A stretch of DNA of 55,258 nucleotides from an uncultured Alphaproteobacteria bacterium (GTDB lineage: Bacteria; Pseudomonadota; Alphaproteobacteria; Rs-D84): positions 1 to 55,258 of the forward strand of contig CALXMR010000002.1 of NCBI GenBank assembly GCA_944389525.1, read 5' to 3'. The notes beneath the pieces are model-generated. The model was not told the DNA's origin and did not search any database. It was given only the letters and a program-made list of their open reading frames with translations. Every line of letters starts with the position of its first letter. Within the stretch, counting starts at the first letter, position 1. Positions 1-55,258 of this stretch are shown here, in pieces. A program made the translations under genes and the position numbers.

Positions 1-11
1 CCACGCCCACT

Positions 12-175
12 TGTCATTGCGAGCGTAGCGAAGCAATCCAGTAAATAATGTAGTCGCAACGCGACACATATCGCATTCACTGGATCGCCACGGTCGCGTT
101 GCTCCCTCGCGATGACAAGGAACGAATAACACTCATACTCTCTTGTCATTGCGAGCGTAGCGTGGCAATCCAGTT
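12..175. repeat. dispersed palindromic intergenic repeats
   Basis: Two copies of a repeat beginning TTGTCATTGCGAGCGTAGCG lie at about 12-43 and 142-173. The first is followed at about 80-119 by an inverted copy ending in GCGATGACAAG, so positions 12-119 form one long imperfect hairpin. The second copy is followed by a short TGTCGCGCAGCGACA palindrome. No coding potential is seen. Similar TCATTGCGAGC...GCAATCCAG elements are scattered between genes in many bacterial genomes; their function here is unknown. Confidence 0.7.
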
Positions 176-238
176 AATTAACTTGTCGCGCAGCGACACA
201 ATATTTGCACTCTGAACTTTGCGCTTTGCACTTTGAAT

Positions 239-263
239 AAAAACGGGGCAATGCCCCGTTTTT
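239..263 (-). terminator. intrinsic terminator (ACGGGGC/GCCCCGT hairpin)
   Basis: The stem ACGGGGC/GCCCCGT has a three-base loop and A/T runs on both sides. It overlaps the stop of the small gene read on the minus strand and could work in both directions. The same stem arms recur at four other gene ends in this window. Confidence 0.8.
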
Positions 264-609
264 ATTCAATCCACCCGCGTTGTTTTGCCGCCGCCCCAAT
301 TGTTTCCATTGCGCCCCGCCACAGTGCCGCCGCACGGTTTTCAGCCCAGATATATTGATGTGGCGCGCGCCGCCGATCGCCGAACTTTTTCATAACAGAC
401 AGTTGTTCATCTGTTAAATCGCCGGCCAGATACAGTTTCGTAACCAGTGTTTCGACATCCAACAATTCACACGCACGGCGCGTTGCGGCATTTGCATTGC
501 GCGCGAATCCATTTTGCACAGATCTAGAATATAAAAACCAAAACCACAGTTGTTCTGCATTTTGGAATTTTTCTGGCGAATATGCGTTTGATGTATTTTG
601 TGGTGTCAT
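262..609 (-). CDS. small conserved hypothetical protein (115 aa)
   Basis: A 115-residue protein without a signal peptide or membrane segment. It is rich in Trp and Arg, with recognisable blocks such as EQLWFWFLYSRSVQNGF, CELLDVETLV and GDRRRAPHQYIWAENRAA. From memory, proteins with these blocks occur across alphaproteobacteria, but no function is known to me. The ATG is preceded by a clear Shine-Dalgarno (GGGAGG, about 9 bases upstream on the minus strand). It has its own terminator and is separated from the virB operon upstream on the same strand by two terminator-like hairpins, so it is probably transcribed independently. Confidence is in the gene, not in a role. Confidence 0.8.
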   Translation of the reverse strand: MTPQNTSNAYSPEKFQNAEQLWFWFLYSRSVQNGFARNANAATRRACELLDVETLVTKLYLAGDLTDEQLSVMKKFGDRRRAPHQYIWAENRAAALWRGAMETIGAAAKQRGWIE

Positions 610-791
610 GGTGTTTTTCCTCCCTTGTTATTTCTGTCCAGGATAATATTCCTGGGGTGATTTAAATGTTTATATAAACAGTTGTATTCTGTAAAAGATT
701 ACAACCGTTGGTTGAATAACGAATCAGAAAACAGATTCGTTTTATATATTTGTGTTTATGGTCGCGAATCGAATATATACCCCCGACCAAC

Positions 792-815
792 AAAAAAACG
801 CGCCAATCGGCGCGT
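792..815 (-). terminator. terminator-like hairpin
   Basis: The stem ACGCGCC/GGCGCGT with loop AATC is followed on the minus strand by seven U residues. It lies only about 20 bases downstream of a promoter-like sequence on the same strand, so it may be a second stop for the virB operon or an attenuator for the 115-aa gene. Confidence 0.6.
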
Positions 816-870
816 GCAAAAATATCTGTGTTTATATTATAGTTTATATACTCCCTTGGTTCAATATGTA

Positions 871-900
871 TTAAAAATAAAACCCGCCGTTTGGCGGGCC
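871..900 (-). terminator. virB10 intrinsic terminator
   Basis: The stem CCCGCC/GGCGGG with a four-base loop is followed on the minus strand by TTTTATTTTT. It starts about 10 bases after the virB10 stop codon and closes the virB8-9-10 operon. Confidence 0.8.
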
Positions 901-908
901 TGGTTATA

Positions 909-3392
909 TCAGAATGTTATCGGTGGGAAACAGTCACCGCCGGCCTCGGGGCAACAGTTGAATCCTTGTTCTCCCATATCTGTATATATTTCCCCCGGAC
1001 AGCATCCATATTCGTCTGGCGCAACGCCACCTTCGCAGGTGATGACTGCGGTTGTAGCGGCTTCTTCTTCGGTGGCAACATCAACAAACGGATTTTGGAT
1101 TGTATCACCATCATAGGTCAGCCCCAATATATCTTCGTTATACGCTTGACTGCCACTGATACCGGTTAATGTACCAGTTCCAGAAATCGTGTTGTTGAAA
1201 GTTGAATCATTAGCATAACTGCTCTGGAACTGTTTTTGCTGATTTTGATACAGTGCATCTTGACGTGCATTATTTATCGCCTGATAATTCAGCGACTGGC
1301 AGTATGCCAAAACAGTTCTGTAATCATAACCAGAATTTGCAATCTCGCCGTACTTCTTGTTATCAATATCCCACATGCCGTCTTCGGTTTCTTTTGTGCA
1401 ATATTGTTCCAGATCGAACGAACGAACCTGACCAACCCATGACGGATCTGTATAGTCCACATTTAATCCTTTCGCGCGCCACTCTTCGTTTCTTGTGTTG
1501 CGACCATCATCTTGGGTGTTAAAGTGCTTTTTTACGTTAGTCACAGAACATTCTTTGCTGTTGTCGTTGCCGCATGTAATAACCAAATCGTTTGGCGAAT
1601 ACACTGTGATCCGTGTGCCGGCGGCAATTGAAAATGGTGGAATTGTATTATCCATTGCATCAACCAACAATTTTTGCGCAACCTGGTTCCATGCAGTAAT
1701 CAGCTCCTGTTTTGCTAATTCAGACGATCGCACAGTTCCACTTTGTACAACGGTGTTATTATCCAAATCAATCTGGTTAATAAATGTGTCGGCAATCGGC
1801 GCAATCATATTAACCGCCGCCGGTACAATAGCCGTCAGCACCGGCATAACCAATTGTTCAACATAATCGGTACTGCCATGCCCTGGCACGCCTGCACGCC
1901 CCTGGGAATCACCAGAAAATGGCGCTTCTTCGTGGAAATTAAACTCAACACCACTGGGCAATATGAACTGATACCATTCAATATTCATACGTCCCACTGT
2001 TTGATACGGACCCGGCAACTCACCCGTCACATACCCTAACATCAATGTTCCAGTTGGTATTACAACAGTGCGACCATCATCGGCATAAACATTGCGATCA
2101 ACAGTTGCACGCACGGGCAGAGTTTTATTGTTACATAGTTTGGTACCGTCGTCGCATTTATATAATGACGGATCAGCGCGAACCTCGGACACGATTGTTG
2201 CTGGAATTGGTTTATATTGGCGCAATACAAATTTTCTGTCAAACGGGTCAGATGAATATACCGCATTGAAACTGCTTGTCCCAACTATGATATCTGGCTG
2301 AACAGATGTATCAATAACATGGGCTGATGTACCACCGGCCGATGCGGCGGCGGCGGTCAATTCTTCGGTTGTCAGTTGCCGCGCACGGTTAACCGTGCGA
2401 TCCGTGGCCGGATTTGACAACTGGGGCAATGCACCGTTTTGTATTGTTGTATATCCAATATGTTCAGCATCCGTACCGATTTTTTTACCCGGGTCATTTA
2501 TATCTGTGATAATGCCGTTATCTGGATTATATGTCCCGGTTGGATTTTTGCATTCCGTATCAGAAAAAGGATGATAGTAGTATGCGCCACCACTGGGGCG
2601 AATCCATCCGCTTTGCACACCCGACAGATTATACGCCGGCATGGCAAAGTCTGAACATGCCTCGGACGGGATAGGGGCGGTTGTGTTATTCGCCTGGACT
2701 GGTGCGGACGCCGCCACAGGTGTGTCCAAGAATGCAAAATCAGACGATGGGGCAATTGCCTCTATATCTTGCCGTATCTCGGTCGCAACGGGCGCGGGTT
2801 CTGGTTCCAATACCGCCACTGGTTCGGGTTCCAGGATCGCCGCGGGCGCGGGTTCCGGCTGGGGTTCTGGGGCTGGTACAACAAATGGTTCTGGTTCTGT
2901 TGCCCCCAACACCATCACCGCCGTGACCGTGTTTTTCATTTCATCCGATGCATTAACATCGCGCCAGTCAATATATAACTTTACCGTTTGTGCGGTCATT
3001 GCCGCCACTGGGTGGAATTCTGGATTAATGCTGCATGTTGTGTTGGCGTCAATCTGGCTCATTGCGGTGCAAGTCTGTTTTGATATATCCAATCCGGCAA
3101 TATCATCAGTGGTATAAACATTCATAATTTTTACCGGTGCACTGGCCGACACAGTAATATTTGCAGATACCGTATCACCCGCCGTGACACTGGGCCAATC
3201 GACTGTGCTTGGTGACACAGAAACATCTATTGCGGTATCTTCGGTGTTTTCCAACGCCTGTTCTTCTTTGTGTGTCAACAACAGCGTCAGCAATATTAAC
3301 ACAACAACAAATGCCGCCGCCAACAGCAGCCATTGAATATGCTTTGGCGTATTCTTGCGCAGGTCAGAAATTTGTTGTTTTATTTTTATCAT
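909..3392 (-). CDS. virB10: VirB10/TrbI-like type IV secretion core protein with Cys-rich C-terminal extension
   Basis: An 827-residue inner-membrane-anchored channel protein of a type IV secretion system. In order it shows a short cytoplasmic N-terminus; one membrane helix (about 21-40); a beta-rich segment with a Cys pair (about 55-165); a Pro/Glu-rich linker with repeated EPEP (about 168-205); and a TrbI/VirB10 domain (about 385-620) with the family pattern around VIPTGTLMLGYV, a hydrophobic stretch VMPVLTAIVPAAVNMIAPIA resembling the outer-membrane antenna, and FSIAAGTRITVYSPNDLVI near its end. About 205 residues follow the TrbI domain, which is unusual, ending in a Cys-rich tail with two CC pairs (EYGCCPGE, FNCCPEAG). 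Typical VirB10 proteins have about 400 residues. It is the last gene of virB8-virB9-virB10. DotG is a structural equivalent, but the partner genes look VirB-like. Confidence 0.85.
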   Translation of the reverse strand: MIKIKQQISDLRKNTPKHIQWLLLAAAFVVVLILLTLLLTHKEEQALENTEDTAIDVSVSPSTVDWPSVTAGDTVSANITVSASAPVKIMNVYTTDDIAGLDISKQTCTAMSQIDANTTCSINPEFHPVAAMTAQTVKLYIDWRDVNASDEMKNTVTAVMVLGATEPEPFVVPAPEPQPEPAPAAILEPEPVAVLEPEPAPVATEIRQDIEAIAPSSDFAFLDTPVAASAPVQANNTTAPIPSEACSDFAMPAYNLSGVQSGWIRPSGGAYYYHPFSDTECKNPTGTYNPDNGIITDINDPGKKIGTDAEHIGYTTIQNGALPQLSNPATDRTVNRARQLTTEELTAAAASAGGTSAHVIDTSVQPDIIVGTSSFNAVYSSDPFDRKFVLRQYKPIPATIVSEVRADPSLYKCDDGTKLCNNKTLPVRATVDRNVYADDGRTVVIPTGTLMLGYVTGELPGPYQTVGRMNIEWYQFILPSGVEFNFHEEAPFSGDSQGRAGVPGHGSTDYVEQLVMPVLTAIVPAAVNMIAPIADTFINQIDLDNNTVVQSGTVRSSELAKQELITAWNQVAQKLLVDAMDNTIPPFSIAAGTRITVYSPNDLVITCGNDNSKECSVTNVKKHFNTQDDGRNTRNEEWRAKGLNVDYTDPSWVGQVRSFDLEQYCTKETEDGMWDIDNKKYGEIANSGYDYRTVLAYCQSLNYQAINNARQDALYQNQQKQFQSSYANDSTFNNTISGTGTLTGISGSQAYNEDILGLTYDGDTIQNPFVDVATEEEAATTAVITCEGGVAPDEYGCCPGEIYTDMGEQGFNCCPEAGGDCFPPITF

Positions 3393-3412
3393 ATTTTATC
3401 CGCGATATTTAT

Positions 3413-4930
3413 TTACTGTATCCGAACAACGCTGCAACTGGTTCCGCTGAATTCCAGTAATTTATTGCATAAATCCTGGGCGGTGGTTACATCAGTCATT
3501 GGGCCAATGCGCAAACGATACAGGCGCGCGGCCGATGATTCTGCGCCCAGTTCGCCGACACCCTGTTCATCAACCGCAAAGAACACCATGTCTTTGTATT
3601 GATTCAATATACCCTGGCCATCTTCGCCACTGAATTTTGCCAACAGATTTGTCCAGTAATCATTTAACGCCTTGACCGATGTGTCAGACTTTAATTCAAC
3701 GGCAACACCGGTTTGATTGCTGGTGATTAATGGTATGTTTGACTGTGGCAAGAATGATCCCGCGGTCAGCCGTTCTGTCGGTACCATATTAACCCCACCG
3801 GTCTCGCTGCCATATGTTTGCGTTGGCAATGCATAGCCCGCCGGCGCATAGTACCCAGATGTTGTCCCACCCATTGGCATATTGCCAACCATCATCGGTG
3901 TAGTTGTATATCCATTTGCAGATGCGTTAATTGCATTCATATCCGTGGTATATGCAATATTGTTCAACGATTGACCAGACATAATGCTTTGTGCGACATT
4001 CGCCTCGGCCAGGGCCATAACAGACGCCGTATCGGCAATCAAGAACGGCTTCTCGCGCTTTTTAATGCATACGATACGCTGGCCACTGCGCAGAACCATG
4101 TCGCCAACCGCCTCTACTATCAACAGGCGGCCATCTTCGCCATCGGTACGGAAACCAACCGGGGATTCCCCACCTTCGATTAACAGTGATACGACCGGAC
4201 GCTGGGTCATGGAAATAACCTTGTCCCCGAAATCAATGTACGTAAATATTCTGTCGCGCCATACGCGTTCAGGCGCAATTACATAGTCGTCTGGATTCGG
4301 CACAAATATATCCAAATCAAAGCGGAATTCAGATGGATCAATCTTCATCGATTTTATCCAACCGTAATCTTCGCCATCAACACCAACCGTACCAGATGTG
4401 CTGGATGCGGTTTTGAATATGGATGACGCACTGCCCACTGGGTTCACAGTGCCAGTGGCCGTTGCCAATGTTCCATTACCGTCCAGTATGATATCGACCT
4501 GGGAATATGTAATCTCGCTGGCGTTTGATGGTTCGCTGCGCAGGTACAGTGTATAAACATTGCCCGATTCACCCGTCACAATCAGGTTCGTGTCAGAACC
4601 CTGGTTGCTGGCCACGGGGGTGATGTACATTGTGTTACTGCCCTTGGCGGATTCGATAGAAAACAGACTGTTGTTACCGACAACCGCATCAGCAATTTTT
4701 TCACCATTTGGCAATGTCACCAGTGTCGTCATGCCATTGCGCAGTTTAACGGGCAAAACACTGCCCTTGGACCAGGTTAGTTGTGCATACCCCGGCTTTA
4801 AACTGCCAGATGCCATATTTGCGTTTGGGTTATCCCACGCCGCCTGGATTCCGGCACCAAACGCCGCACCACACACCATCGCCATGCATACAACGGATAT
4901 ATTCAGTTTTAAAATCTTTGACCAACTCAT
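3413..4930 (-). CDS. virB9: VirB9-like type IV secretion core protein fused to a SPOR domain
   Basis: A 505-residue periplasmic protein. Signal peptide 1-25; N-terminal VirB9/TrbG domain around TLPNGEKIADAVVG (73-86) and DTNLIVTGESGNVYTLYL; C-terminal VirB9 domain around APERVWRDRIFTYIDFGD (219-236) to VLRSGQRIVCIKK (279-291). A low-complexity linker follows, then residues 408-505 match the alphaproteobacterial SPOR pattern: VAVELKS, one Trp in DYWTNLLAKF, RLYRLRIGPM, AQDLCNKLL and CSVVRI. SPOR domains bind peptidoglycan lacking stem peptides. VirB9 proteins are normally about 290 residues and lack this domain. A GTG at 4957 overlaps the virB8 stop, but the ATG at 4930 has an AAAGGGA site and begins a clean signal peptide, so it was chosen. 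Confidence 0.88.
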   Translation of the reverse strand: MSWSKILKLNISVVCMAMVCGAAFGAGIQAAWDNPNANMASGSLKPGYAQLTWSKGSVLPVKLRNGMTTLVTLPNGEKIADAVVGNNSLFSIESAKGSNTMYITPVASNQGSDTNLIVTGESGNVYTLYLRSEPSNASEITYSQVDIILDGNGTLATATGTVNPVGSASSIFKTASSTSGTVGVDGEDYGWIKSMKIDPSEFRFDLDIFVPNPDDYVIAPERVWRDRIFTYIDFGDKVISMTQRPVVSLLIEGGESPVGFRTDGEDGRLLIVEAVGDMVLRSGQRIVCIKKREKPFLIADTASVMALAEANVAQSIMSGQSLNNIAYTTDMNAINASANGYTTTPMMVGNMPMGGTTSGYYAPAGYALPTQTYGSETGGVNMVPTERLTAGSFLPQSNIPLITSNQTGVAVELKSDTSVKALNDYWTNLLAKFSGEDGQGILNQYKDMVFFAVDEQGVGELGAESSAARLYRLRIGPMTDVTTAQDLCNKLLEFSGTSCSVVRIQ

Positions 4931-4953
4931 ACCCAATCCCTTTCCGTTTCTGT

Positions 4954-5655
4954 TCACATATTGCCAACCGTATTGTCCAGATACCCTGTATCCAGCGGAT
5001 CGCCGTTTCCAGATTCAATTTCGTATTCTGAAACGCGTATCCCCAATGGGTTGTTAAACCGTTCATCCCACCGTATCGTGGCATCTTCGGTCGCATCCAG
5101 TTTTATTCGTATTGTATACTCTTTTTTATCCAGCTGTCTATTACTATCTGAACAAAAATAACGAAAAGTTACCGCCCAAACATCATTACCGCGTGGGGAC
5201 ACGGCACCATTGTCGAATTCGACCGAACAAGAAAACGCAAAATCCGGCACATCAGACATCCATGCGTTCCACATATTCGTCTGGGTAAACGCGTTATATA
5301 CATCCGGGGTTGACCAGGTATACACAACGCCATTCGCGTCATTTGTCCATTTTGTACGCATTTCGTTTGCGTTTGGTACAATTTCGTTGCGTGCCTTGAT
5401 ATATTCGCGGATAAATGTGCGCTTGAAATTATCCAGATTTTCATCAATTGGCAACATTTCGCGCAGGACAACCTGTAGATCATTTTTCGGCGCAGACATC
5501 AAAAAGAACACCTGGGGCCGATTCAACGGGTACATGTTATACAGTGTCACGACCATCGCAACCAGCACGACCAACATCGTGGCAAACACAAATGTTAGTA
5601 ATCTAGACAGCAAAACTGGCGGTTCTATGCGGTCTGGCAATTGATTCCTCTCCAT
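4954..5655 (-). CDS. virB8: VirB8-like type IV secretion inner-membrane protein
   Basis: A 233-residue bitopic protein with one N-terminal membrane helix (about 14-38) and a periplasmic NTF2-like domain. Visible VirB8 features are FIREYIKARNEI shortly after the helix and the C-terminal block ERFNNPLGIRVSEYEIES, which matches the NPLG-V-Y signature of VirB8/TrbF. VirB8 nucleates assembly of the VirB9/VirB10 core. The open frame extends to a TTG at 5697, but that codon sits inside a predicted -35 box, so the ATG at 5655 is preferred. It is the first gene of a three-gene operon. No ATPase, pilin or coupling-protein gene is in the window, so the rest of the apparatus must be elsewhere. Confidence 0.85.
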   Translation of the reverse strand: MERNQLPDRIEPPVLLSRLLTFVFATMLVVLVAMVVTLYNMYPLNRPQVFFLMSAPKNDLQVVLREMLPIDENLDNFKRTFIREYIKARNEIVPNANEMRTKWTNDANGVVYTWSTPDVYNAFTQTNMWNAWMSDVPDFAFSCSVEFDNGAVSPRGNDVWAVTFRYFCSDSNRQLDKKEYTIRIKLDATEDATIRWDERFNNPLGIRVSEYEIESGNGDPLDTGYLDNTVGNM

Positions 5656-5667
5656 CTTTATATGCTG

Positions 5668-5697
5668 ATTGTAGACAAAATGGTAACACCAGTGCAA
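5668..5697 (-). promoter_or_regulatory. predicted virB operon promoter
   Basis: On the minus strand TTGCAC (5692-5697), an 18-bp spacer and TACAAT (5668-5673) form a sigma70-like promoter. A start about 7 bases downstream of the -10 would leave a very short leader before the virB8 ATG. Confidence 0.45.
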
Positions 5698-5823
5698 GTG
5701 AAAATTTACTGGTTCTGTGTTACTTGTGTCCCGTGTTTTTTGTAGTGGGGCGGGGTGGATGCCAATTGGCGATTAACTTTTTCACTTGCGAAAAAATAAA
5801 TAAATCTTTATAATAATTTCCGC

Positions 5824-5851
5824 TTGATTTTCTTTGAAAGTGTGCTATCTT
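5824..5851 (+). promoter_or_regulatory. predicted tRNA-Trp/secE promoter
   Basis: TTGATT (5824-5829), a 16-bp spacer and TATCTT (5846-5851) lie about 50 bases before the tRNA-Trp gene, in AT-rich DNA between this and the divergent virB operon. Confidence 0.4.
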
Positions 5852-5903
5852 GACGCAGACTATTGGGGGTCAAGCGGTATAACAGGCGATAAATGCAGTT
5901 CAC

Positions 5904-5977
5904 AGGGGCATAGTTCAACGGTAGAATATCGGTCTCCAAAACCGCGGATGAGGGTTCGATTCCTTCTGCCCCTGCCA
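5904..5977 (+). tRNA. trpT: tRNA-Trp (anticodon CCA)
   Basis: Acceptor arms AGGGGCA/TGCCCCT, T-loop TTCGATT, anticodon loop CTCCAAA (CCA) and an encoded 3' CCA are all visible. Position immediately upstream of secE-nusG is the classic proteobacterial arrangement. The first anticodon-stem pair (T/C) is mismatched, which may be tolerated. Confidence 0.93.
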
Positions 5978-6075
5978 CGAAATTTCGTTATTGGCAACGC
6001 CAATTAAGAAATTTCAGTGCCCACCAAAGCGTTGCGCAAAGGCGGGCAATTGCGAGATATTTGGGATACATTTTT

Positions 6076-6255
6076 ATGAAAAAAATACTGGAATATATTA
6101 AGTCGGTACGCAGTGAATGGTTCAAGATTGTTTGGCCGTCGCGTGATGCTGTTATTCGTGCAACAATTATGATTTTAATATTTTCTGGTGCGGCGGCGTT
6201 GTTCTTTTTTGTGGTGGACAGTATTTTGAACGCGCTGGTTGGGTGGATTTTCTAA
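6076..6255 (+). CDS. secE: SecE, preprotein translocase subunit
   Basis: A 59-residue single-span subunit of the SecYEG channel, which clamps SecY during export of unfolded proteins across the inner membrane. The conserved cytoplasmic amphipathic block EWFKIVWPSRDAV precedes one membrane helix (about 28-53). The frame is open back to a TTG at 6061, but the ATG at 6076 gives the usual short SecE N-terminus (MKKILEYIKSVRSEW) and was chosen. It sits between tRNA-Trp and nusG, 24 bases before nusG, as in most proteobacteria. Confidence 0.93.
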   Translation: MKKILEYIKSVRSEWFKIVWPSRDAVIRATIMILIFSGAAALFFFVVDSILNALVGWIF

Positions 6256-6279
6256 AACGGACATAAGGGGATATTTAAT

Positions 6280-6813
6280 ATGGAAGATAAAATGCAATGG
6301 TTCGTTGTAAATGTTCATACCGGCTGTGAAGACAAGGTCGCACGCAACCTGCGTGAACAGATTGATAAACGGCGTCTGAATGCGTATTTTGGTGAAATTT
6401 TGGTCCCCGCGCGTGAAGTTACGGAAATCAAGGCCGGCAAACGCGTGAAGTCTGAAAAGAAGTTTTTTCCGGGTTACATCGTTGTTCAAATGGTTATGAA
6501 TAACGAAACATTTTCTTTGGTGAAATTAATGCCCCAGGTTGTTATGTTCTTGGGCGCGAAAAATAAACCAATCGCGGTCAGTGAAGAAGAAGCGCGTCGC
6601 CTGTTGCGCCAGGTCGAAGAAGGCAGTGTCGTCACCGAAGATATGGAGTATGAGGTTGGTCAAGAAGTTCATGTTATTGATGGGCCATTTTCTGGGTTCA
6701 ATGGCGTTGTTGCCGAAGTGGATAATGTAAAACAAAAGATGACGGTAACAATATTGGTATTTGGCCGTGAAACCAGTGTTGAGTTAGACTTTGAACAGGT
6801 GGAACGTTTGTAA
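6280..6813 (+). CDS. nusG: NusG, transcription antitermination/elongation factor
   Basis: A 177-residue protein that binds the RNA polymerase clamp and couples it to Rho or ribosomes. The NGN domain (about 5-115) begins WFVVNVHTGCEDKVARNL and includes the FPGYIVVQM segment. The KOW domain (about 125-177) shows GPFSGFNGVVAEVD. Length is normal for the family. The first ATG is preceded by a weak AAGGGGA site; an ATG four codons later (MQWFVV) is also possible. Part of the secE-nusG-rplK operon. Confidence 0.96.
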   Translation: MEDKMQWFVVNVHTGCEDKVARNLREQIDKRRLNAYFGEILVPAREVTEIKAGKRVKSEKKFFPGYIVVQMVMNNETFSLVKLMPQVVMFLGAKNKPIAVSEEEARRLLRQVEEGSVVTEDMEYEVGQEVHVIDGPFSGFNGVVAEVDNVKQKMTVTILVFGRETSVELDFEQVERL

Positions 6814-6972
6814 ATGACAAAGTATGTCTGGTTTTCGACGTTGTCGGACAAATTATTACGGGTGATTTGGCGACATTTGGCTGTCTCTAGATATAAGTAC
6901 GAGCATCCAGATTGGGCGGTCCGGGCAATAAAACGGTTTTATGAAAGACGCAGGGTAGAAAAACAGCGTTGA
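6814..6972 (+). CDS. possible small basic protein (52 aa) between nusG and rplK
   Basis: An open frame of 52 codons starts with an ATG that directly abuts the nusG stop codon (TAAATG) and ends at TGA 6970-6972. The product would be strongly basic with several aromatic residues (starts MTKYVWFSTLSDKLLRVIWR, ends RRRVEKQR). Immediate abutment fits translational coupling. There is no independent Shine-Dalgarno beyond the nusG 3' end, and I recognise no homologue. It could instead be untranslated leader of rplK. Confidence 0.35.
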   Translation: MTKYVWFSTLSDKLLRVIWRHLAVSRYKYEHPDWAVRAIKRFYERRRVEKQR

Positions 6973-7012
6973 GTAAGAATTTTTGGCGGTTTTATTAAAA
7001 ACTGTCAACCAG

Positions 7013-7038
7013 GTGGTAGATGCGCCACATCGTACCAC
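7013..7038 (+). promoter_or_regulatory. rplK leader hairpin, candidate L1 binding site
   Basis: GTGGTAGATG pairs with CATC-G-TACCAC around a CGCCA loop, 30 bases upstream of rplK. In many bacteria ribosomal protein L1 represses rplK-rplA translation by binding such a leader hairpin that mimics its 23S rRNA site. The assignment is from position and shape only. Confidence 0.4.
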
Positions 7039-7068
7039 GAACACTAACCAAAAGATGGAGTGATAAAA

Positions 7069-7503
7069 ATGGCAGCAAAAAAAGAAGTCAAGGGAGTGGT
7101 CAAACTGGTCGTTCCCGCGAAACAGGCGAATCCTGCGCCACCGATTGGGCCGGCGTTGGGTGCGGCTGGTGTTAATATCGCAGAATTCTGCAAACAGTTT
7201 AACGATAAAACGGCGGACAAGGAACCGGGTATGCCGATTCCGTGCATCATCACCGTTTATACGGATCGCAGTTTTGAATTTATCATGAAACTGCCACCGG
7301 TGTCGTACTATATCAAAAAGGCATTGAAACTGAAAATCGGTTCACACAAACCGGGTCGTGACTTTGTTGGTACAATTACCAAGGCGCAAATTCGCGAAAT
7401 CGCAGAAAATAAAATGCCGGACTTAAATTGCTCTACCATTGAATCTGCAATGAATATTGTTGCGGGTCAATGCCGTTCAATGGGCGTCAAGGTGGAGGAT
7501 TAA
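7069..7503 (+). CDS. rplK: 50S ribosomal protein L11
   Basis: A 144-residue ribosomal stalk-base protein that binds 23S rRNA helices 43/44 (the GTPase-associated centre). It shows the Pro-rich N-terminal domain AKQANPAPPIGPALGAAGVN and the RNA-binding C-terminal domain including CSTIESAMNIVAGQCRSMGV. The ATG at 7069 was chosen because GGAG lies about 8 bases upstream and it gives the standard start MAAKKEVKG; the frame is open a few codons earlier. It is followed after three bases by rplA. Confidence 0.97.
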   Translation: MAAKKEVKGVVKLVVPAKQANPAPPIGPALGAAGVNIAEFCKQFNDKTADKEPGMPIPCIITVYTDRSFEFIMKLPPVSYYIKKALKLKIGSHKPGRDFVGTITKAQIREIAENKMPDLNCSTIESAMNIVAGQCRSMGVKVED

Positions 7504-7506
7504 GCG

Positions 7507-8181
7507 ATGAAAATTACAAAAAGACAAAAAACATGGGCAAATCTGGACACAGACAAAGTGTATGCAATCGCAGATGCGATTGATGCGCTGCGTGCGTATT
7601 CGTCCAAGAAGTTTGATGAAACATTGGAAATCGCCATCCGTTTGGGTGTTGATGTGACCAAGGCAGACCAGAATATCCGTGGTATGGTATCATTGCCAAA
7701 TGGTACGGGTAAAAGCGTACGCGTTGCCGTATTTACCGTCAACAGCGCAGACGAGGCTAAAAAGGCTGGTGCTGATGTTGTTGGTGGCGAAGACTTGATA
7801 GAAAAGGTTGCCGCCGGTGAAATCAACTTTGATCGTGTTATCGCAACGCCAGACATGATGCCAAAAATGTCAAAGATTGCCCGTGTTCTGGGACCAAAGG
7901 GGTTAATGCCGAATCCAAAACTGGGGACGGTTACAAATAATGTCGCGGACGCGGTTGCCACGGCCAAGGCGGGTCAGATTGAATATCGTGCAGAAAAGCG
8001 CGGTATCATCCACGCGGGCGTTGGCAAAATGTCGTTTGCAACAGATAAATTGGTTGAAAATATCAATGCATTGGTTGACCAATTGAAAAAGGTTAAACCG
8101 GCATCGGTCAAAGGCCAGTATATCTTGGGCGCCGCCGTTGCAACAACCCAGGGACCTGGATTAAAGGTTGATGTAAAATAA
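7507..8181 (+). CDS. rplA: 50S ribosomal protein L1
   Basis: A 224-residue protein of the mobile L1 stalk that helps release deacylated tRNA and also represses its own operon. Family blocks visible are VDVTKADQNIRGMVSLPNGT, ATPDMMPKMSKIARVLGPKG and MPNPKLGTVT. Length is normal (about 230). It is co-transcribed with rplK (3-base gap). The 213-base gap after it holds the L10 leader. Confidence 0.97.
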   Translation: MKITKRQKTWANLDTDKVYAIADAIDALRAYSSKKFDETLEIAIRLGVDVTKADQNIRGMVSLPNGTGKSVRVAVFTVNSADEAKKAGADVVGGEDLIEKVAAGEINFDRVIATPDMMPKMSKIARVLGPKGLMPNPKLGTVTNNVADAVATAKAGQIEYRAEKRGIIHAGVGKMSFATDKLVENINALVDQLKKVKPASVKGQYILGAAVATTQGPGLKVDVK

Positions 8182-8209
8182 TAAATCGCGGCGGGGCGGT
8201 TGTCCTGGC

Positions 8210-8394
8210 CGCGTACAGATTTCTGTCCAAGACTGATGGTGCCCGAAAACGGACTTAATTGCCATCATAGACAAAGAAAAAATTCTTTGGGGCAGAAGCA
8301 TGGCCCCACCTGTTGGGAAACTGACAGATGGAAAGTTTAACAAGTACAGGGATTTTAAGTTAAAACTTGAAATCTTGCAGATAAGGGTAAAGAT
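8210..8394 (+). ncRNA. ribosomal protein L10 leader
   Basis: The long spacer between rplA and rplJ contains paired segments typical of L10(L12)4-binding leaders: GTCCAAGACTGATGG... with a later CCATCATAGAC closing the stem, and a GGGGCAGAAGCATGGCCCC hairpin. L10 bound to such leaders represses rplJL translation. Assigned by location and pairing; a covariance-model search would settle the boundaries. Confidence 0.6.
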
Positions 8395-8871
8395 ATGAGA
8401 CGCGAAGAAAAATCAGATTTGATTTCAGCGTTGCAATCGTCCTTGAAAGATGCAAACGGTGTTTTCGTTATTGAAAACCATGGTTTGACAGTGCGTGAAT
8501 TCGAAACGCTGCGCAATGAATTGCGCCCGTTGGTTTCGGTGTTCAAGGTTGTCAAAAACCGTTTGATGAAATTGGCATTAAAAGATACCGATTTCGAGCC
8601 CATAACCGATATGTTGAAACGCCCAACGGCGGTCGCGGTTGCGACAGACGGTTTGGCGGTAACCAAGGTATTGGCCAAGTTCGCGGATGAACATCCAAAC
8701 TTGACAATCATTGGTGGAAAAATGGACGCGGATGTTTTGGGTGTGGACGATATTTTGCAATTATCCAAACTGCCGTCCCTGTTGGAAGTTCGTGGTCAAA
8801 TTGCGCGTATATTGGTCGAACCAGCATCGCGCCTGGCCCGCGTTTCTGCAGAGTATGGAAAAAAGAATTAA
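8395..8871 (+). CDS. rplJ: 50S ribosomal protein L10
   Basis: A 158-residue stalk protein that anchors L7/L12 dimers to the ribosome. The N-terminal domain shows FVIENHGLTVREFETLRNEL and VVKNRLMKLAL; the C-terminal helix after IARILVEPASRLARV binds L12. The length is slightly short of the usual 165-175. It has a GGGTAAAG site and lies after the L10 leader, which probably controls it by feedback. Confidence 0.96.
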   Translation: MRREEKSDLISALQSSLKDANGVFVIENHGLTVREFETLRNELRPLVSVFKVVKNRLMKLALKDTDFEPITDMLKRPTAVAVATDGLAVTKVLAKFADEHPNLTIIGGKMDADVLGVDDILQLSKLPSLLEVRGQIARILVEPASRLARVSAEYGKKN

Positions 8872-8914
8872 AACAAAACCGGAACCATGTGTTCTGATTA
8901 TATAGGAGCAAAAA

Positions 8915-9280
8915 ATGGCAGACATTCAAAAATTAGTTGAAGAATTGTCAAAACTGACTGTCTTGGAAGCGGTTGAACTGTCCAAGGCATTAGAAGAAAC
9001 ATGGGGCGTCAGTGCCGCCGCCGCTGTTGCAGTAGCAGCCGGCCCAGCCGCCGCCGCCGCCGAAGAAAAATCGGAATTTGATGTTGTTCTGTCCGATGTT
9101 GGCGCAAACAAATTGGCCGTTATCAAGGCGGTCAAAGAAATGACAGGTTTGGGTCTGGGTGAGGCCAAGGCATTGGTTGAATCTGCACCAAAGGCTGTCA
9201 AAGAAGCTGTTGCCAAAGATGAAGCCGAAAAAATGAAGGCTACATTAGAGGCCGCCGGTGCCAAGGTTGAATTGAAATAA
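8915..9280 (+). CDS. rplL: 50S ribosomal protein L7/L12
   Basis: A 121-residue stalk protein recruiting translation factors. The N-terminal dimerisation helices (about 1-30), an Ala-rich hinge (about 32-50) and the C-terminal factor-binding domain with [20 protein letters not shown] are clear. TAGGAGC precedes the ATG. It is second in the rplJL pair, which needs several copies of L12 per L10. Confidence 0.97.
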
Positions 9281-9339
9281 TTCATCCCGCGCAATCGGGC
9301 GCAAATAAAAAAAGTCGCGGTCCAGGCCGCGCCGCCGAA

Positions 9340-9372
9340 TGCCCACCTGGGGGAAAAATCCCCAGGTGGGCA
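9340..9372 (+). promoter_or_regulatory. strong hairpin in the rplL-rpoB spacer
   Basis: A perfect 13-bp stem (TGCCCACCTGGGG and its complement) with a 7-base loop lies midway between rplL and rpoB and has no U-tract. In E. coli this spacer holds a partial attenuator and an RNase III site; a similar role in setting the ratio of ribosomal protein to polymerase mRNA is likely. Confidence 0.65.
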
Positions 9373-9438
9373 CCAAGGCGTAAAATACAGAACATATTAT
9401 TTCGTTTGCAAAACGCACAAAAAAAAGGATTGATACCC

Positions 9439-12400
9439 ATGGCAGTTATCCAGAAATTTAGAAAATCTTTTGGAAAAAGTTTTTTGCAAACTCCGCTTCC
9501 TGATTTAGTTGAAATTCAATACAATTCATACCGTGATTTTTTACAGGCAGATGTTGCCCCGCAAAGCAGAAAAAATATCGGACTGCAAAATGTATTTGCA
9601 TCGATGTTTCCTATTCATGACTATGCGGGAATTGCCGATTTGGAATTTGTCGAATATACATTGGATAAACCTGTGTATAATGTCAAAGAATGCATGTTGC
9701 GCAACTTGACATATTCCAGCAAATTAAAATTGAAGCTGAGATTGATTTTATGGGATGTCGCAGAAGACGGTAAAAAAACATTGCGCGATATCAAAGAACA
9801 AGAAATATTCATGGGCGAAGTGCCATTAATGACAGAACGCGGCAGCTTTATCGCATCGGGTGTGGAACGCGTTATTGTGTCACAGATGCATCGTGCCCAG
9901 GGTGTCGTTTTTGCAACCACCAAAGAGGCCAAGATTGCCGGCAACCCAATTACATATACCGCGCGTATTATCCCAGAACATGGTTCATGGATTGATTTCG
10001 AAGAATCCAAGGGCGTTATTTATGTTCGTATTGATCGCCGCCGTAAAATCCCGGCAACAGTTTTATTGCGTTGCCTGCCATCGGCCGAAGATGAAAAGAA
10101 ATGGGCCGCAGATCCACGCAAATCTACGATTCGCGGCATGGATGATGCAGAAATCTTGTCGGCGTTCTATAAACGGATTCCGTTGAAATTTGACGGCAAT
10201 ATGTGGATTGGTGCGACATCGGTATTTGATGGATTGGATAAATATCGTTTAAATTACGATCTGATTAACCCACGCGATAAAAAGCCACTGGCGTCCAAGG
10301 GTGATCGTATGAATGCCAAGCGTTTGAAACGCGTGATGGATGCGTCCAAAGAATTTGGCATAATGTCAGATGCGTTGGTTGGTGAATATCTGTTTGACCC
10401 GATTTTGGATGATGCAGGCAATGTTGTATATCGCGCTGGCACTGAAATCACTGATGAAGTTTTGTCTGATTTGGAAAAAATGAATATCAAAAATATATCA
10501 TTGATATCCATTGACAACACAACAATTACTGCGCATATGCGCAACACATTGATTGCAGATAAAACACTGAACCGCGAAGAGGCGTTAATTGAAATCTATA
10601 ACATCATTCGTCCAGGTGAACGTCCCACATTAGAGGCGGCGATAAACTTGTTCATGCGCCAGGGATTTGACGCGGCATATTACGATTTGTCTGCGGTTGG
10701 TCGTTTTAAGATGAACAAGCGTTTGAAAATCGATTCTGGTAAAAAGCCCGAAGATGAACGCTTGCTGACCAAGTCTGACTTTTTGGCGGTATTAAAGACA
10801 TTGACGAATATTATCGACCACAAAGATACGGTTGATGATATTGACAATCTGTCAAACCGCCGTGTTCGTACAGTTGGTGAATTGTTGGAACAGAATTTCC
10901 GCACAGGCATGGTTCGTATTGAACGCCTGGTTCGCGAAAGTCTGTCATCGCCGAACATTGCGAACATGCAACCCCAAGATGTTATTAATGTAAAACCATT
11001 GATGTCATTGGTATCAGAATTCTTGGGCACATCACAATTATCCCAGTTCATGGATGCATATAATCCATTATCAGAACTGGAACACAAGCGCCGTATTTCT
11101 GCGTTGGGGCCTGGTGGGCTGAATCGTGATCGTGCGGGCATTGATGTTCGTGACGTACATCCGACACACTATGGTCGTCTGTGCCCAATTAATACACCCG
11201 AAGGTGCGAATATTGGTCTGATTAACCATTTGGCGACATATGCGCGTGTTAATCCATATGGATTTATTGAAACACCGTACTATGTTGTCGAAAACAGCAA
11301 AATCACCAATAAAATGGTATACCTGACGGCAGATGAAGAATTGGGGCATAAAATTGCCCAGGGAAACACCCCGACAACGGCGTCTGGTGTTTTATCCGAA
11401 GACATGGTGACCGCGCGTGTTGACGGCGAATTTACCATGGTGCCAAAGGAAGAAATTGACCTGATTGACGTTGAACCGCGCCAGGTGGTGTCAATTGCAA
11501 CTGGGTTGATACCGTTCGTTGAAAATGATGACGCGAACCGTGCGTTGATGGGTTCTAACATGCAACGCCAGGCGGTTCCATTATTGCGGGTCCAGGCACC
11601 ATTGGTTGGCACCGGCATTGAACGCGAGGTTGCACGCGATTCCCGCACCGGCAAGGTTGCAAAACACAGTGGCGTTGTAGAATCTGTGGATGCAAATCGT
11701 ATCGTGATTAAATGCATGAACAGCCGTAATGTCGTGACAGGTGTGGATATTTACAATCTGGAAAAATTTGAACGCAGCAACAGTGAAACACTGATACATC
11801 AAAAACCGTTGGTAAAGGTTGGCGATCGTGTGTCTGCGGGTGACATAATTGCAGACGGTTCTGCGATGAATTACGGTGAATTAGCCCTGGGTCGCAATGT
11901 GTTGGTTGCATTTGTGCCGTGGCGTGGATATAACTATGAAGATTCTATTGTTATTTCCGAACGCATTTCACGCGATGATGTGTTCACATCGATCAAGATT
12001 GTTGAAAAAGAATTCAAGGTGCGTGATACTCAATTGGGACCAGAAAGTTTCACCCGTGACATTCCGAATGTCAGCGAAGAGGCACTGAAAAATCTGGACG
12101 AATCCGGTATCATTTATGTTGGTGCGCGCGTAAAGCAAGGTGATATTTTGGTCGGTCGTGTTTCACCAAAATCTGAAACATTGTTGACCCCCGAAGAAGC
12201 GTTGCTGCGTAACATCTTTGGTGAAAAGGCCTTAAATGTCAAAGATACATCGCTGCGCGTTGGACCAAACGAAGAAGGTACAGTTATCGGTGTAAATGTT
12301 TTGACCCGCCATGGGGTAAAGAAAGATGAACGCACCCAGATGATTGAACTGCAAAAAATCGAAAAGATTAATAAAGATCGTGAAGAAGAAACCACTATTA

Positions 12401-13578
12401 TGGAACGTGGTTTTGCCGACCAGATATTCCAAATTGCCGAAGGTATGGTAATCGATGCTGGCACGGGCAGTTTGAAACCATTTATCGGTAAAAAACTGAC
12501 CCAAGAAGTGTTCGAAGGTATCAGACCTGCGGATATCAAGAAAATGGTCGTGCGCAATAAAGAAGCCCAGGCGAAAATTGACGAAGTGCGCGAACAGCAT
12601 GTTGCGCGTATCAAAGCGTTGAATGAAAAAGCCGATGCAGAAATTGCCAAGGTCACAGAAAGTAATTCGCTGGGGGCGGGGGTCTTGAAAGAGGTCAAGG
12701 TTTATATAGCGCATAAAATGAGATTGCAACCAGGTGACAAGATGGCCGGCCGTCACGGAAACAAGGGTATTGTGTCCAAGGTTGTCCCAATCGAAGACAT
12801 GCCATATATGGAAGATGGAACACCGGTTGATTTGGTGCTGAATCCGTTGGGCGTGCCATCGCGTATGAACATTGGCCAGATTTTGGAAACGCACTTGGGA
12901 ATGGCGGCGCGCAGTTTGGGACAGCAGATTGGTGCAGTTCTGGACGAGGTTAAACAGAAACGCGCCGTGACAGATGATCTGCGTGCCACAATTGGCAAGA
13001 TTTACGGCAAAGAAGTTTCTGAAAAATTGGAAAAGATGACAGATACGGATGTTCGGGCCGAAGCGGCACTGTTGCGCGATGGGGTTCCAATGGCAACACC
13101 GACATTTGATGGCGCAACATCCGAAGACATTGCGCGTATGCTGAAAATGGCAAAACTGCCAGAATCCGGCCAGTTTACACTGTATGACGGTATGACCGGT
13201 GAAAAGTTTGCGCGTCCGGTAACGGTTGGTGTGATGTACATGATGAAGTTGCATCACTTGGTGGATGAAAAGATTCATGCGCGTTCAACTGGAAATTATT
13301 CTTTGGTCACGCAACAGCCACTGTCGGGCAAGGCCCACATGGGTGGCCAGCGTTTGGGCGAAATGGAGGTGTGGGCACTGGAAGCACATGGTGCCGCCCA
13401 TCTGTTGCGCGAAATGTTGACGGTAAAATCAGACGATATCATCGGGCGTACCAAAATGTACGAAGCCATTATATCAGGCAGCAATGATATCCAAACTGGC
13501 ACGCCCGAGGCATTTAATGTATTCGTGCGCGAACTGCGCGGTTTGGGGTTGGCGTTAACACCAAAGAAAATAGACTAG
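9439..13578 (+). CDS. rpoB: DNA-directed RNA polymerase subunit beta
   Basis: A 1379-residue catalytic subunit. Recognisable regions are the N-terminal KSFGKSFLQTPLPDLVEIQ, the rifampicin-pocket region with GTSQLSQFMDAYNPLSELEH and RRISALGPGGL, PINTPEGANIGLI, and the C-terminal clamp with QQPLSGKAHMGGQRLGEME. Length fits alphaproteobacterial RpoB. The ATG at 9439 has AAGGA about 10 bases upstream and gives MAVIQKFRKSFG; the frame is open eleven codons further. In the rifampicin pocket the usual hinge MDQTNPLSE is MDAYNPLSE here, so the Gln-Thr pair after Asp is Ala-Tyr; this may alter intrinsic rifamycin sensitivity (inference). Confidence 0.98.
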   Translation: MAVIQKFRKSFGKSFLQTPLPDLVEIQYNSYRDFLQADVAPQSRKNIGLQNVFASMFPIHDYAGIADLEFVEYTLDKPVYNVKECMLRNLTYSSKLKLKLRLILWDVAEDGKKTLRDIKEQEIFMGEVPLMTERGSFIASGVERVIVSQMHRAQGVVFATTKEAKIAGNPITYTARIIPEHGSWIDFEESKGVIYVRIDRRRKIPATVLLRCLPSAEDEKKWAADPRKSTIRGMDDAEILSAFYKRIPLKFDGNMWIGATSVFDGLDKYRLNYDLINPRDKKPLASKGDRMNAKRLKRVMDASKEFGIMSDALVGEYLFDPILDDAGNVVYRAGTEITDEVLSDLEKMNIKNISLISIDNTTITAHMRNTLIADKTLNREEALIEIYNIIRPGERPTLEAAINLFMRQGFDAAYYDLSAVGRFKMNKRLKIDSGKKPEDERLLTKSDFLAVLKTLTNIIDHKDTVDDIDNLSNRRVRTVGELLEQNFRTGMVRIERLVRESLSSPNIANMQPQDVINVKPLMSLVSEFLGTSQLSQFMDAYNPLSELEHKRRISALGPGGLNRDRAGIDVRDVHPTHYGRLCPINTPEGANIGLINHLATYARVNPYGFIETPYYVVENSKITNKMVYLTADEELGHKIAQGNTPTTASGVLSEDMVTARVDGEFTMVPKEEIDLIDVEPRQVVSIATGLIPFVENDDANRALMGSNMQRQAVPLLRVQAPLVGTGIEREVARDSRTGKVAKHSGVVESVDANRIVIKCMNSRNVVTGVDIYNLEKFERSNSETLIHQKPLVKVGDRVSAGDIIADGSAMNYGELALGRNVLVAFVPWRGYNYEDSIVISERISRDDVFTSIKIVEKEFKVRDTQLGPESFTRDIPNVSEEALKNLDESGIIYVGARVKQGDILVGRVSPKSETLLTPEEALLRNIFGEKALNVKDTSLRVGPNEEGTVIGVNVLTRHGVKKDERTQMIELQKIEKINKDREEETTIMERGFADQIFQIAEGMVIDAGTGSLKPFIGKKLTQEVFEGIRPADIKKMVVRNKEAQAKIDEVREQHVARIKALNEKADAEIAKVTESNSLGAGVLKEVKVYIAHKMRLQPGDKMAGRHGNKGIVSKVVPIEDMPYMEDGTPVDLVLNPLGVPSRMNIGQILETHLGMAARSLGQQIGAVLDEVKQKRAVTDDLRATIGKIYGKEVSEKLEKMTDTDVRAEAALLRDGVPMATPTFDGATSEDIARMLKMAKLPESGQFTLYDGMTGEKFARPVTVGVMYMMKLHHLVDEKIHARSTGNYSLVTQQPLSGKAHMGGQRLGEMEVWALEAHGAAHLLREMLTVKSDDIIGRTKMYEAIISGSNDIQTGTPEAFNVFVRELRGLGLALTPKKID

Positions 13579-13589
13579 GTTATTGTATT

Positions 13590-13613
13590 TGGTGGTACAA
13601 ATGTGCCACCAAC
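13590..13613 (+). other. hairpin in the rpoB-rpoC spacer
   Basis: TTGGTGG and CCACCAA can form a 7-bp stem in the 71-base spacer. It has no U-tract, so it is not a terminator; it may stabilise or mark processing of the mRNA. Confidence 0.35.
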
Positions 13614-13649
13614 AGGTAATTACAAAAGCGACTGAAAGGAGCAAAATAT

Positions 13650-16600
13650 ATGACCAATATGTTGCAAAAGATATTCGGACAAATTGAAACCAAGGAACAG
13701 TTTGACGCCCTGCGCATCACCATTGCGTCACCAGAAGAAATTCTGTCTTGGTCACATGGCGAAGTAAAAAAGCCTGAAACAATAAACTATCATTCATTGA
13801 AACCAGAGCCAGATGGATTGTTCTGCCAGCAAATATTTGGTCCGGTCAAGGATTATGAATGTGCGTGCGGAAAATATAAAAGAATCAAGTTCCGCGGTGT
13901 TGTTTGTGAACGCTGTGGGGTCGAAGTGGGCTCTTCTACGGTTCGCCGTGAACGCATGGGGCACATCAAACTGGCGATGCCGGTCGCGCATACATGGTTC
14001 CTGCGCGAAGGTAAAATCGCAACATTATTAAATAATCTGCCCCAGAAAAAATTGGAACAGGTTATTTCATACGATGCATACATTGTTATTGAACCTGGTT
14101 TAACCAACCTGAAACAATACGATGTTATCAGCGAAGATGAATATCAAAATGCGGTCGAAGAATTTGGCGCGGACGCATTCCATGTCGGCATCGGTGCCGA
14201 AGGTGTGCGCAGCATTATTGCCAACCTGGATATGGGTGATGAACGGACGCGTTTGCGTGCTGAATTGGCCGAAACAAAATCCGAAGCAAAACGCAAAGGG
14301 CTGATTAAGCAGTTAAAATTAGTCGAAGCATTCTTGGATTCCAAAACAGAACCAGCGTGGATGTTACCAGATATCATCCCGGTTATTCCACCAGATATGC
14401 GTCCGCTGGTTACATTGGATGCGGGGCATGTTGCGGCATCTGACTTGAACGATTTGTATCGCCGTGTGATTATTCGTAACAATCGTTTGAAACGATTTAT
14501 CGAAATGCACGCACCTGAAATCATCGTGCGCAACGAAAAACGCATGTTACAAGAAGCGGTCGATTCGCTGTTCGATAATGGGCACAAGGCGCGTCCGATG
14601 GTTTCCCAAAACCGCCGCCCGTTGAAGTCATTGTCTGATTCTTTGCGTGGTAAATCGGGGCGTTTCCGTATGAACTTGTTGGGTAAACGTGTTGATTATT
14701 CTGGGCGCAGTGTGATTGTGTCGGGTCCGTCATTAAAATTGCACCAGGTTGGTTTGCCAAAAACAATGGCGTTGGAATTGTTTAAACCATTTGTGTATGC
14801 GCGTCTGTTGGCGGGTGATCATGCCAACACATTAAAGACCGCCCGCAAAATGGTTGAAAATGGCGAAGATGTTGTGTGGGAAATCCTGGAAAGGGTTATT
14901 TACCAGCACCCTGTCTTATTAAATCGCCAGCCGTCTTTGCATCGTCTGTCTATGTTGGCATTTGAACCAGTGTTAATCGAAGGCAAGGCAATTCGTCTGC
15001 ACCCATTGGTCTGCAAGGGATTTAACGCGGACTTTGACGGTGACCAGATGGCGGTGCATGTACCTATTTCATTAGAAGCACAATTAGAGGCACGCACACT
15101 GATGTTGTCATCGAACAATGTTCTGTCGCCGGCGAATGGCGAACCGATGATTGTGCCATCCCAAGACATGGTGTTGGGCGTGTATTATATTTCACTGATT
15201 AATGGTGAACACACAGATAAATCACCGCGCTTTGCCAATATGGACGAAGTGAAAATGGCGTTGGAAAACAAATCCATCACATTGCACACACCAATTGTCG
15301 CGCGCATCAATGGCAAGATTTACAAAACAACCGCCGGTCGTATGATTCTGGGCGAATTGTTGCCGAAATCTGATAATATGCCATTTGATTTGGTGAACAA
15401 GGTTATGCCATCTGGTGAAATCAAAGCGTTATTGGCAACAACATACGAACGCTGTGGCGACAAGGCCATGATTATGTTGGCAGACGCGTTGAAAGATACC
15501 GGTTTTGAACAGGCGGCGCGCAGTGGTATTTCCATCGGGTACGAAGACATCGTTGTTCCCGCGGAAAAGAAAGAAATTATTGCCGCCACCGAAAAAGAAG
15601 CCGAAGAAATCGAACAGCAATATCAAAACGGTTTGCTGTCCAGTGGTGAACGCCATAATAAATTGATTGACCTGTGGCAGAAAACAACCGATAAAATTGG
15701 TGACTTGGCGTATGCCGCCCTGGGCAAGACGACAGGCGATAACTGGAATTCTATTTACATGATGGCTGTATCAAAAGCCCGTGGCTCAAAAAGTCAGATT
15801 CAGCAGGTTGCCGGCATGCGTGGTATGATGCAGAAGCCCGACGGTTCGATTATCGAAGTTCCGATTATTTCAAACTTTAAAGAAGGTTTGACCATGTCGG
15901 AATACTTTACATCAACCCACGGCGCGCGCAAGGGTATGTCCGACACCGCGTTGAAAACTGCGGACGCAGGGTATTTGACCCGCCGCTTGGTTGAATTGGC
16001 GCAAAATACGGTTATTACTGAACATGATTGCGGCACAACTGAATATATCACCGCCAAACCAGTATACCAGGGCAGCACACTGTCCGTGCCATTAGGTGAT
16101 GTTGTTTTGGGGCGTACGGCGGCACATGATATCGTGCATCCAATTACCAAGGAAGTCATTGTCCCAGCCGGTGAATTGATTACAAAGTCTGCGGCAAAGC
16201 AGATTAATGAATCAGGATTGCCATCGGTTGATGTGCGCAGTGTTTTAACATGTCACAGTGATGGACTGTGTGCAAAATGCTATGGTATGGATTTGTCGCG
16301 TAATGCGCTGGTTCATGTTGGCGAAGCGGTCGGTGTTATCGCGGGCCAGTCCATTGGTGAACCTGGTACCCAGCTGACTTTGCGTACATTCCATATTGGT
16401 GGTGTTGCATCTGGTGGTGCAGAAAGCCACTTTATAGAAGTCCCAGTCGCTGGTACAATAAAACTGTCTGGGGTTAACACAATTAAAAATTCGGCGGGTC
16501 GTGTGGTTGTTCTGTCGCGCAATGGCGAATTGTCTGTGGTTGATGACAAAGGCGAAAAATTATTCACCAGCAGTCTGCCATATGCATCAATGCTGATTGT

Positions 16601-17759
16601 TAACGATGGTGATACGGTGGACAAGGGTGCCAAGGTTGCAGAATGGGATCCGTATTCCAACACGATTATTGCGGAAAAAGATGGTATCGTTCAATTCCAA
16701 GACTTGGTTGAAAATGTTTCATACCAAGAAGAAGTTGATTCCATGACCGGTATCGTTTCGCGCAAGGTTATAAACTGGAAGGCGAACACCAAGAAAGCGT
16801 TGAATCCGGCGATTACATTGGTAAATGACCGCGGTGAAGTAATTTCACTGGGCGGCAAAAAAATTGCCGAATATCTGTTGCCGATGTATTCAGTATTGAA
16901 TGTGTCGAATGGTGACACGGTCGCGGCGGGTGATATTCTGGCGCGTATTCCGGTCCAGACCAAGCGCACAGGCGATATTACCGGTGGTCTGCCGCGTGTT
17001 AATGAATTATTGGAAGTGCGCCGTCCATCTAACCCGGCATTGCTGGCGGAAATTGATGGTACGGTTGAACTGGAAGATGCGAAATCCAAAATTATCATTC
17101 GCATTATGCCAGACGATGGTACCGCGCCGGTTGAATATGCTGTGCCAAAGGGAACAAACCTGTTGGTGCGCAGCGGTGATGTTGTGAAAAAGGCAGAAAA
17201 ACTGGTTGATGGCGATCCGGTTCCACAAGATATTTTGCGTATTTTGGGCCAGAAAGCCTTGGCAACATTTATGGTCGAACAGATTCAACAGGTCTATCGT
17301 CTGCAAGGTGTGTCCATTAACGACAAGCATATTGAAATCTTGATTCGTGAAATGACACGCCGCGTGGAAATCACAAACCCAGGCGATACAGGATTCCTGA
17401 TGGGCCAGGTTGTTGACCGTGTTGATTTCGAAGAAGAAAACGCGCGCGTTGTACACGATGGTGGTCGCCCGGCAGAATCATCCCAGGTTCTGGTCGGATT
17501 GACCCGTGCGTCATTGACATCGCGTTCGTTCATATCGAATGCATCGTTCCAACAGACAACCAAGGTATTGGTGGATGCGGCAATCAGTGGTGCAACCGAT
17601 AAACTGGTTGGTATAAATGAAAACCTGATTGTGGGTCGTCTGATTCCAATTGGTACCGGTGCATATGTTCGCCGTGTCCGCGAAATTGCCAAAGAAGAAG
17701 AAAAGGCAGAACGCCTGGCACGCGAAGGCAACGGCCAGCAACAGTTGCTGGATATATAA
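13650..17759 (+). CDS. rpoC: DNA-directed RNA polymerase subunit beta'
   Basis: A 1369-residue subunit carrying the polymerase active site. The first zinc site is seen at CACGKYKRI...CERCGVEV (about 71-92); the metal-binding catalytic loop is FNADFDGDQMAVHV; the trigger-loop region (MRGMMQKPDGSIIEVPI) and the second zinc cluster (CHSDGLCAKCYG) follow. AAGGAG lies 8 bases before the ATG. It is the last gene of the operon, followed by an intrinsic terminator. Confidence 0.98.
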   Translation: MTNMLQKIFGQIETKEQFDALRITIASPEEILSWSHGEVKKPETINYHSLKPEPDGLFCQQIFGPVKDYECACGKYKRIKFRGVVCERCGVEVGSSTVRRERMGHIKLAMPVAHTWFLREGKIATLLNNLPQKKLEQVISYDAYIVIEPGLTNLKQYDVISEDEYQNAVEEFGADAFHVGIGAEGVRSIIANLDMGDERTRLRAELAETKSEAKRKGLIKQLKLVEAFLDSKTEPAWMLPDIIPVIPPDMRPLVTLDAGHVAASDLNDLYRRVIIRNNRLKRFIEMHAPEIIVRNEKRMLQEAVDSLFDNGHKARPMVSQNRRPLKSLSDSLRGKSGRFRMNLLGKRVDYSGRSVIVSGPSLKLHQVGLPKTMALELFKPFVYARLLAGDHANTLKTARKMVENGEDVVWEILERVIYQHPVLLNRQPSLHRLSMLAFEPVLIEGKAIRLHPLVCKGFNADFDGDQMAVHVPISLEAQLEARTLMLSSNNVLSPANGEPMIVPSQDMVLGVYYISLINGEHTDKSPRFANMDEVKMALENKSITLHTPIVARINGKIYKTTAGRMILGELLPKSDNMPFDLVNKVMPSGEIKALLATTYERCGDKAMIMLADALKDTGFEQAARSGISIGYEDIVVPAEKKEIIAATEKEAEEIEQQYQNGLLSSGERHNKLIDLWQKTTDKIGDLAYAALGKTTGDNWNSIYMMAVSKARGSKSQIQQVAGMRGMMQKPDGSIIEVPIISNFKEGLTMSEYFTSTHGARKGMSDTALKTADAGYLTRRLVELAQNTVITEHDCGTTEYITAKPVYQGSTLSVPLGDVVLGRTAAHDIVHPITKEVIVPAGELITKSAAKQINESGLPSVDVRSVLTCHSDGLCAKCYGMDLSRNALVHVGEAVGVIAGQSIGEPGTQLTLRTFHIGGVASGGAESHFIEVPVAGTIKLSGVNTIKNSAGRVVVLSRNGELSVVDDKGEKLFTSSLPYASMLIVNDGDTVDKGAKVAEWDPYSNTIIAEKDGIVQFQDLVENVSYQEEVDSMTGIVSRKVINWKANTKKALNPAITLVNDRGEVISLGGKKIAEYLLPMYSVLNVSNGDTVAAGDILARIPVQTKRTGDITGGLPRVNELLEVRRPSNPALLAEIDGTVELEDAKSKIIIRIMPDDGTAPVEYAVPKGTNLLVRSGDVVKKAEKLVDGDPVPQDILRILGQKALATFMVEQIQQVYRLQGVSINDKHIEILIREMTRRVEITNPGDTGFLMGQVVDRVDFEEENARVVHDGGRPAESSQVLVGLTRASLTSRSFISNASFQQTTKVLVDAAISGATDKLVGINENLIVGRLIPIGTGAYVRRVREIAKEEEKAERLAREGNGQQQLLDI

Positions 17760-17773
17760 TAATCCACCATATT

Positions 17774-17815
17774 TTGCCCATGTATCATAATATTTATGAT
17801 ACAGGGCAATTTTGT
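17774..17815 (+). terminator. rpoC intrinsic terminator
   Basis: TTGCCC-A-TGTATCATAA pairs with TTATGATACAGGGCAA (one bulged A) and is followed by TTTTG. It begins 15 bases after the rpoC stop. Confidence 0.75.
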
Positions 17816-17898
17816 GGAGAACGCGTGAAATAAAGTTTTTCTTGCAAACGCAATATATTTTAATAAAATAGCAAACTGTAAATAAAAAGGATTCTAAA

Positions 17899-18048
17899 AT
17901 GGCAACGCCAAAAAGTAAAACAAGTAAAGCACGCACCGCCCAGCGCCGTTCACATGACGCATTGTCAATAATGCCATGTTCGGTATGCAAGGTATGTGGT
18001 GAAAAAAAACGCCCACATCATATATGCCCGGCATGTGGTGCAAAATAA
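17899..18048 (+). CDS. rpmF: 50S ribosomal protein L32
   Basis: A 49-residue protein starting MATPKSKTSKARTAQRRSHD, the standard L32 N-terminus. The C-terminal half keeps a zinc ribbon with C30-X2-C33 and C43-X2-C46, so this is the zinc-binding paralogue type. AAAAAGG precedes the ATG. As in many bacteria it lies immediately upstream of plsX. Confidence 0.95.
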   Translation: MATPKSKTSKARTAQRRSHDALSIMPCSVCKVCGEKKRPHHICPACGAK

Positions 18049-18115
18049 TATAAACAAAGGATAAATGGCAGAACACTGGCGCATTGTATAAAATTGTGCC
18101 ATTTCTGCTTTTTTT

Positions 18116-19189
18116 ATGACCATGACAACGGCAAAGAAAATTATCGCAATCGATGCAATGGGCGGGGACAAGGGACCAAACGCCGTTCTGGGTGGTATGA
18201 ACCAGTTCCTGTATCAAAACGGCGAAGACGGTGTGTTCTTTCGCGTATTTGGACCCGAAAAACAATTGCGGGAATTGTTAATAAAATATCCGCGTGTCGC
18301 GCGTAATTGCGAAGTTATTGATGCACCAAATGCAATCAAGGGCACGGACAAGGTTCGTGATGTTATTCGTCATGCCCAGGATACATCAATGTACATGGCG
18401 ATTATGGATGTGCGCCAGGGTAATTCTGCGGCGGTGGTCAGTGCGGGGAATACCGGGATTTTAATGTCGTTGTCTAAATTGGCATTAAAAACGATTGATG
18501 GCATTTCACGCCCGGCGATAACAACAATGTTGCCGTCTGGTGGCGGGGATTCGCGTGTTGTGGTGCTGGACCTGGGGGCAAATGTTCATTGTGACGAAGG
18601 GGACTTGTTCGATTTTTCTATTCTGGGCAGTGTCTATGCCGAAGTTATCGGTAAAATGCCGCGTCCAAAGGTTGGTGTATTAAATATTGGCGAAGAATCG
18701 ACCAAGGGGAACGAGACCCTGCAAAAATTAAATAAATTATTGACTGAACACAAAGATGAATTGCCGTATGAATATATCGGCTTTGTCGAAGGAAATGACA
18801 TCGGTGGTGGTAATGTCCAGGTGGTTGTGACAGATGGTTTTACCGGCAATATTGTTCTGAAAACGGTCGAAGGTACGGCAAAGTTAATCAAGCGAGTATT
18901 GGTTGATAATTTGAAAAAATCAATATTGGCAATTATTGGTGCGTTTTTCTTGGTGCATGTGTTCAAACGGTTAAAGAATAAAATTGATCCGCGTTCATAT
19001 GCGGGTGCGACATTCTTGGGACTGCGTGGATTTGCGGTCAAGACACACGGTAACAGTGATGCACTGGCATTTGCGAACTCGATTAAGTACGCGTCTGATT
19101 TGACGGGGGCGAATTTAAATGATGTGATTGCCGCACGCGCGGCGGCGGTCCAGAAAATTCGCGCGGAAATCGCCACCCAGGATGAATAA
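18116..19189 (+). CDS. plsX: phosphate acyltransferase PlsX
   Basis: A 357-residue peripheral membrane enzyme that converts acyl-ACP and phosphate to acyl-phosphate for phospholipid synthesis. Family blocks are IAIDAMGGDKGPNAVLGG at the N-terminus, VSAGNTGILMSLS, LDLGANVHC, GVLNIGEESTKGNE, VEGNDIGGG and VVTDGFTGNIVLKT. ATG codons at 18116 and 18122 are both possible; no strong ribosome site is seen. The usual fabH partner does not follow; the next gene is convergent mraZ. Confidence 0.95.
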   Translation: MTMTTAKKIIAIDAMGGDKGPNAVLGGMNQFLYQNGEDGVFFRVFGPEKQLRELLIKYPRVARNCEVIDAPNAIKGTDKVRDVIRHAQDTSMYMAIMDVRQGNSAAVVSAGNTGILMSLSKLALKTIDGISRPAITTMLPSGGGDSRVVVLDLGANVHCDEGDLFDFSILGSVYAEVIGKMPRPKVGVLNIGEESTKGNETLQKLNKLLTEHKDELPYEYIGFVEGNDIGGGNVQVVVTDGFTGNIVLKTVEGTAKLIKRVLVDNLKKSILAIIGAFFLVHVFKRLKNKIDPRSYAGATFLGLRGFAVKTHGNSDALAFANSIKYASDLTGANLNDVIAARAAAVQKIRAEIATQDE

Positions 19190-19205
19190 TTCATTCATAT
19201 ATAAA

Positions 19206-19652
19206 TTATGCAATTATCAGATTTGGGCGTGCCGTGCGCAAGTTGTTTAACGACTTTTCTTGCGCCGCACGGAATGCGTCTGGATTCCATATTTGAAAAC
19301 TGTTCCCGCGGCCGACAAATACGGCAGTGTCTGTAATTCCTGCGTGTTTTAATAAATCTGTTGGGATAACAATTCGACCCGTTACATCAAATGCCAATGG
19401 GCGCGCATCTGCGAACAGCATTGCCGATAAATCATCCAGTTCACTGTCAAACACGCCCATTTTATCGGTCGCGTTGGCCAACTGCTCCATACGCGACATG
19501 GACAGCCCTTCGATACAGTTATTGGTGAAAGAACGATATAAAACAACACCGGGAAATTTTTCAGACGCAATCGAAGCCCGGAAAGAGGCCGGTACAGATA
19601 CGCGACCCTTGGTATCCAAACGATTTTCATAAGATGAGAGAAACAATGACAT
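19206..19652 (-). CDS. mraZ: MraZ transcriptional regulator
   Basis: A 148-residue protein with two AbrB-like halves, each with the DXXXR hallmark: LDTKGRVSVPASFR near the N-terminus and FDVTGRIVIPTDLLKHAGI in the second half. MraZ forms rings that bind repeats upstream of the division and cell wall (dcw) cluster, normally as its first gene. Here it is alone: the next gene downstream (plsX) is convergent and no mraW or ftsI follows. The ATG at 19652 gives the standard MSLFLSSYENRLD start; the frame is open 21 codons upstream. Confidence 0.93.
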   Translation of the reverse strand: MSLFLSSYENRLDTKGRVSVPASFRASIASEKFPGVVLYRSFTNNCIEGLSMSRMEQLANATDKMGVFDSELDDLSAMLFADARPLAFDVTGRIVIPTDLLKHAGITDTAVFVGRGNSFQIWNPDAFRAAQEKSLNNLRTARPNLIIA

Positions 19653-19705
19653 TTTCGCTCTTTTAGGGCATATCGCCCGGTTTCCCTTTCCTTGACTTCG
19701 TACGA

Positions 19706-19734
19706 AATGTAGCATGGGAAAATTTGGTTGTCAA
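19706..19734 (-). promoter_or_regulatory. predicted mraZ promoter
   Basis: On the minus strand TTGACA (19729-19734), a 17-bp spacer and TACATT (19706-19711) form a good sigma70-type promoter about 50 bases before the mraZ start. GGGA-like repeats between promoter and gene might be MraZ boxes, but the spacing does not match the known pattern. Confidence 0.5.
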
Positions 19735-20030
19735 TGACAATTTATAATTATTTTATGGTATTTTATGGTTTTATAAATAAAATTCAAAAAAATTAAAATA
19801 AAATTAAAATATTTATATTTTGTGCTTGACCTGCGATTCGTTTTTGTTCTAAGATGTTTGTATAGACAAGGAGAAAAGTTTCTAAAACCCCGGAAATCCG
19901 CCAAAAAACCGGAAATCTGGCGAAAATAAAAATTAACCAAGAATTTCAAAATCGTTTTTTTGTAAATACCTGTGTAAATACAAAAAATATTTGATTTTCG
20001 AACCAAACCCGTAAAAGGAGGGACCGCACC
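19735..20030 (+). promoter_or_regulatory. AT-rich region and long leader of the 111-aa gene
   Basis: No gene is seen. The first part is nearly pure A/T. A promoter-like TTGACC (18 bp) TAAGAT lies at about 19828-19857 and would leave a leader of about 165 bases. The leader holds two copies of CCGGAAATC (about 19888 and 19910) and a tandem pair of TGTAAATAC (19961-19969 and 19973-19981, three bases apart), which looks like an operator or protein-binding site. Confidence 0.45.
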
Positions 20031-20366
20031 ATGACAAAATCCATCAAAGAAATAATGATTGCCTTGAACCAAGTTTTATCAACCACGGTATGGGTTAACG
20101 AAGACAGACAGATTATATCACTGGCGGATGAATTGCAAATCGGTCATAACAACGCCCCGCGTTCTATCGAAGATTTACCACGTCCGTCACTGGTTGGTGC
20201 GTATGTATCATTGCAAATTCGTACAGACAATTTTGATGTTGCCGCCGAAAGTTTGGAAACAAAAACATTGGCGTTGCGTGTCAAAGAAATGGTGTTTACA
20301 GAAGCGAAAAAGATTATGGATGCCGCCGATGGTGTTACGGTGACACAAGTTGCCCGGGCTGCATAA
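20031..20366 (+). CDS. hypothetical protein (111 aa)
   Basis: A soluble-looking 111-residue protein that I do not recognise. It has no signal peptide, membrane segment or Cys pair. It starts MTKSIKEIMIALNQVLSTTV and the C-terminal part is helical and charged. The start is secure: AAAAGGAGGGA sits about 9 bases before the ATG, the strongest Shine-Dalgarno in the window, suggesting high expression. It has a long AT-rich leader with direct repeats and its own terminator, so it is a single-gene unit. Confidence 0.8.
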   Translation: MTKSIKEIMIALNQVLSTTVWVNEDRQIISLADELQIGHNNAPRSIEDLPRPSLVGAYVSLQIRTDNFDVAAESLETKTLALRVKEMVFTEAKKIMDAADGVTVTQVARAA

Positions 20367-20437
20367 TAAAAAATATTGGTGTCCGTGCGGTTATATTTTA
20401 GGGCAAAACAGTTTCTGGGTAACCAGAAGGAGGGGAG

Positions 20438-20468
20438 AAATCACCGGCAAGTAATTGCCGGTGATTTT
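20438..20468 (+). terminator. intrinsic terminator
   Basis: AATCACCGGCAA and TTGCCGGTGATT pair around a 4-base loop, followed by TTGTTT on the plus strand. On the minus strand it ends in TTTCTCC, so it may also stop the autotransporter transcript, which ends at 20471. Confidence 0.75.
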
Positions 20469-20470
20469 GT

Positions 20471-23164
20471 TTAGAATCGCATCGCGGCGCGTATCGTTGC
20501 GCTGATATTGTTATAATTATCGCGCATTTGTGCATCAATCCCGATACTGATTTCACCGTATTGATTGAATGTCATGTTCAGATGGGCACCGATATTGCCC
20601 GCCCAACGCGGCAGTTTTGTTCCGATAATTTCATATCTGTTATTATTTACTGTGATATCAAATATATCATTATCGCTGTACATATCGTACGCCAGTCCCA
20701 ATGTAACCGATGGCACAAACCCGATTTCGCCAAAGTCGAAACCATAATATGCAAATGTAGTATTTGTGTACGCAGTCCAGAATTTTAAGTTATCTCCGTC
20801 TATTCGCTGGCCGGCATCATCGGTCGATGTTCGCCGATGCACCAGTGTGTATTGTACGCCGGCCCCGGGGGTAATATCCCAATCATATGATGATATTTTA
20901 TATCCGATGTCTGACCATGCGCCATATGTATAAACAGACGAATTATTATCCAGATGCAAATTTGCAACATTCTTGGTTTCGTGCATATCGGTATAGAACA
21001 TTGTCGCCACACCCCGCAATATAAAATCCCCAGGCCTGTATTTTATATATGCGGCCCCACCATCTGTTGTTGCACGAATATCCCGGGCCCAGTTATAGAT
21101 TTTATCATACTGGAATGTATACGCCGCGCCCAATGTTATATCAGATGCCCCATATTCTGCGCCAACGCCACCACCGATACCGCGCATATCAAATTTTGAA
21201 TATTGTAATCCTGTATCCAGTTGTCCGATATTTCCAATCACAGACGCCCAGATTTTCCCATTACCTGTATCATATTCGTTGTGTGGACCGCTGATTATAT
21301 CGTCTGTACGCGATGTTAATTGTGTGCCAATAATTTGCATCAGTGGCGCGGGTGATGGCGCCAGTGCACTTAGTGCGCGCACATACCCGGCGGCATCTGT
21401 TTGCAACAGCGCGTTCATTTGCATGTATAATTCGTGTTCTGTGGCATGTGATGCGGGTGGGGCGTCTTGCCATGCAGTTGCAGTATTCATATTGTTCTGG
21501 GTTCCACCGGCATCGCGAATAATATCATCGTATTCTGCGATACTGGACACACTGTACCACCCGTTGCCCATCTGTGAAAAAGCATAAATGTTGTTATTTA
21601 TGTGCGGGGCAAAGTTGTCTGTGATTTCATTTTGACCGCGCAGAATATGCAACTGCATCGTGTTGCTGGTGCCCATTGCGTTTGGTTGCAGTATGACATT
21701 CATGTTTGCGCCGTCTGTAATGGTGATGGAATTTGCGTTTATATATCCGTATACATCAGAATTCTGTACAGAAATTTGCAGTGTTGAATTTGCGCCAAAT
21801 GTGGCATTGGTCGCATTGATTGCGTGTGTTCCGATATCCAGTGTGCCACCAATTATATTTAAATTATCTGCGTTGAAAAATGTGGCATTATCGCCCATAC
21901 GCACAGTGCCATTATATTGCGTAATATTGCCATGGAATTCAGACATGTCGGCGTTTAAAATAATATTGCCACCAGTTGGAACATTTTCAGAATTAAAAAT
22001 ATAATTGCGATTGATGTTTATGTCCCCTGTGCCACTGATTGCGTCATCAAAAATAATTGATTTCCCCGCGGCCGCGTTCATGCCAATTGTGCCACTGGAT
22101 TCAACCGCATTTGATTTACCGTTCAGTGCATTGTTTGAAAACGAAATATCATTATCCAGTGCAATTAAATATAATTCCGCCAGATTAAATATTGCCCCAC
22201 CGCCCGATGTGGCGGTATTAGATGTAAATTGACTGTCGATAACATACATGTCATCCCAGTTATAGATTGCGCCACCGTATTCTGCGCTGTTATTGGTAAA
22301 CACAGAATCTTGGACCACAGAATACAATGTATCACCAATTATGCCATAGTTTCCAATTGCCCCACCGGTCGATCCAGAATTATTTTCAAATGTTGTGTTG
22401 TTTAAATTCATGTCGCCTGTGGTATATATTGCGCCGGCGCCATCTGTTGCAGTGTTTTGCATAAATTGCGCACCAGATATATTCATTGTGTTTGAATTAT
22501 ACAGTGCGCCCCCAGATTCAGCCGTGTTTGATACAAAACTGCCGCCGGTTATGTTCAGTGTGCCATCATTAAACGCCACACCACCATAATCGCGCGCCGA
22601 ATTACTTATAAAATCAGAATTTGTAATCGTGCCTGTTGTTTCGTATTCGTTGTATATTACGCCGCCATCGCCCCGTGTTGCCTGATTTGATTGAAATATG
22701 GCGTTTGAAATTATTGCATCGCCATTATTATCTTGGTATATAACCCCGCCACCCATGCCAGATGTATTATTTACAAATGCCGAATTATTAATTGTCACAT
22801 GACCGCCCAGGTTTGATATCACACCACCAGTATTTGAATTAACAAAATTGTTATACGAACTGGTAATTGTGTCCCCAGAAAAAGTCCCGCCATTTTCCAG
22901 TAAAAAATTATATCCATTTGAAACGGTAAATCCTGAATAGCCCGCCCCGTCAAATGCCATGCCACCGCCATCTATGTTTGTGGTGGTCGCGCCTGGGACA
23001 CTGATTAAACGCGTTGCTGTGATTTCGGATGTTATGGTTATATCATTTTGCGCAGTTGCGGTTTTATACAGTGTATAAAAATCATCAAAGTTCGATACAT
23101 TTGCGGCGCCTGCGGGCATCGCCCAACATATTGCCAATACAGACACAGAATTTATTATGCGCAT
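20471..23164 (-). CDS. autotransporter with Pmp-like repeats
   Basis: An 897-residue type V secreted surface protein. Signal peptide at about 1-20 (MRIINSVSVLAICWAMPAGA). The passenger (about 25-560) is a right-handed beta-helix with many repeats of the form GGAIYN or GGVIY followed by F-x-N-(S/T)-A, as in polymorphic membrane proteins of chlamydiae and related adhesins. The last 270 or so residues form an autotransporter beta-barrel (from GKIWASVIGN) ending in aromatic AAMRF. The ATG at 23164 was chosen for the signal peptide and the GGGGGTGAT site just before it; the frame opens 20 codons upstream. Monocistronic, likely involved in adhesion, though that role is inferred. Confidence 0.9.
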   Translation of the reverse strand: MRIINSVSVLAICWAMPAGAANVSNFDDFYTLYKTATAQNDITITSEITATRLISVPGATTTNIDGGGMAFDGAGYSGFTVSNGYNFLLENGGTFSGDTITSSYNNFVNSNTGGVISNLGGHVTINNSAFVNNTSGMGGGVIYQDNNGDAIISNAIFQSNQATRGDGGVIYNEYETTGTITNSDFISNSARDYGGVAFNDGTLNITGGSFVSNTAESGGALYNSNTMNISGAQFMQNTATDGAGAIYTTGDMNLNNTTFENNSGSTGGAIGNYGIIGDTLYSVVQDSVFTNNSAEYGGAIYNWDDMYVIDSQFTSNTATSGGGAIFNLAELYLIALDNDISFSNNALNGKSNAVESSGTIGMNAAAGKSIIFDDAISGTGDININRNYIFNSENVPTGGNIILNADMSEFHGNITQYNGTVRMGDNATFFNADNLNIIGGTLDIGTHAINATNATFGANSTLQISVQNSDVYGYINANSITITDGANMNVILQPNAMGTSNTMQLHILRGQNEITDNFAPHINNNIYAFSQMGNGWYSVSSIAEYDDIIRDAGGTQNNMNTATAWQDAPPASHATEHELYMQMNALLQTDAAGYVRALSALAPSPAPLMQIIGTQLTSRTDDIISGPHNEYDTGNGKIWASVIGNIGQLDTGLQYSKFDMRGIGGGVGAEYGASDITLGAAYTFQYDKIYNWARDIRATTDGGAAYIKYRPGDFILRGVATMFYTDMHETKNVANLHLDNNSSVYTYGAWSDIGYKISSYDWDITPGAGVQYTLVHRRTSTDDAGQRIDGDNLKFWTAYTNTTFAYYGFDFGEIGFVPSVTLGLAYDMYSDNDIFDITVNNNRYEIIGTKLPRWAGNIGAHLNMTFNQYGEISIGIDAQMRDNYNNISATIRAAMRF

Positions 23165-23245
23165 ATTAATCACCCCCGTACTTGTATTCAATACCAGGGT
23201 TATGAATTTACCGCGCAATATCAATTTGCATGTATTCCCATAAAA

Positions 23246-23268
23246 AAATCCCGCATCTCGCGGGATTT
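23246..23268 (-). terminator. M13 peptidase gene terminator
   Basis: AAATCCCGC and GCGGGATTT pair around a 5-base loop; on the minus strand a run of seven U follows. It begins four bases after the peptidase stop codon. Confidence 0.85.
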
Positions 23269-23271
23269 AAC

Positions 23272-25266
23272 TTACCATAATTTTATTCGCTGTTCTGGCG
23301 CCAGATACAGTTTATCTGTTTCCGTAATACCAAACGCATCATACCATGCATCGATATGTGGCAATATGCCGTTTACACGCCACCGCGCTAACGAATGTTC
23401 ATCCATCTTGGTCAGGCGCAACGCATCGGCATTGCGGATATTTTGCGCCCACACACCCGCATACGCGATAAAGAATCGCATGTCCGGGGTCAGATTTTCA
23501 ACCGTATTTGTTTGTGTGCCAAAATTTTTATACGCGGTATATGAAACGGTAATGCCACCATAATCCGCCAAATTTTCACCCAGTGTAAATTCACCGTTTG
23601 CATGTACGCCGGGGGCCACTTCTATATTATTAAAATATTCTTTTAGCACATTGGCGCGTTTGTTAAAACCATCGGCATCCGCCGCCGTCCACCAGTCGCG
23701 CAGATTTCCATCTTTGTCAAATTGCCGACCAGAATCATCAAACCCGTGCGTCATTTCGTGACCAATTACACTGCCGATTGCGCCATAGTTAAACGCATCA
23801 TCGGCCGCCATATCAAAGAACGGATATTGCAGTATACCTGCCGGGAAACAAATTTCGTTCGTTGTTGGGTCATAATATGCATTAACCTCGTGCGCATTCA
23901 TGTACCATATGGTTGGGTCTTTTTTTTGGCCTATTTTTTTAATCCAGAACGCGTCTTCGAATTCTGAAACGCGCACCATATTTTCCCACAGTGACGCATT
24001 CGCATCGATATGCAGTTCTGAATAGTCGCGCCATTTATCTGGATATCCGATTTTTGCATGAAAAGTATTTAATTTTTCCAACGCACGTGATTTTGTTTCG
24101 TCTGACATCCATTCCAGATTTTCAATCCGTATCCCCAATGCGCGTTGCAGATTTTTTACCAGATTTTGCATACGTGCCTTGGCATCGGGGGAAAAATATT
24201 TATCAACATACAGGTGTCCGATTTCTTCGCCCAAACTGCCGTCCAGCAATGCGACCGCGCGTTTCCAGCGGGGCTTTTGTTCCAGTTGGCCGGCCATTGT
24301 GCGGTTATAAAAATCAAACGAAATTTCATATGCCGCGTCATCGGTCAGTGAATCTGCCGTGCTGATTATGCGATATCGCAGATAGTCTTTTATCAATTCG
24401 ATATCAGTATCATTCATTATCGCGATTGATTCTGTGATTGCAGACGGCTGGTTAACATTTACTTCTGTGGCCGCACTGGCGCCGCGCGCATCCAGATATG
24501 TGTCCCAATCGAAACCCGCAAATTGCCGTTTTAGTTCGTCAATTGACATCTTGTGATAGTTTGCATTTGGATCACGCAATTTTTCTTTTGGAAAGAATGA
24601 TTTTGCCATTCTTTCTTCCAGGACATAGATTTTTTCTGCGTCCAGATTTACGCCAAAGTGTTGGGATTGACGCGCAATAAATTCACGATACTTTTTGCGA
24701 ATTTCAATCGATTTATCGTCTGTGTCAAAATAATAGTCGCGCGATAAACCAATGCCGCCCTGGCCAATATTATACAAATAATATTCGCTGTTCTTTTCAT
24801 CCAATGCCACACCATCGCCCCAGAACGCTGATGAAAAACGATGCATCTGTCCCAGATATTTTGGCAAATCATTTACCGATTTGATTTTATCAATTTTGGC
24901 CAGATACGGTGCGATTGGCGTCACGCCATCGGCATTCAGCCGGTCTGCATCCATTGCGATTTTATACAATGTGCCAATTTTTCCATCGTCTGTTTCGGCA
25001 ATTTCGCGCACGCGTTCCAGGTTTGTATCGGCCAACACTTCGAATGCGCCATATCTGGTATAATCATCCGGAACAGGATTTTTTTCACGCCACCCGCGTG
25101 TGGCATAGTCAAAGAAATCGTCCCCTGGTCGTGCGGATAAATCCATGTTTTCTGTTTTGATACCGATGTTCATAACATTCCCCCTTTGATTAACTGTGAT
25201 ATATGCCATTGCGAATGCGATTACAACGGCGATTATACCGATTATGTTCAGAAACTTGTGTTGCAT
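23272..25266 (-). CDS. pepO: M13 family zinc metallopeptidase (neprilysin/PepO-like)
   Basis: A 664-residue endopeptidase with an N-terminal membrane helix or uncleaved signal (about 7-24), probably facing the periplasm. The M13 N-domain begins PGDDFFDYATRGWREKNPVP. Catalytic zinc site HEMTH (about 503-507) is followed by GFDDSGRQFDKDGN; the third ligand is the Glu in GENLADYGG (about 561). The substrate-binding NAYYDP motif replaces the usual NAFY, and RVNGILPHIDAWYDAFG closes the C-terminus. Length and motifs are complete. The gene is read with hemW upstream on the same strand, with only one base between them. Confidence 0.93.
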   Translation of the reverse strand: MQHKFLNIIGIIAVVIAFAMAYITVNQRGNVMNIGIKTENMDLSARPGDDFFDYATRGWREKNPVPDDYTRYGAFEVLADTNLERVREIAETDDGKIGTLYKIAMDADRLNADGVTPIAPYLAKIDKIKSVNDLPKYLGQMHRFSSAFWGDGVALDEKNSEYYLYNIGQGGIGLSRDYYFDTDDKSIEIRKKYREFIARQSQHFGVNLDAEKIYVLEERMAKSFFPKEKLRDPNANYHKMSIDELKRQFAGFDWDTYLDARGASAATEVNVNQPSAITESIAIMNDTDIELIKDYLRYRIISTADSLTDDAAYEISFDFYNRTMAGQLEQKPRWKRAVALLDGSLGEEIGHLYVDKYFSPDAKARMQNLVKNLQRALGIRIENLEWMSDETKSRALEKLNTFHAKIGYPDKWRDYSELHIDANASLWENMVRVSEFEDAFWIKKIGQKKDPTIWYMNAHEVNAYYDPTTNEICFPAGILQYPFFDMAADDAFNYGAIGSVIGHEMTHGFDDSGRQFDKDGNLRDWWTAADADGFNKRANVLKEYFNNIEVAPGVHANGEFTLGENLADYGGITVSYTAYKNFGTQTNTVENLTPDMRFFIAYAGVWAQNIRNADALRLTKMDEHSLARWRVNGILPHIDAWYDAFGITETDKLYLAPEQRIKLW

Positions 25267-25267
25267 T

Positions 25268-26329
25268 TTACCCCCTTGTCATGTTTGCAATTACATCATC
25301 CAGAATCAACATGCCGTGTTTTGTTGCGGCAATGCGCCCATCGTTTGTGCGATACACTAAATCAGGACGCGAATTAACAAAATCCATGTTTATAATTTTT
25401 TTGGTGTCATTGTCAAGTATTACGCCACGTACCATGCGCATGCCGGTGATTACGCGTTCAATTGCACGCGCACCATGGTCCAGCGGATTAAACAGTTCGC
25501 CATTACCCATTTGTTCGTACCACTGATTATTAATTAAAACGCGTCCCGCGCCACCACGGCCAATTCCAATATACGGTGCGCCATCCCATATGTTCATATT
25601 GTGCCGACATTCATTGCCGTGTGTGGCATAGTTTGATACTTCGTATCGTGGAATATTCAGTCTGTCGCCAATTGCGATATACATTTGTGCCATTTCATCA
25701 TTTGTCGGCATGTTTAAATTCATTTTTCCAAACGGCGTATTTTCTTCGATGGTCAGTTCGTACATCGAACAGTGCCCCAGCCCCAGCGCATTTATATCAT
25801 CGCACAGTTTAACGATATCGTCCACCGTGTCGTTCGGCATACCGTATATAAAATCTGCGGACAGCCGAATGTTTTTACGGCGCGCCAAATCAACCAGATG
25901 TAACGCGTCTGCCACACTGTGTTGGCGCCCCAAAAATTGCAAGCGTTCATCACTTAACGACTGTATCCCAATCGATAGCCGATTAACCCCCGCCGCACAG
26001 AATTCGTCCAGTTTAGTGGCATCCAATGTTCGTGGGTTTGATTCCAGTGTGATTTCACAATCTGGTTCTGTATTAAACAGTGTTGTAATTGTATGGATTA
26101 TTTTCCTAAATGATTGCACCGGCATCAGTGATGGTGTACCACCGCCAAAAAATATTGTTGGTATGGAAATTTTCCCCAGTTGCCGTTCCCAATATTTTAA
26201 TTCTGCAACGATGCCGGCGGTGTACAGGTCCCAATCAGGATTTGCGCATGCCCGCGAAAAAAATGCACAATACCTGCACTTTGACATGCAAAAAGGTACA
26301 TGAACATAGATGTTATGTGGCACGGTCAT
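25268..26329 (-). CDS. hemW: HemW, radical SAM heme chaperone
   Basis: A 353-residue cytoplasmic radical SAM protein. The 4Fe-4S motif is C14-X3-C18-X2-C21 followed by F (CMSKCRYCAF), the form that separates HemW from the coproporphyrinogen oxidase HemN. Also seen are FFGGGTPSLM, ESNPRTLD, RLSIGIQSLSDE, DFIYGMPNDT and YEVSNYA. HemW binds heme and delivers it to acceptor proteins. It overlaps no gene but ends one base before the M13 peptidase start, so the two form an operon. No heme biosynthesis genes are nearby. Confidence 0.93.
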   Translation of the reverse strand: MTVPHNIYVHVPFCMSKCRYCAFFSRACANPDWDLYTAGIVAELKYWERQLGKISIPTIFFGGGTPSLMPVQSFRKIIHTITTLFNTEPDCEITLESNPRTLDATKLDEFCAAGVNRLSIGIQSLSDERLQFLGRQHSVADALHLVDLARRKNIRLSADFIYGMPNDTVDDIVKLCDDINALGLGHCSMYELTIEENTPFGKMNLNMPTNDEMAQMYIAIGDRLNIPRYEVSNYATHGNECRHNMNIWDGAPYIGIGRGGAGRVLINNQWYEQMGNGELFNPLDHGARAIERVITGMRMVRGVILDNDTKKIINMDFVNSRPDLVYRTNDGRIAATKHGMLILDDVIANMTRG

Positions 26330-26410
26330 GCCGATATTCTATCCAAAAAATCCTGAAAATCCAGTATTTGATGTGTTAAGAAAGAAAATCACTTTTCATA
26401 GTTTTTTTCT

Positions 26411-26422
26411 TGTGATATAATG
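26411..26422 (+). promoter_or_regulatory. extended -10 promoter element TGTGATATAATG
   Basis: This 12-mer contains TATAAT at 26416-26421 and is identical to one at 34296-34307 before another outer-membrane protein gene. It overlaps the first possible ATG (26420) of the gene, which argues that translation starts at 26441. Confidence 0.6.
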
Positions 26423-26440
26423 CACATAATAGTACAGGGT

Positions 26441-27916
26441 ATGAGGACAGGAAGGATTGCACTTTTATGCGGAATTTTGTTGCCGTGCGTTGCATTTGCA
26501 TCGAACGAAGGGGTGCCGTCATACTATCAATCAGATAACACAATAAATGCCAATCGTGCCGCGTACGGCAGTTATGCGGCCCAGGGATACACCCAATATG
26601 TTGGCCAGTCTGGAAATAAACAAATCGTGGGCAGTCAAACCACATCATACCAGGTTCCGCGCCCAACAATTCCGACATACGCCGGTGCAATGACGGCAAA
26701 CGGTATCGCGGTCCCCATGGAAGAAAGCGCCACAACAATATACGCCACATATGCGCGCCGGTTTGCGGATTTTGAATTTACAACCGGGGTTAATTCCGTT
26801 CTGGAATGGGACGACATGGTTTATAACGAAATCGGTGTCGGGGTCCAGCATAATTTCAGCATTCGTGATTTTGATATGTTCGCATATGGCGAATACAGCA
26901 TGGGGTTCATGGAACATGGCGGTATGTCTATGGACTATGACCTGGAACCGTTTGATTCATCTAATCCATACGATGGTATATTTACGATTTCTGTTGGTGA
27001 CCAGACGGGTCGCACAAATCATTTCAAGATTGGAATCGGTGCACATCATATTTGGGATGTCGCCGGGTGGAAAATTTCGCCATCGTTCGGATATGAAATA
27101 TTTAACCATAATTTGGAAATGGCCGACCATTTGTATCCAAACCCGGGTGTGTTCTTGCCATTGATGACAAATTATGGCGATTATGTTTATGGTGACACAT
27201 TGGGTAATTATTGGACGCTGCCAATCGGAACCGAGGCTCCTGATGATTGGTACCAGGTGTGTATGTCACCCGAAGATATCAAATTGGTCCAGGCACCTGG
27301 CAGTGGCTGGTATGATTTGGGAACAACATTGGTTACGGGTGACTATGACGCCAGTATGGGGTATATTCCATGGGGTGTTGATTCTGGGGAATGCGTGGTG
27401 ATTGGTGGTGATGGCCCCGTCTTGGTCGAAGGGACAACGCACATCTATAACACAACATGGTCTGGATTTTTTATCGGATTGGAAATTGAAAAGCAAATGA
27501 CACTGGCCGACAAATTACGCTTTTATTTCCAGGTGGGGCTGCCTAAATATTCATCCGAAGGTATATGGCCGAATCGTACCGATTGGCAACAAAACCCCAG
27601 CTTTATTGACGAAGGCAGCAATGGTTCTTATTCATACGCCGCCGAAATGGAATACAATTATCGTATATCTGATCGTATGCAGTTGGCGATAAAGGTTGAT
27701 ACAAACCTGTTCCATGTTGGGGCAATTGGTGGTGAATTATATTTGGCCGAATATACACAATTCTTGGTTGATGAAAATGGTATGTATATATTGGATGATA
27801 ACGGGTTGCCGATTTTGGAAACTGTCCCGGCGGAAACCCAGTATATATCTGACCAATTGGATCACGCCACATGGCAATCATTTGGGTTGCATATTGGATT
27901 AAAGTATTCTTTCTAG
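26441..27916 (+). CDS. outer-membrane beta-barrel protein (hypothetical)
   Basis: A 491-residue exported protein: signal peptide MRTGRIALLCGILLPCVAFA, then a low-complexity linker rich in Gly, Tyr and Gln, and from about residue 95 alternating strands with aromatic girdle residues ending in LHIGLKYSF, a classic outer-membrane barrel C-terminus. I do not recognise a specific family. An ATG at 26420 lies inside the -10 box, so 26441 is used. Its stop is 22 bases before the transglycosylase start, so the two are probably co-transcribed. Confidence 0.8.
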   Translation: MRTGRIALLCGILLPCVAFASNEGVPSYYQSDNTINANRAAYGSYAAQGYTQYVGQSGNKQIVGSQTTSYQVPRPTIPTYAGAMTANGIAVPMEESATTIYATYARRFADFEFTTGVNSVLEWDDMVYNEIGVGVQHNFSIRDFDMFAYGEYSMGFMEHGGMSMDYDLEPFDSSNPYDGIFTISVGDQTGRTNHFKIGIGAHHIWDVAGWKISPSFGYEIFNHNLEMADHLYPNPGVFLPLMTNYGDYVYGDTLGNYWTLPIGTEAPDDWYQVCMSPEDIKLVQAPGSGWYDLGTTLVTGDYDASMGYIPWGVDSGECVVIGGDGPVLVEGTTHIYNTTWSGFFIGLEIEKQMTLADKLRFYFQVGLPKYSSEGIWPNRTDWQQNPSFIDEGSNGSYSYAAEMEYNYRISDRMQLAIKVDTNLFHVGAIGGELYLAEYTQFLVDENGMYILDDNGLPILETVPAETQYISDQLDHATWQSFGLHIGLKYSF

Positions 27917-27938
27917 TTTGCAAGAACAGGGGGTGTCT

Positions 27939-29012
27939 GTGTTCAAGAATAAATTCATGGCGCACCTGGTGGGTGTCGCAATTATTTGTATGTTGCCGTT
28001 TTCCGCGTATTCATCTGAACGCGGGGTATTTGATATGGATCGGTGGAATACGATACTGGATAATGTTCGTACCCGCGCCGCCGAACAAAATATATCCCAA
28101 GATACAATACGGGCAACATTGAAATCGCCGGCGTTTATACCATCAATTGTGCACAGTGATCGTAACCAATCTGAATTTAAATTAACACTGGACGGGTATT
28201 TGGCCCGCACGGTCAGTGCGCGCCGTATTGAAAACGGTCACAAAATGCGTGCGACATATCCAACAATGTTGAACCGCGTTTATGAAACATACGGGGTCCA
28301 GCCGCATGTTATATTGGCGTTTTGGGGACTGGAATCAAATTATGGGTCTTATCGCGCGGCGCATAAATTAACAGACGCGTTTTTAACATTGATGTACGAT
28401 GGGCGGCGTGAAACATTTTTTGGAAACCAGTTATTGGCACTGATGAAGATTGCCGATGATAACGATCTGGACATCAATGACATTTACGGCAGTTGGGCGG
28501 GCGCCATGGGACATTTCCAGTTTATACCAACAACACTGGCACAGTATGGCACCGATGGTAACGGTGATGGCCACATAGATATTATCCACAGTGTGGGTGA
28601 TGCGATGTTCAGTGCCGGGAATTATTTACATCGTTTGGGCTGGAACCCGAACGAGAAAATTATTCGCCGCGTTTCGTTGCCCGCAGATTTTGATTTATCA
28701 CTGTTGGATGGAAAAACAAAAAAAACGCTGTCGGCGTGGGCGGCCATGGGCGTGTTGAACGATGACGGCACACCAATACCAGTTGCGGATATGACAGCGG
28801 GTCTGGTCGCGGATGTGGCGGCGATAACAGATGCGCGCGCGGCGGCACAAAACGCGCCGACCCATGACCCAAATGCCATTGATACAGATGTCGCGCCCCA
28901 GCCGGTGATATATGCATACCTGACATACCCGAACTTTTATCGTATTAAAAAGTGGAACAGTTCAAATTGGTATGCGATTGCCATTGCGACACTGGCGGAC
29001 GAATTGAAATAA
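27939..29012 (+). CDS. mltB: MltB-family lytic murein transglycosylase
   Basis: A 357-residue periplasmic enzyme that cleaves peptidoglycan between MurNAc and GlcNAc with 1,6-anhydro ring formation. Signal peptide up to about AYSSE, then the SLT_2 domain with the catalytic Glu in FWGLESNYGSY, and GSWAGAMGHFQFIPTTLAQYG, HIDIIHSVGDAMFSAGNYL and WAAMGV. The C-terminal peptidoglycan-binding domain found in some relatives is absent. Start: GTG at 27939 has AGGGGGT five bases upstream and begins the signal peptide; upstream TTG and downstream ATG are less likely. Confidence 0.93.
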   Translation: MFKNKFMAHLVGVAIICMLPFSAYSSERGVFDMDRWNTILDNVRTRAAEQNISQDTIRATLKSPAFIPSIVHSDRNQSEFKLTLDGYLARTVSARRIENGHKMRATYPTMLNRVYETYGVQPHVILAFWGLESNYGSYRAAHKLTDAFLTLMYDGRRETFFGNQLLALMKIADDNDLDINDIYGSWAGAMGHFQFIPTTLAQYGTDGNGDGHIDIIHSVGDAMFSAGNYLHRLGWNPNEKIIRRVSLPADFDLSLLDGKTKKTLSAWAAMGVLNDDGTPIPVADMTAGLVADVAAITDARAAAQNAPTHDPNAIDTDVAPQPVIYAYLTYPNFYRIKKWNSSNWYAIAIATLADELK

Positions 29013-29084
29013 AAATAATTGAAAACACCAGTATTCTTTGATAATCTTCACATAAATATATGAAGTAATACAAAGGGTTATGTT

Positions 29085-30050
29085 ATGGCTATCAAGGTTC
29101 GTGATTATGAAGTTCGCCTGACGCGGAACAAGGATGAACGCCGCCAGGTGCGGCAACTGCGCTATGATGTTTTCGTAGAAGAGGAGGGGGCATCCGCCAC
29201 CGAAGAACAACGCAACCTGCGCGAAGAATATGATGCGTATGACAGATATGCGGACTATCTGGGGGTTTTTCACAACGGCAAGGTTGTCGGAACATATCGT
29301 ATTATTGATCGCAGTGCTGCCGAAAAAATGGGCGGATTCTATACCGAAAACGAATTTAATATATCCAAGATAAAAAATGTTGTTGGCAATATTGCCGAAA
29401 TGTCGCGTGCATGTGTTGCGCGCGAATACCGCGAGAATGCGTTGGTTATGCGACTGCTGTGGGCGGGATTGGGCGAATATGTTGTCCGGCGTAAAATTGC
29501 GATTTTATTTGGGGTTGCATCGTGGGTTGGTAACAAACCTGTTGAATCCGCCCAGGCGATATCGTATCTGTACTATAACCATCTGGCACCATTGGGATTG
29601 CGTGCAACGGTCTTAACAGAACGTTTTGCCGATGGAATAAATCCGAAATTATCGCGCATGAACATTCTGCCGCGCGAATTTGTGGACGAAGACGATGCCC
29701 GTCATCAAATGACCCCGCTGATAAAGGGGTACCTGCGCTTGGGTGCCAAATTCGGCAAGGGCGTTTTTATCGATAAGCCGTTTAATACATACGATGTGTT
29801 TGTAATGATACAGACCAAGAATATTGATGCCGCGTATCAAAAACATTTCTTGGGGCGTGAAAATGCGCTGGAACATCTGGATATCAAAGATGGCGCACTG
29901 AAAACAGTTGGGAAAATCATGTTGTTACCGGTGACCGGTTCGTTCAAGGTTGTGCGCGCGCTGGTTGACTTTTTATTGCGCGAAGATGCGGCCGATGCAG
30001 AATATATTGATGATGAACACACCACAGATGACGATGGGGATGAAAAATAA
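29085..30050 (+). CDS. olsB: ornithine-acyl-ACP N-acyltransferase (OlsB-like)
   Basis: A 321-residue GNAT-fold acyltransferase of the OlsB family, which makes lyso-ornithine lipid from ornithine and 3-hydroxyacyl-ACP. Seen are EVRLTRNKDERRQVRQLRYD and VFVEEEG at the N-terminus, then a short Asp-rich segment with VVGTYRIID, the EMSRACVAREYRE block and the ILFGVASW strand. The C-terminal 100 residues extend beyond the core domain and end in an acidic tail. The stop codon overlaps the olsA start (TAATG), showing translational coupling, and the neighbour supports the assignment. Confidence 0.85.
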   Translation: MAIKVRDYEVRLTRNKDERRQVRQLRYDVFVEEEGASATEEQRNLREEYDAYDRYADYLGVFHNGKVVGTYRIIDRSAAEKMGGFYTENEFNISKIKNVVGNIAEMSRACVAREYRENALVMRLLWAGLGEYVVRRKIAILFGVASWVGNKPVESAQAISYLYYNHLAPLGLRATVLTERFADGINPKLSRMNILPREFVDEDDARHQMTPLIKGYLRLGAKFGKGVFIDKPFNTYDVFVMIQTKNIDAAYQKHFLGRENALEHLDIKDGALKTVGKIMLLPVTGSFKVVRALVDFLLREDAADAEYIDDEHTTDDDGDEK

Positions 30051-30877
30051 TGGGACGCGTTCGTAAACAGAATATATTTAACACAACGGGCGCGGTGCTG
30101 AAATTCATATTGTTTTGGATTTTGGTTGTGGTCCAGTTGCCGATACTGGTATGCATGCCGCGCGGTGCGACATCGGTTCGATATATGCGCTTTTTCATGC
30201 GGATATTGTTACATGTTGTGGGCGTTCGTATTCGTGTGAATGGACATCTGTCATCGCACCGACCGCTGTTGGTTGTGTCAAATCATATATCTATTTTTGA
30301 AATTGCAACATTCCCGGTTGCATTTGGTGGCAGTTTTATTGCCAAGAAAGAAATGGAACATTGGCCATTGGTTGGATGGGTGTCGCGCAAATTTGGCGTT
30401 GTGTTTGTTGATCGCCGTCCATCACATGCAATTGATGCATTAAAACAGGTTCAACAAACCGTTGCAAATGTATCATACCCAATATTTTTATTCCCCGAAG
30501 GAACAACCACAAACGGCGCGTATGTAAAACCGTTCAAGAGCACATTGTTTAACTTTGTTGAAAATTCGAATGTCGTTGTGCAACCGCTGGTTATGAACTA
30601 TCGTTTTTGCGATGGTGGTGTTATCAGCGATACAGACATGGCCGAACATTTTGCGTACTTTAACAATTCAAACCAAGACATGGGCCCGGCGTGTTCGCGC
30701 GAACGCAGTGCGTTTGGCCAGGTGTTTCACATAATGATGCTGGGCGGGTTTATGGTTGAATTAACGGTATTGCCACCACCGCCGTTGGCGGGCATGGATA
30801 GAAAGCAGATTGCGGAAACACTGCACAAAATTGTTTCTGATAAATATATGAAATTAAAAGATAAACCAGTTAAGTAG
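30050..30877 (+). CDS. olsA: lyso-ornithine lipid O-acyltransferase (OlsA/PlsC family)
   Basis: A 275-residue membrane acyltransferase with an N-terminal hydrophobic helix (about 15-38). The PlsC catalytic motif appears as NHISIFE (H-X4-E rather than the usual H-X4-D), with VFVDRR and the acyl-acceptor motif FPEGTTTNG. In the context of olsB it most likely adds the second fatty acid to make ornithine lipid; on its own it could be a 1-acylglycerol-3-phosphate acyltransferase. The start overlaps the olsB stop by one base. Confidence 0.87.
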   Translation: MGRVRKQNIFNTTGAVLKFILFWILVVVQLPILVCMPRGATSVRYMRFFMRILLHVVGVRIRVNGHLSSHRPLLVVSNHISIFEIATFPVAFGGSFIAKKEMEHWPLVGWVSRKFGVVFVDRRPSHAIDALKQVQQTVANVSYPIFLFPEGTTTNGAYVKPFKSTLFNFVENSNVVVQPLVMNYRFCDGGVISDTDMAEHFAYFNNSNQDMGPACSRERSAFGQVFHIMMLGGFMVELTVLPPPPLAGMDRKQIAETLHKIVSDKYMKLKDKPVK

Positions 30878-30891
30878 AAAGAGATTTTATT

Positions 30892-32328
30892 ATGAAAACA
30901 GCAATCACACCGACACGTTCGGAAAATTTCAGCGAATGGTATCAAAACTTGATAACTGCGGCCGATTTGGCGGAGAATGCACCTGTTCGCGGATGCATGA
31001 CGGTAAAGCCGTATGGTTGGGCGATATGGGAATTGATGCGCGATGCGCTGGATAAACGCATCAAGGCGTGTGGTGCCCAAAATGCCCAGTTTCCATTGTT
31101 GATACCACTAAACTTTTTTAACCGCGAAGCGGAACATGTCGCTGGTTTTGCCAAAGAAGCAGCGGTCGTCACGCATTATCGGTTAAAAATGATTGATGGC
31201 ACACTGCAACCTGATCCAGATTCAAAACTGACCGAACCGTATGTTATTCGCCCGACATCTGAAACAATTATAGGTGATGCAATGTCGCGCTGGGTGCAAT
31301 CGTATCGCGATTTGCCAATGAAATTGAATCAGTGGGTAAATGTTATGCGTTGGGAAATGCGGCCACGCTTGTTCCTGCGCACGTCCGAGTTTTATTGGCA
31401 AGAAGGTCATAATGCATTCGCCACACATGAAGAGGCAAACGCAGACGCGCGCAAAATGCACCGCGTGTATGGCGACTATATGCGCGAAATTTTGGCAATC
31501 CCGTCAATCATGGGCGAAAAAACACCCGAAGAAAGATTTGCTGGTGCGGACCACACATATACACTGGAACATATTATGCAGGACGGGCGTGCGTTACAGG
31601 CCGGAACATCACATGACCTGGGCCAGCATTTTTCAAAATCGTTTGGTATCCAGTTTCTGGATACGGACGGTGTGTTAAAACATGCATGGACAACATCGTG
31701 GGGTGTATCGACCCGCATGATGGGCAGTTTGTTCATGACACATTCTGACGATGATGGCCTGGTTTTGCCGCCCGCCGTTGCCCCGTACCAGGTTGTAATT
31801 ATCCCAATCACGCGCGAAGACACGGCAGATGCCCTGAATGCGTACGCGGAAAAACTGGGGGCGCAACTGCGCGATATGGGGGTGCGCGTGTTGGTTGACA
31901 CATCTGACATGCGTGCGCCTGATAAAATGTGGAAATGGATTAAACGCGGCGTGCCACTGCGCGCAGAAATCGGTGCGCGTGAAATGGATGAAAACAACAT
32001 AACTGTTACGCGCCGTGATTTAGGAAAGTCGTCAAAACAAACATTGCCGGTCGATGCATTCATCGCGGATGTCCAGAATATGTTGGCGCAAATCCAGCAT
32101 GATATGTATGATGCGGTTGTGCGCCGTAACAAAACAATGATTCACGATGTCGCGGATCTAGGTGCATTGGAATCGGCATTGACTGCGGGCAAAATTGGAT
32201 TTTTCCGGATTAAATACGATTTGACCACGAATCCAGAATTTGATGGCCTGGCGGAAAAATACAAAATATCACGCAGATGTTTAGATGATGCCGATCCGAC
32301 ATATGTCTATGTTGCTAAATCGTATTAA
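30892..32328 (+). CDS. proS: prolyl-tRNA synthetase, eukaryote/archaeal-like type
   Basis: A 478-residue class II synthetase that charges tRNA-Pro. Motif 2 region is RWEMRPRLFLRTSEFYWQEG and motif 3 is in the C-terminal catalytic part; the anticodon-binding domain follows VAPYQVVIIPI. It lacks the large editing insertion of the usual bacterial ProRS (about 570 residues) and ends in the YVAKSY-type tail with a C-terminal Tyr typical of the eukaryote/archaeal-like form. This form occurs in some bacteria, including some alphaproteobacteria. It lies 14 bases after olsA and is followed by a strong terminator, so it may share the operon. Confidence 0.93.
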   Translation: MKTAITPTRSENFSEWYQNLITAADLAENAPVRGCMTVKPYGWAIWELMRDALDKRIKACGAQNAQFPLLIPLNFFNREAEHVAGFAKEAAVVTHYRLKMIDGTLQPDPDSKLTEPYVIRPTSETIIGDAMSRWVQSYRDLPMKLNQWVNVMRWEMRPRLFLRTSEFYWQEGHNAFATHEEANADARKMHRVYGDYMREILAIPSIMGEKTPEERFAGADHTYTLEHIMQDGRALQAGTSHDLGQHFSKSFGIQFLDTDGVLKHAWTTSWGVSTRMMGSLFMTHSDDDGLVLPPAVAPYQVVIIPITREDTADALNAYAEKLGAQLRDMGVRVLVDTSDMRAPDKMWKWIKRGVPLRAEIGAREMDENNITVTRRDLGKSSKQTLPVDAFIADVQNMLAQIQHDMYDAVVRRNKTMIHDVADLGALESALTAGKIGFFRIKYDLTTNPEFDGLAEKYKISRRCLDDADPTYVYVAKSY

Positions 32329-32356
32329 AAAAAACGGGGCAATGCCCCGTTTTTTT
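32327..32356 (+). terminator. proS terminator (ACGGGGC/GCCCCGT hairpin)
   Basis: AAAACGGGGC and GCCCCGTTTT form a stem with a 3-base loop, followed by a run of seven T. It begins at the proS stop and could also stop the convergent gene ending at 32373. Confidence 0.9.
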
Positions 32357-32372
32357 AGTGCCCCGCAAGGGC

Positions 32373-32930
32373 TTATGCGGCCATGTCACCATGTTGCTGT
32401 TGCCGCATGCGCATTTGCATCAGGATAATTGCCTGGGCCTGTTTGAACGCCGCGGCCGATGTTGCATTTGATTTCGCCGTGGCAGATTTTTGTTCTGTGG
32501 CCTGGGGGGTATAGTGCGCGATTGTTTCGTTCAGTGTTTTTAATGCCGCGCTGACCCGTGGTGACACGCGTTTCAGCCATTCTTGCCGTTTTTCTGTGGG
32601 CGCATCAATTATATCATCGCGGTGTGGATTGGTCATCATAATTTGCGACCAGCGTGCATTATGTGCGGCAAAAATCTGGCGAATATACATCGATGCAGGG
32701 TTATTCGCATTCTTGGATGCTGTATACGATTTCATCTGGGCCATTGCGGCATACCATGCATGCCCCAGGTTTCCCCCACGCAGCCAATTTATCGCACTCA
32801 GGTTAAAAAACAGTTCAAAATATGCGTCCGATAATTTTTTCTTGTCGGCATCAGATAATTGCTGTTCACCAGATTTCTGCGGACTTTGTCCCGCAATCAT
32901 TTGCATATATTTATTGAAATCGTCATTCAT
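32373..32930 (-). CDS. hypothetical protein (185 aa)
   Basis: A 185-residue soluble protein without recognisable domain. The middle region is rich in Trp, Tyr and Ala helices (LFFNLSAINWLRGGNLGHAWY) and the C-terminus has a Met/Gln-rich stretch (ILMQMRMRQQQHG). The ATG at 32930 is preceded by AGGGGGC at good spacing; the frame is open 13 codons upstream to 32969. It is monocistronic and convergent with proS. I do not know its function. Confidence 0.75.
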   Translation of the reverse strand: MNDDFNKYMQMIAGQSPQKSGEQQLSDADKKKLSDAYFELFFNLSAINWLRGGNLGHAWYAAMAQMKSYTASKNANNPASMYIRQIFAAHNARWSQIMMTNPHRDDIIDAPTEKRQEWLKRVSPRVSAALKTLNETIAHYTPQATEQKSATAKSNATSAAAFKQAQAIILMQMRMRQQQHGDMAA

Positions 32931-33084
32931 ATCGGCCCCCTGTGTCTGGTCGATCCCCCATTGGATCATATATATATAGCACTTTTTCCCAGAAATTCAA
33001 GGTTTGTATCAAACAATTATTTTGTTTTGACTTTATTCACATAATATTGCACCCTGGGGATGGTTATATCACAAAAACGCACTG

Positions 33085-33138
33085 TTGCCAATAATGGGCG
33101 GGGCGGATATAGCCCCCGGTCTTGCCAATAATGGGGGC
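33085..33138 (+). repeat. direct repeats upstream of an outer-membrane gene
   Basis: TTGCCAATAATGGG occurs at about 33085-33098 and again at 33123-33136, 38 bases apart, with a GC-rich GGGGCGG...CCCCC segment between them. They lie 40-95 bases before the gene start, where an operator would be expected. Their function is unknown. Confidence 0.5.
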
Positions 33139-33178
33139 CGTGGCAGATAATTTCATCGAAATCCAAAGGAGTAAACAG

Positions 33179-34189
33179 ATGAAAAAAAGTTTAAAATTAG
33201 CGGCGGCGATGTCGGTTTTGGCGGCACCTGCGATGGCGGCTAATTTAGAAAATCCGTTGTACATGCCAACTGCGGGCGAATTTTATTCGAAAACCGCGGC
33301 GGGTTTAATGATCAAGGTCGCGGACAGTTCTTACGCGCATGTGTTAAAGGGCCATGATGGGGCAACAGAATTCCCAATCTGGCGTATCCAAGAAGATTTG
33401 GGTATTGGTATCACCGACCGTATCGCGATTCGTGGGGCGTTTCAATACACTCATGACGGTGATATTAACCGCAAGGGTATGAATCACGGCCGCTTTGGTC
33501 TGATTTGGCGTCCAATCCAGACCAGCGATAATATCGTTTTGGACATCTATGCAGATGCGCACTTGGGCGGCATTAACAAAATGCGTGGTTCGTATACATC
33601 AACTGGATTCCAGTATGATAATTATTCCAACGGTCGTTGGGGTGTGGATGCCGGGGTTCGCTTTGGTAAAACATGGAGTAAATTAACCACCAGTGCATTT
33701 GTCGAAGTATTAAAAACATTCGGCAGCAGCAATAACTTTATCGATGTGTCTGGTTTGTCATTGAATGGCATGCCTGTTACAAAGGTTGGTGTACCAGATG
33801 AAATTTCTGTGGATTTGAAATCAACAACAGAAATCAATTTTGGCGTCAACGCGTTTTACCAGATTAACGATCGTTGGTCATGGGGTGCCGGATTTAAATA
33901 TAACCACCACGCCGACAACGGTGTCAAGGGACTGGCCACAGATATTAATTATAATCCTGTATATGAAGCACTTGCAAAACCAGCGATTGATAAGTTAATT
34001 GCCGGATTATCTGACATGAACGATGGTTTCGATGAATACATCGTTACATTGTCGGTTGCGAACCAGTTGACAGATTATGTCCAGGTTGCCCTGTACGGTG
34101 AATATACATTTGACACCGCGCATGCGAATTCCCAGAACGGTACTGATGTCAAGGCCGAAGTGGGTGTTCGTTTGAACCTGGCGTTCTAA
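33179..34189 (+). CDS. outer-membrane beta-barrel protein (hypothetical)
   Basis: A 336-residue exported protein. Signal peptide MKKSLKLAAAMSVLAAPAMAAN, then amphipathic strands throughout (for example RIAIRGAFQYTHDGD, WGVDAGVRFGKTWSK, WSWGAGFKYNHHADN) and a C-terminal AEVGVRLNLAF typical of BamA-recognised barrels. The fold resembles general porin-like proteins, but no specific family is evident. AAGGAG lies 7 bases before the ATG at 33179, which fixes the start. It stands alone between terminators. Confidence 0.85.
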   Translation: MKKSLKLAAAMSVLAAPAMAANLENPLYMPTAGEFYSKTAAGLMIKVADSSYAHVLKGHDGATEFPIWRIQEDLGIGITDRIAIRGAFQYTHDGDINRKGMNHGRFGLIWRPIQTSDNIVLDIYADAHLGGINKMRGSYTSTGFQYDNYSNGRWGVDAGVRFGKTWSKLTTSAFVEVLKTFGSSNNFIDVSGLSLNGMPVTKVGVPDEISVDLKSTTEINFGVNAFYQINDRWSWGAGFKYNHHADNGVKGLATDINYNPVYEALAKPAIDKLIAGLSDMNDGFDEYIVTLSVANQLTDYVQVALYGEYTFDTAHANSQNGTDVKAEVGVRLNLAF

Positions 34190-34230
34190 ACAAAAATACA
34201 GAACAAAACAGTAAAATAACATATATTGGA

Positions 34231-34259
34231 CAAAGCCCCGCCACGGCGGGGTCTTTTTT
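34231..34259 (+). terminator. intrinsic terminator
   Basis: GCCCCGC and GCGGGGT pair around a short loop and are followed by CTTTTTT, 40 bases after the stop of the barrel gene. Confidence 0.85.
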
Positions 34260-34295
34260 GTGCCATTTACTAAACACTTTTATCAATGATATTTT

Positions 34296-34307
34296 TGTGA
34301 TATAATG
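34296..34307 (+). promoter_or_regulatory. extended -10 promoter element TGTGATATAATG
   Basis: TATAAT at 34301-34306 within a 12-mer identical to that at 26411-26422. It lies 25 bases before the next gene. No strong -35 is visible in either case, as expected for extended -10 promoters. Confidence 0.6.
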
Positions 34308-34331
34308 GGTTAAAAGGAAAATGGAAAGGCT

Positions 34332-35432
34332 ATGAAAAAAGTCAGCTGTCTTGCCGTATTGGCTGGGGTTTTGTTTGCGGTGCATGGGCGCGGTTTTGCC
34401 GCATATCCGGTATATACCGGGTACCAGGGCACAAACGCCCAGGGCCAGGTTGTATACCTGCCGACAAATGCCGGTGTCGTAAATTCTGGGGTGGCCAGCA
34501 ATGCTGTTGTTACAACAAACGCGGTCAACGCGGCCAGTCCGACCCGCATCACTGGTGCATTGCCACGCGTTGGGTCGAATTCCACCGCCGCGGGTCGCCA
34601 GTACTATGAACCGGCGGACTTTGACAGATTGGCGGACAGCGGGTTGTATGTTGGTTTGTCGGTCGGCTATTCGGCCAGTATCAGTGGTTCTATGATTGCG
34701 GACTATATGGGCGAAGAAAACGCATGGTTTGTTCCCGGCGCGTTCCAGGATGCGGACTTTAAAACAGATACGGTTATTCCATTACAGTTGTCAGTTGGTG
34801 CATCAATAAATAACGATATTCGTATTGATTTTTCTTATTTGCGCTATTCTGGCATTTCGTACCCCAGTGTTGTCCAGTCTGCGGACGGTGTTGGCGGATA
34901 TGTAGAGGCAACTGTTGACGGTGGTGCAATCACATCAAATACCACAATGTTGAATTTATACTATAACATCGATTCTTTTACCGGGTATTTGGCGGGCGGC
35001 ATGTTGCGCCCATATGTCGGTGTTGGTGTTGGTATTTCGTTAAATACGATTGCGGACTATGTCGTATACGATGACACATTCTATTCTGAAATGGAACCCG
35101 GCGCGGCGGGGGCGGGCGATTTAACTGGTATATCGGATGTCTATGCATATCATAACGGTGGCACATCTGAACAGTTGGCCTTTGCATTAGAGGCGGGATT
35201 AACCACCGAATTGGATGGTGGCATGAAATTGGATTTCTTTGTGCGCTATGCCAATCTGGGCAAGGTCAGAACATCAGGCAGTATCATCGTTTCCCAGACA
35301 GAATGGCTGGGGGACGGTGCCGGCAGCGAATATCCGGCCCCATACGACAGTGTTTTCCACTATACCAATTGGTATGAAAGCGGTCGGTTAAGCACGATCG
35401 ATTTAGGTGTTCGGTTGCGCCTGCAATTTTGA
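34332..35432 (+). CDS. outer-membrane beta-barrel protein (OmpA-like barrel)
   Basis: A 366-residue exported protein. Signal peptide MKKVSCLAVLAGVLFAVHGRGFA, a 70-residue low-complexity linker starting AYPVYTGYQG, then a barrel from about residue 100 (GLYVGLSVGYSASISG) with paired strands such as PYVGVGVGISLNTIADYV and a C-terminal IDLGVRLRLQF. The linker resembles that of the 491-residue barrel protein upstream (runs of Tyr, Gly, Gln and Asn). AAAGG precedes the ATG. It lies 39 bases before the next exported gene, with which it probably forms an operon. Confidence 0.85.
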   Translation: MKKVSCLAVLAGVLFAVHGRGFAAYPVYTGYQGTNAQGQVVYLPTNAGVVNSGVASNAVVTTNAVNAASPTRITGALPRVGSNSTAAGRQYYEPADFDRLADSGLYVGLSVGYSASISGSMIADYMGEENAWFVPGAFQDADFKTDTVIPLQLSVGASINNDIRIDFSYLRYSGISYPSVVQSADGVGGYVEATVDGGAITSNTTMLNLYYNIDSFTGYLAGGMLRPYVGVGVGISLNTIADYVVYDDTFYSEMEPGAAGAGDLTGISDVYAYHNGGTSEQLAFALEAGLTTELDGGMKLDFFVRYANLGKVRTSGSIIVSQTEWLGDGAGSEYPAPYDSVFHYTNWYESGRLSTIDLGVRLRLQF

Positions 35433-35471
35433 TGTTGATGGGGTGGCATCACCACCACCACGGGGGGAGAG

Positions 35472-37202
35472 ATGAAAACCAACAAGCATTCTATTTTGCA
35501 CTATTCATTGTTTGCCGCATTAATTGGTATTGTCCCAGTTGCGGCGTTTCCTGCGATTCGTGTTGGTAATCTTTCGCGCAGTTATGCCGATGCATACAAC
35601 CAGGTAAACGCCCAAGTTGCTACCGCACGCGACACATCTGGGGAAATATCGACCGGCGCGCCGGCGGCCGCGGTTGTTGATAATATGATGGGAACTCCGA
35701 ACCAGACCGGAACAGATGCGGCGGCAGGTGAACCTGTATCTGCCGTGTCACAACAGATGGAACGCTGTTCGATGATTTATCCAACCGGCGAATTTGATTG
35801 GGCGCGCCCGACATTGGGATTGGGGGCCGGTGGTGGTGCCACGTGCGTTGCGGTTGTGGAATTACGCGGATATCAAATGGGTCAAAATGGCGAAGATATT
35901 GTGCTGGCGCGGGCGAATTTGGCGGCAGGTGATTCTGTGCGCTGTAACATATCCGATTTTCCAGAGGTCACACACAACAATTCCATTTCCGGCAATATCA
36001 CGGTGCCGGCGGACAATCCGCCCACAATCGAAGATGTTGAACGGGTAATGAACGAAGAACAAAAAAAGAACGCTGGGTTAAAAATTGCCGCAGGGGCAGT
36101 GTTGATGGGATTGGCCGGTAACGCGGCGGGCGCAAATGAACCAGGCCAGGACAGTTTATTCGGCACCGGAAAAAGCAAAATGCAATCAACATTGGTGGGG
36201 GCGCTGGGGGGGGCGGCTATAATGGCCGGCAATGCCTATGCAGGAAAGGTCGTGGGCGATACCATTTTATCTGCGGGGGTAAATGCGGTCGCTGGCAGTC
36301 TGGTTGGAAACTTGTCGGCAACGGGTGATTCTGTGCTGCGTATCGAAGATTGTGAAATTAATGGTGCCAAAACCAGTTGTTTGTGGGGTATGTTGGCTGT
36401 GGTTACGCCACTGACTGACGAAATCGCATTTTATAACATTGCAACCCAGGAAACATATGTGTGTGACGTAAACGCACAAAATTGTAAACCAGAAGAACTG
36501 GCGTCTATTAAATTGTCTGCATATCCAAATGTAAATATTGACGAAGTTGCAGAGCAGCAATTTGAACAGATCGTGGCCGATCCAGCAAACCAATATTTTA
36601 TGTCGACAGATGCCACCGGAAAAATCAGTTTTGGCCAGGTTAATGCCAATCAATCAGCCGAAGATGATAACGCTACAAACAGCGATGCCACATCTTTTGA
36701 TACCAGCAAGGGTATTTTTGCCAAAGTGTCCAGTGGCAGTCGTATTGACCGGCGTATTACGGCGATGATACCCGGTGTCCAGGACAAGGCGTTTGGTATG
36801 AAGCAATCTGATTGGCGTGAATGGAAACGCAGCCACCAGGGTATTACAATTTATGGTCGTGGTGCCAATGGCACGGCATATGAATTGCCAGAGGCTGATA
36901 AAGAGCATGCAGATATAAATAATTTTTATCCGATGTTGGTTGATGCCGCAGATGGTGGCGTTATTGATTACAGTAACAAGGCGCGTTTAAAGGCCACATT
37001 GATTGGTGCGGGTGCCGGTGGTGCAATGGGTGCTTTTGCCGGGTACCAGGGCGCGCGTGAAGACATCGAAAATCGGTGGGTTACCGCAGTGCGCGAATAT
37101 AATGATTCGTTGACCAAGGTTTATTGTGCCACTGGAACGCGTTATTTGGGCCAGTATAACGATACTATATATATCCCCAGCATGTCGGGTGATACAGAAT
37201 AA
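35472..37202 (+). CDS. exported protein with glycine-zipper segments (hypothetical)
   Basis: A 576-residue exported protein of unknown function. Signal peptide about 1-28. The N-terminal part has a coiled-coil-like VGNLSRSYADAYNQVNAQVA and a domain with paired Cys (CSMIYPTGEFDW, TCVAVVELRG). Three glycine-zipper stretches, AAGAVLMGLAGNAAGA, GALGGAAIMAGNAYAG and GAGAGGAMGAFAGYQG, could insert in or pack against a membrane. The middle has four further Cys and a conserved-looking RIEDCEINGAKTSCLWG. A GGGGGGAGAG site precedes the ATG. Co-transcription with the upstream barrel protein suggests they work together at the envelope. Confidence 0.78.
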   Translation: MKTNKHSILHYSLFAALIGIVPVAAFPAIRVGNLSRSYADAYNQVNAQVATARDTSGEISTGAPAAAVVDNMMGTPNQTGTDAAAGEPVSAVSQQMERCSMIYPTGEFDWARPTLGLGAGGGATCVAVVELRGYQMGQNGEDIVLARANLAAGDSVRCNISDFPEVTHNNSISGNITVPADNPPTIEDVERVMNEEQKKNAGLKIAAGAVLMGLAGNAAGANEPGQDSLFGTGKSKMQSTLVGALGGAAIMAGNAYAGKVVGDTILSAGVNAVAGSLVGNLSATGDSVLRIEDCEINGAKTSCLWGMLAVVTPLTDEIAFYNIATQETYVCDVNAQNCKPEELASIKLSAYPNVNIDEVAEQQFEQIVADPANQYFMSTDATGKISFGQVNANQSAEDDNATNSDATSFDTSKGIFAKVSSGSRIDRRITAMIPGVQDKAFGMKQSDWREWKRSHQGITIYGRGANGTAYELPEADKEHADINNFYPMLVDAADGGVIDYSNKARLKATLIGAGAGGAMGAFAGYQGAREDIENRWVTAVREYNDSLTKVYCATGTRYLGQYNDTIYIPSMSGDTE

Positions 37203-37227
37203 AAAACGGGGCATAACCCCGTTTTTT
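37201..37227 (+). terminator. intrinsic terminator (ACGGGG/CCCCGT hairpin)
   Basis: AAAAAACGGGG and CCCCGTTTTTT pair around CATAA, directly overlapping the stop of the glycine-zipper gene. It is a variant of the ACGGGGC hairpin used at four other loci. Confidence 0.88.
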
Positions 37228-37231
37228 ATGG

Positions 37232-37237
37232 TATAAT
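37232..37237 (+). promoter_or_regulatory. -10 box of the lactate dehydrogenase gene
   Basis: A perfect TATAAT lies 31 bases upstream of the ATG, right after the preceding terminator. The -35 would fall in the terminator's T-run. Confidence 0.45.
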
Positions 37238-37267
37238 TATCGTATAAATAAAAAGGAAAATAAAATT

Positions 37268-38203
37268 ATGAAAATTGCAATTATTGGTGTGGGGACGGTT
37301 GGTTCAGCGGTTGCCACTGCGATAAAGAATACGGGTTGTGTACACGAAATTATTCTGTATGATCGCGATGGTCCGCGCGCACGTGCGGCGGCCGATGATT
37401 TGGGACACGCGGCCAGTTTTGGTTTTGATGTAAAAATTACCGCGGTCAGTAATTACCGCGGTATCCGGGGCAGTGAGATTGTCATCGTGGCCGCTGGTGC
37501 AAATCAAAAGCCTGGGGAAACGCGTATGGATTTGTTAAAGAAAAATGCGGCGGTTATTTGCGATGTGATTCCGCGTGTGATGGCGAATGTCGATTCAAAA
37601 ACGGTCAAGATAATAATTTTATCTAATCCACTGGATGTAATGGTTATGTTGGCCCAGCGGTTATCACACTTGCCGGCATCGCGCGTGATAGGCACGGGCG
37701 CAATGCTGGATTCGGCGCGTCTGCGCACGATTTTATCGCGTCATTTGGGCGTTTCAACACATTCAATAAACGCGTATGTTTTGGGGGAACATGGCGACAG
37801 CAGTGTTGTTGATTGGACATCGATTACGGTTGGTGCGCTGGCATTGGATGATTTTTGTCGCCAGGCCAAGATATCGTTACCCGCAACAACCCGCAATACC
37901 ATTAGCCATCGTGTGCGCAATGCCGCGTACGAAATTATTCGTGGTCGTGGCGCGACATGGGATGGAATTGGTGCGGCGGCATCAGAATTGGTGCGATGTA
38001 TTGTAAATGACGAACATCGCATACTGACGGTCAGTTGTGTTTCTGGGACTGGGGCCGATATGGTTGCGATGTCGTTGCCACGAATTGTTGGGGCGTCTGG
38101 GGTAACGGCAACATTGCGGCCAAAACTGTCGGCATCAGAATCGGCGGCATTACGGCGCAGTGGTAAAATCATTCGCAAGAATTACGATTCGTTACATGTA
38201 TAA
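37268..38203 (+). CDS. ldh: L-lactate dehydrogenase
   Basis: A 311-residue NAD-dependent dehydrogenase that interconverts pyruvate and L-lactate. The Rossmann motif is IGVGTVGSAVA. The substrate loop reads NQKPGETR (79-86): Gln at the specificity position indicates lactate rather than malate dehydrogenase, which has Arg. DSARLR holds the carboxylate-binding Arg and GEHGDSSVV the catalytic His. The C-terminus extends slightly with a basic tail. A complete LDH suggests fermentative growth, in keeping with a low-oxygen host niche (inference). It is transcribed alone. Confidence 0.92.
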   Translation: MKIAIIGVGTVGSAVATAIKNTGCVHEIILYDRDGPRARAAADDLGHAASFGFDVKITAVSNYRGIRGSEIVIVAAGANQKPGETRMDLLKKNAAVICDVIPRVMANVDSKTVKIIILSNPLDVMVMLAQRLSHLPASRVIGTGAMLDSARLRTILSRHLGVSTHSINAYVLGEHGDSSVVDWTSITVGALALDDFCRQAKISLPATTRNTISHRVRNAAYEIIRGRGATWDGIGAAASELVRCIVNDEHRILTVSCVSGTGADMVAMSLPRIVGASGVTATLRPKLSASESAALRRSGKIIRKNYDSLHV

Positions 38204-38360
38204 TAGTGTGCGTATTTGATATATTCGCATCTCTCTAACCAATAGTGGGTGGATGTGATGGGGCTTGCGCCCCGCATTGGTAATCATCCAATGTCTGGAT
38301 AACAATCCGATTTAAACATGCCATCGCCATGTGTTATAGTGCCTGTATGGGGGCGCAATC
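38204..38360 (+). other. intergenic region with hairpin
   Basis: GGGGCTTGCGCCCC forms a hairpin at about 38259-38272, flanked by GGATG and CATCC segments that can extend it. TATAGT before the GNAT gene (about 38335-38340) is a plausible -10. There is no U-tract after the hairpin, so it is not an obvious ldh terminator. Confidence 0.4.
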
Positions 38361-38663
38361 ATGGCAGATAAAACAATTACTTATGATATTTTCCCAGATG
38401 GTTTAGGGTTTTATGCAAATTGTGCTGGTAATCATGTTGGTGAAATAACATTTGTTCGTGTTGGTATTGATAAAATGATAATTGATCACACCAGCGTTAT
38501 TGAAAATTATCGTAATGCGCATGTCGGATTAAACCTGGTGCGGTGCGCGGCAAACCTGGCACGGACCCAGCGCCGCAAAGTAATCACAATGTGCCCGTTT
38601 GCCAGTGCGATGTTCAGCCGATTCCCAGAATTTGACGATGTGCGATTTTTGCATACGCGATGA
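38361..38663 (+). CDS. small GNAT-like N-acetyltransferase (NATD1/YjdJ type)
   Basis: A 100-residue single-domain protein matching the short GCN5-related N-acetyltransferase family also known from human NATD1. The signature is IDHTSVIENYRNAHVGLNLVR (only part of the usual R-G-x-G-x-G acetyl-CoA loop remains, as RNAHVGLNL), then ARTQRRKVITMCPFASAMF and RFPEF. Substrates of this family are unknown. Length is typical (about 90-110). The ATG has a GGGGGCG-like site. Confidence 0.85.
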   Translation: MADKTITYDIFPDGLGFYANCAGNHVGEITFVRVGIDKMIIDHTSVIENYRNAHVGLNLVRCAANLARTQRRKVITMCPFASAMFSRFPEFDDVRFLHTR

Positions 38664-38736
38664 TTTTATGTGCGTGATATTCGCTTGAATGATTTTTGTT
38701 TTTTTTATACCATTCGCGCATCAAGGGGGATTGGAT

Positions 38737-40125
38737 ATGAATAAAAAATTGCGCGCGTGGTTGGTTTTCTTGATATTTTTAAACGGGTATGTCAGTTTGT
38801 CGTTGGAACTGATTGTATTGCGGCAGTTATCATTCTGGGTTGGATCCAGCGCGGTTATCACCAGTATTATTATGGGAACTTTTTTAGGGTTTATGTCGTT
38901 GGGGTATTTTCTGGGCGAGTCTAAAAAAATCGCCGGTAAAAACATTCGTAAAATTTTATGCGCCAGTTTTATAACTATTGCGATATTGGCACTGTTGGCG
39001 GCCAGTTTCCCATTAGTATTAAAATATTTTGTCTGGATGTACCAGGGCGGTATTACATCCAGTGTAATTCAGACATTTATTTATTCGTTTATATTTTTAT
39101 CTGTTGGGCCGTTTTTGTTTGGGTTCAATACAACACTGTTGTCGCGGTGTTTGCATCGGTATAATACGAACTATACCGGCAACATACTGGCGTGGGATAC
39201 AATTGGTTCGGTGTTGGGATCATTACTGACCACACTGATTTTAATGCCGTTTGTTGGTGTGAATAATACGGTGATGTTGATTGTGCTGTTGGCATCTGTG
39301 GCGGCAATAATTACGCGGCCAAAATGGTGGACAATATTATTGGGAATACTGATAATGATTCCGACCATAATGATAAACAACAATACTGTCCAGCGGGACA
39401 AATACGGAATTTTGGTAAATAATGCCAATTCGACAATATCTGTATTGCAAAACGGTGACACGCGATTGCTGTATATGAACGGCCTGCCGATGTCGATATA
39501 TAATCCAGAAAATGGCACCATGGCAGAATATATTGACTATATCAATCGCGCGTTCATATACTCTTTGCCCCCGGATCGTGTGCACAAGATTTTAGTATTG
39601 GGGGCGGGCGGATTTACCGCTGGTCTGGACGATACATACAACGAATATACTTTTGTTGATATCGAATATACACTGCGTGATATTACTGAAAAATACTTCT
39701 TGGGTCGGCCATTGACGAATAACAAGCGTTTTGTTGTCCAAGATGCCAGTCAGTTCTTGAAAAACACGGATGAAAAATATGATTTAATTCTGGTGGATGT
39801 ATATTCAAATTCGTTCCAGGTCCCCGAAGGATTTATTACTGCTGAATTTATGCAGCGTGTAAAATCGCGCATCGCAGATGATGGTATTTTGATTATGAAT
39901 GTTATCGCCAGTATATCATTCCAGGACAAATACACCCAGGTGTTTGATAATACATTTCACACGGTTTTCCCATATAATACCCAGCGTCAGGTTGTCGGCT
40001 TTATGAATCCATGGGTTCCAAACGATGTTGCGAACATAATGTACATTTGGTACAACCGCGACAATGATGGCCGCATATATACAATAAATAAAACACCAGT
40101 AATTTATGACCGGTATGCAAAATAA
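38737..40125 (+). CDS. membrane protein with spermidine synthase-like domain
   Basis: A 462-residue protein. About six or seven N-terminal membrane helices (about 8-225, including SLELIVLRQLSFWVGSSAV) are followed by a cytoplasmic Rossmann-fold methyltransferase-like domain (about 265-460): ILVLGAGGFTAG is the nucleotide loop and KYDLILVDVYSN the strand before the active site. Such fusions are annotated as SpeE-like but most are not proven polyamine synthases; the acidic residues that bind polyamine are not clear here. The ATG at 38737 has AAGGGGGA at good spacing; the frame opens 16 codons earlier. No speD gene is nearby. Confidence 0.8.
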   Translation: MNKKLRAWLVFLIFLNGYVSLSLELIVLRQLSFWVGSSAVITSIIMGTFLGFMSLGYFLGESKKIAGKNIRKILCASFITIAILALLAASFPLVLKYFVWMYQGGITSSVIQTFIYSFIFLSVGPFLFGFNTTLLSRCLHRYNTNYTGNILAWDTIGSVLGSLLTTLILMPFVGVNNTVMLIVLLASVAAIITRPKWWTILLGILIMIPTIMINNNTVQRDKYGILVNNANSTISVLQNGDTRLLYMNGLPMSIYNPENGTMAEYIDYINRAFIYSLPPDRVHKILVLGAGGFTAGLDDTYNEYTFVDIEYTLRDITEKYFLGRPLTNNKRFVVQDASQFLKNTDEKYDLILVDVYSNSFQVPEGFITAEFMQRVKSRIADDGILIMNVIASISFQDKYTQVFDNTFHTVFPYNTQRQVVGFMNPWVPNDVANIMYIWYNRDNDGRIYTINKTPVIYDRYAK

Positions 40126-40150
40126 AAACGGGGCGTGGCCCCGTTTTTAT
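40125..40150 (+). terminator. intrinsic terminator (ACGGGGC/GCCCCGT hairpin)
   Basis: AAAAACGGGGC-GTG-GCCCCGTTTTT directly follows the SpeE-like gene and is identical to the hairpin at 40655-40680. Confidence 0.92.
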
Positions 40151-40190
40151 TTATAATGTGGAAATTCAAAAAAATATAATATATAATACA

Positions 40191-40364
40191 TCTCGCACTG
40201 GGGAATTCCCAATGTGGGGTTTCGTAGCCTCGTACCGAGCGTCCGCAGGGACGAAAAAAACTCCAACTCAGGTTGGAGGGACTTGAATATATTGAATAAG
40301 AGTCACAATTCTTGGTAATTGCTACGAACCTCCAACCACCTAAGTTTTTGGTGGTATTTTTTTA
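40191..40364 (+). ncRNA. structured RNA or leader upstream of HTH gene
   Basis: Two overlapping TATAAT boxes (40175-40180 and 40182-40187) precede a region with dense pairing. GGTTTCGTAGC (40218-40228) pairs with GCTACGAACC (40321-40330) to close a multi-hairpin domain. Inside are CTCG-TAC-CGAG, CGTCC-GCAG-GGACG and CTCCAAC-TCAG-GTTGGAG. GGTTGGAGG (40271-40279) can instead pair with CCTCCAACC (40329-40337), which overlaps the 5' arm of a terminal hairpin ACCACC/GGTGGT followed by ATTTTTTT (40335-40364). This layout suits either an sRNA with a terminator or an attenuator controlling the HTH gene that starts at 40391. It matches no riboswitch class I can name. Confidence 0.55.
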
Positions 40365-40390
40365 ACCTATGTGTGGTAGGGGGGCGCAAA

Positions 40391-40651
40391 ATGACAAAAT
40401 TTGATTTATATAATATTTTCACTGTGAACACAAAAATTATTCCGCCTGAATATTTGTATTATCAAAAACTGGGGCAAATATTGAACGAAATGCGCACAGA
40501 ACACGGTATCAGTTTTATGCAAATTTATGACGATATTGGTATTACGCCAAATGAATTACGCGATTATGAATCTGGTGGATGTGAAATACCAATATATAAA
40601 TTATTAATACTGCTGGGATATTTGGAACGACCGCAATTATCGGATTCTTAA
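40391..40651 (+). CDS. small HTH (XRE-like) DNA-binding protein
   Basis: An 86-residue protein with a Cro/C1-type helix-turn-helix in its C-terminal two thirds: LGQILNEMRTEHGISFMQIY, then DDIGITPNELRDYESGGCEI and PIYKLLILLGYL, matching the pattern of the five-helix XRE fold. The N-terminal 28 residues are specific to this protein. The start at 40391 is supported by TAGGGGGGCG 6 bases upstream; the frame is open to 40319. It lies just downstream of a structured RNA with a terminator, so it may be regulated by attenuation. Confidence 0.8.
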   Translation: MTKFDLYNIFTVNTKIIPPEYLYYQKLGQILNEMRTEHGISFMQIYDDIGITPNELRDYESGGCEIPIYKLLILLGYLERPQLSDS

Positions 40652-40654
40652 ATA

Positions 40655-40680
40655 AAAACGGGGCGTGGCCCCGTTTTTAT
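40655..40680. terminator. bidirectional terminator between HTH gene and sodB
   Basis: AAAAACGGGGC-GTG-GCCCCGTTTTT lies between convergent genes, overlapping the sodB stop, and can terminate both. Confidence 0.92.
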
Positions 40681-41264
40681 TTAATGTTTTCACGCACAAA
40701 ATCCCAATTTATCATATGGTCCCAGAACGCATCAACAAAATCAGCGCGCCTGTTTTGATAATCCAGATAGTATGCATGTTCCCATACATCCAGTGCCAAT
40801 ATCGGATGCATATCGTGCGCAATTGGGGTATCGGCATTTTGTGTGCCAATGATTTTTAATTTTCCGTCTGTATCTGTGACAATCCATGCCCATCCACTGC
40901 CGAATACACTGGTTGCCACAGATTTAAATTCGCGGCGCATTACATCGGCCCCGCCAAACGCACTGGCGATTTCATTGGGCGCAATCCCGCCACCCTGTGG
41001 CGCCAGACAGTGAAAGAAAAAATCATGATTAAACACCTGGGCGGCATTATTGAAAATCTTTTTTGCATCTTTATCATGTGCGGAATTTTTAATAATATCT
41101 ATCAATGGCATGTCGGCATATTGGGTATCTGGGATTAATTCATTCAGGTTGTTTATATATGTTGCCAAATGTTTACCGTGGTGACAGTTTAATGTCTGGG
41201 CCGACATATGCGGGGCCAGTGCCGATTCGCTAAATTGCAATGGAAATTGGGTCAGACTGAACAT
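40677..41264 (-). CDS. sodB: superoxide dismutase (Fe type)
   Basis: A 195-residue enzyme converting superoxide to oxygen and peroxide. Metal ligands are visible as the His in NCHHGKHLATYI, the His in FNHDFFFHCLAPQGGG, and DVWEHAYYLDYQN (Asp and His). The AAQVFNHDFFFHCLAPQ block has the Gln position typical of Fe-SOD, although iron versus manganese cannot be proven from sequence. AAGGATG lies 5 bases before the ATG at 41264; the frame opens 7 codons upstream. It is monocistronic, and suggests exposure to oxygen despite fermentative traits. Confidence 0.94.
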   Translation of the reverse strand: MFSLTQFPLQFSESALAPHMSAQTLNCHHGKHLATYINNLNELIPDTQYADMPLIDIIKNSAHDKDAKKIFNNAAQVFNHDFFFHCLAPQGGGIAPNEIASAFGGADVMRREFKSVATSVFGSGWAWIVTDTDGKLKIIGTQNADTPIAHDMHPILALDVWEHAYYLDYQNRRADFVDAFWDHMINWDFVRENIK

Positions 41265-41410
41265 AACGCATCCTTTGTTTATCACTTAACACATAAAATA
41301 TGGCACTGGCACACAGGAAAAACAACAGAAAAAAAATCCGTAAAAATGGCTTGCGCGGGCGGGCGTGGATTTCTATAATCGGACATAAGACATACAGCAA
41401 AGGAGAAAAT

Positions 41411-41992
41411 ATGAAAAAGTTATCATCAGTTTTTGCATTTGTGGCGATGATGTTCTGTGGTGTGGCGAATGCGGCCGATATTACACTGTATTATTCGCCA
41501 ACATGCCCACATTGCCACCATGCGCGTGATTTCTTTGTGAACAAGATTGTATACGAATATCCAGATGTGCGCGTGGTCCAGGTTAATGTTATGGATCGAA
41601 CAAATCTGCCGATGTTCCAAGAAGTATTGAAAAAGTGCAACTATGACAGTGGTGGTGTGCCTGTGATTGTTGTTGGTGACAAATGCTTCCAGGGATATGC
41701 CGACTTTATGGAACAAGAATTGCGTGATGCGGTCGAAGTTGATATGCCAGATGCGGCAAAAAAACAGGCGGCAGAAAATAAAAAGGAAATGGACACAGAT
41801 GCGGACGCATTCCGTGCCCGCCACCCAGAACGCCAGAACGCAATTTCTGAATACAATCCATCTGTGGCGGCGGATATGGAATCTGAAAAAAAAAATAACG
41901 GTGCATCATCGGTTTATTTCTATGTACTGTTAATCGTATTGGTTGCGGCATTGGGGTTTGTCCTGATACGAAAAGACAAAAAGAAAAAATAA
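41411..41992 (+). CDS. membrane-anchored periplasmic thioredoxin-like protein
   Basis: A 193-residue exported protein. Signal peptide 1-21; thioredoxin/glutaredoxin-like domain with active site C32-P-H-C35 (YYSPTCPHCHHARDFF), a cis-Pro loop GGVPVIVVGDKCFQGY, then a charged linker (about 110-165), one C-terminal membrane helix (about 171-187) and a KKDKKKK-like stop-transfer end. The CPHC motif and location suggest a Dsb-type thiol oxidoreductase or isomerase acting on envelope proteins, some of which in this window are Cys-rich. AAAGGAG precedes the ATG at 41411; the frame opens 37 codons earlier. Confidence 0.85.
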   Translation: MKKLSSVFAFVAMMFCGVANAADITLYYSPTCPHCHHARDFFVNKIVYEYPDVRVVQVNVMDRTNLPMFQEVLKKCNYDSGGVPVIVVGDKCFQGYADFMEQELRDAVEVDMPDAAKKQAAENKKEMDTDADAFRARHPERQNAISEYNPSVAADMESEKKNNGASSVYFYVLLIVLVAALGFVLIRKDKKKK

Positions 41993-42019
41993 TCGTCTAT
42001 AATCATACCAGGATATGCC

Positions 42020-42817
42020 ATGTTTGACTTAACAACTTTGGATTATATATATGTGGGCGTCATTTTGGCGTCCACCGTATGGGCCAGTATTCGTGGCGGT
42101 GTTTATGAAACGGTTGCGACACTGTCGTGGGTTGTGGCGGCGTTTGCGGCGCGATTTATTTCGCCGTGGTTGGATAAATTATTACAGGGCTGGTTTGATT
42201 TATCCGAATCAACGGTTGGTACACTGGTCGCGTCATACTTTATCGTATTTTTTGTGATATTGCTGCTGGTCGGATTTTTGAACCAGCGTTTACGCGAAAA
42301 AATCCAAGACAGCATGATGAAGGTGACAGATCGCACACTGGGGGTGATATTTGGTATTATCCGTGGAATTGTGATTATGGGTGTGGTGTATTGGTGCACA
42401 TTGTGGTACTATTCCGATGCGCCCATGTTACCAAATTGGGTATCTGATGCGCGCACGCGCCCGATTATGCAATTGACGGCGGTCAAATTGGATGAATGGT
42501 TCTTTCCCGGTCCCGGCAGCAAATTGTTAGCACGTGATATGACGGGGACGCGTGAAACAATCGAAATATACAAGAATTTAATCAACCCAGCGGTATCAGA
42601 TGACACATCTGATGATGCATCTGATACAGACACCGGATACAAATCGTCTGAACGCACGGCGCTGGAAAATCAATTATTGCAAATTGAAACTGCGGCGCGT
42701 GCCGAAGAAATGCGGGCGGCATCTGACCCTGGGGAAACAGATAATGTGTCCGCAAACGATGGTGAAACCGTGGATTCTGTTGATGAAATGATTGAAAATC
42801 TGGATTTAGCAGAATAG
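42020..42817 (+). CDS. cvpA: CvpA family membrane protein
   Basis: A 265-residue inner-membrane protein with four helices in the first 130 residues (LDYIYVGVILASTVWASIRG, then VGTLVASYFIVFFVILLLVG and the VTDRTLGVIFGIIRGIVIMG block, which is the CvpA signature). The C-terminal 110 residues are acidic and probably cytoplasmic. In E. coli CvpA is needed for colicin V export and bile tolerance, and often sits by purF; here purF is absent. It begins 28 bases after the thioredoxin-like gene and is followed by a terminator, so the two form an operon. Confidence 0.9.
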   Translation: MFDLTTLDYIYVGVILASTVWASIRGGVYETVATLSWVVAAFAARFISPWLDKLLQGWFDLSESTVGTLVASYFIVFFVILLLVGFLNQRLREKIQDSMMKVTDRTLGVIFGIIRGIVIMGVVYWCTLWYYSDAPMLPNWVSDARTRPIMQLTAVKLDEWFFPGPGSKLLARDMTGTRETIEIYKNLINPAVSDDTSDDASDTDTGYKSSERTALENQLLQIETAARAEEMRAASDPGETDNVSANDGETVDSVDEMIENLDLAE

Positions 42818-42846
42818 ACAGTTTTATCCTTTTTTTGTTTTGTTTT

Positions 42847-42871
42847 CCCACCGCGTTTGCGGTGGGTTTTT
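42847..42871 (+). terminator. cvpA terminator
   Basis: CCCACCGC-GTTT-GCGGTGGG followed by TTTTTG, 30 bases after the cvpA stop. Confidence 0.9.
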
Positions 42872-42930
42872 GTTCCTGGTGACTTGCCCATATTGTTATT
42901 GGCATAATGTCTGTAACCCCAGGAAGCAAA

Positions 42931-43665
42931 ATGAGAACATATTTATTCGCGTTTTTATTTATTGTGTTAGTTTTTCCATCGGCGTTTGCCGCGAACGATG
43001 CGCGTGGCATAAATCCGGCCGACAATTTAACTAAACTAGAATTATTGCCGCAATTGCGGGCGGTTGGCGATTCATCTGTATCATCGCTGACATTCAAATA
43101 CGATCATGCATTTCGTAAAGTATTTGGCGTAAATGCAGAATTACCAATTGTGCGATACAGTGGACATGGTTTTTCAGAAAACGGTATTGGCGATTTAACG
43201 CTGCGCGCCCGGGCCCAGCATACATGGGGGCGGCATACCTTGATTGGTGCCACAGAATTTATATTACCAACCGCCACCGCCGATGTCTTGGGGATACAGC
43301 AGTACACATTTGATCCGATATTAGGTTATGTTTATTCGTTTGGGCATAACATATTTGGTGCGCTGGTGGCAAAGCAGTTTATATCGTTAAACAACACAGA
43401 CCCTGAATTTGCGCCTGATGTTAACCAGGGACAATACAGAATGCTGGTGGGATATGCGTCCAATTCTGGGTGGTGGGTTTTGGCCGATCCGCAAGTATGG
43501 GTAAACTTTGAAACCGGCCGCCAGGAATTTTTAGCAGAACTGGAATTGGGGACAATGCTGAACAAAACAACAGGCGTATGGTTGCGCGCCGGACACAGAT
43601 TGGGCGGAAATTGGACGCGTGCAGATTGGACGATATTAATGGGAATTAGGTTTATGCAGTTCTGA
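42931..43665 (+). CDS. outer-membrane protein (transporter/MetA-like barrel)
   Basis: A 244-residue exported protein with signal peptide MRTYLFAFLFIVLVFPSAFA. The mature part has regularly alternating strands (FGVNAELPIVRYSGHG, GIGDLTLRARAQHTWG, HTLIGATEFILPTATAD, LEYG-type hairpins) and ends in ILMGIRFMQF. The pattern GIGDLTLRAR and FGVNAELPIV recalls the barrel family annotated as MetA-pathway phenol degradation or transporter, whose substrates are mostly unknown. AGGAAG precedes the ATG at 42931. It is followed 41 bases later by a membrane protein gene. Confidence 0.8.
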   Translation: MRTYLFAFLFIVLVFPSAFAANDARGINPADNLTKLELLPQLRAVGDSSVSSLTFKYDHAFRKVFGVNAELPIVRYSGHGFSENGIGDLTLRARAQHTWGRHTLIGATEFILPTATADVLGIQQYTFDPILGYVYSFGHNIFGALVAKQFISLNNTDPEFAPDVNQGQYRMLVGYASNSGWWVLADPQVWVNFETGRQEFLAELELGTMLNKTTGVWLRAGHRLGGNWTRADWTILMGIRFMQF

Positions 43666-43706
43666 TACAAACACAACACACACAAACAACCAAGGGAGAG
43701 AGAAAC

Positions 43707-44207
43707 ATGTTTTTAAAATCAAAAATCGGTCTGACAATTTTGTCATTATATGAAATCGCGGCGGTATTGTTGCTGCATTGTCCGCGCACATGTGACGCGA
43801 TGTTTGGCGCATCATTTTGCGATGACCATATATTTAAATATTTTATTGCGTGCATAGTCGTGCCGCTGGTTGTGTTTTTACTGGTTATGTGGATTATGGA
43901 TATAATTCATCGCATACGGCGACATCGTTCATTGCTGTATAAAACCCGGCACGCAGTTCAAAATATGGCGATGAATATTCGTGATCGCATTTCGGAAAAA
44001 GTGTCCAGCGGTGACATAGAAAAAATGATAACTGCCGCATTGGTGGTTGGTTTGAAAAAATATTCCGACCGCAATCCGCGTGCGCGTCAAATCTTGGGCC
44101 AGATAATGGACGGGCAAATCGACGACATAGATGTTGAATACACAGAGTATGATGACACCCCGGCCCGCGGAACGAAACAAACAAAATCAGACAGGCGTAA
44201 AAAATAA
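43707..44207 (+). CDS. hypothetical membrane protein (166 aa)
   Basis: A 166-residue protein with two N-terminal hydrophobic segments (about 8-25 and 45-68) separated by a short Cys-containing loop (CPRTCDAMFGASFCDD), then a basic cytoplasmic helix (HRIRRHRSLLYKTRH) and an acidic/basic tail ending TKSDRRKK. No known domain is recognised. GGGAGAGAG precedes the ATG. It probably shares a transcript with the upstream barrel gene and ends at a strong terminator. Confidence 0.75.
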   Translation: MFLKSKIGLTILSLYEIAAVLLLHCPRTCDAMFGASFCDDHIFKYFIACIVVPLVVFLLVMWIMDIIHRIRRHRSLLYKTRHAVQNMAMNIRDRISEKVSSGDIEKMITAALVVGLKKYSDRNPRARQILGQIMDGQIDDIDVEYTEYDDTPARGTKQTKSDRRKK

Positions 44208-44208
44208 A

Positions 44209-44236
44209 ACACCGCCCCCCGGGGCGGTTTTTTTTA
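44209..44236 (+). terminator. intrinsic terminator
   Basis: ACCGCCCC and GGGGCGGT form a GC-rich stem followed by seven or more T. It ends a few bases before the convergent tRNA-Thr, and on the minus strand also ends in GTTTTATTTTTT. Confidence 0.88.
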
Positions 44237-44242
44237 TTATTC

Positions 44243-44318
44243 TGGTGCCGGATGTCGGACTTGAACCAACGACCTACTGATTACAAATCAGCCGCTCTAC
44301 CAACTGAGCTAATCCGGC
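44243..44318 (-). tRNA. thrT: tRNA-Thr (anticodon TGT)
   Basis: On the minus strand: acceptor arms GCCGGAT/ATCCGGC, D-arm AGCTCAGTTGGTAGAGC, anticodon loop TTTGTAA within CTGA/TCAG, T-loop GGTTCAAGTCC, and an encoded 3' CCA. A complete 76-base gene. Confidence 0.95.
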
Positions 44319-44415
44319 AACGGGAATTACTATACATGTTCGTGGCGCAAATTTCAAGTCGAAAAATACATAATTTACTTGCAAAGTGCAATTTTGCGTA
44401 GAAAATATACATACT

Positions 44416-45660
44416 ATGATAAAACTACCAGAATTATTGGCGCCGGCGGGGACGCTGGATGCGTTTAAAACCGCGATTTTATACGGGGCAGATGCGATAT
44501 ATGCGGGGCTGCCGGGGTTTTCCATGCGTGCGCGGGCAAAGATTACGGTTGACCAGGTGCGCGCCGGCATTGAACTGGCGCATGCCGCAGGGCGGAAAGT
44601 ATACCTGGCGTTCAATTTATTCGCACATGAACGCGACTTTGAAAATATGTCGCGGGTCAGCGATGTGATAAATTATCTGTGCCCAGATGCGTTAATTGTG
44701 GCGGACCCCGGGGTTATGATGTGGGTGCGCGAACATCACCCAGAAATTCCGATACACATATCGACCCAGGCAAATATTTGTTCGGCAGAATCGGTAAAAT
44801 TCTGGCAACGCGCAGGTGCGCGTCTGTGCGTGCTGGCCCGCGAAGTGTCACACGATGAATTTAAAATCATTCGTGCCCGGTGCCCAGACATTGGCCTGGA
44901 AATTTTTATTCATGGTGCGATGTGCATGAGTTATTCGGGACGATGCCTGTTGTCTAATTTTATCACGGGGCGGCCGGCCAATCGTGGTGCGTGCGCGCAA
45001 CTGTGTCGGTGGAAATATGATGTAATTTTGCGCGAATGTGAATCAGGCATTGAAATGCCAATCGAAGAAGACGCCCGCGGCGCATATATTATGAATTCGC
45101 GCGATTTATGTCTGATGCCGCGCCTGCGTGATGTTTTGGAATCGCATCCTGATTCTTTAAAAATCGAAGGTCGCAACCGCAGCGAATATTATGTCGGCAC
45201 GGTTGTGCATGCGTATCGTGCGGCAATGGATGCATATGCGTGCGACCCTGAAAATTTCGATCCATCGCCATTTATGGATGAATTAAATCGACTGGAAACG
45301 CGGGGGTACACCACGGCGTTTTTTGACGGGAATCTGGGGCCGGACGCACACAATTATGAAACCACGCGCAGTACATCTGTGTGGCATGCGGCGGGCGTAA
45401 TTACGGCGGTGACCCCAGAACGCGTTACCCTGGAATTGCGCAACGAAATAACCCGGGGCGATAAAATTACATTCATCATGCCAAGTAAAACAAATGGCGT
45501 TTCGGTTCTGTTACCTGAGATTATAAATGCACAGACGGGTGCGCATTTACCAAAAATGTCCGCCGGCCAGCATAACAGTCTGGTTATCCCGCGGGCATGG
45601 TTTGGTGATGTGGATTACGCGGCATTTGTGCCATACATATTGGCATACAAACATAAATAG
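44416..45660 (+). CDS. trhP: U32 peptidase-family protein (TrhP/YegQ-like)
   Basis: A 414-residue protein of the U32 collagenase-like family. Signature regions: PELLAPAGTLDAFKTAILYGADAIYAG at the N-terminus, ISTQANICS, EIFIHGAMCMSYSGRCLLSNF (the U32 motif with its Cys), GRPANRGACAQLCRWKY, and KIEGRNRSEYYVG. Proteins of this length with these Cys residues are TrhP, needed for 5-hydroxyuridine at tRNA position 34, rather than true peptidases; RlhA is longer. The start ATG at 44416 gives MIKLPELLAPAG; no clear ribosome site is seen. Confidence 0.87.
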   Translation: MIKLPELLAPAGTLDAFKTAILYGADAIYAGLPGFSMRARAKITVDQVRAGIELAHAAGRKVYLAFNLFAHERDFENMSRVSDVINYLCPDALIVADPGVMMWVREHHPEIPIHISTQANICSAESVKFWQRAGARLCVLAREVSHDEFKIIRARCPDIGLEIFIHGAMCMSYSGRCLLSNFITGRPANRGACAQLCRWKYDVILRECESGIEMPIEEDARGAYIMNSRDLCLMPRLRDVLESHPDSLKIEGRNRSEYYVGTVVHAYRAAMDAYACDPENFDPSPFMDELNRLETRGYTTAFFDGNLGPDAHNYETTRSTSVWHAAGVITAVTPERVTLELRNEITRGDKITFIMPSKTNGVSVLLPEIINAQTGAHLPKMSAGQHNSLVIPRAWFGDVDYAAFVPYILAYKHK

Positions 45661-45669
45661 GTCACTGGA

Positions 45670-46542
45670 TTAGTTTCCATAGTAACATATACCTTCGCCG
45701 GCGGTATCTACATTCCAATCCCAATAAAAATTTCCGGTACCATCATTCATTATGACCAGACAGTCCGAACCGCAATTTCTTGCGAAACAGTCGGTTATAT
45801 CTGTTGATCCGGGGGCACTGCTCACCGTTGTATAGTCATATGGATTTTCAACAATTTTAATACCAGTGCTTTCGACCGTGGGACATTGTTTACATCCAGA
45901 AAAAGAGGTTCCATTAACAACAGGGTTGCCGTAATACCCGGCGGCGCACCTATACTCGTCTATTGCCGTCAATGTACAAGAGGTTGGCGAATGCTTCCTT
46001 TTATAATTTTGTTGATATCCGGTCTTGCCCGATACATTACGCCAATTATCACTGTCTTCGTCACATATAGAACAACCGGTGCAATGGCCGAACGTAAGTG
46101 TTCCATTTTCGACGGTTGTGGTGCATGTTGGGGTGCTGGTCTGGTATACCTTCTGGCCGTTATAATAGGATTTACATTCAAACTCTATTCCCTCACTACA
46201 TTGGCGATATTCGTGCAAACGTTGGGTGGCGATGGTGCCAACATCTTCGAAAGGTATTGGATTACAAGCGTATGTATCATAATTCTCGCCTGTTTCATTA
46301 TTTATGGCCTCACCAAATGGAACCTTAGTATAACAGGAGTCGCATCGGTTGCATGTACCAAAAGTCGCCCATTCATAACACACCTCGTTGCCATGTCCCA
46401 ATTTTTTTGGATTTACACACGCCTGGAAAGTGTAATAATCCAGACACCCATCTACCGACTCCCCGTGGCTTGGCCGTATCGTCATGCAAAATAAACAACA
46501 TATTATGATAAATTTACTGAAAAAAATTCTTTTGTTTGGCAT
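45670..46542 (-). CDS. secreted Cys-rich protein (hypothetical, possibly phase-variable)
   Basis: A 290-residue protein with a signal peptide (MPNKRIFFSKF...RPSHGES, about 1-27) and 21 cysteines in the mature part, spaced as in small disulfide-rich domains (CNRCDSCY, CTGCSICDED, CKQCPTVES). A C-A-A-G-Y-Y-G block near the centre resembles EGF/GCC2-type repeats. It has no lipobox and no membrane helix beyond the signal. Its start is secure (GGGAGA 8 bases before the ATG at 46542; the frame opens 35 codons earlier into an inverted repeat). The promoter region upstream is bracketed by inverted repeats (see that entry). Function unknown; surface or secreted interaction is inferred. Confidence 0.82.
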   Translation of the reverse strand: MPNKRIFFSKFIIICCLFCMTIRPSHGESVDGCLDYYTFQACVNPKKLGHGNEVCYEWATFGTCNRCDSCYTKVPFGEAINNETGENYDTYACNPIPFEDVGTIATQRLHEYRQCSEGIEFECKSYYNGQKVYQTSTPTCTTTVENGTLTFGHCTGCSICDEDSDNWRNVSGKTGYQQNYKRKHSPTSCTLTAIDEYRCAAGYYGNPVVNGTSFSGCKQCPTVESTGIKIVENPYDYTTVSSAPGSTDITDCFARNCGSDCLVIMNDGTGNFYWDWNVDTAGEGICYYGN

Positions 46543-46560
46543 AACAATTTCTCCCGTACT

Positions 46561-46684
46561 GCCTAGTCCAAACGGTGGTTTAAAACCAGCAAAAAAGCAA
46601 TTGACAGTGGCGCGGAAAATATGTAAAAATTTACAGTGAAAGAACAAAAAATATGCCTAATCTAAACCACCGTTTGGATTAGGC
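46561..46684. repeat. inverted repeats bracketing a promoter: candidate invertible element
   Basis: Left repeat 46561-46582 and right repeat 46663-46684 are 22-bp inverted copies with one mismatch. Each contains the core AAAC-N4-GTTT (AAACGGTGGTTT on the left, AAACCACCGTTT on the right), so they are sites in opposite orientation. The right site is itself part of a 30-bp near-palindrome (46655-46684) of two 14-base arms around a central AC, the expected form of a serine-recombinase crossover site. The 80-base interior holds a promoter reading away from the Cys-rich gene. Confidence 0.65.
46601..46629 (+). promoter_or_regulatory. promoter inside the inverted repeats, facing away from the Cys-rich gene
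   Basis: A perfect TTGACA (46601-46606), a 17-bp spacer and TAAAAA (46624-46629). In this orientation it reads toward the 3' end of convergent glyS and serves no gene. Inverting the bracketed segment would point it at the Cys-rich gene. No comparable promoter is seen on the minus strand. Confidence 0.5.
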
Positions 46685-46702
46685 GCAGGAAGTTAACTAA
46701 CC

Positions 46703-46730
46703 AGCCTAAAATTCATATGAATTTTAGGCT
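46703..46730. repeat. 28-bp perfect palindrome downstream of glyS
   Basis: A perfect palindrome with arms AGCCTAAAATTCAT lies 55 bases after the glyS stop. No U-tract follows on the minus strand, so it may be a weak glyS terminator or a protein-binding site. Confidence 0.6.
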
Positions 46731-46784
46731 GTTTGATGATATAAAATAGCACCATACGATTTATATGGGGTGGATTGGATATAT

Positions 46785-48146
46785 CTATGAATTTATAATT
46801 TCCATAACACGGCGTGGCACATCAGCAATGGCAACGCGTTCTTGTTCCATTGTATCGCGATGACGCATGGTCACGGTATTATCTTCCATTGTTTGATGAT
46901 CGACCGTGATGCATACCGGGGTTCCGATTTCATCGTGCCGGCGATAGTTTTTACCAATATTCCCAGAATTTTCCAGTTCTATCCGACCAATATGTAATTT
47001 ACGCAGTTCGTCTTCGATATTATTTGCGATGGTCAGCAGTTCTGGTACATTGCGCACCAGTGGTATAACCGCCGCCTTGACCGGCGCCAACGATGGTTTC
47101 AGTTTTAATACCAATCTTGATTTACCATCTGGTAATTCTTCGTCTGTATACGCGTCCAGCATAACGGCCAACATCGCCCGGTTAACCCCCATTGCAGTTT
47201 CAATCACATATGGGATAAAGTTTTCGCCTGTTTGTGGATCACTGTACGACAGTTTGATTGTGCTGTCTTTGTTTTCCATAACATGTGCATTGATGTTGAA
47301 TTCCGACTGTGCCTTGGTATGTGAGCCCAGGTCAAAGTCTTGACGATTATGAATACCTTCGACTTCGTCAAAACCATCGGGGAATTCGTATTCGATATCA
47401 CCGGCCGCCTTGGCATAATGCGCCAGTTTTTCATGTGGTGTAAAGCGTAATTTTTCCGCCGGAATTCCCAATGTGTTCACCCACCAATCCATGCGAATTT
47501 TTTTCCACATTTCAAAATATTTTTCGTCATCGGCGGGGTTTACAAAGTACTGCATTTCCGCCTGTTCAAATTCGCGCATGCGAAACACGAACCCGCGCGG
47601 GGATATTTCATTACGAAACGCCTTGCCAATTTGGGCGATACCAAACGGCAACTTGTGCGGGCGGGCATCCAACACATTTTTAAAGTTTACATATGTTGTG
47701 GTTGCCGTTTCCGGGCGCAGATATGCATTTATTGCACCATCTGCGGTTGCACCAATAGACAGCCCCATCATCAACTGGTACGCGCGTGGCGGGGTCAGAT
47801 CCGCGCTGCCACAGTTGTCGCACTTGGTTTGGTCTTTCATTTTATCTTGGCGCATGCGTGCACCGCACTTTTTGCATTCGACCAATGGGTCAGAAAAACT
47901 GCTTTCGTGACCGGAATATTTCCACATTAACCGATTGCTGATTAACGCGGCATCCAGTCCTTCGATATCATTACGGGAATAAACCATGGCGTTCCACCAT
48001 GCGTTGCGAATATTTTTCATTAATTCTGCACCGTACGGACCATAATCGTACGCACCACCTAATCCGCCATAAATTTCAGACCCAGTGAAAATAAATCCGC
48101 GCCGCTTGCACAATGCGACAATATCATTAATTGTTTTTGCTGGCAT
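46785..48146 (-). CDS. glyS: glycyl-tRNA synthetase, alpha2 (single-chain) type
   Basis: A 453-residue class II synthetase charging tRNA-Gly. N-terminus DIVALCKRRGFIFTGSEIYG and GGAYDYGPYGAELMKNI are typical of the eukaryote/archaea/Gram-positive alpha2 enzyme. A zinc-binding pair (CKKCGARM and CDNCGSAD, about 92-114), RPETATTTYVNFKN, motif 2 (GKAFRNEISPR) and motif 3 in AMGVNRAMLAVML are present, with the anticodon-binding domain from AVIPLVRNVPELL. Most proteobacteria use a two-subunit GlyQ-GlyS enzyme instead, so this points to an unusual lineage or ancient replacement. Transcribed alone. Confidence 0.95.
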   Translation of the reverse strand: MPAKTINDIVALCKRRGFIFTGSEIYGGLGGAYDYGPYGAELMKNIRNAWWNAMVYSRNDIEGLDAALISNRLMWKYSGHESSFSDPLVECKKCGARMRQDKMKDQTKCDNCGSADLTPPRAYQLMMGLSIGATADGAINAYLRPETATTTYVNFKNVLDARPHKLPFGIAQIGKAFRNEISPRGFVFRMREFEQAEMQYFVNPADDEKYFEMWKKIRMDWWVNTLGIPAEKLRFTPHEKLAHYAKAAGDIEYEFPDGFDEVEGIHNRQDFDLGSHTKAQSEFNINAHVMENKDSTIKLSYSDPQTGENFIPYVIETAMGVNRAMLAVMLDAYTDEELPDGKSRLVLKLKPSLAPVKAAVIPLVRNVPELLTIANNIEDELRKLHIGRIELENSGNIGKNYRRHDEIGTPVCITVDHQTMEDNTVTMRHRDTMEQERVAIADVPRRVMEIINS

Positions 48147-48215
48147 TTTTATCCCCTATGATTTTACCGCATACAGTTTTATACAGAATTTAATATTTTG
48201 CAACTGTTTTAAAGA

Positions 48216-48249
48216 ATAAAAATGGGGACATGCGCCCCCCCATTTTATA
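48216..48249 (-). terminator. ferredoxin gene terminator
   Basis: AAAATGGGG and CCCCATTTT pair around a GC-rich loop; on the minus strand TTTTATTC follows. It begins 16 bases after the ferredoxin stop. Confidence 0.75.
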
Positions 48250-48265
48250 AAAACAGATGCATCTT

Positions 48266-48448
48266 TTACTTTACATCTGGGGCAATTGCTGCGACTGGGC
48301 ATACCGCCGCGCATGTGCCACACGATATGCATTTTGCTGGATCAATCACACACTTGCCATCCGCCCCGGTGGAAATCGCCATAACTGGGCACGCGCCCAT
48401 ACATGTGTGACATCCGATACATTTTGCTGGATCAATTTTATACGCCAT
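48266..48448 (-). CDS. 2[4Fe-4S] ferredoxin
   Basis: A 60-residue bacterial-type ferredoxin with two clusters: C-X2-C-X3-C-X3-CP (CIGCHTCMGACPV) and a second copy (CISCGTCAAVCPV). Its two halves are near repeats (IDPAKCIGC and IDPAKCISC). It would carry low-potential electrons in the cytoplasm; the partner enzyme is not in the window. GGAG precedes the ATG at 48448. It lies 30 bases downstream of the BAX-inhibitor-like gene on the same strand, so the two are probably co-transcribed. Such clostridial-type ferredoxins support an anaerobic lifestyle (inference). Confidence 0.93.
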   Translation of the reverse strand: MAYKIDPAKCIGCHTCMGACPVMAISTGADGKCVIDPAKCISCGTCAAVCPVAAIAPDVK

Positions 48449-48478
48449 TTTATATAACTCCATATTTTACGCTGTGTT

Positions 48479-49228
48479 TTAATTTCTGTTCAGTAAACTT
48501 AACAGATATTGGAACATCGCGATAAAGGATATGTACAAATGTAACGCACCCAATACCGCCAATTGATTTTTTTGTGCACCATTGCCCAGTACTGCATAGG
48601 CGCGTTTCAGATTCTGCATATCATACGCGGTAAACAGGGCAAACACCAACACCCCGATAAAGCATATGATTGTGCCAAATGTGCCACCCAACATCGCCGG
48701 CCATATAAATGACGCCAGCCCGACCAGGATTAAACCAATCATGCCCATGAACAAGAATATTCCCAAGAACGACAGGTCTTTGACAGTTTTGTACCCGAAC
48801 AGTGCCATGCACGCAAACATCACAGCCGCAATGATAAAGGCCGATAATATTGATACTGGGTTAACGGTTAACGCAACAACAATCAGCGGGGTCATTACAA
48901 CACCAGTCAACACAGCGTACAGCATCAGCATACCCGCACCAACCGCCGGACGGAAACTGAATGCCCGTACCTGGGCCCATATGGCCAGTGCCAATCCGCC
49001 GAACAACAGCACATAGTACAGCCATGTAAACCCGCCTGTTTGCAAGTTTATCAAATATACAAACCATCCGCCCCAAATCGTCATGTACGATGCCAGCGCC
49101 GTTACCGCCACCGCACCAAACATCAGGGCAAATATGCGTTTTAAATACAATTCAATCCCACCGCCAGCGCGGGCGTTTGTCGGCATGCTGGGCGATTTTG
49201 TTTTTAATGCAACATTTTTCAATGCCAT
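48479..49228 (-). CDS. BAX inhibitor-1/YccA family membrane protein
   Basis: A 249-residue inner-membrane protein with seven helices from about residue 28 on and a charged N-terminus with a Gly-rich linker (NARAGGGIELYLKRIFALM). Family features include GAVAVTALASYM, VMTPLIVVALTV, FGYKTVKDLSFLG and the C-terminal FALFTAYDMQNLKRAYAV plus ALHLYISFIAMFQYLLSLL. In E. coli YccA modulates FtsH proteolysis, and BsYetJ is a pH-sensitive calcium leak channel; the substrate here is unknown. AAGGAG lies 7 bases before the ATG at 49228. Confidence 0.92.
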   Translation of the reverse strand: MALKNVALKTKSPSMPTNARAGGGIELYLKRIFALMFGAVAVTALASYMTIWGGWFVYLINLQTGGFTWLYYVLLFGGLALAIWAQVRAFSFRPAVGAGMLMLYAVLTGVVMTPLIVVALTVNPVSILSAFIIAAVMFACMALFGYKTVKDLSFLGIFLFMGMIGLILVGLASFIWPAMLGGTFGTIICFIGVLVFALFTAYDMQNLKRAYAVLGNGAQKNQLAVLGALHLYISFIAMFQYLLSLLNRN

Positions 49229-49314
49229 TTTTTTCTCCTTGTTAGTCAAGCAATTATATAATACAATATAGGGGGTAATTCAAGATAAATAACAACAAAA
49301 AAGGAAAGAAGAAA

Positions 49315-49563
49315 ATGGCGACAAAAAAAGAAAAAACTCGCATTGCTAAAACGATGCGGACAGGGCCAAAAACAAACTTGCTGCGTAACCAGGGCAAGGC
49401 AGATGTGCTTGAAACATTGAAAACGGCGTTGGTCAAGGCCAAGGAAAAATTGGAACTGTATAAACAAAGCGGTGACAAGGCCGGGGTAGAGAGGACAGAA
49501 CGAATTATCCAGGATACAACATCTACTATTATGAGCTTGCAACAGCAAAATGCTAGATCATAA
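49315..49563 (+). CDS. small basic coiled-coil protein (hypothetical, 82 aa)
   Basis: An 82-residue basic protein beginning MATKKEKTRIAKTMRTGPKT, followed by a helix predicted to form a coiled coil (VLETLKTALVKAKEKLELYKQ) and a second helix. I recognise no family; it looks superficially like a ribosome-associated or nucleic-acid-binding protein but is not S20. AAAGGAAAGAAG precedes the ATG, giving a secure start. It lies 32 bases before lgt and may be co-transcribed with it. Confidence 0.7.
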   Translation: MATKKEKTRIAKTMRTGPKTNLLRNQGKADVLETLKTALVKAKEKLELYKQSGDKAGVERTERIIQDTTSTIMSLQQQNARS

Positions 49564-49595
49564 TGGCATGACATTTAATATCACAGGGTAAATTT

Positions 49596-50423
49596 ATGGC
49601 AATTGTGCTGGAACCAATCTCACCGGTGGCGTTTTCTGTGTTCGGGCTGGGTGTGCGCTGGTATGCGTTGGCATATGTGGCGGCGTTTGTCGTTGGATAC
49701 TTTATGCTGCGCGCATTTGTTCGTCAACCAGGCAGCCAGGTCAAACTGGATAAAAAACAGTTGGATGATTTGCTGACGGCGATTATCTTGGGTGTCATAT
49801 TGGGCGGACGATTGGGGTATGTACTGTTCTATAATTTGCCGTTCTTTTTGGCACATCCGTTGGAAATATTCGCCGTGTGGCATGGCGGGATGAGTTTTCA
49901 TGGTGGCCTGGTCGGCGTTATTACTGCGGTGTTTTTATTTGCATGGAACCGCAATCGCCGTGGCCAGTTTACCGGCGGAACATATAAAACCGCGTTTAAT
50001 ATCCTGGATATATTGGCGGTGATTACGCCAATTGGCCTGTTTTTTGGCCGCATTGCCAATTTTATTAATATGGAGGTTATGGGCCGTCCCACATCTGTCC
50101 CGTGGGGCGTAGTGTTTGTCGGTGGCCCAGAAACACCACGCCACCCCAGCCCATTGTACGAGGCCGCCACCGAAGGCATATTGCTGTTCATCATCATGTA
50201 TTGCCTGTATCGTTTTACCGGATTGCGCCGGCACGCTGGTGCGTTGGGCGGAATGCTGGCGATGTTGTATGCGGTATTTCGTATATTCTGTGAACAGTTT
50301 CGTGCGCCCGATATCCAGATTGGCTTTTTAACCAGTTGGGGGCTGACGATGGGACAGTTGCTGTCAGGAATAATGTTTATTGCCGGTGCCACAATTTTTG
50401 CGATTGCATTCCGCAAAAAATAA
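49596..50423 (+). CDS. lgt: prolipoprotein diacylglyceryl transferase
   Basis: A 275-residue polytopic inner-membrane enzyme that transfers diacylglyceryl from phosphatidylglycerol to the lipobox Cys, the first step of lipoprotein maturation. Characteristic are LGGRLGYVLFYN, HGGMSFHGGLVGV (with the conserved His) and the signature GRIANFINMEVMGRPT. Seven helices span the length, and the size is normal. It starts 32 bases after the coiled-coil gene. A run of A (CGCAAAAAATAA) ends the gene; no terminator was found before the tRNA-Ser region. Confidence 0.95.
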   Translation: MAIVLEPISPVAFSVFGLGVRWYALAYVAAFVVGYFMLRAFVRQPGSQVKLDKKQLDDLLTAIILGVILGGRLGYVLFYNLPFFLAHPLEIFAVWHGGMSFHGGLVGVITAVFLFAWNRNRRGQFTGGTYKTAFNILDILAVITPIGLFFGRIANFINMEVMGRPTSVPWGVVFVGGPETPRHPSPLYEAATEGILLFIIMYCLYRFTGLRRHAGALGGMLAMLYAVFRIFCEQFRAPDIQIGFLTSWGLTMGQLLSGIMFIAGATIFAIAFRKK

Positions 50424-50457
50424 TGTAGAATAGTGCGCGTTGCTGGTGCACGAAACT

Positions 50458-50684
50458 GTCGGTTTGAAAGACCGGTGGAAAAAAAAGTTTCGGATGGGTG
50501 GCAGAGCGGTCGATTGCGACGGTCTTGCATACGAGTCAGCGAGACAAGCGTCAGCACAGTCGAGCGCGAACGAGTGGTGAGCAGCACCGCCAGGTGCGGT
50601 CAGCGAACAAAACCGTCGGTTTGAAAGACCGGCGAAAAAGACAGTTTCGGATGGGTGGCAGAGCGGTCGATTGCGACGGTCTTG
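50458..50684 (+). repeat. direct repeat including the 5' part of tRNA-Ser
   Basis: A 70-base sequence at 50458-50527 recurs at 50615-50684 with about four mismatches. Each copy holds GTCGGTTTGAAAGACCGG followed by a linker and the first 36 bases of tRNA-Ser (identical in both). The 87 bases between the copies are unrelated to either copy. It looks like a tandem duplication or the scar of an insertion at the tRNA gene. Confidence 0.85.
50492..50527 (+). pseudogene. truncated tRNA-Ser fragment
   Basis: Identical to bases 1-36 of the intact tRNA-Ser, from the acceptor 5' arm through the D-arm to the start of the anticodon loop (GGTCTTG). It then diverges, so no acceptor or T-arm can form. It lies 157 bases upstream of the intact gene. 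Confidence 0.85.
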
Positions 50685-50738
50685 AAAACCGTTGTGGGGG
50701 CAACTCCACCGGGGGTTCGAATCCCTCCCCATCCGCCA
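50649..50738 (+). tRNA. serT: tRNA-Ser (anticodon TGA)
   Basis: Acceptor arms GGATGGG/CCCATCC, anticodon loop CTTGAAA (TGA) in an ACGGT/ACCGT stem, a long variable arm GTGGGGGCAACTCCAC, T-loop GGTTCGAATCC and an encoded 3' CCA. A complete 90-base class II tRNA. Confidence 0.95.
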
Positions 50739-50975
50739 CTTGTTATTTTCAGTATTTTTGTATAGGATATTAAACGGAAAATTTAAGTCATAACAAAGGG
50801 TTGTGTCTTTTAATTGTAAAGTTCGGAAGATTGATTTTAAGATGGTGCGTTTTGTGGCAACTTCCGAACTTTTTATAAAATTATCCGATATATGCTGGGC
50901 TGCGCGGAATAAATTGATGATGGTGTCATTTACATTATCATCAGCCGCGCGGTGCAGGTTTTCTTTTTTGTGCAA
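50739..50975 (-). pseudogene. remnant of a large serine integrase C-terminus
   Basis: The minus-strand frame from 50975 encodes about 79 residues that resemble the C-terminal end of large serine recombinases: NLFRAAQHISDNFIKSSEVA, TKRTILKSIFRTLQLKD and LCYDLNFPFNIL. It begins just after a stop codon, with a possible further piece in another frame upstream (DYIRKTIQRFDKQLDFLG at about 50990-51045), and runs without a stop into the tRNA-Ser 3' end at 50739. It is a decayed integrase end abutting the tRNA, marking an old insertion. The resemblance is by eye only. Confidence 0.5.
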
Positions 50976-51073
50976 TTACTGATTGCGCCACCCAGAAAGT
51001 CAAGTTGTTTATCAAAACGTTGGATTGTTTTGCGAATGTAATCCATGTATCAGAATAACCAAAGGGGGGGGTA
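50976..51073. other. remainder of the region before the invertase gene
   Basis: Together with the integrase remnant this makes a 335-base stretch after tRNA-Ser without an intact gene. Within that remnant, AGTTCGGAAG (about 50819) and CTTCCGAACT (about 50863), the latter followed by TTTT, form an inverted repeat that could act as a terminator on the plus strand. Confidence 0.4.
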
Positions 51074-51667
51074 ATGGTATATGGATACATACGGGTCAGT
51101 ACAGACCATCAAGATTGTAAAAATCAAAAACTGGGGATAGAGGCCAAGGCCACTGCACTGGGGTTGAGTATAGATAAATACATCGAAGACGCCGGTGTTT
51201 CCGGCATCAAAGAGCCCGATGAGCGTGCATTGGGCGGATGTTTGCGTAAATTGCGAATGGGCGATGTGATAATTTGCAGCGAACTGTCGCGTCTGGGGCG
51301 CAAGTTGTTCATGATTATGCGAATCCTGGAACATTGTATGCAAATTGGTGCCAAGTTGTATACGGTCAAAGACGGCTATGAATTAGGTGATAATATACAG
51401 TCCAAGGTCCTGGCGTTTGCGTTCGGTCTGTCAGCGGAAATAGAACGCGATCTTATCAGTCAGCGTACAAAGGAGGCTTTGTATAAGCGAAAATTGTTGG
51501 GTATCAGACTTGGACGCCCCCAGGGATCCAGAAATAAACACTATAAATTAGACGGACAAAGGGACTATGTGAAACATATGCTGTCAAAAGGGGTGCCGCG
51601 CTACAAAATTGCAAGAAAAACCGGTGTTTCTCGTGCCACATTAAGACGGTTTATAGGTACTTTTTAA
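51074..51667 (+). CDS. serine DNA invertase/resolvase (Hin/Mpi-like)
   Basis: A 197-residue small serine recombinase. The N-terminal catalytic domain has YGYIRVST with nucleophile Ser9 and Arg7, and SELSRLGRK with the second pair of active-site Arg; FAFGLSAEIERDLISQRTKEAL forms the long E-helix. RLGRPQGSRNK leads into a C-terminal helix-turn-helix (KGVPRYKIARKTGVSRATLR). This architecture matches Hin/Gin and the Mpi invertases of Bacteroides, which flip surface-gene promoters; resolvases are similar and cannot be excluded. AAAGGGGGGGG lies a few bases before the ATG. It is downstream of an integration scar and upstream of polysaccharide genes, consistent with an acquired segment. Confidence 0.9.
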   Translation: MVYGYIRVSTDHQDCKNQKLGIEAKATALGLSIDKYIEDAGVSGIKEPDERALGGCLRKLRMGDVIICSELSRLGRKLFMIMRILEHCMQIGAKLYTVKDGYELGDNIQSKVLAFAFGLSAEIERDLISQRTKEALYKRKLLGIRLGRPQGSRNKHYKLDGQRDYVKHMLSKGVPRYKIARKTGVSRATLRRFIGTF

Positions 51668-51669
51668 TT

Positions 51670-51756
51670 TTCGTTTATTTTGTTCGAAATAACAAGTTGC
51701 ATTTGCTTAGTTTTTGGTTATTATTAGGCCAGAGACGACAGGATAAAATAAACGAA
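51670..51756. repeat. inverted repeats bracketing a promoter-like sequence
   Basis: TTCGTTTATTTT (51670-51681) and AAAATAAACGAA (51745-51756) are exact 12-bp inverted copies. The right copy belongs to AAACGAACGTTT (51750-51761), a palindrome around a central AA that fits the AAAC-N4-GTTT core of the repeats near 46.6 kb. The left copy keeps only one half-site. Between them lies TTGCAT (51697-51702), 16 bp, TATTAT (51719-51724), a promoter-like pair reading toward the glycosyltransferases. Confidence 0.45.
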
Positions 51757-51800
51757 CGTTTAATAGTTCCTGTATTTGTATATGTTTTGTCGTCTGGGTT

Positions 51801-51877
51801 ATCGGCGGGTAACGATTTCTCGTAAGGGATATCGGCATTGGTTTTCTAAGTCCCAATTGTTTTGAATGCCCGCCGAT
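51801..51877 (+). other. structured leader of the glycosyltransferase operon
   Basis: ATCGGCGGG (51801-51809) and CCCGCCGAT (51869-51877) are inverted copies that would close a stem-loop of about 77 bases in the mRNA leader. AGACGACA (51733-51740) and TGTCGTCT (51788-51795) form another pair just upstream. The downstream leader ORF suggests a regulated leader. Confidence 0.4.
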
Positions 51878-51897
51878 CAGGCAAATAAAGGCGGATT

Positions 51898-51942
51898 ATG
51901 AAACGCTATGTTCGGTTTGAAAATAAGTGTATAATATGTTGA
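51898..51942 (+). CDS. 14-codon leader ORF
   Basis: ATG at 51898 with AAAGGCGG just upstream opens a frame of 14 codons (MKRYVRFENKCIIC) ending TGA at 51940-51942, which overlaps the start of the next gene by a few bases. The glycosyltransferase itself has no good ribosome site, so the leader ORF may deliver ribosomes by coupling. Confidence 0.45.
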   Translation: MKRYVRFENKCIIC

Positions 51943-53075
51943 ACAGGAAGAAAGTAGCATTTTGTATCCCGAATATGAGTGTTGGTGGTGTTGAAACGGT
52001 ATTTACCACCACGATAAGCGAATTATTAAAAAAATCCGATTTAGAAATCGTTGTTGTTACTCTCGCAAAGATACGTGAACCATTGTATGTTCAATGGTTT
52101 CAGGAGCATCCAGATGTCAAAATTTATGTTTACCGACCGTTAAGTAATTGTTTTGAAGATATTGCACCATATTGTCGTGGTATGCTGAATGTATTGCGTA
52201 AAATTGTATTCGGCATATATAAAAAATATCGTCGTGTGTTTATGTGGGTAACACATCGTTTGGCGGATGTAGAAGTATTTATTGACTACAAGAATTTGGA
52301 ATTTGCCCGCGAGTTGGCATATTTTAATAAACCTAAAATTGCATGGTTACACAGTTCGATGGAATATTTTCAGCGGACCGGTGCATTTGCTAATTTATCG
52401 CAATATGATAAAATAGTTGGCCTGACGGATGATTTTGTTGATGAATTTAAAGACAAATATCCGCAATACGCAGACCGTATATATAGAATTTTTAATCCAT
52501 TGGACGCGGATGCGATAAAAAGTCGTGCAAAACAGACAAAAGTACCATCAGGACAATACTTTTCACATGTATCCAGACTGGCCGCGGGCAAGGATATAAG
52601 AACGCTGTTAAACGCGTTTGAGATATTTTATACACAACACCCAGACATCAAATTATACATCGTTGGTGATGGCAGTATGGCAAATGATTTTAAGTCATAT
52701 GCAACCACACTGAATTGTCACAAGAATGTTATTTTTATGGGGGCTATGTCCAATCCGTATGGAATTATGCGTGGCGCAATTGCGAATATTTTATCAAGTG
52801 AATACGAAGGGTTTGGAATGGCTGTGCTGGAATCTGTCGCACTGGGGGTATTAACAATATCGTCAAATTGTAAAAATGGTCCCCGCGAAATACTAGAAGA
52901 CGGCAAGGCGGGTTTATTATTTGAAATTGGCAATGCTGAGCAGCTGGCAACACATATGGAAACTGCACTGGCAGATACACGGGCGCGGACAAAAATGATT
53001 GAACGCGCAACAAATGGGCTGGCCCGATTTGAACCGTATGTTATAGCACAGCAGATAAGGGGGCTGGTATTATGA
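51936..53075 (+). CDS. GT4-family glycosyltransferase
   Basis: A 379-residue GT-B fold glycosyltransferase. The N-terminal donor-independent domain starts VAFCIPNMSVGGVETVF (the GGVE loop of GT4 enzymes); the C-terminal domain has HVSRLAAGKDIRTLLNAF, LYIVGDGSM and the E-X7-E motif in SEYEGFGMAVLESVALG, then GPREIL. It probably adds a sugar to a lipid-linked surface polysaccharide at the inner face of the membrane. The ATG at 51936 is used; a GTG at 51927 is also possible. It overlaps the next gene by four bases (ATGA). Confidence 0.85.
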   Translation: MLNRKKVAFCIPNMSVGGVETVFTTTISELLKKSDLEIVVVTLAKIREPLYVQWFQEHPDVKIYVYRPLSNCFEDIAPYCRGMLNVLRKIVFGIYKKYRRVFMWVTHRLADVEVFIDYKNLEFARELAYFNKPKIAWLHSSMEYFQRTGAFANLSQYDKIVGLTDDFVDEFKDKYPQYADRIYRIFNPLDADAIKSRAKQTKVPSGQYFSHVSRLAAGKDIRTLLNAFEIFYTQHPDIKLYIVGDGSMANDFKSYATTLNCHKNVIFMGAMSNPYGIMRGAIANILSSEYEGFGMAVLESVALGVLTISSNCKNGPREILEDGKAGLLFEIGNAEQLATHMETALADTRARTKMIERATNGLARFEPYVIAQQIRGLVL

Positions 53076-54232
53076 AAATTGCTTTTATGTTGCCGTCCCT
53101 TGGTATGGTTGGGGTTGAAACGGCTTTTGAAAATTTATTGGCGGGGCTGTCCAGCATGGCACATGTTGATATCACTGTTTATCGCCAGCGTCCACTATCT
53201 GAACAGGTACAATTAGATTGGTTTAAAAATCATCCATCAATAAAGACAGTAAATTACTATCCTTTGGCAGATTGGTTCGAAAATTTGCGGTCTAGATGTA
53301 AAAATTTTCCGTTAAAACAATTGCGCAAGATAGTGTTCAGTTTATATAAAAAATACAGAAATATTTACATGTCGCATTGTATATCTAAAACAGCCCCAGA
53401 TATTGTGATAGATTATGTGGGTGGCGACAGTTTGAAATTGGTTAAAGTGCTGCATAATATTCCGACAATGGTTGTTTTGCATGGCGCAGTCAGAAGTTAT
53501 TCCGTTGCACGTATGCAACAATTGAAAATATATGACAAGATTTTAGTGCTAAGCCAATTTGCCGTAACAGATATAAAGAAGCGATATCCACAATATAAGG
53601 ATAAAATAGTCCAGTGTTATAATGCCCTGGATATGGCGGCTGTATGTAAATCATATGCGCAACGCGATATTGCCAGTTTAGGACAGTATTTTTTATCTGT
53701 ATCAAGAATTGACCCAGACAAAGATATTATCACGATAATAAAGGCGTTTGATGCTTTTTGGTCTACGAATAGCGGCCCAAATTGTAATTTGGTAATAATC
53801 GGCGATGGTTCAGACAAAGCAAAACTGGAAACTTTTTCAAAAAAATTACCTGCTGCGAATAATATAATTTTCTTGGGAAAAATAGACAGACCATACGATT
53901 ACATAAATGGTGCAATTGCACACGTTTTGTCTAGTTATTCAGAAGCCTTGCCAACCACAATCATAGAAAGCGCCGCAGTTGGTACTTTAAATATCGCATC
54001 AGATTGTCCAGATGGCCCGAGAGAGATGTTGCTAGCGGGCAAGGGCGGAATACTGTTTCAGCCAGGCCATGTGTCGGAATTGGCAGAAATAATGGATGCC
54101 GTTTGGAACAAGCGGGTGGATACCCAATTGTTAGTAACGAATATGACAAAATCACTGGAACGTTTTGCGCCGCAAGTCGTTGCACAAAAATTTCTGGAAT
54201 TGGTGAACCAAACAATACAACAGGTAAAATAA
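53072..54232 (+). CDS. GT4-family glycosyltransferase
   Basis: A 386-residue paralogue of the gene before it. N-terminus IAFMLPSLGMVGVETAFENL; SVSRIDPDKDIITIIKAF, LVIIGDGSDKAKLE, and the acceptor-proximal YSEALPTTIIESAAVG with GPREML. The two proteins align along their length (for example FPLKQLRKIVFSLYKKYRN in both contexts), suggesting gene duplication with divergence in sugar specificity. The start overlaps the previous stop (ATGA), so translation is coupled. Confidence 0.87.
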   Translation: MKIAFMLPSLGMVGVETAFENLLAGLSSMAHVDITVYRQRPLSEQVQLDWFKNHPSIKTVNYYPLADWFENLRSRCKNFPLKQLRKIVFSLYKKYRNIYMSHCISKTAPDIVIDYVGGDSLKLVKVLHNIPTMVVLHGAVRSYSVARMQQLKIYDKILVLSQFAVTDIKKRYPQYKDKIVQCYNALDMAAVCKSYAQRDIASLGQYFLSVSRIDPDKDIITIIKAFDAFWSTNSGPNCNLVIIGDGSDKAKLETFSKKLPAANNIIFLGKIDRPYDYINGAIAHVLSSYSEALPTTIIESAAVGTLNIASDCPDGPREMLLAGKGGILFQPGHVSELAEIMDAVWNKRVDTQLLVTNMTKSLERFAPQVVAQKFLELVNQTIQQVK

Positions 54233-54233
54233 A

Positions 54234-55258
54234 ATGAAAACTATTTATGTAACAAAATCTTTTATGCCACCAATCAAAGAATATACCCAGCATATTGCAG
54301 ATATCTTTGATAATGGCATATTAACAAATCAGGGTCCCAAAGTACAAGAATTACAGGATAAATTATCTGCTTTCTTAGAAGTAGATAATTTCCATTATCT
54401 ATCAAATGGCACAATTGCATTACAGTTGGCATTGTCTGCACTGGGGATAAACGATGGTGAAATTATCACCACACCTTTTTCATATGTTGCTACGACTTCC
54501 AGTATTTTATGGCAACGTTGCAAGCCAGTGTTTGTAGATATCGAACCGAATAACTTTACAATTGATTCTGATAAAATTGAATCTGCAATCACGGACAAAA
54601 CACGCGCAATAATGCCTGTGCATGTATTTGGTTATGCGTGCGCGGTGGAAAAAATTCAGAAAATTGCGGACAAGTATAATCTAAAAATCATTTATGATGG
54701 TGCGCATGCATTTGGCGCACGATATAAAGGCAAGTCTTTGTTGAGCTATGGAGACATTACGACATGCAGTTTTCATGCAACAAAACTGTTTCATACTGTC
54801 GAAGGCGGGGCATGTATAGTGCGGGATAAATCCGTTTCGGACAAACTAGAACTGCAAAAGCGTTTCGGTCATAATGGGGATACGCATTTTATGTTGGGAA
54901 TAAATGGGAAACAATCGGAATTTCATGCCGCAATGGGTTTAGCAAATTACCCGTACATAGGGCATTGTATATCTGAACGCCGGCGGGTTTCTGATTTATA
55001 CGATCAAGAATTATCAGGGTTTGTTTCCAGGCCAGCACACCAGATAAACCTGGAATATAACTATGCTTATTATCCTGTGCTGTTCAAATCAGAAGCGCAA
55101 CTGGTAAAAACACTTGATAGATTAAAATCAGAAAATATTTTTGCCAGACGATATTTCTATCCATCATTGAATGAATTGCCGTACATAGAACAGCAAAACT
55201 GTCCGATATCATCGGATATATCGCGCAGAATTGCATGTTTACCATTGTACCCGGATTT
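54234..55258 (+). CDS. DegT/DnrJ/EryC1-family sugar aminotransferase (partial)
   Basis: A PLP-dependent aminotransferase continuing past the window end (341 codons visible). Features: GILTNQGPKVQELQDKLSAF, NGTIALQLALSALG, TTPFSYVATTSSILW, PVHVFGYACAVEKI, YDGAHAFGARYKG and the PLP Lys in SFHATKLFHTVEGGA, followed by FGHNGDTHFMLGINGKQSEF. This family makes amino sugars such as 4-amino-4,6-dideoxy sugars for surface glycans. ATG at 54234 follows the previous stop by one base. The co-transcribed glycosyltransferases suggest a glycan with a modified amino sugar. Confidence 0.9.
   Translation, partial: MKTIYVTKSFMPPIKEYTQHIADIFDNGILTNQGPKVQELQDKLSAFLEVDNFHYLSNGTIALQLALSALGINDGEIITTPFSYVATTSSILWQRCKPVFVDIEPNNFTIDSDKIESAITDKTRAIMPVHVFGYACAVEKIQKIADKYNLKIIYDGAHAFGARYKGKSLLSYGDITTCSFHATKLFHTVEGGACIVRDKSVSDKLELQKRFGHNGDTHFMLGINGKQSEFHAAMGLANYPYIGHCISERRRVSDLYDQELSGFVSRPAHQINLEYNYAYYPVLFKSEAQLVKTLDRLKSENIFARRYFYPSLNELPYIEQQNCPISSDISRRIACLPLYPD

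Follow-up and report, generated by a model that had tools for sequence, protein, structure and literature searches.

The window analysed here, a 55,258-nt stretch of the genome of an uncultured alphaproteobacterium of the order Rs-D84, carries a minus-strand gene (45670-46542) for a secreted Cys-rich protein of 290 aa with 24 cysteines and a hydrophobic N-terminus. The size of the source genome, 0.92 Mb, agrees with the genome reduction reported for Ca. Enterousia, which belongs to this order (PMC12306168). Beyond the gene start at 46542 lies an element at 46561-46684, followed by an unstranded 18-bp inverted repeat (46699-46734), probably a terminator, which separates the element from a convergent glycyl-tRNA synthetase gene.

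The element is bounded by two inverted repeat arms (46561-46582 and 46663-46684) that are complementary at 21 of 22 positions and 80 nt apart, as the first-pass annotation had described. A search for 22-mer inverted repeats with no more than one mismatch within 400 bp gave this single case in the 55-kb window and nothing in 40 first-order Markov replicates. The right arm lies within a 30-bp near-palindrome around a central AC, in agreement with the annotation, and the left arm is its partner around GT. The two 30-bp sequences are the putative recombination sites, one gene-proximal (GCCTAGTCCAAACGGTGGTTTAAAACCAGC, 46561-46590, minus strand, central GT at 46575-46576) and one gene-distal (GCCTAATCTAAACCACCGTTTGGATTAGGC, 46655-46684, plus strand, central AC at 46669-46670), with 94 bp from centre to centre. 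The near-perfect palindrome of the right site could also suggest that the repeats function at the RNA level, as a hairpin or terminator, rather than as recombination sites. However, this palindrome lacks a U-tract and was not scored as a terminator, no terminator-like hairpin in the interior of the element is more stable than about -0.9 kcal/mol, and pairing of the distant arms would leave the central-dinucleotide rule described below unexplained, which makes a purely RNA-level role scarcely credible.

The candidate invertible cargo (46591-46654, plus strand) is of the promoter type. As in known invertons, the inverted repeats flank a promoter, here with the sigma-70-type boxes TTGACA (46601-46606) and AAAAAT (46625-46630), an 18-nt spacer and a TG before the -10 box (46601-46630, plus strand). 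The place of this promoter had been annotated correctly, but its spacing had been given as TTGACA-17-TAAAAA; TTGACA-18-AAAAAT, one base later, is the better assignment. The -10 box is weak relative to the consensus used, that of E. coli. The promoter reads on the plus strand, away from the Cys-rich gene (OFF), as previously claimed, and no minus-strand consensus promoter upstream of the gene was found in 46400-46850.

A second element of 97% identity is located in the same genome at C3:135929-136052 and is turned the other way with respect to its gene. The promoter is kept in this copy, where it is directed at a ribosome-binding site and an ATG, after which a signal-peptide-like sequence (MRKKLLFTICAF) begins; only the first 36 bases of this gene are present before the contig ends. 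Comparison of the two elements in the gene direction showed an identity of 58.6% as assembled, which rose to 96.0% when the window element was inverted in silico at the central dinucleotides. The distal hybrid site created by this inversion (GCCTAATCCAAACGGTGGTTTAAAACCAGC) is matched letter by letter in the C3 copy. Both orientations are represented between these loci, OFF in the window and ON in the C3 copy, where this and the following orientation comparisons are made between paralogous loci, MAG assemblies giving one orientation per locus.

Sites, spacing and cargo of the cassette family

The site pattern is present in 33 of 96 same-genus genomes, with the reversed-pattern control near zero, and related Ca. 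Enterousia genomes contain dozens of such site pairs. The centre-to-centre spacing of 57 distinct pairs is 85 bp in 37, 84 bp in nine, 86 bp in five, 83 bp in two, 94 bp in two, and 95 and 109 bp in one each; 53 of the 57 elements fall within 83-86 bp. The central dinucleotides, which belong to the six central bases omitted from the scoring of sites, are inverted-complementary in all 57 pairs, with 49 AC, seven GA and one AG; one further entry classed as 'other' in this count is an incomplete site at the end of a contig. The flanking core positions agree in only 74-84% of the same pairs. The dinucleotide rule also holds in 19 of 20 held-out pairs, which came from a later search, were not used to form the rule and add an AA pair; the exception is G045:C2:219492. 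Serine recombinases need a matched 2-bp centre, in inverted orientation, for inversion. Matched dinucleotides such as these are expected of serine-recombinase inversion, and the sites display the corresponding geometry, a 2-bp central overlap that both share in inverted orientation.

The contents between the sites are predicted to be of three kinds, a promoter, an intrinsic terminator, or a ribosome-binding site with a start codon and the beginning of a signal peptide, with promoters and terminators judged by bacterial consensus and folding energy. For each kind, both orientations were found at paralogous loci. A TTGACA-type promoter is present in 25 of 50 distinct interiors, compared with 1.8 in shuffles. 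Most promoter cassettes point away from the gene, and three face it (on C3 of the source genome, in G011 and in G097). In-silico inversion of the G011 OFF cassettes relative to the ON cassettes gave no gain in identity, because their interiors differ. The terminator cassettes of G020 lie downstream of a fixed TTGTAA-17-TATAAT-type promoter and contain a unidirectional terminator, a CCCGG-ATTT-CCGGG hairpin with a T-run, that is directed toward the gene at three loci and away from it at two; in-silico inversion raised the identity between the two forms from 73.7% to 94.9%.

The start modules comprise a ribosome-binding site, an ATG or GTG and a few N-terminal residues (for example MQKSGIF or MRKTGIF), and their reading frame continues across the site (...MPNLN.GL...) and into that of a signal-peptide gene. 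A ribosome-binding site and start with at least 80 codons open past the site occur at 19 of 29 non-promoter loci, compared with 5.6 with permuted flanks. Start modules with the same interior in G048 are ON at one locus and OFF at two, and the identity of an OFF to the ON cassette increased from 64.8% to 97.4% upon in-silico inversion. A homologue of the window Cys-rich protein is located behind a start-module cassette in G048; the G081 ortholog of the gene (47% identity) has no site pair within the stretch examined. A start-module cassette at G020:C6:43625-43740 would be fused not to a secreted protein but to a GT2-like glycosyltransferase (IPVYN).

Inverted pairs of palindromic 30-mers spanning about 115 bp, with many intergenic copies in some genomes, are also reminiscent of dispersed non-coding repeats (REP/REPIN-like or MITE), in which case no inversion would occur and the promoter and its orientation would be incidental. 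However, passive repeats are not expected to show the fixed spacing, the central-dinucleotide rule or the exchange of half-sites between oppositely oriented copies, nor functional cargo far above controls, in-frame reading through the site or the co-occurrence with an invertase clade described below. Such an origin is very improbable, and non-exhaustive inspection by eye of the flanks of the copies showed no target-site duplications or linked transposase. Readings as a REP/MITE, an RNA hairpin or an integron attC were rejected on the dinucleotide rule and the cargo. Viral contigs scanned with the cassette interior gave no match.

Most promoter and start cassettes were assembled OFF, in tallies that are approximate because genes in the short flanks were called mechanically. 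Flipping could therefore be infrequent, or a good number of the elements could be dead. This large OFF majority, together with the window spacing of 94 instead of 85 bp, would fit a former switch that is now locked OFF in the source lineage. However, 94-95 bp corresponds to 84-85 bp plus one helical turn and is shared by the C3 copy and a G011 cassette, whose promoters both face the gene, and both sites of the window element are intact, as is their matching GT/AC centre. A locked state is thus unlikely. The oppositely turned copy, the crossover-exact exchange of half-sites, the conserved dinucleotides and the fixed spacing strongly support the proposal of the first-pass annotation, an invertible promoter in the OFF state with the geometry of serine-invertase switches. 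The element at 46561-46684 very probably acts as a phase-variation switch in which an invertible promoter cassette of 124 bp has been captured OFF, and it belongs to a genus-wide family of cassettes. We infer from the comparison of paralogous loci that the cassettes flip in living populations, and the orientation of the cassette would be expected to set the expression of the gene.

Candidate invertases and a second site pair

The source genome encodes three Mpi-family serine invertases. One of them is located in the window at 51074-51667 (plus strand), 4.4 kb from the element as previously noted, and has relatives in Candidatus Enterousia and Alphaproteobacteria MAGs from animal guts. Its Mpi score of 256 bits is under the cut-off of 272, whereas those of the enzymes at C3:88075 (309.6 bits) and C2:159128 (303.9 bits) are above it. 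In a tree of 47 Mpi proteins, the 51074 invertase falls into clade B (11 rows) and the C3:88075 enzyme into clade A (15 rows, support 100/96). Sites of the 46561-46684 family are present in 13 of 15 genomes with a clade A Mpi versus three of 20 without one (p=3e-5). Sites without a clade A enzyme are found in G023, G042 and G006, and a clade A enzyme without sites in G003 and G017.

The 51074 gene carries a site pair of its own at its 3' end. The first site (TAATTTTCGTTT, 51665-51676, minus strand) has a central TT and the second (AAACGAACGTTT, 51750-51761, plus strand) a central AA; the two are inverted, 85 bp from centre to centre, and lie upstream of two glycosyltransferase genes. The region 51652-51774, which immediately follows the clade B Mpi gene, is likely a second invertible switch.

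The switch at 46561-46684 could be real and yet be flipped by the neighbouring 51074 invertase, as the first-pass annotation implied: the enzyme is of the Mpi family and close by, and invertases often adjoin their targets. However, the pair owned by this enzyme is of different sequence, with its own TT/AA centre, the clade B genes of G012 and G007 are likewise followed just downstream by unlike inverted repeat pairs, and four genomes with clade B and without clade A (G007, G014, G040 and G046) have no sites of the 46561-46684 family. The neighbouring enzyme is therefore quite unlikely to flip the element, and its implied role is probably wrong, since it belongs to the other Mpi clade and the site family tracks the clade of C3:88075. 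The clade A Mpi at C3:88075-88665 is the likelier partner, because of the co-occurrence with the sites and the separate site pair of the 51074 invertase. We infer the identity of the enzyme in this way from a correlation across genomes.

In the proposed mechanism, a clade A Mpi serine invertase, most likely that at C3:88075-88665, would act in trans and pair the two palindromic sites. The enzyme would cut at the central dinucleotides (GT/AC), exchange strands and rejoin them with about 94 bp inverted. In the resulting ON state, the TTGACA promoter would read through the proximal site into the Cys-rich gene, with 72 nt between the -10 box and the ATG in the in-silico inverted sequence. In the OFF state, as assembled, transcription from the promoter would enter the region of the convergent glycyl-tRNA synthetase on its 3' side. 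Across Ca. Enterousia, one site grammar and an Mpi-type master invertase probably flip promoters, terminators and start/signal-peptide exons alike, and the differing dinucleotides (AC, GA, AG and AA) would keep the cassette classes from recombining with each other.

Relation to known switches and further loci

Master switching of dispersed promoters is known from Bacteroides Mpi (PMC5903667, PMC8375218). The cassettes resemble the Mpi promoters of B. fragilis in the putative master serine invertase of the same family, in the AAAC-like half-sites within inverted repeats and in the dispersed surface-gene promoters (PMC5903667, PMC8375218), and as in an Mpi regulon, an Mpi-family serine invertase is encoded in the genome. 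In contrast to B. fragilis, the host here is an alphaproteobacterium with a 0.9-Mb genome, the cargo is of three kinds and the central dinucleotide varies among cassettes. The core of the sites, AAACCACCGTTT in a 30-bp palindrome, differs from the Bacteroides consensus ARACGTTCGTN and shares only its AAAC half, and the cassettes measure 85-95 bp between centres, compared with 183-186 bp for the invertible promoters of B. intestinalis (PMC8375218).

An invertible terminator is known from Clostridioides difficile cwpV, where RecV acts on a segment behind a fixed upstream promoter that forms an intrinsic terminator when OFF, as in G020 (PMC2784873). However, cwpV uses a tyrosine recombinase and a 195-bp segment, whereas the enzymes here are of a serine-invertase family (PMC2784873). 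The same kind of site pair here also carries promoters and start modules, in contrast to cwpV. In Mycoplasma vsa, the inversion involves the 5' coding end. Site-specific inversion joins expression signals to surface-protein genes in the Mycoplasma Vpma and vsa systems, as it would here (PMC2268961). The Mycoplasma systems have one expression site for a gene cluster, whereas here every gene is served by a separate cassette, and the recombination site is part of the translated signal peptide. Intragenic invertons, reportedly described by Chanin and colleagues in 2024 (cited in PMC11892184), are said to alter coding sequence by inversion, as here; the inverted module here differs in supplying the ribosome-binding site and start to a gene otherwise without an in-frame start.

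No report of such switches in Ca. Enterousia was found in the searched literature, which consisted mainly of open-access papers. What is new here is the host lineage, the short fixed spacing, the matched-but-different dinucleotides, the three control levels served by one site family and the translation of the site in the signal peptide. This suggests that genome-reduced, uncultured gut Alphaproteobacteria maintain a large bet-hedging system for secreted proteins, in which transcription initiation, termination and translation start would share one recombination grammar. The cassette-specific matched dinucleotides would provide naturally orthogonal sites for serine recombinases that lend themselves to tests in E. 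coli, and existing metagenome reads can reveal which secreted proteins are ON in each host.

Several further loci were noticed in the source genome (G000). An inverted pair with a variant core (AAAGGTTGGTTT) and 74 bp between centres, located at C6:5345-5430, surrounds a TGGACA-18-TATACT promoter that faces a signal-peptide-like gene; this is perhaps another switch, in the ON state. A solitary perfect palindrome with the self-complementary centre AT lies at C3:118112-118141. In the adjacent gene, the start of the signal peptide seems to be thrown out of frame by a T7 run; the locus may be a relic switch or a case of slipped-strand variation. The end of C8 (C8:21908) and the start of C13 (C13:1) are each one base inside a site, with the gene on one side and the promoter on the other, suggesting that both flank one cassette left unjoined by the assembler. 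Suggestively, these two ends fit mixed orientations; most other contig ends of the genome are ordinary repeats. An identical signal-peptide start (MRKKLLFTICAFC) recurs at the end of C3 and at the starts of C4 and C11, marking a gene family whose repeated 5' end breaks the assembly. Positions 1-180 of the window hold a further repeat (TTGTCATTGCGAGCGTAGCG...), likewise present at other contig ends (C1), which is a dispersed intergenic repeat of a separate kind.
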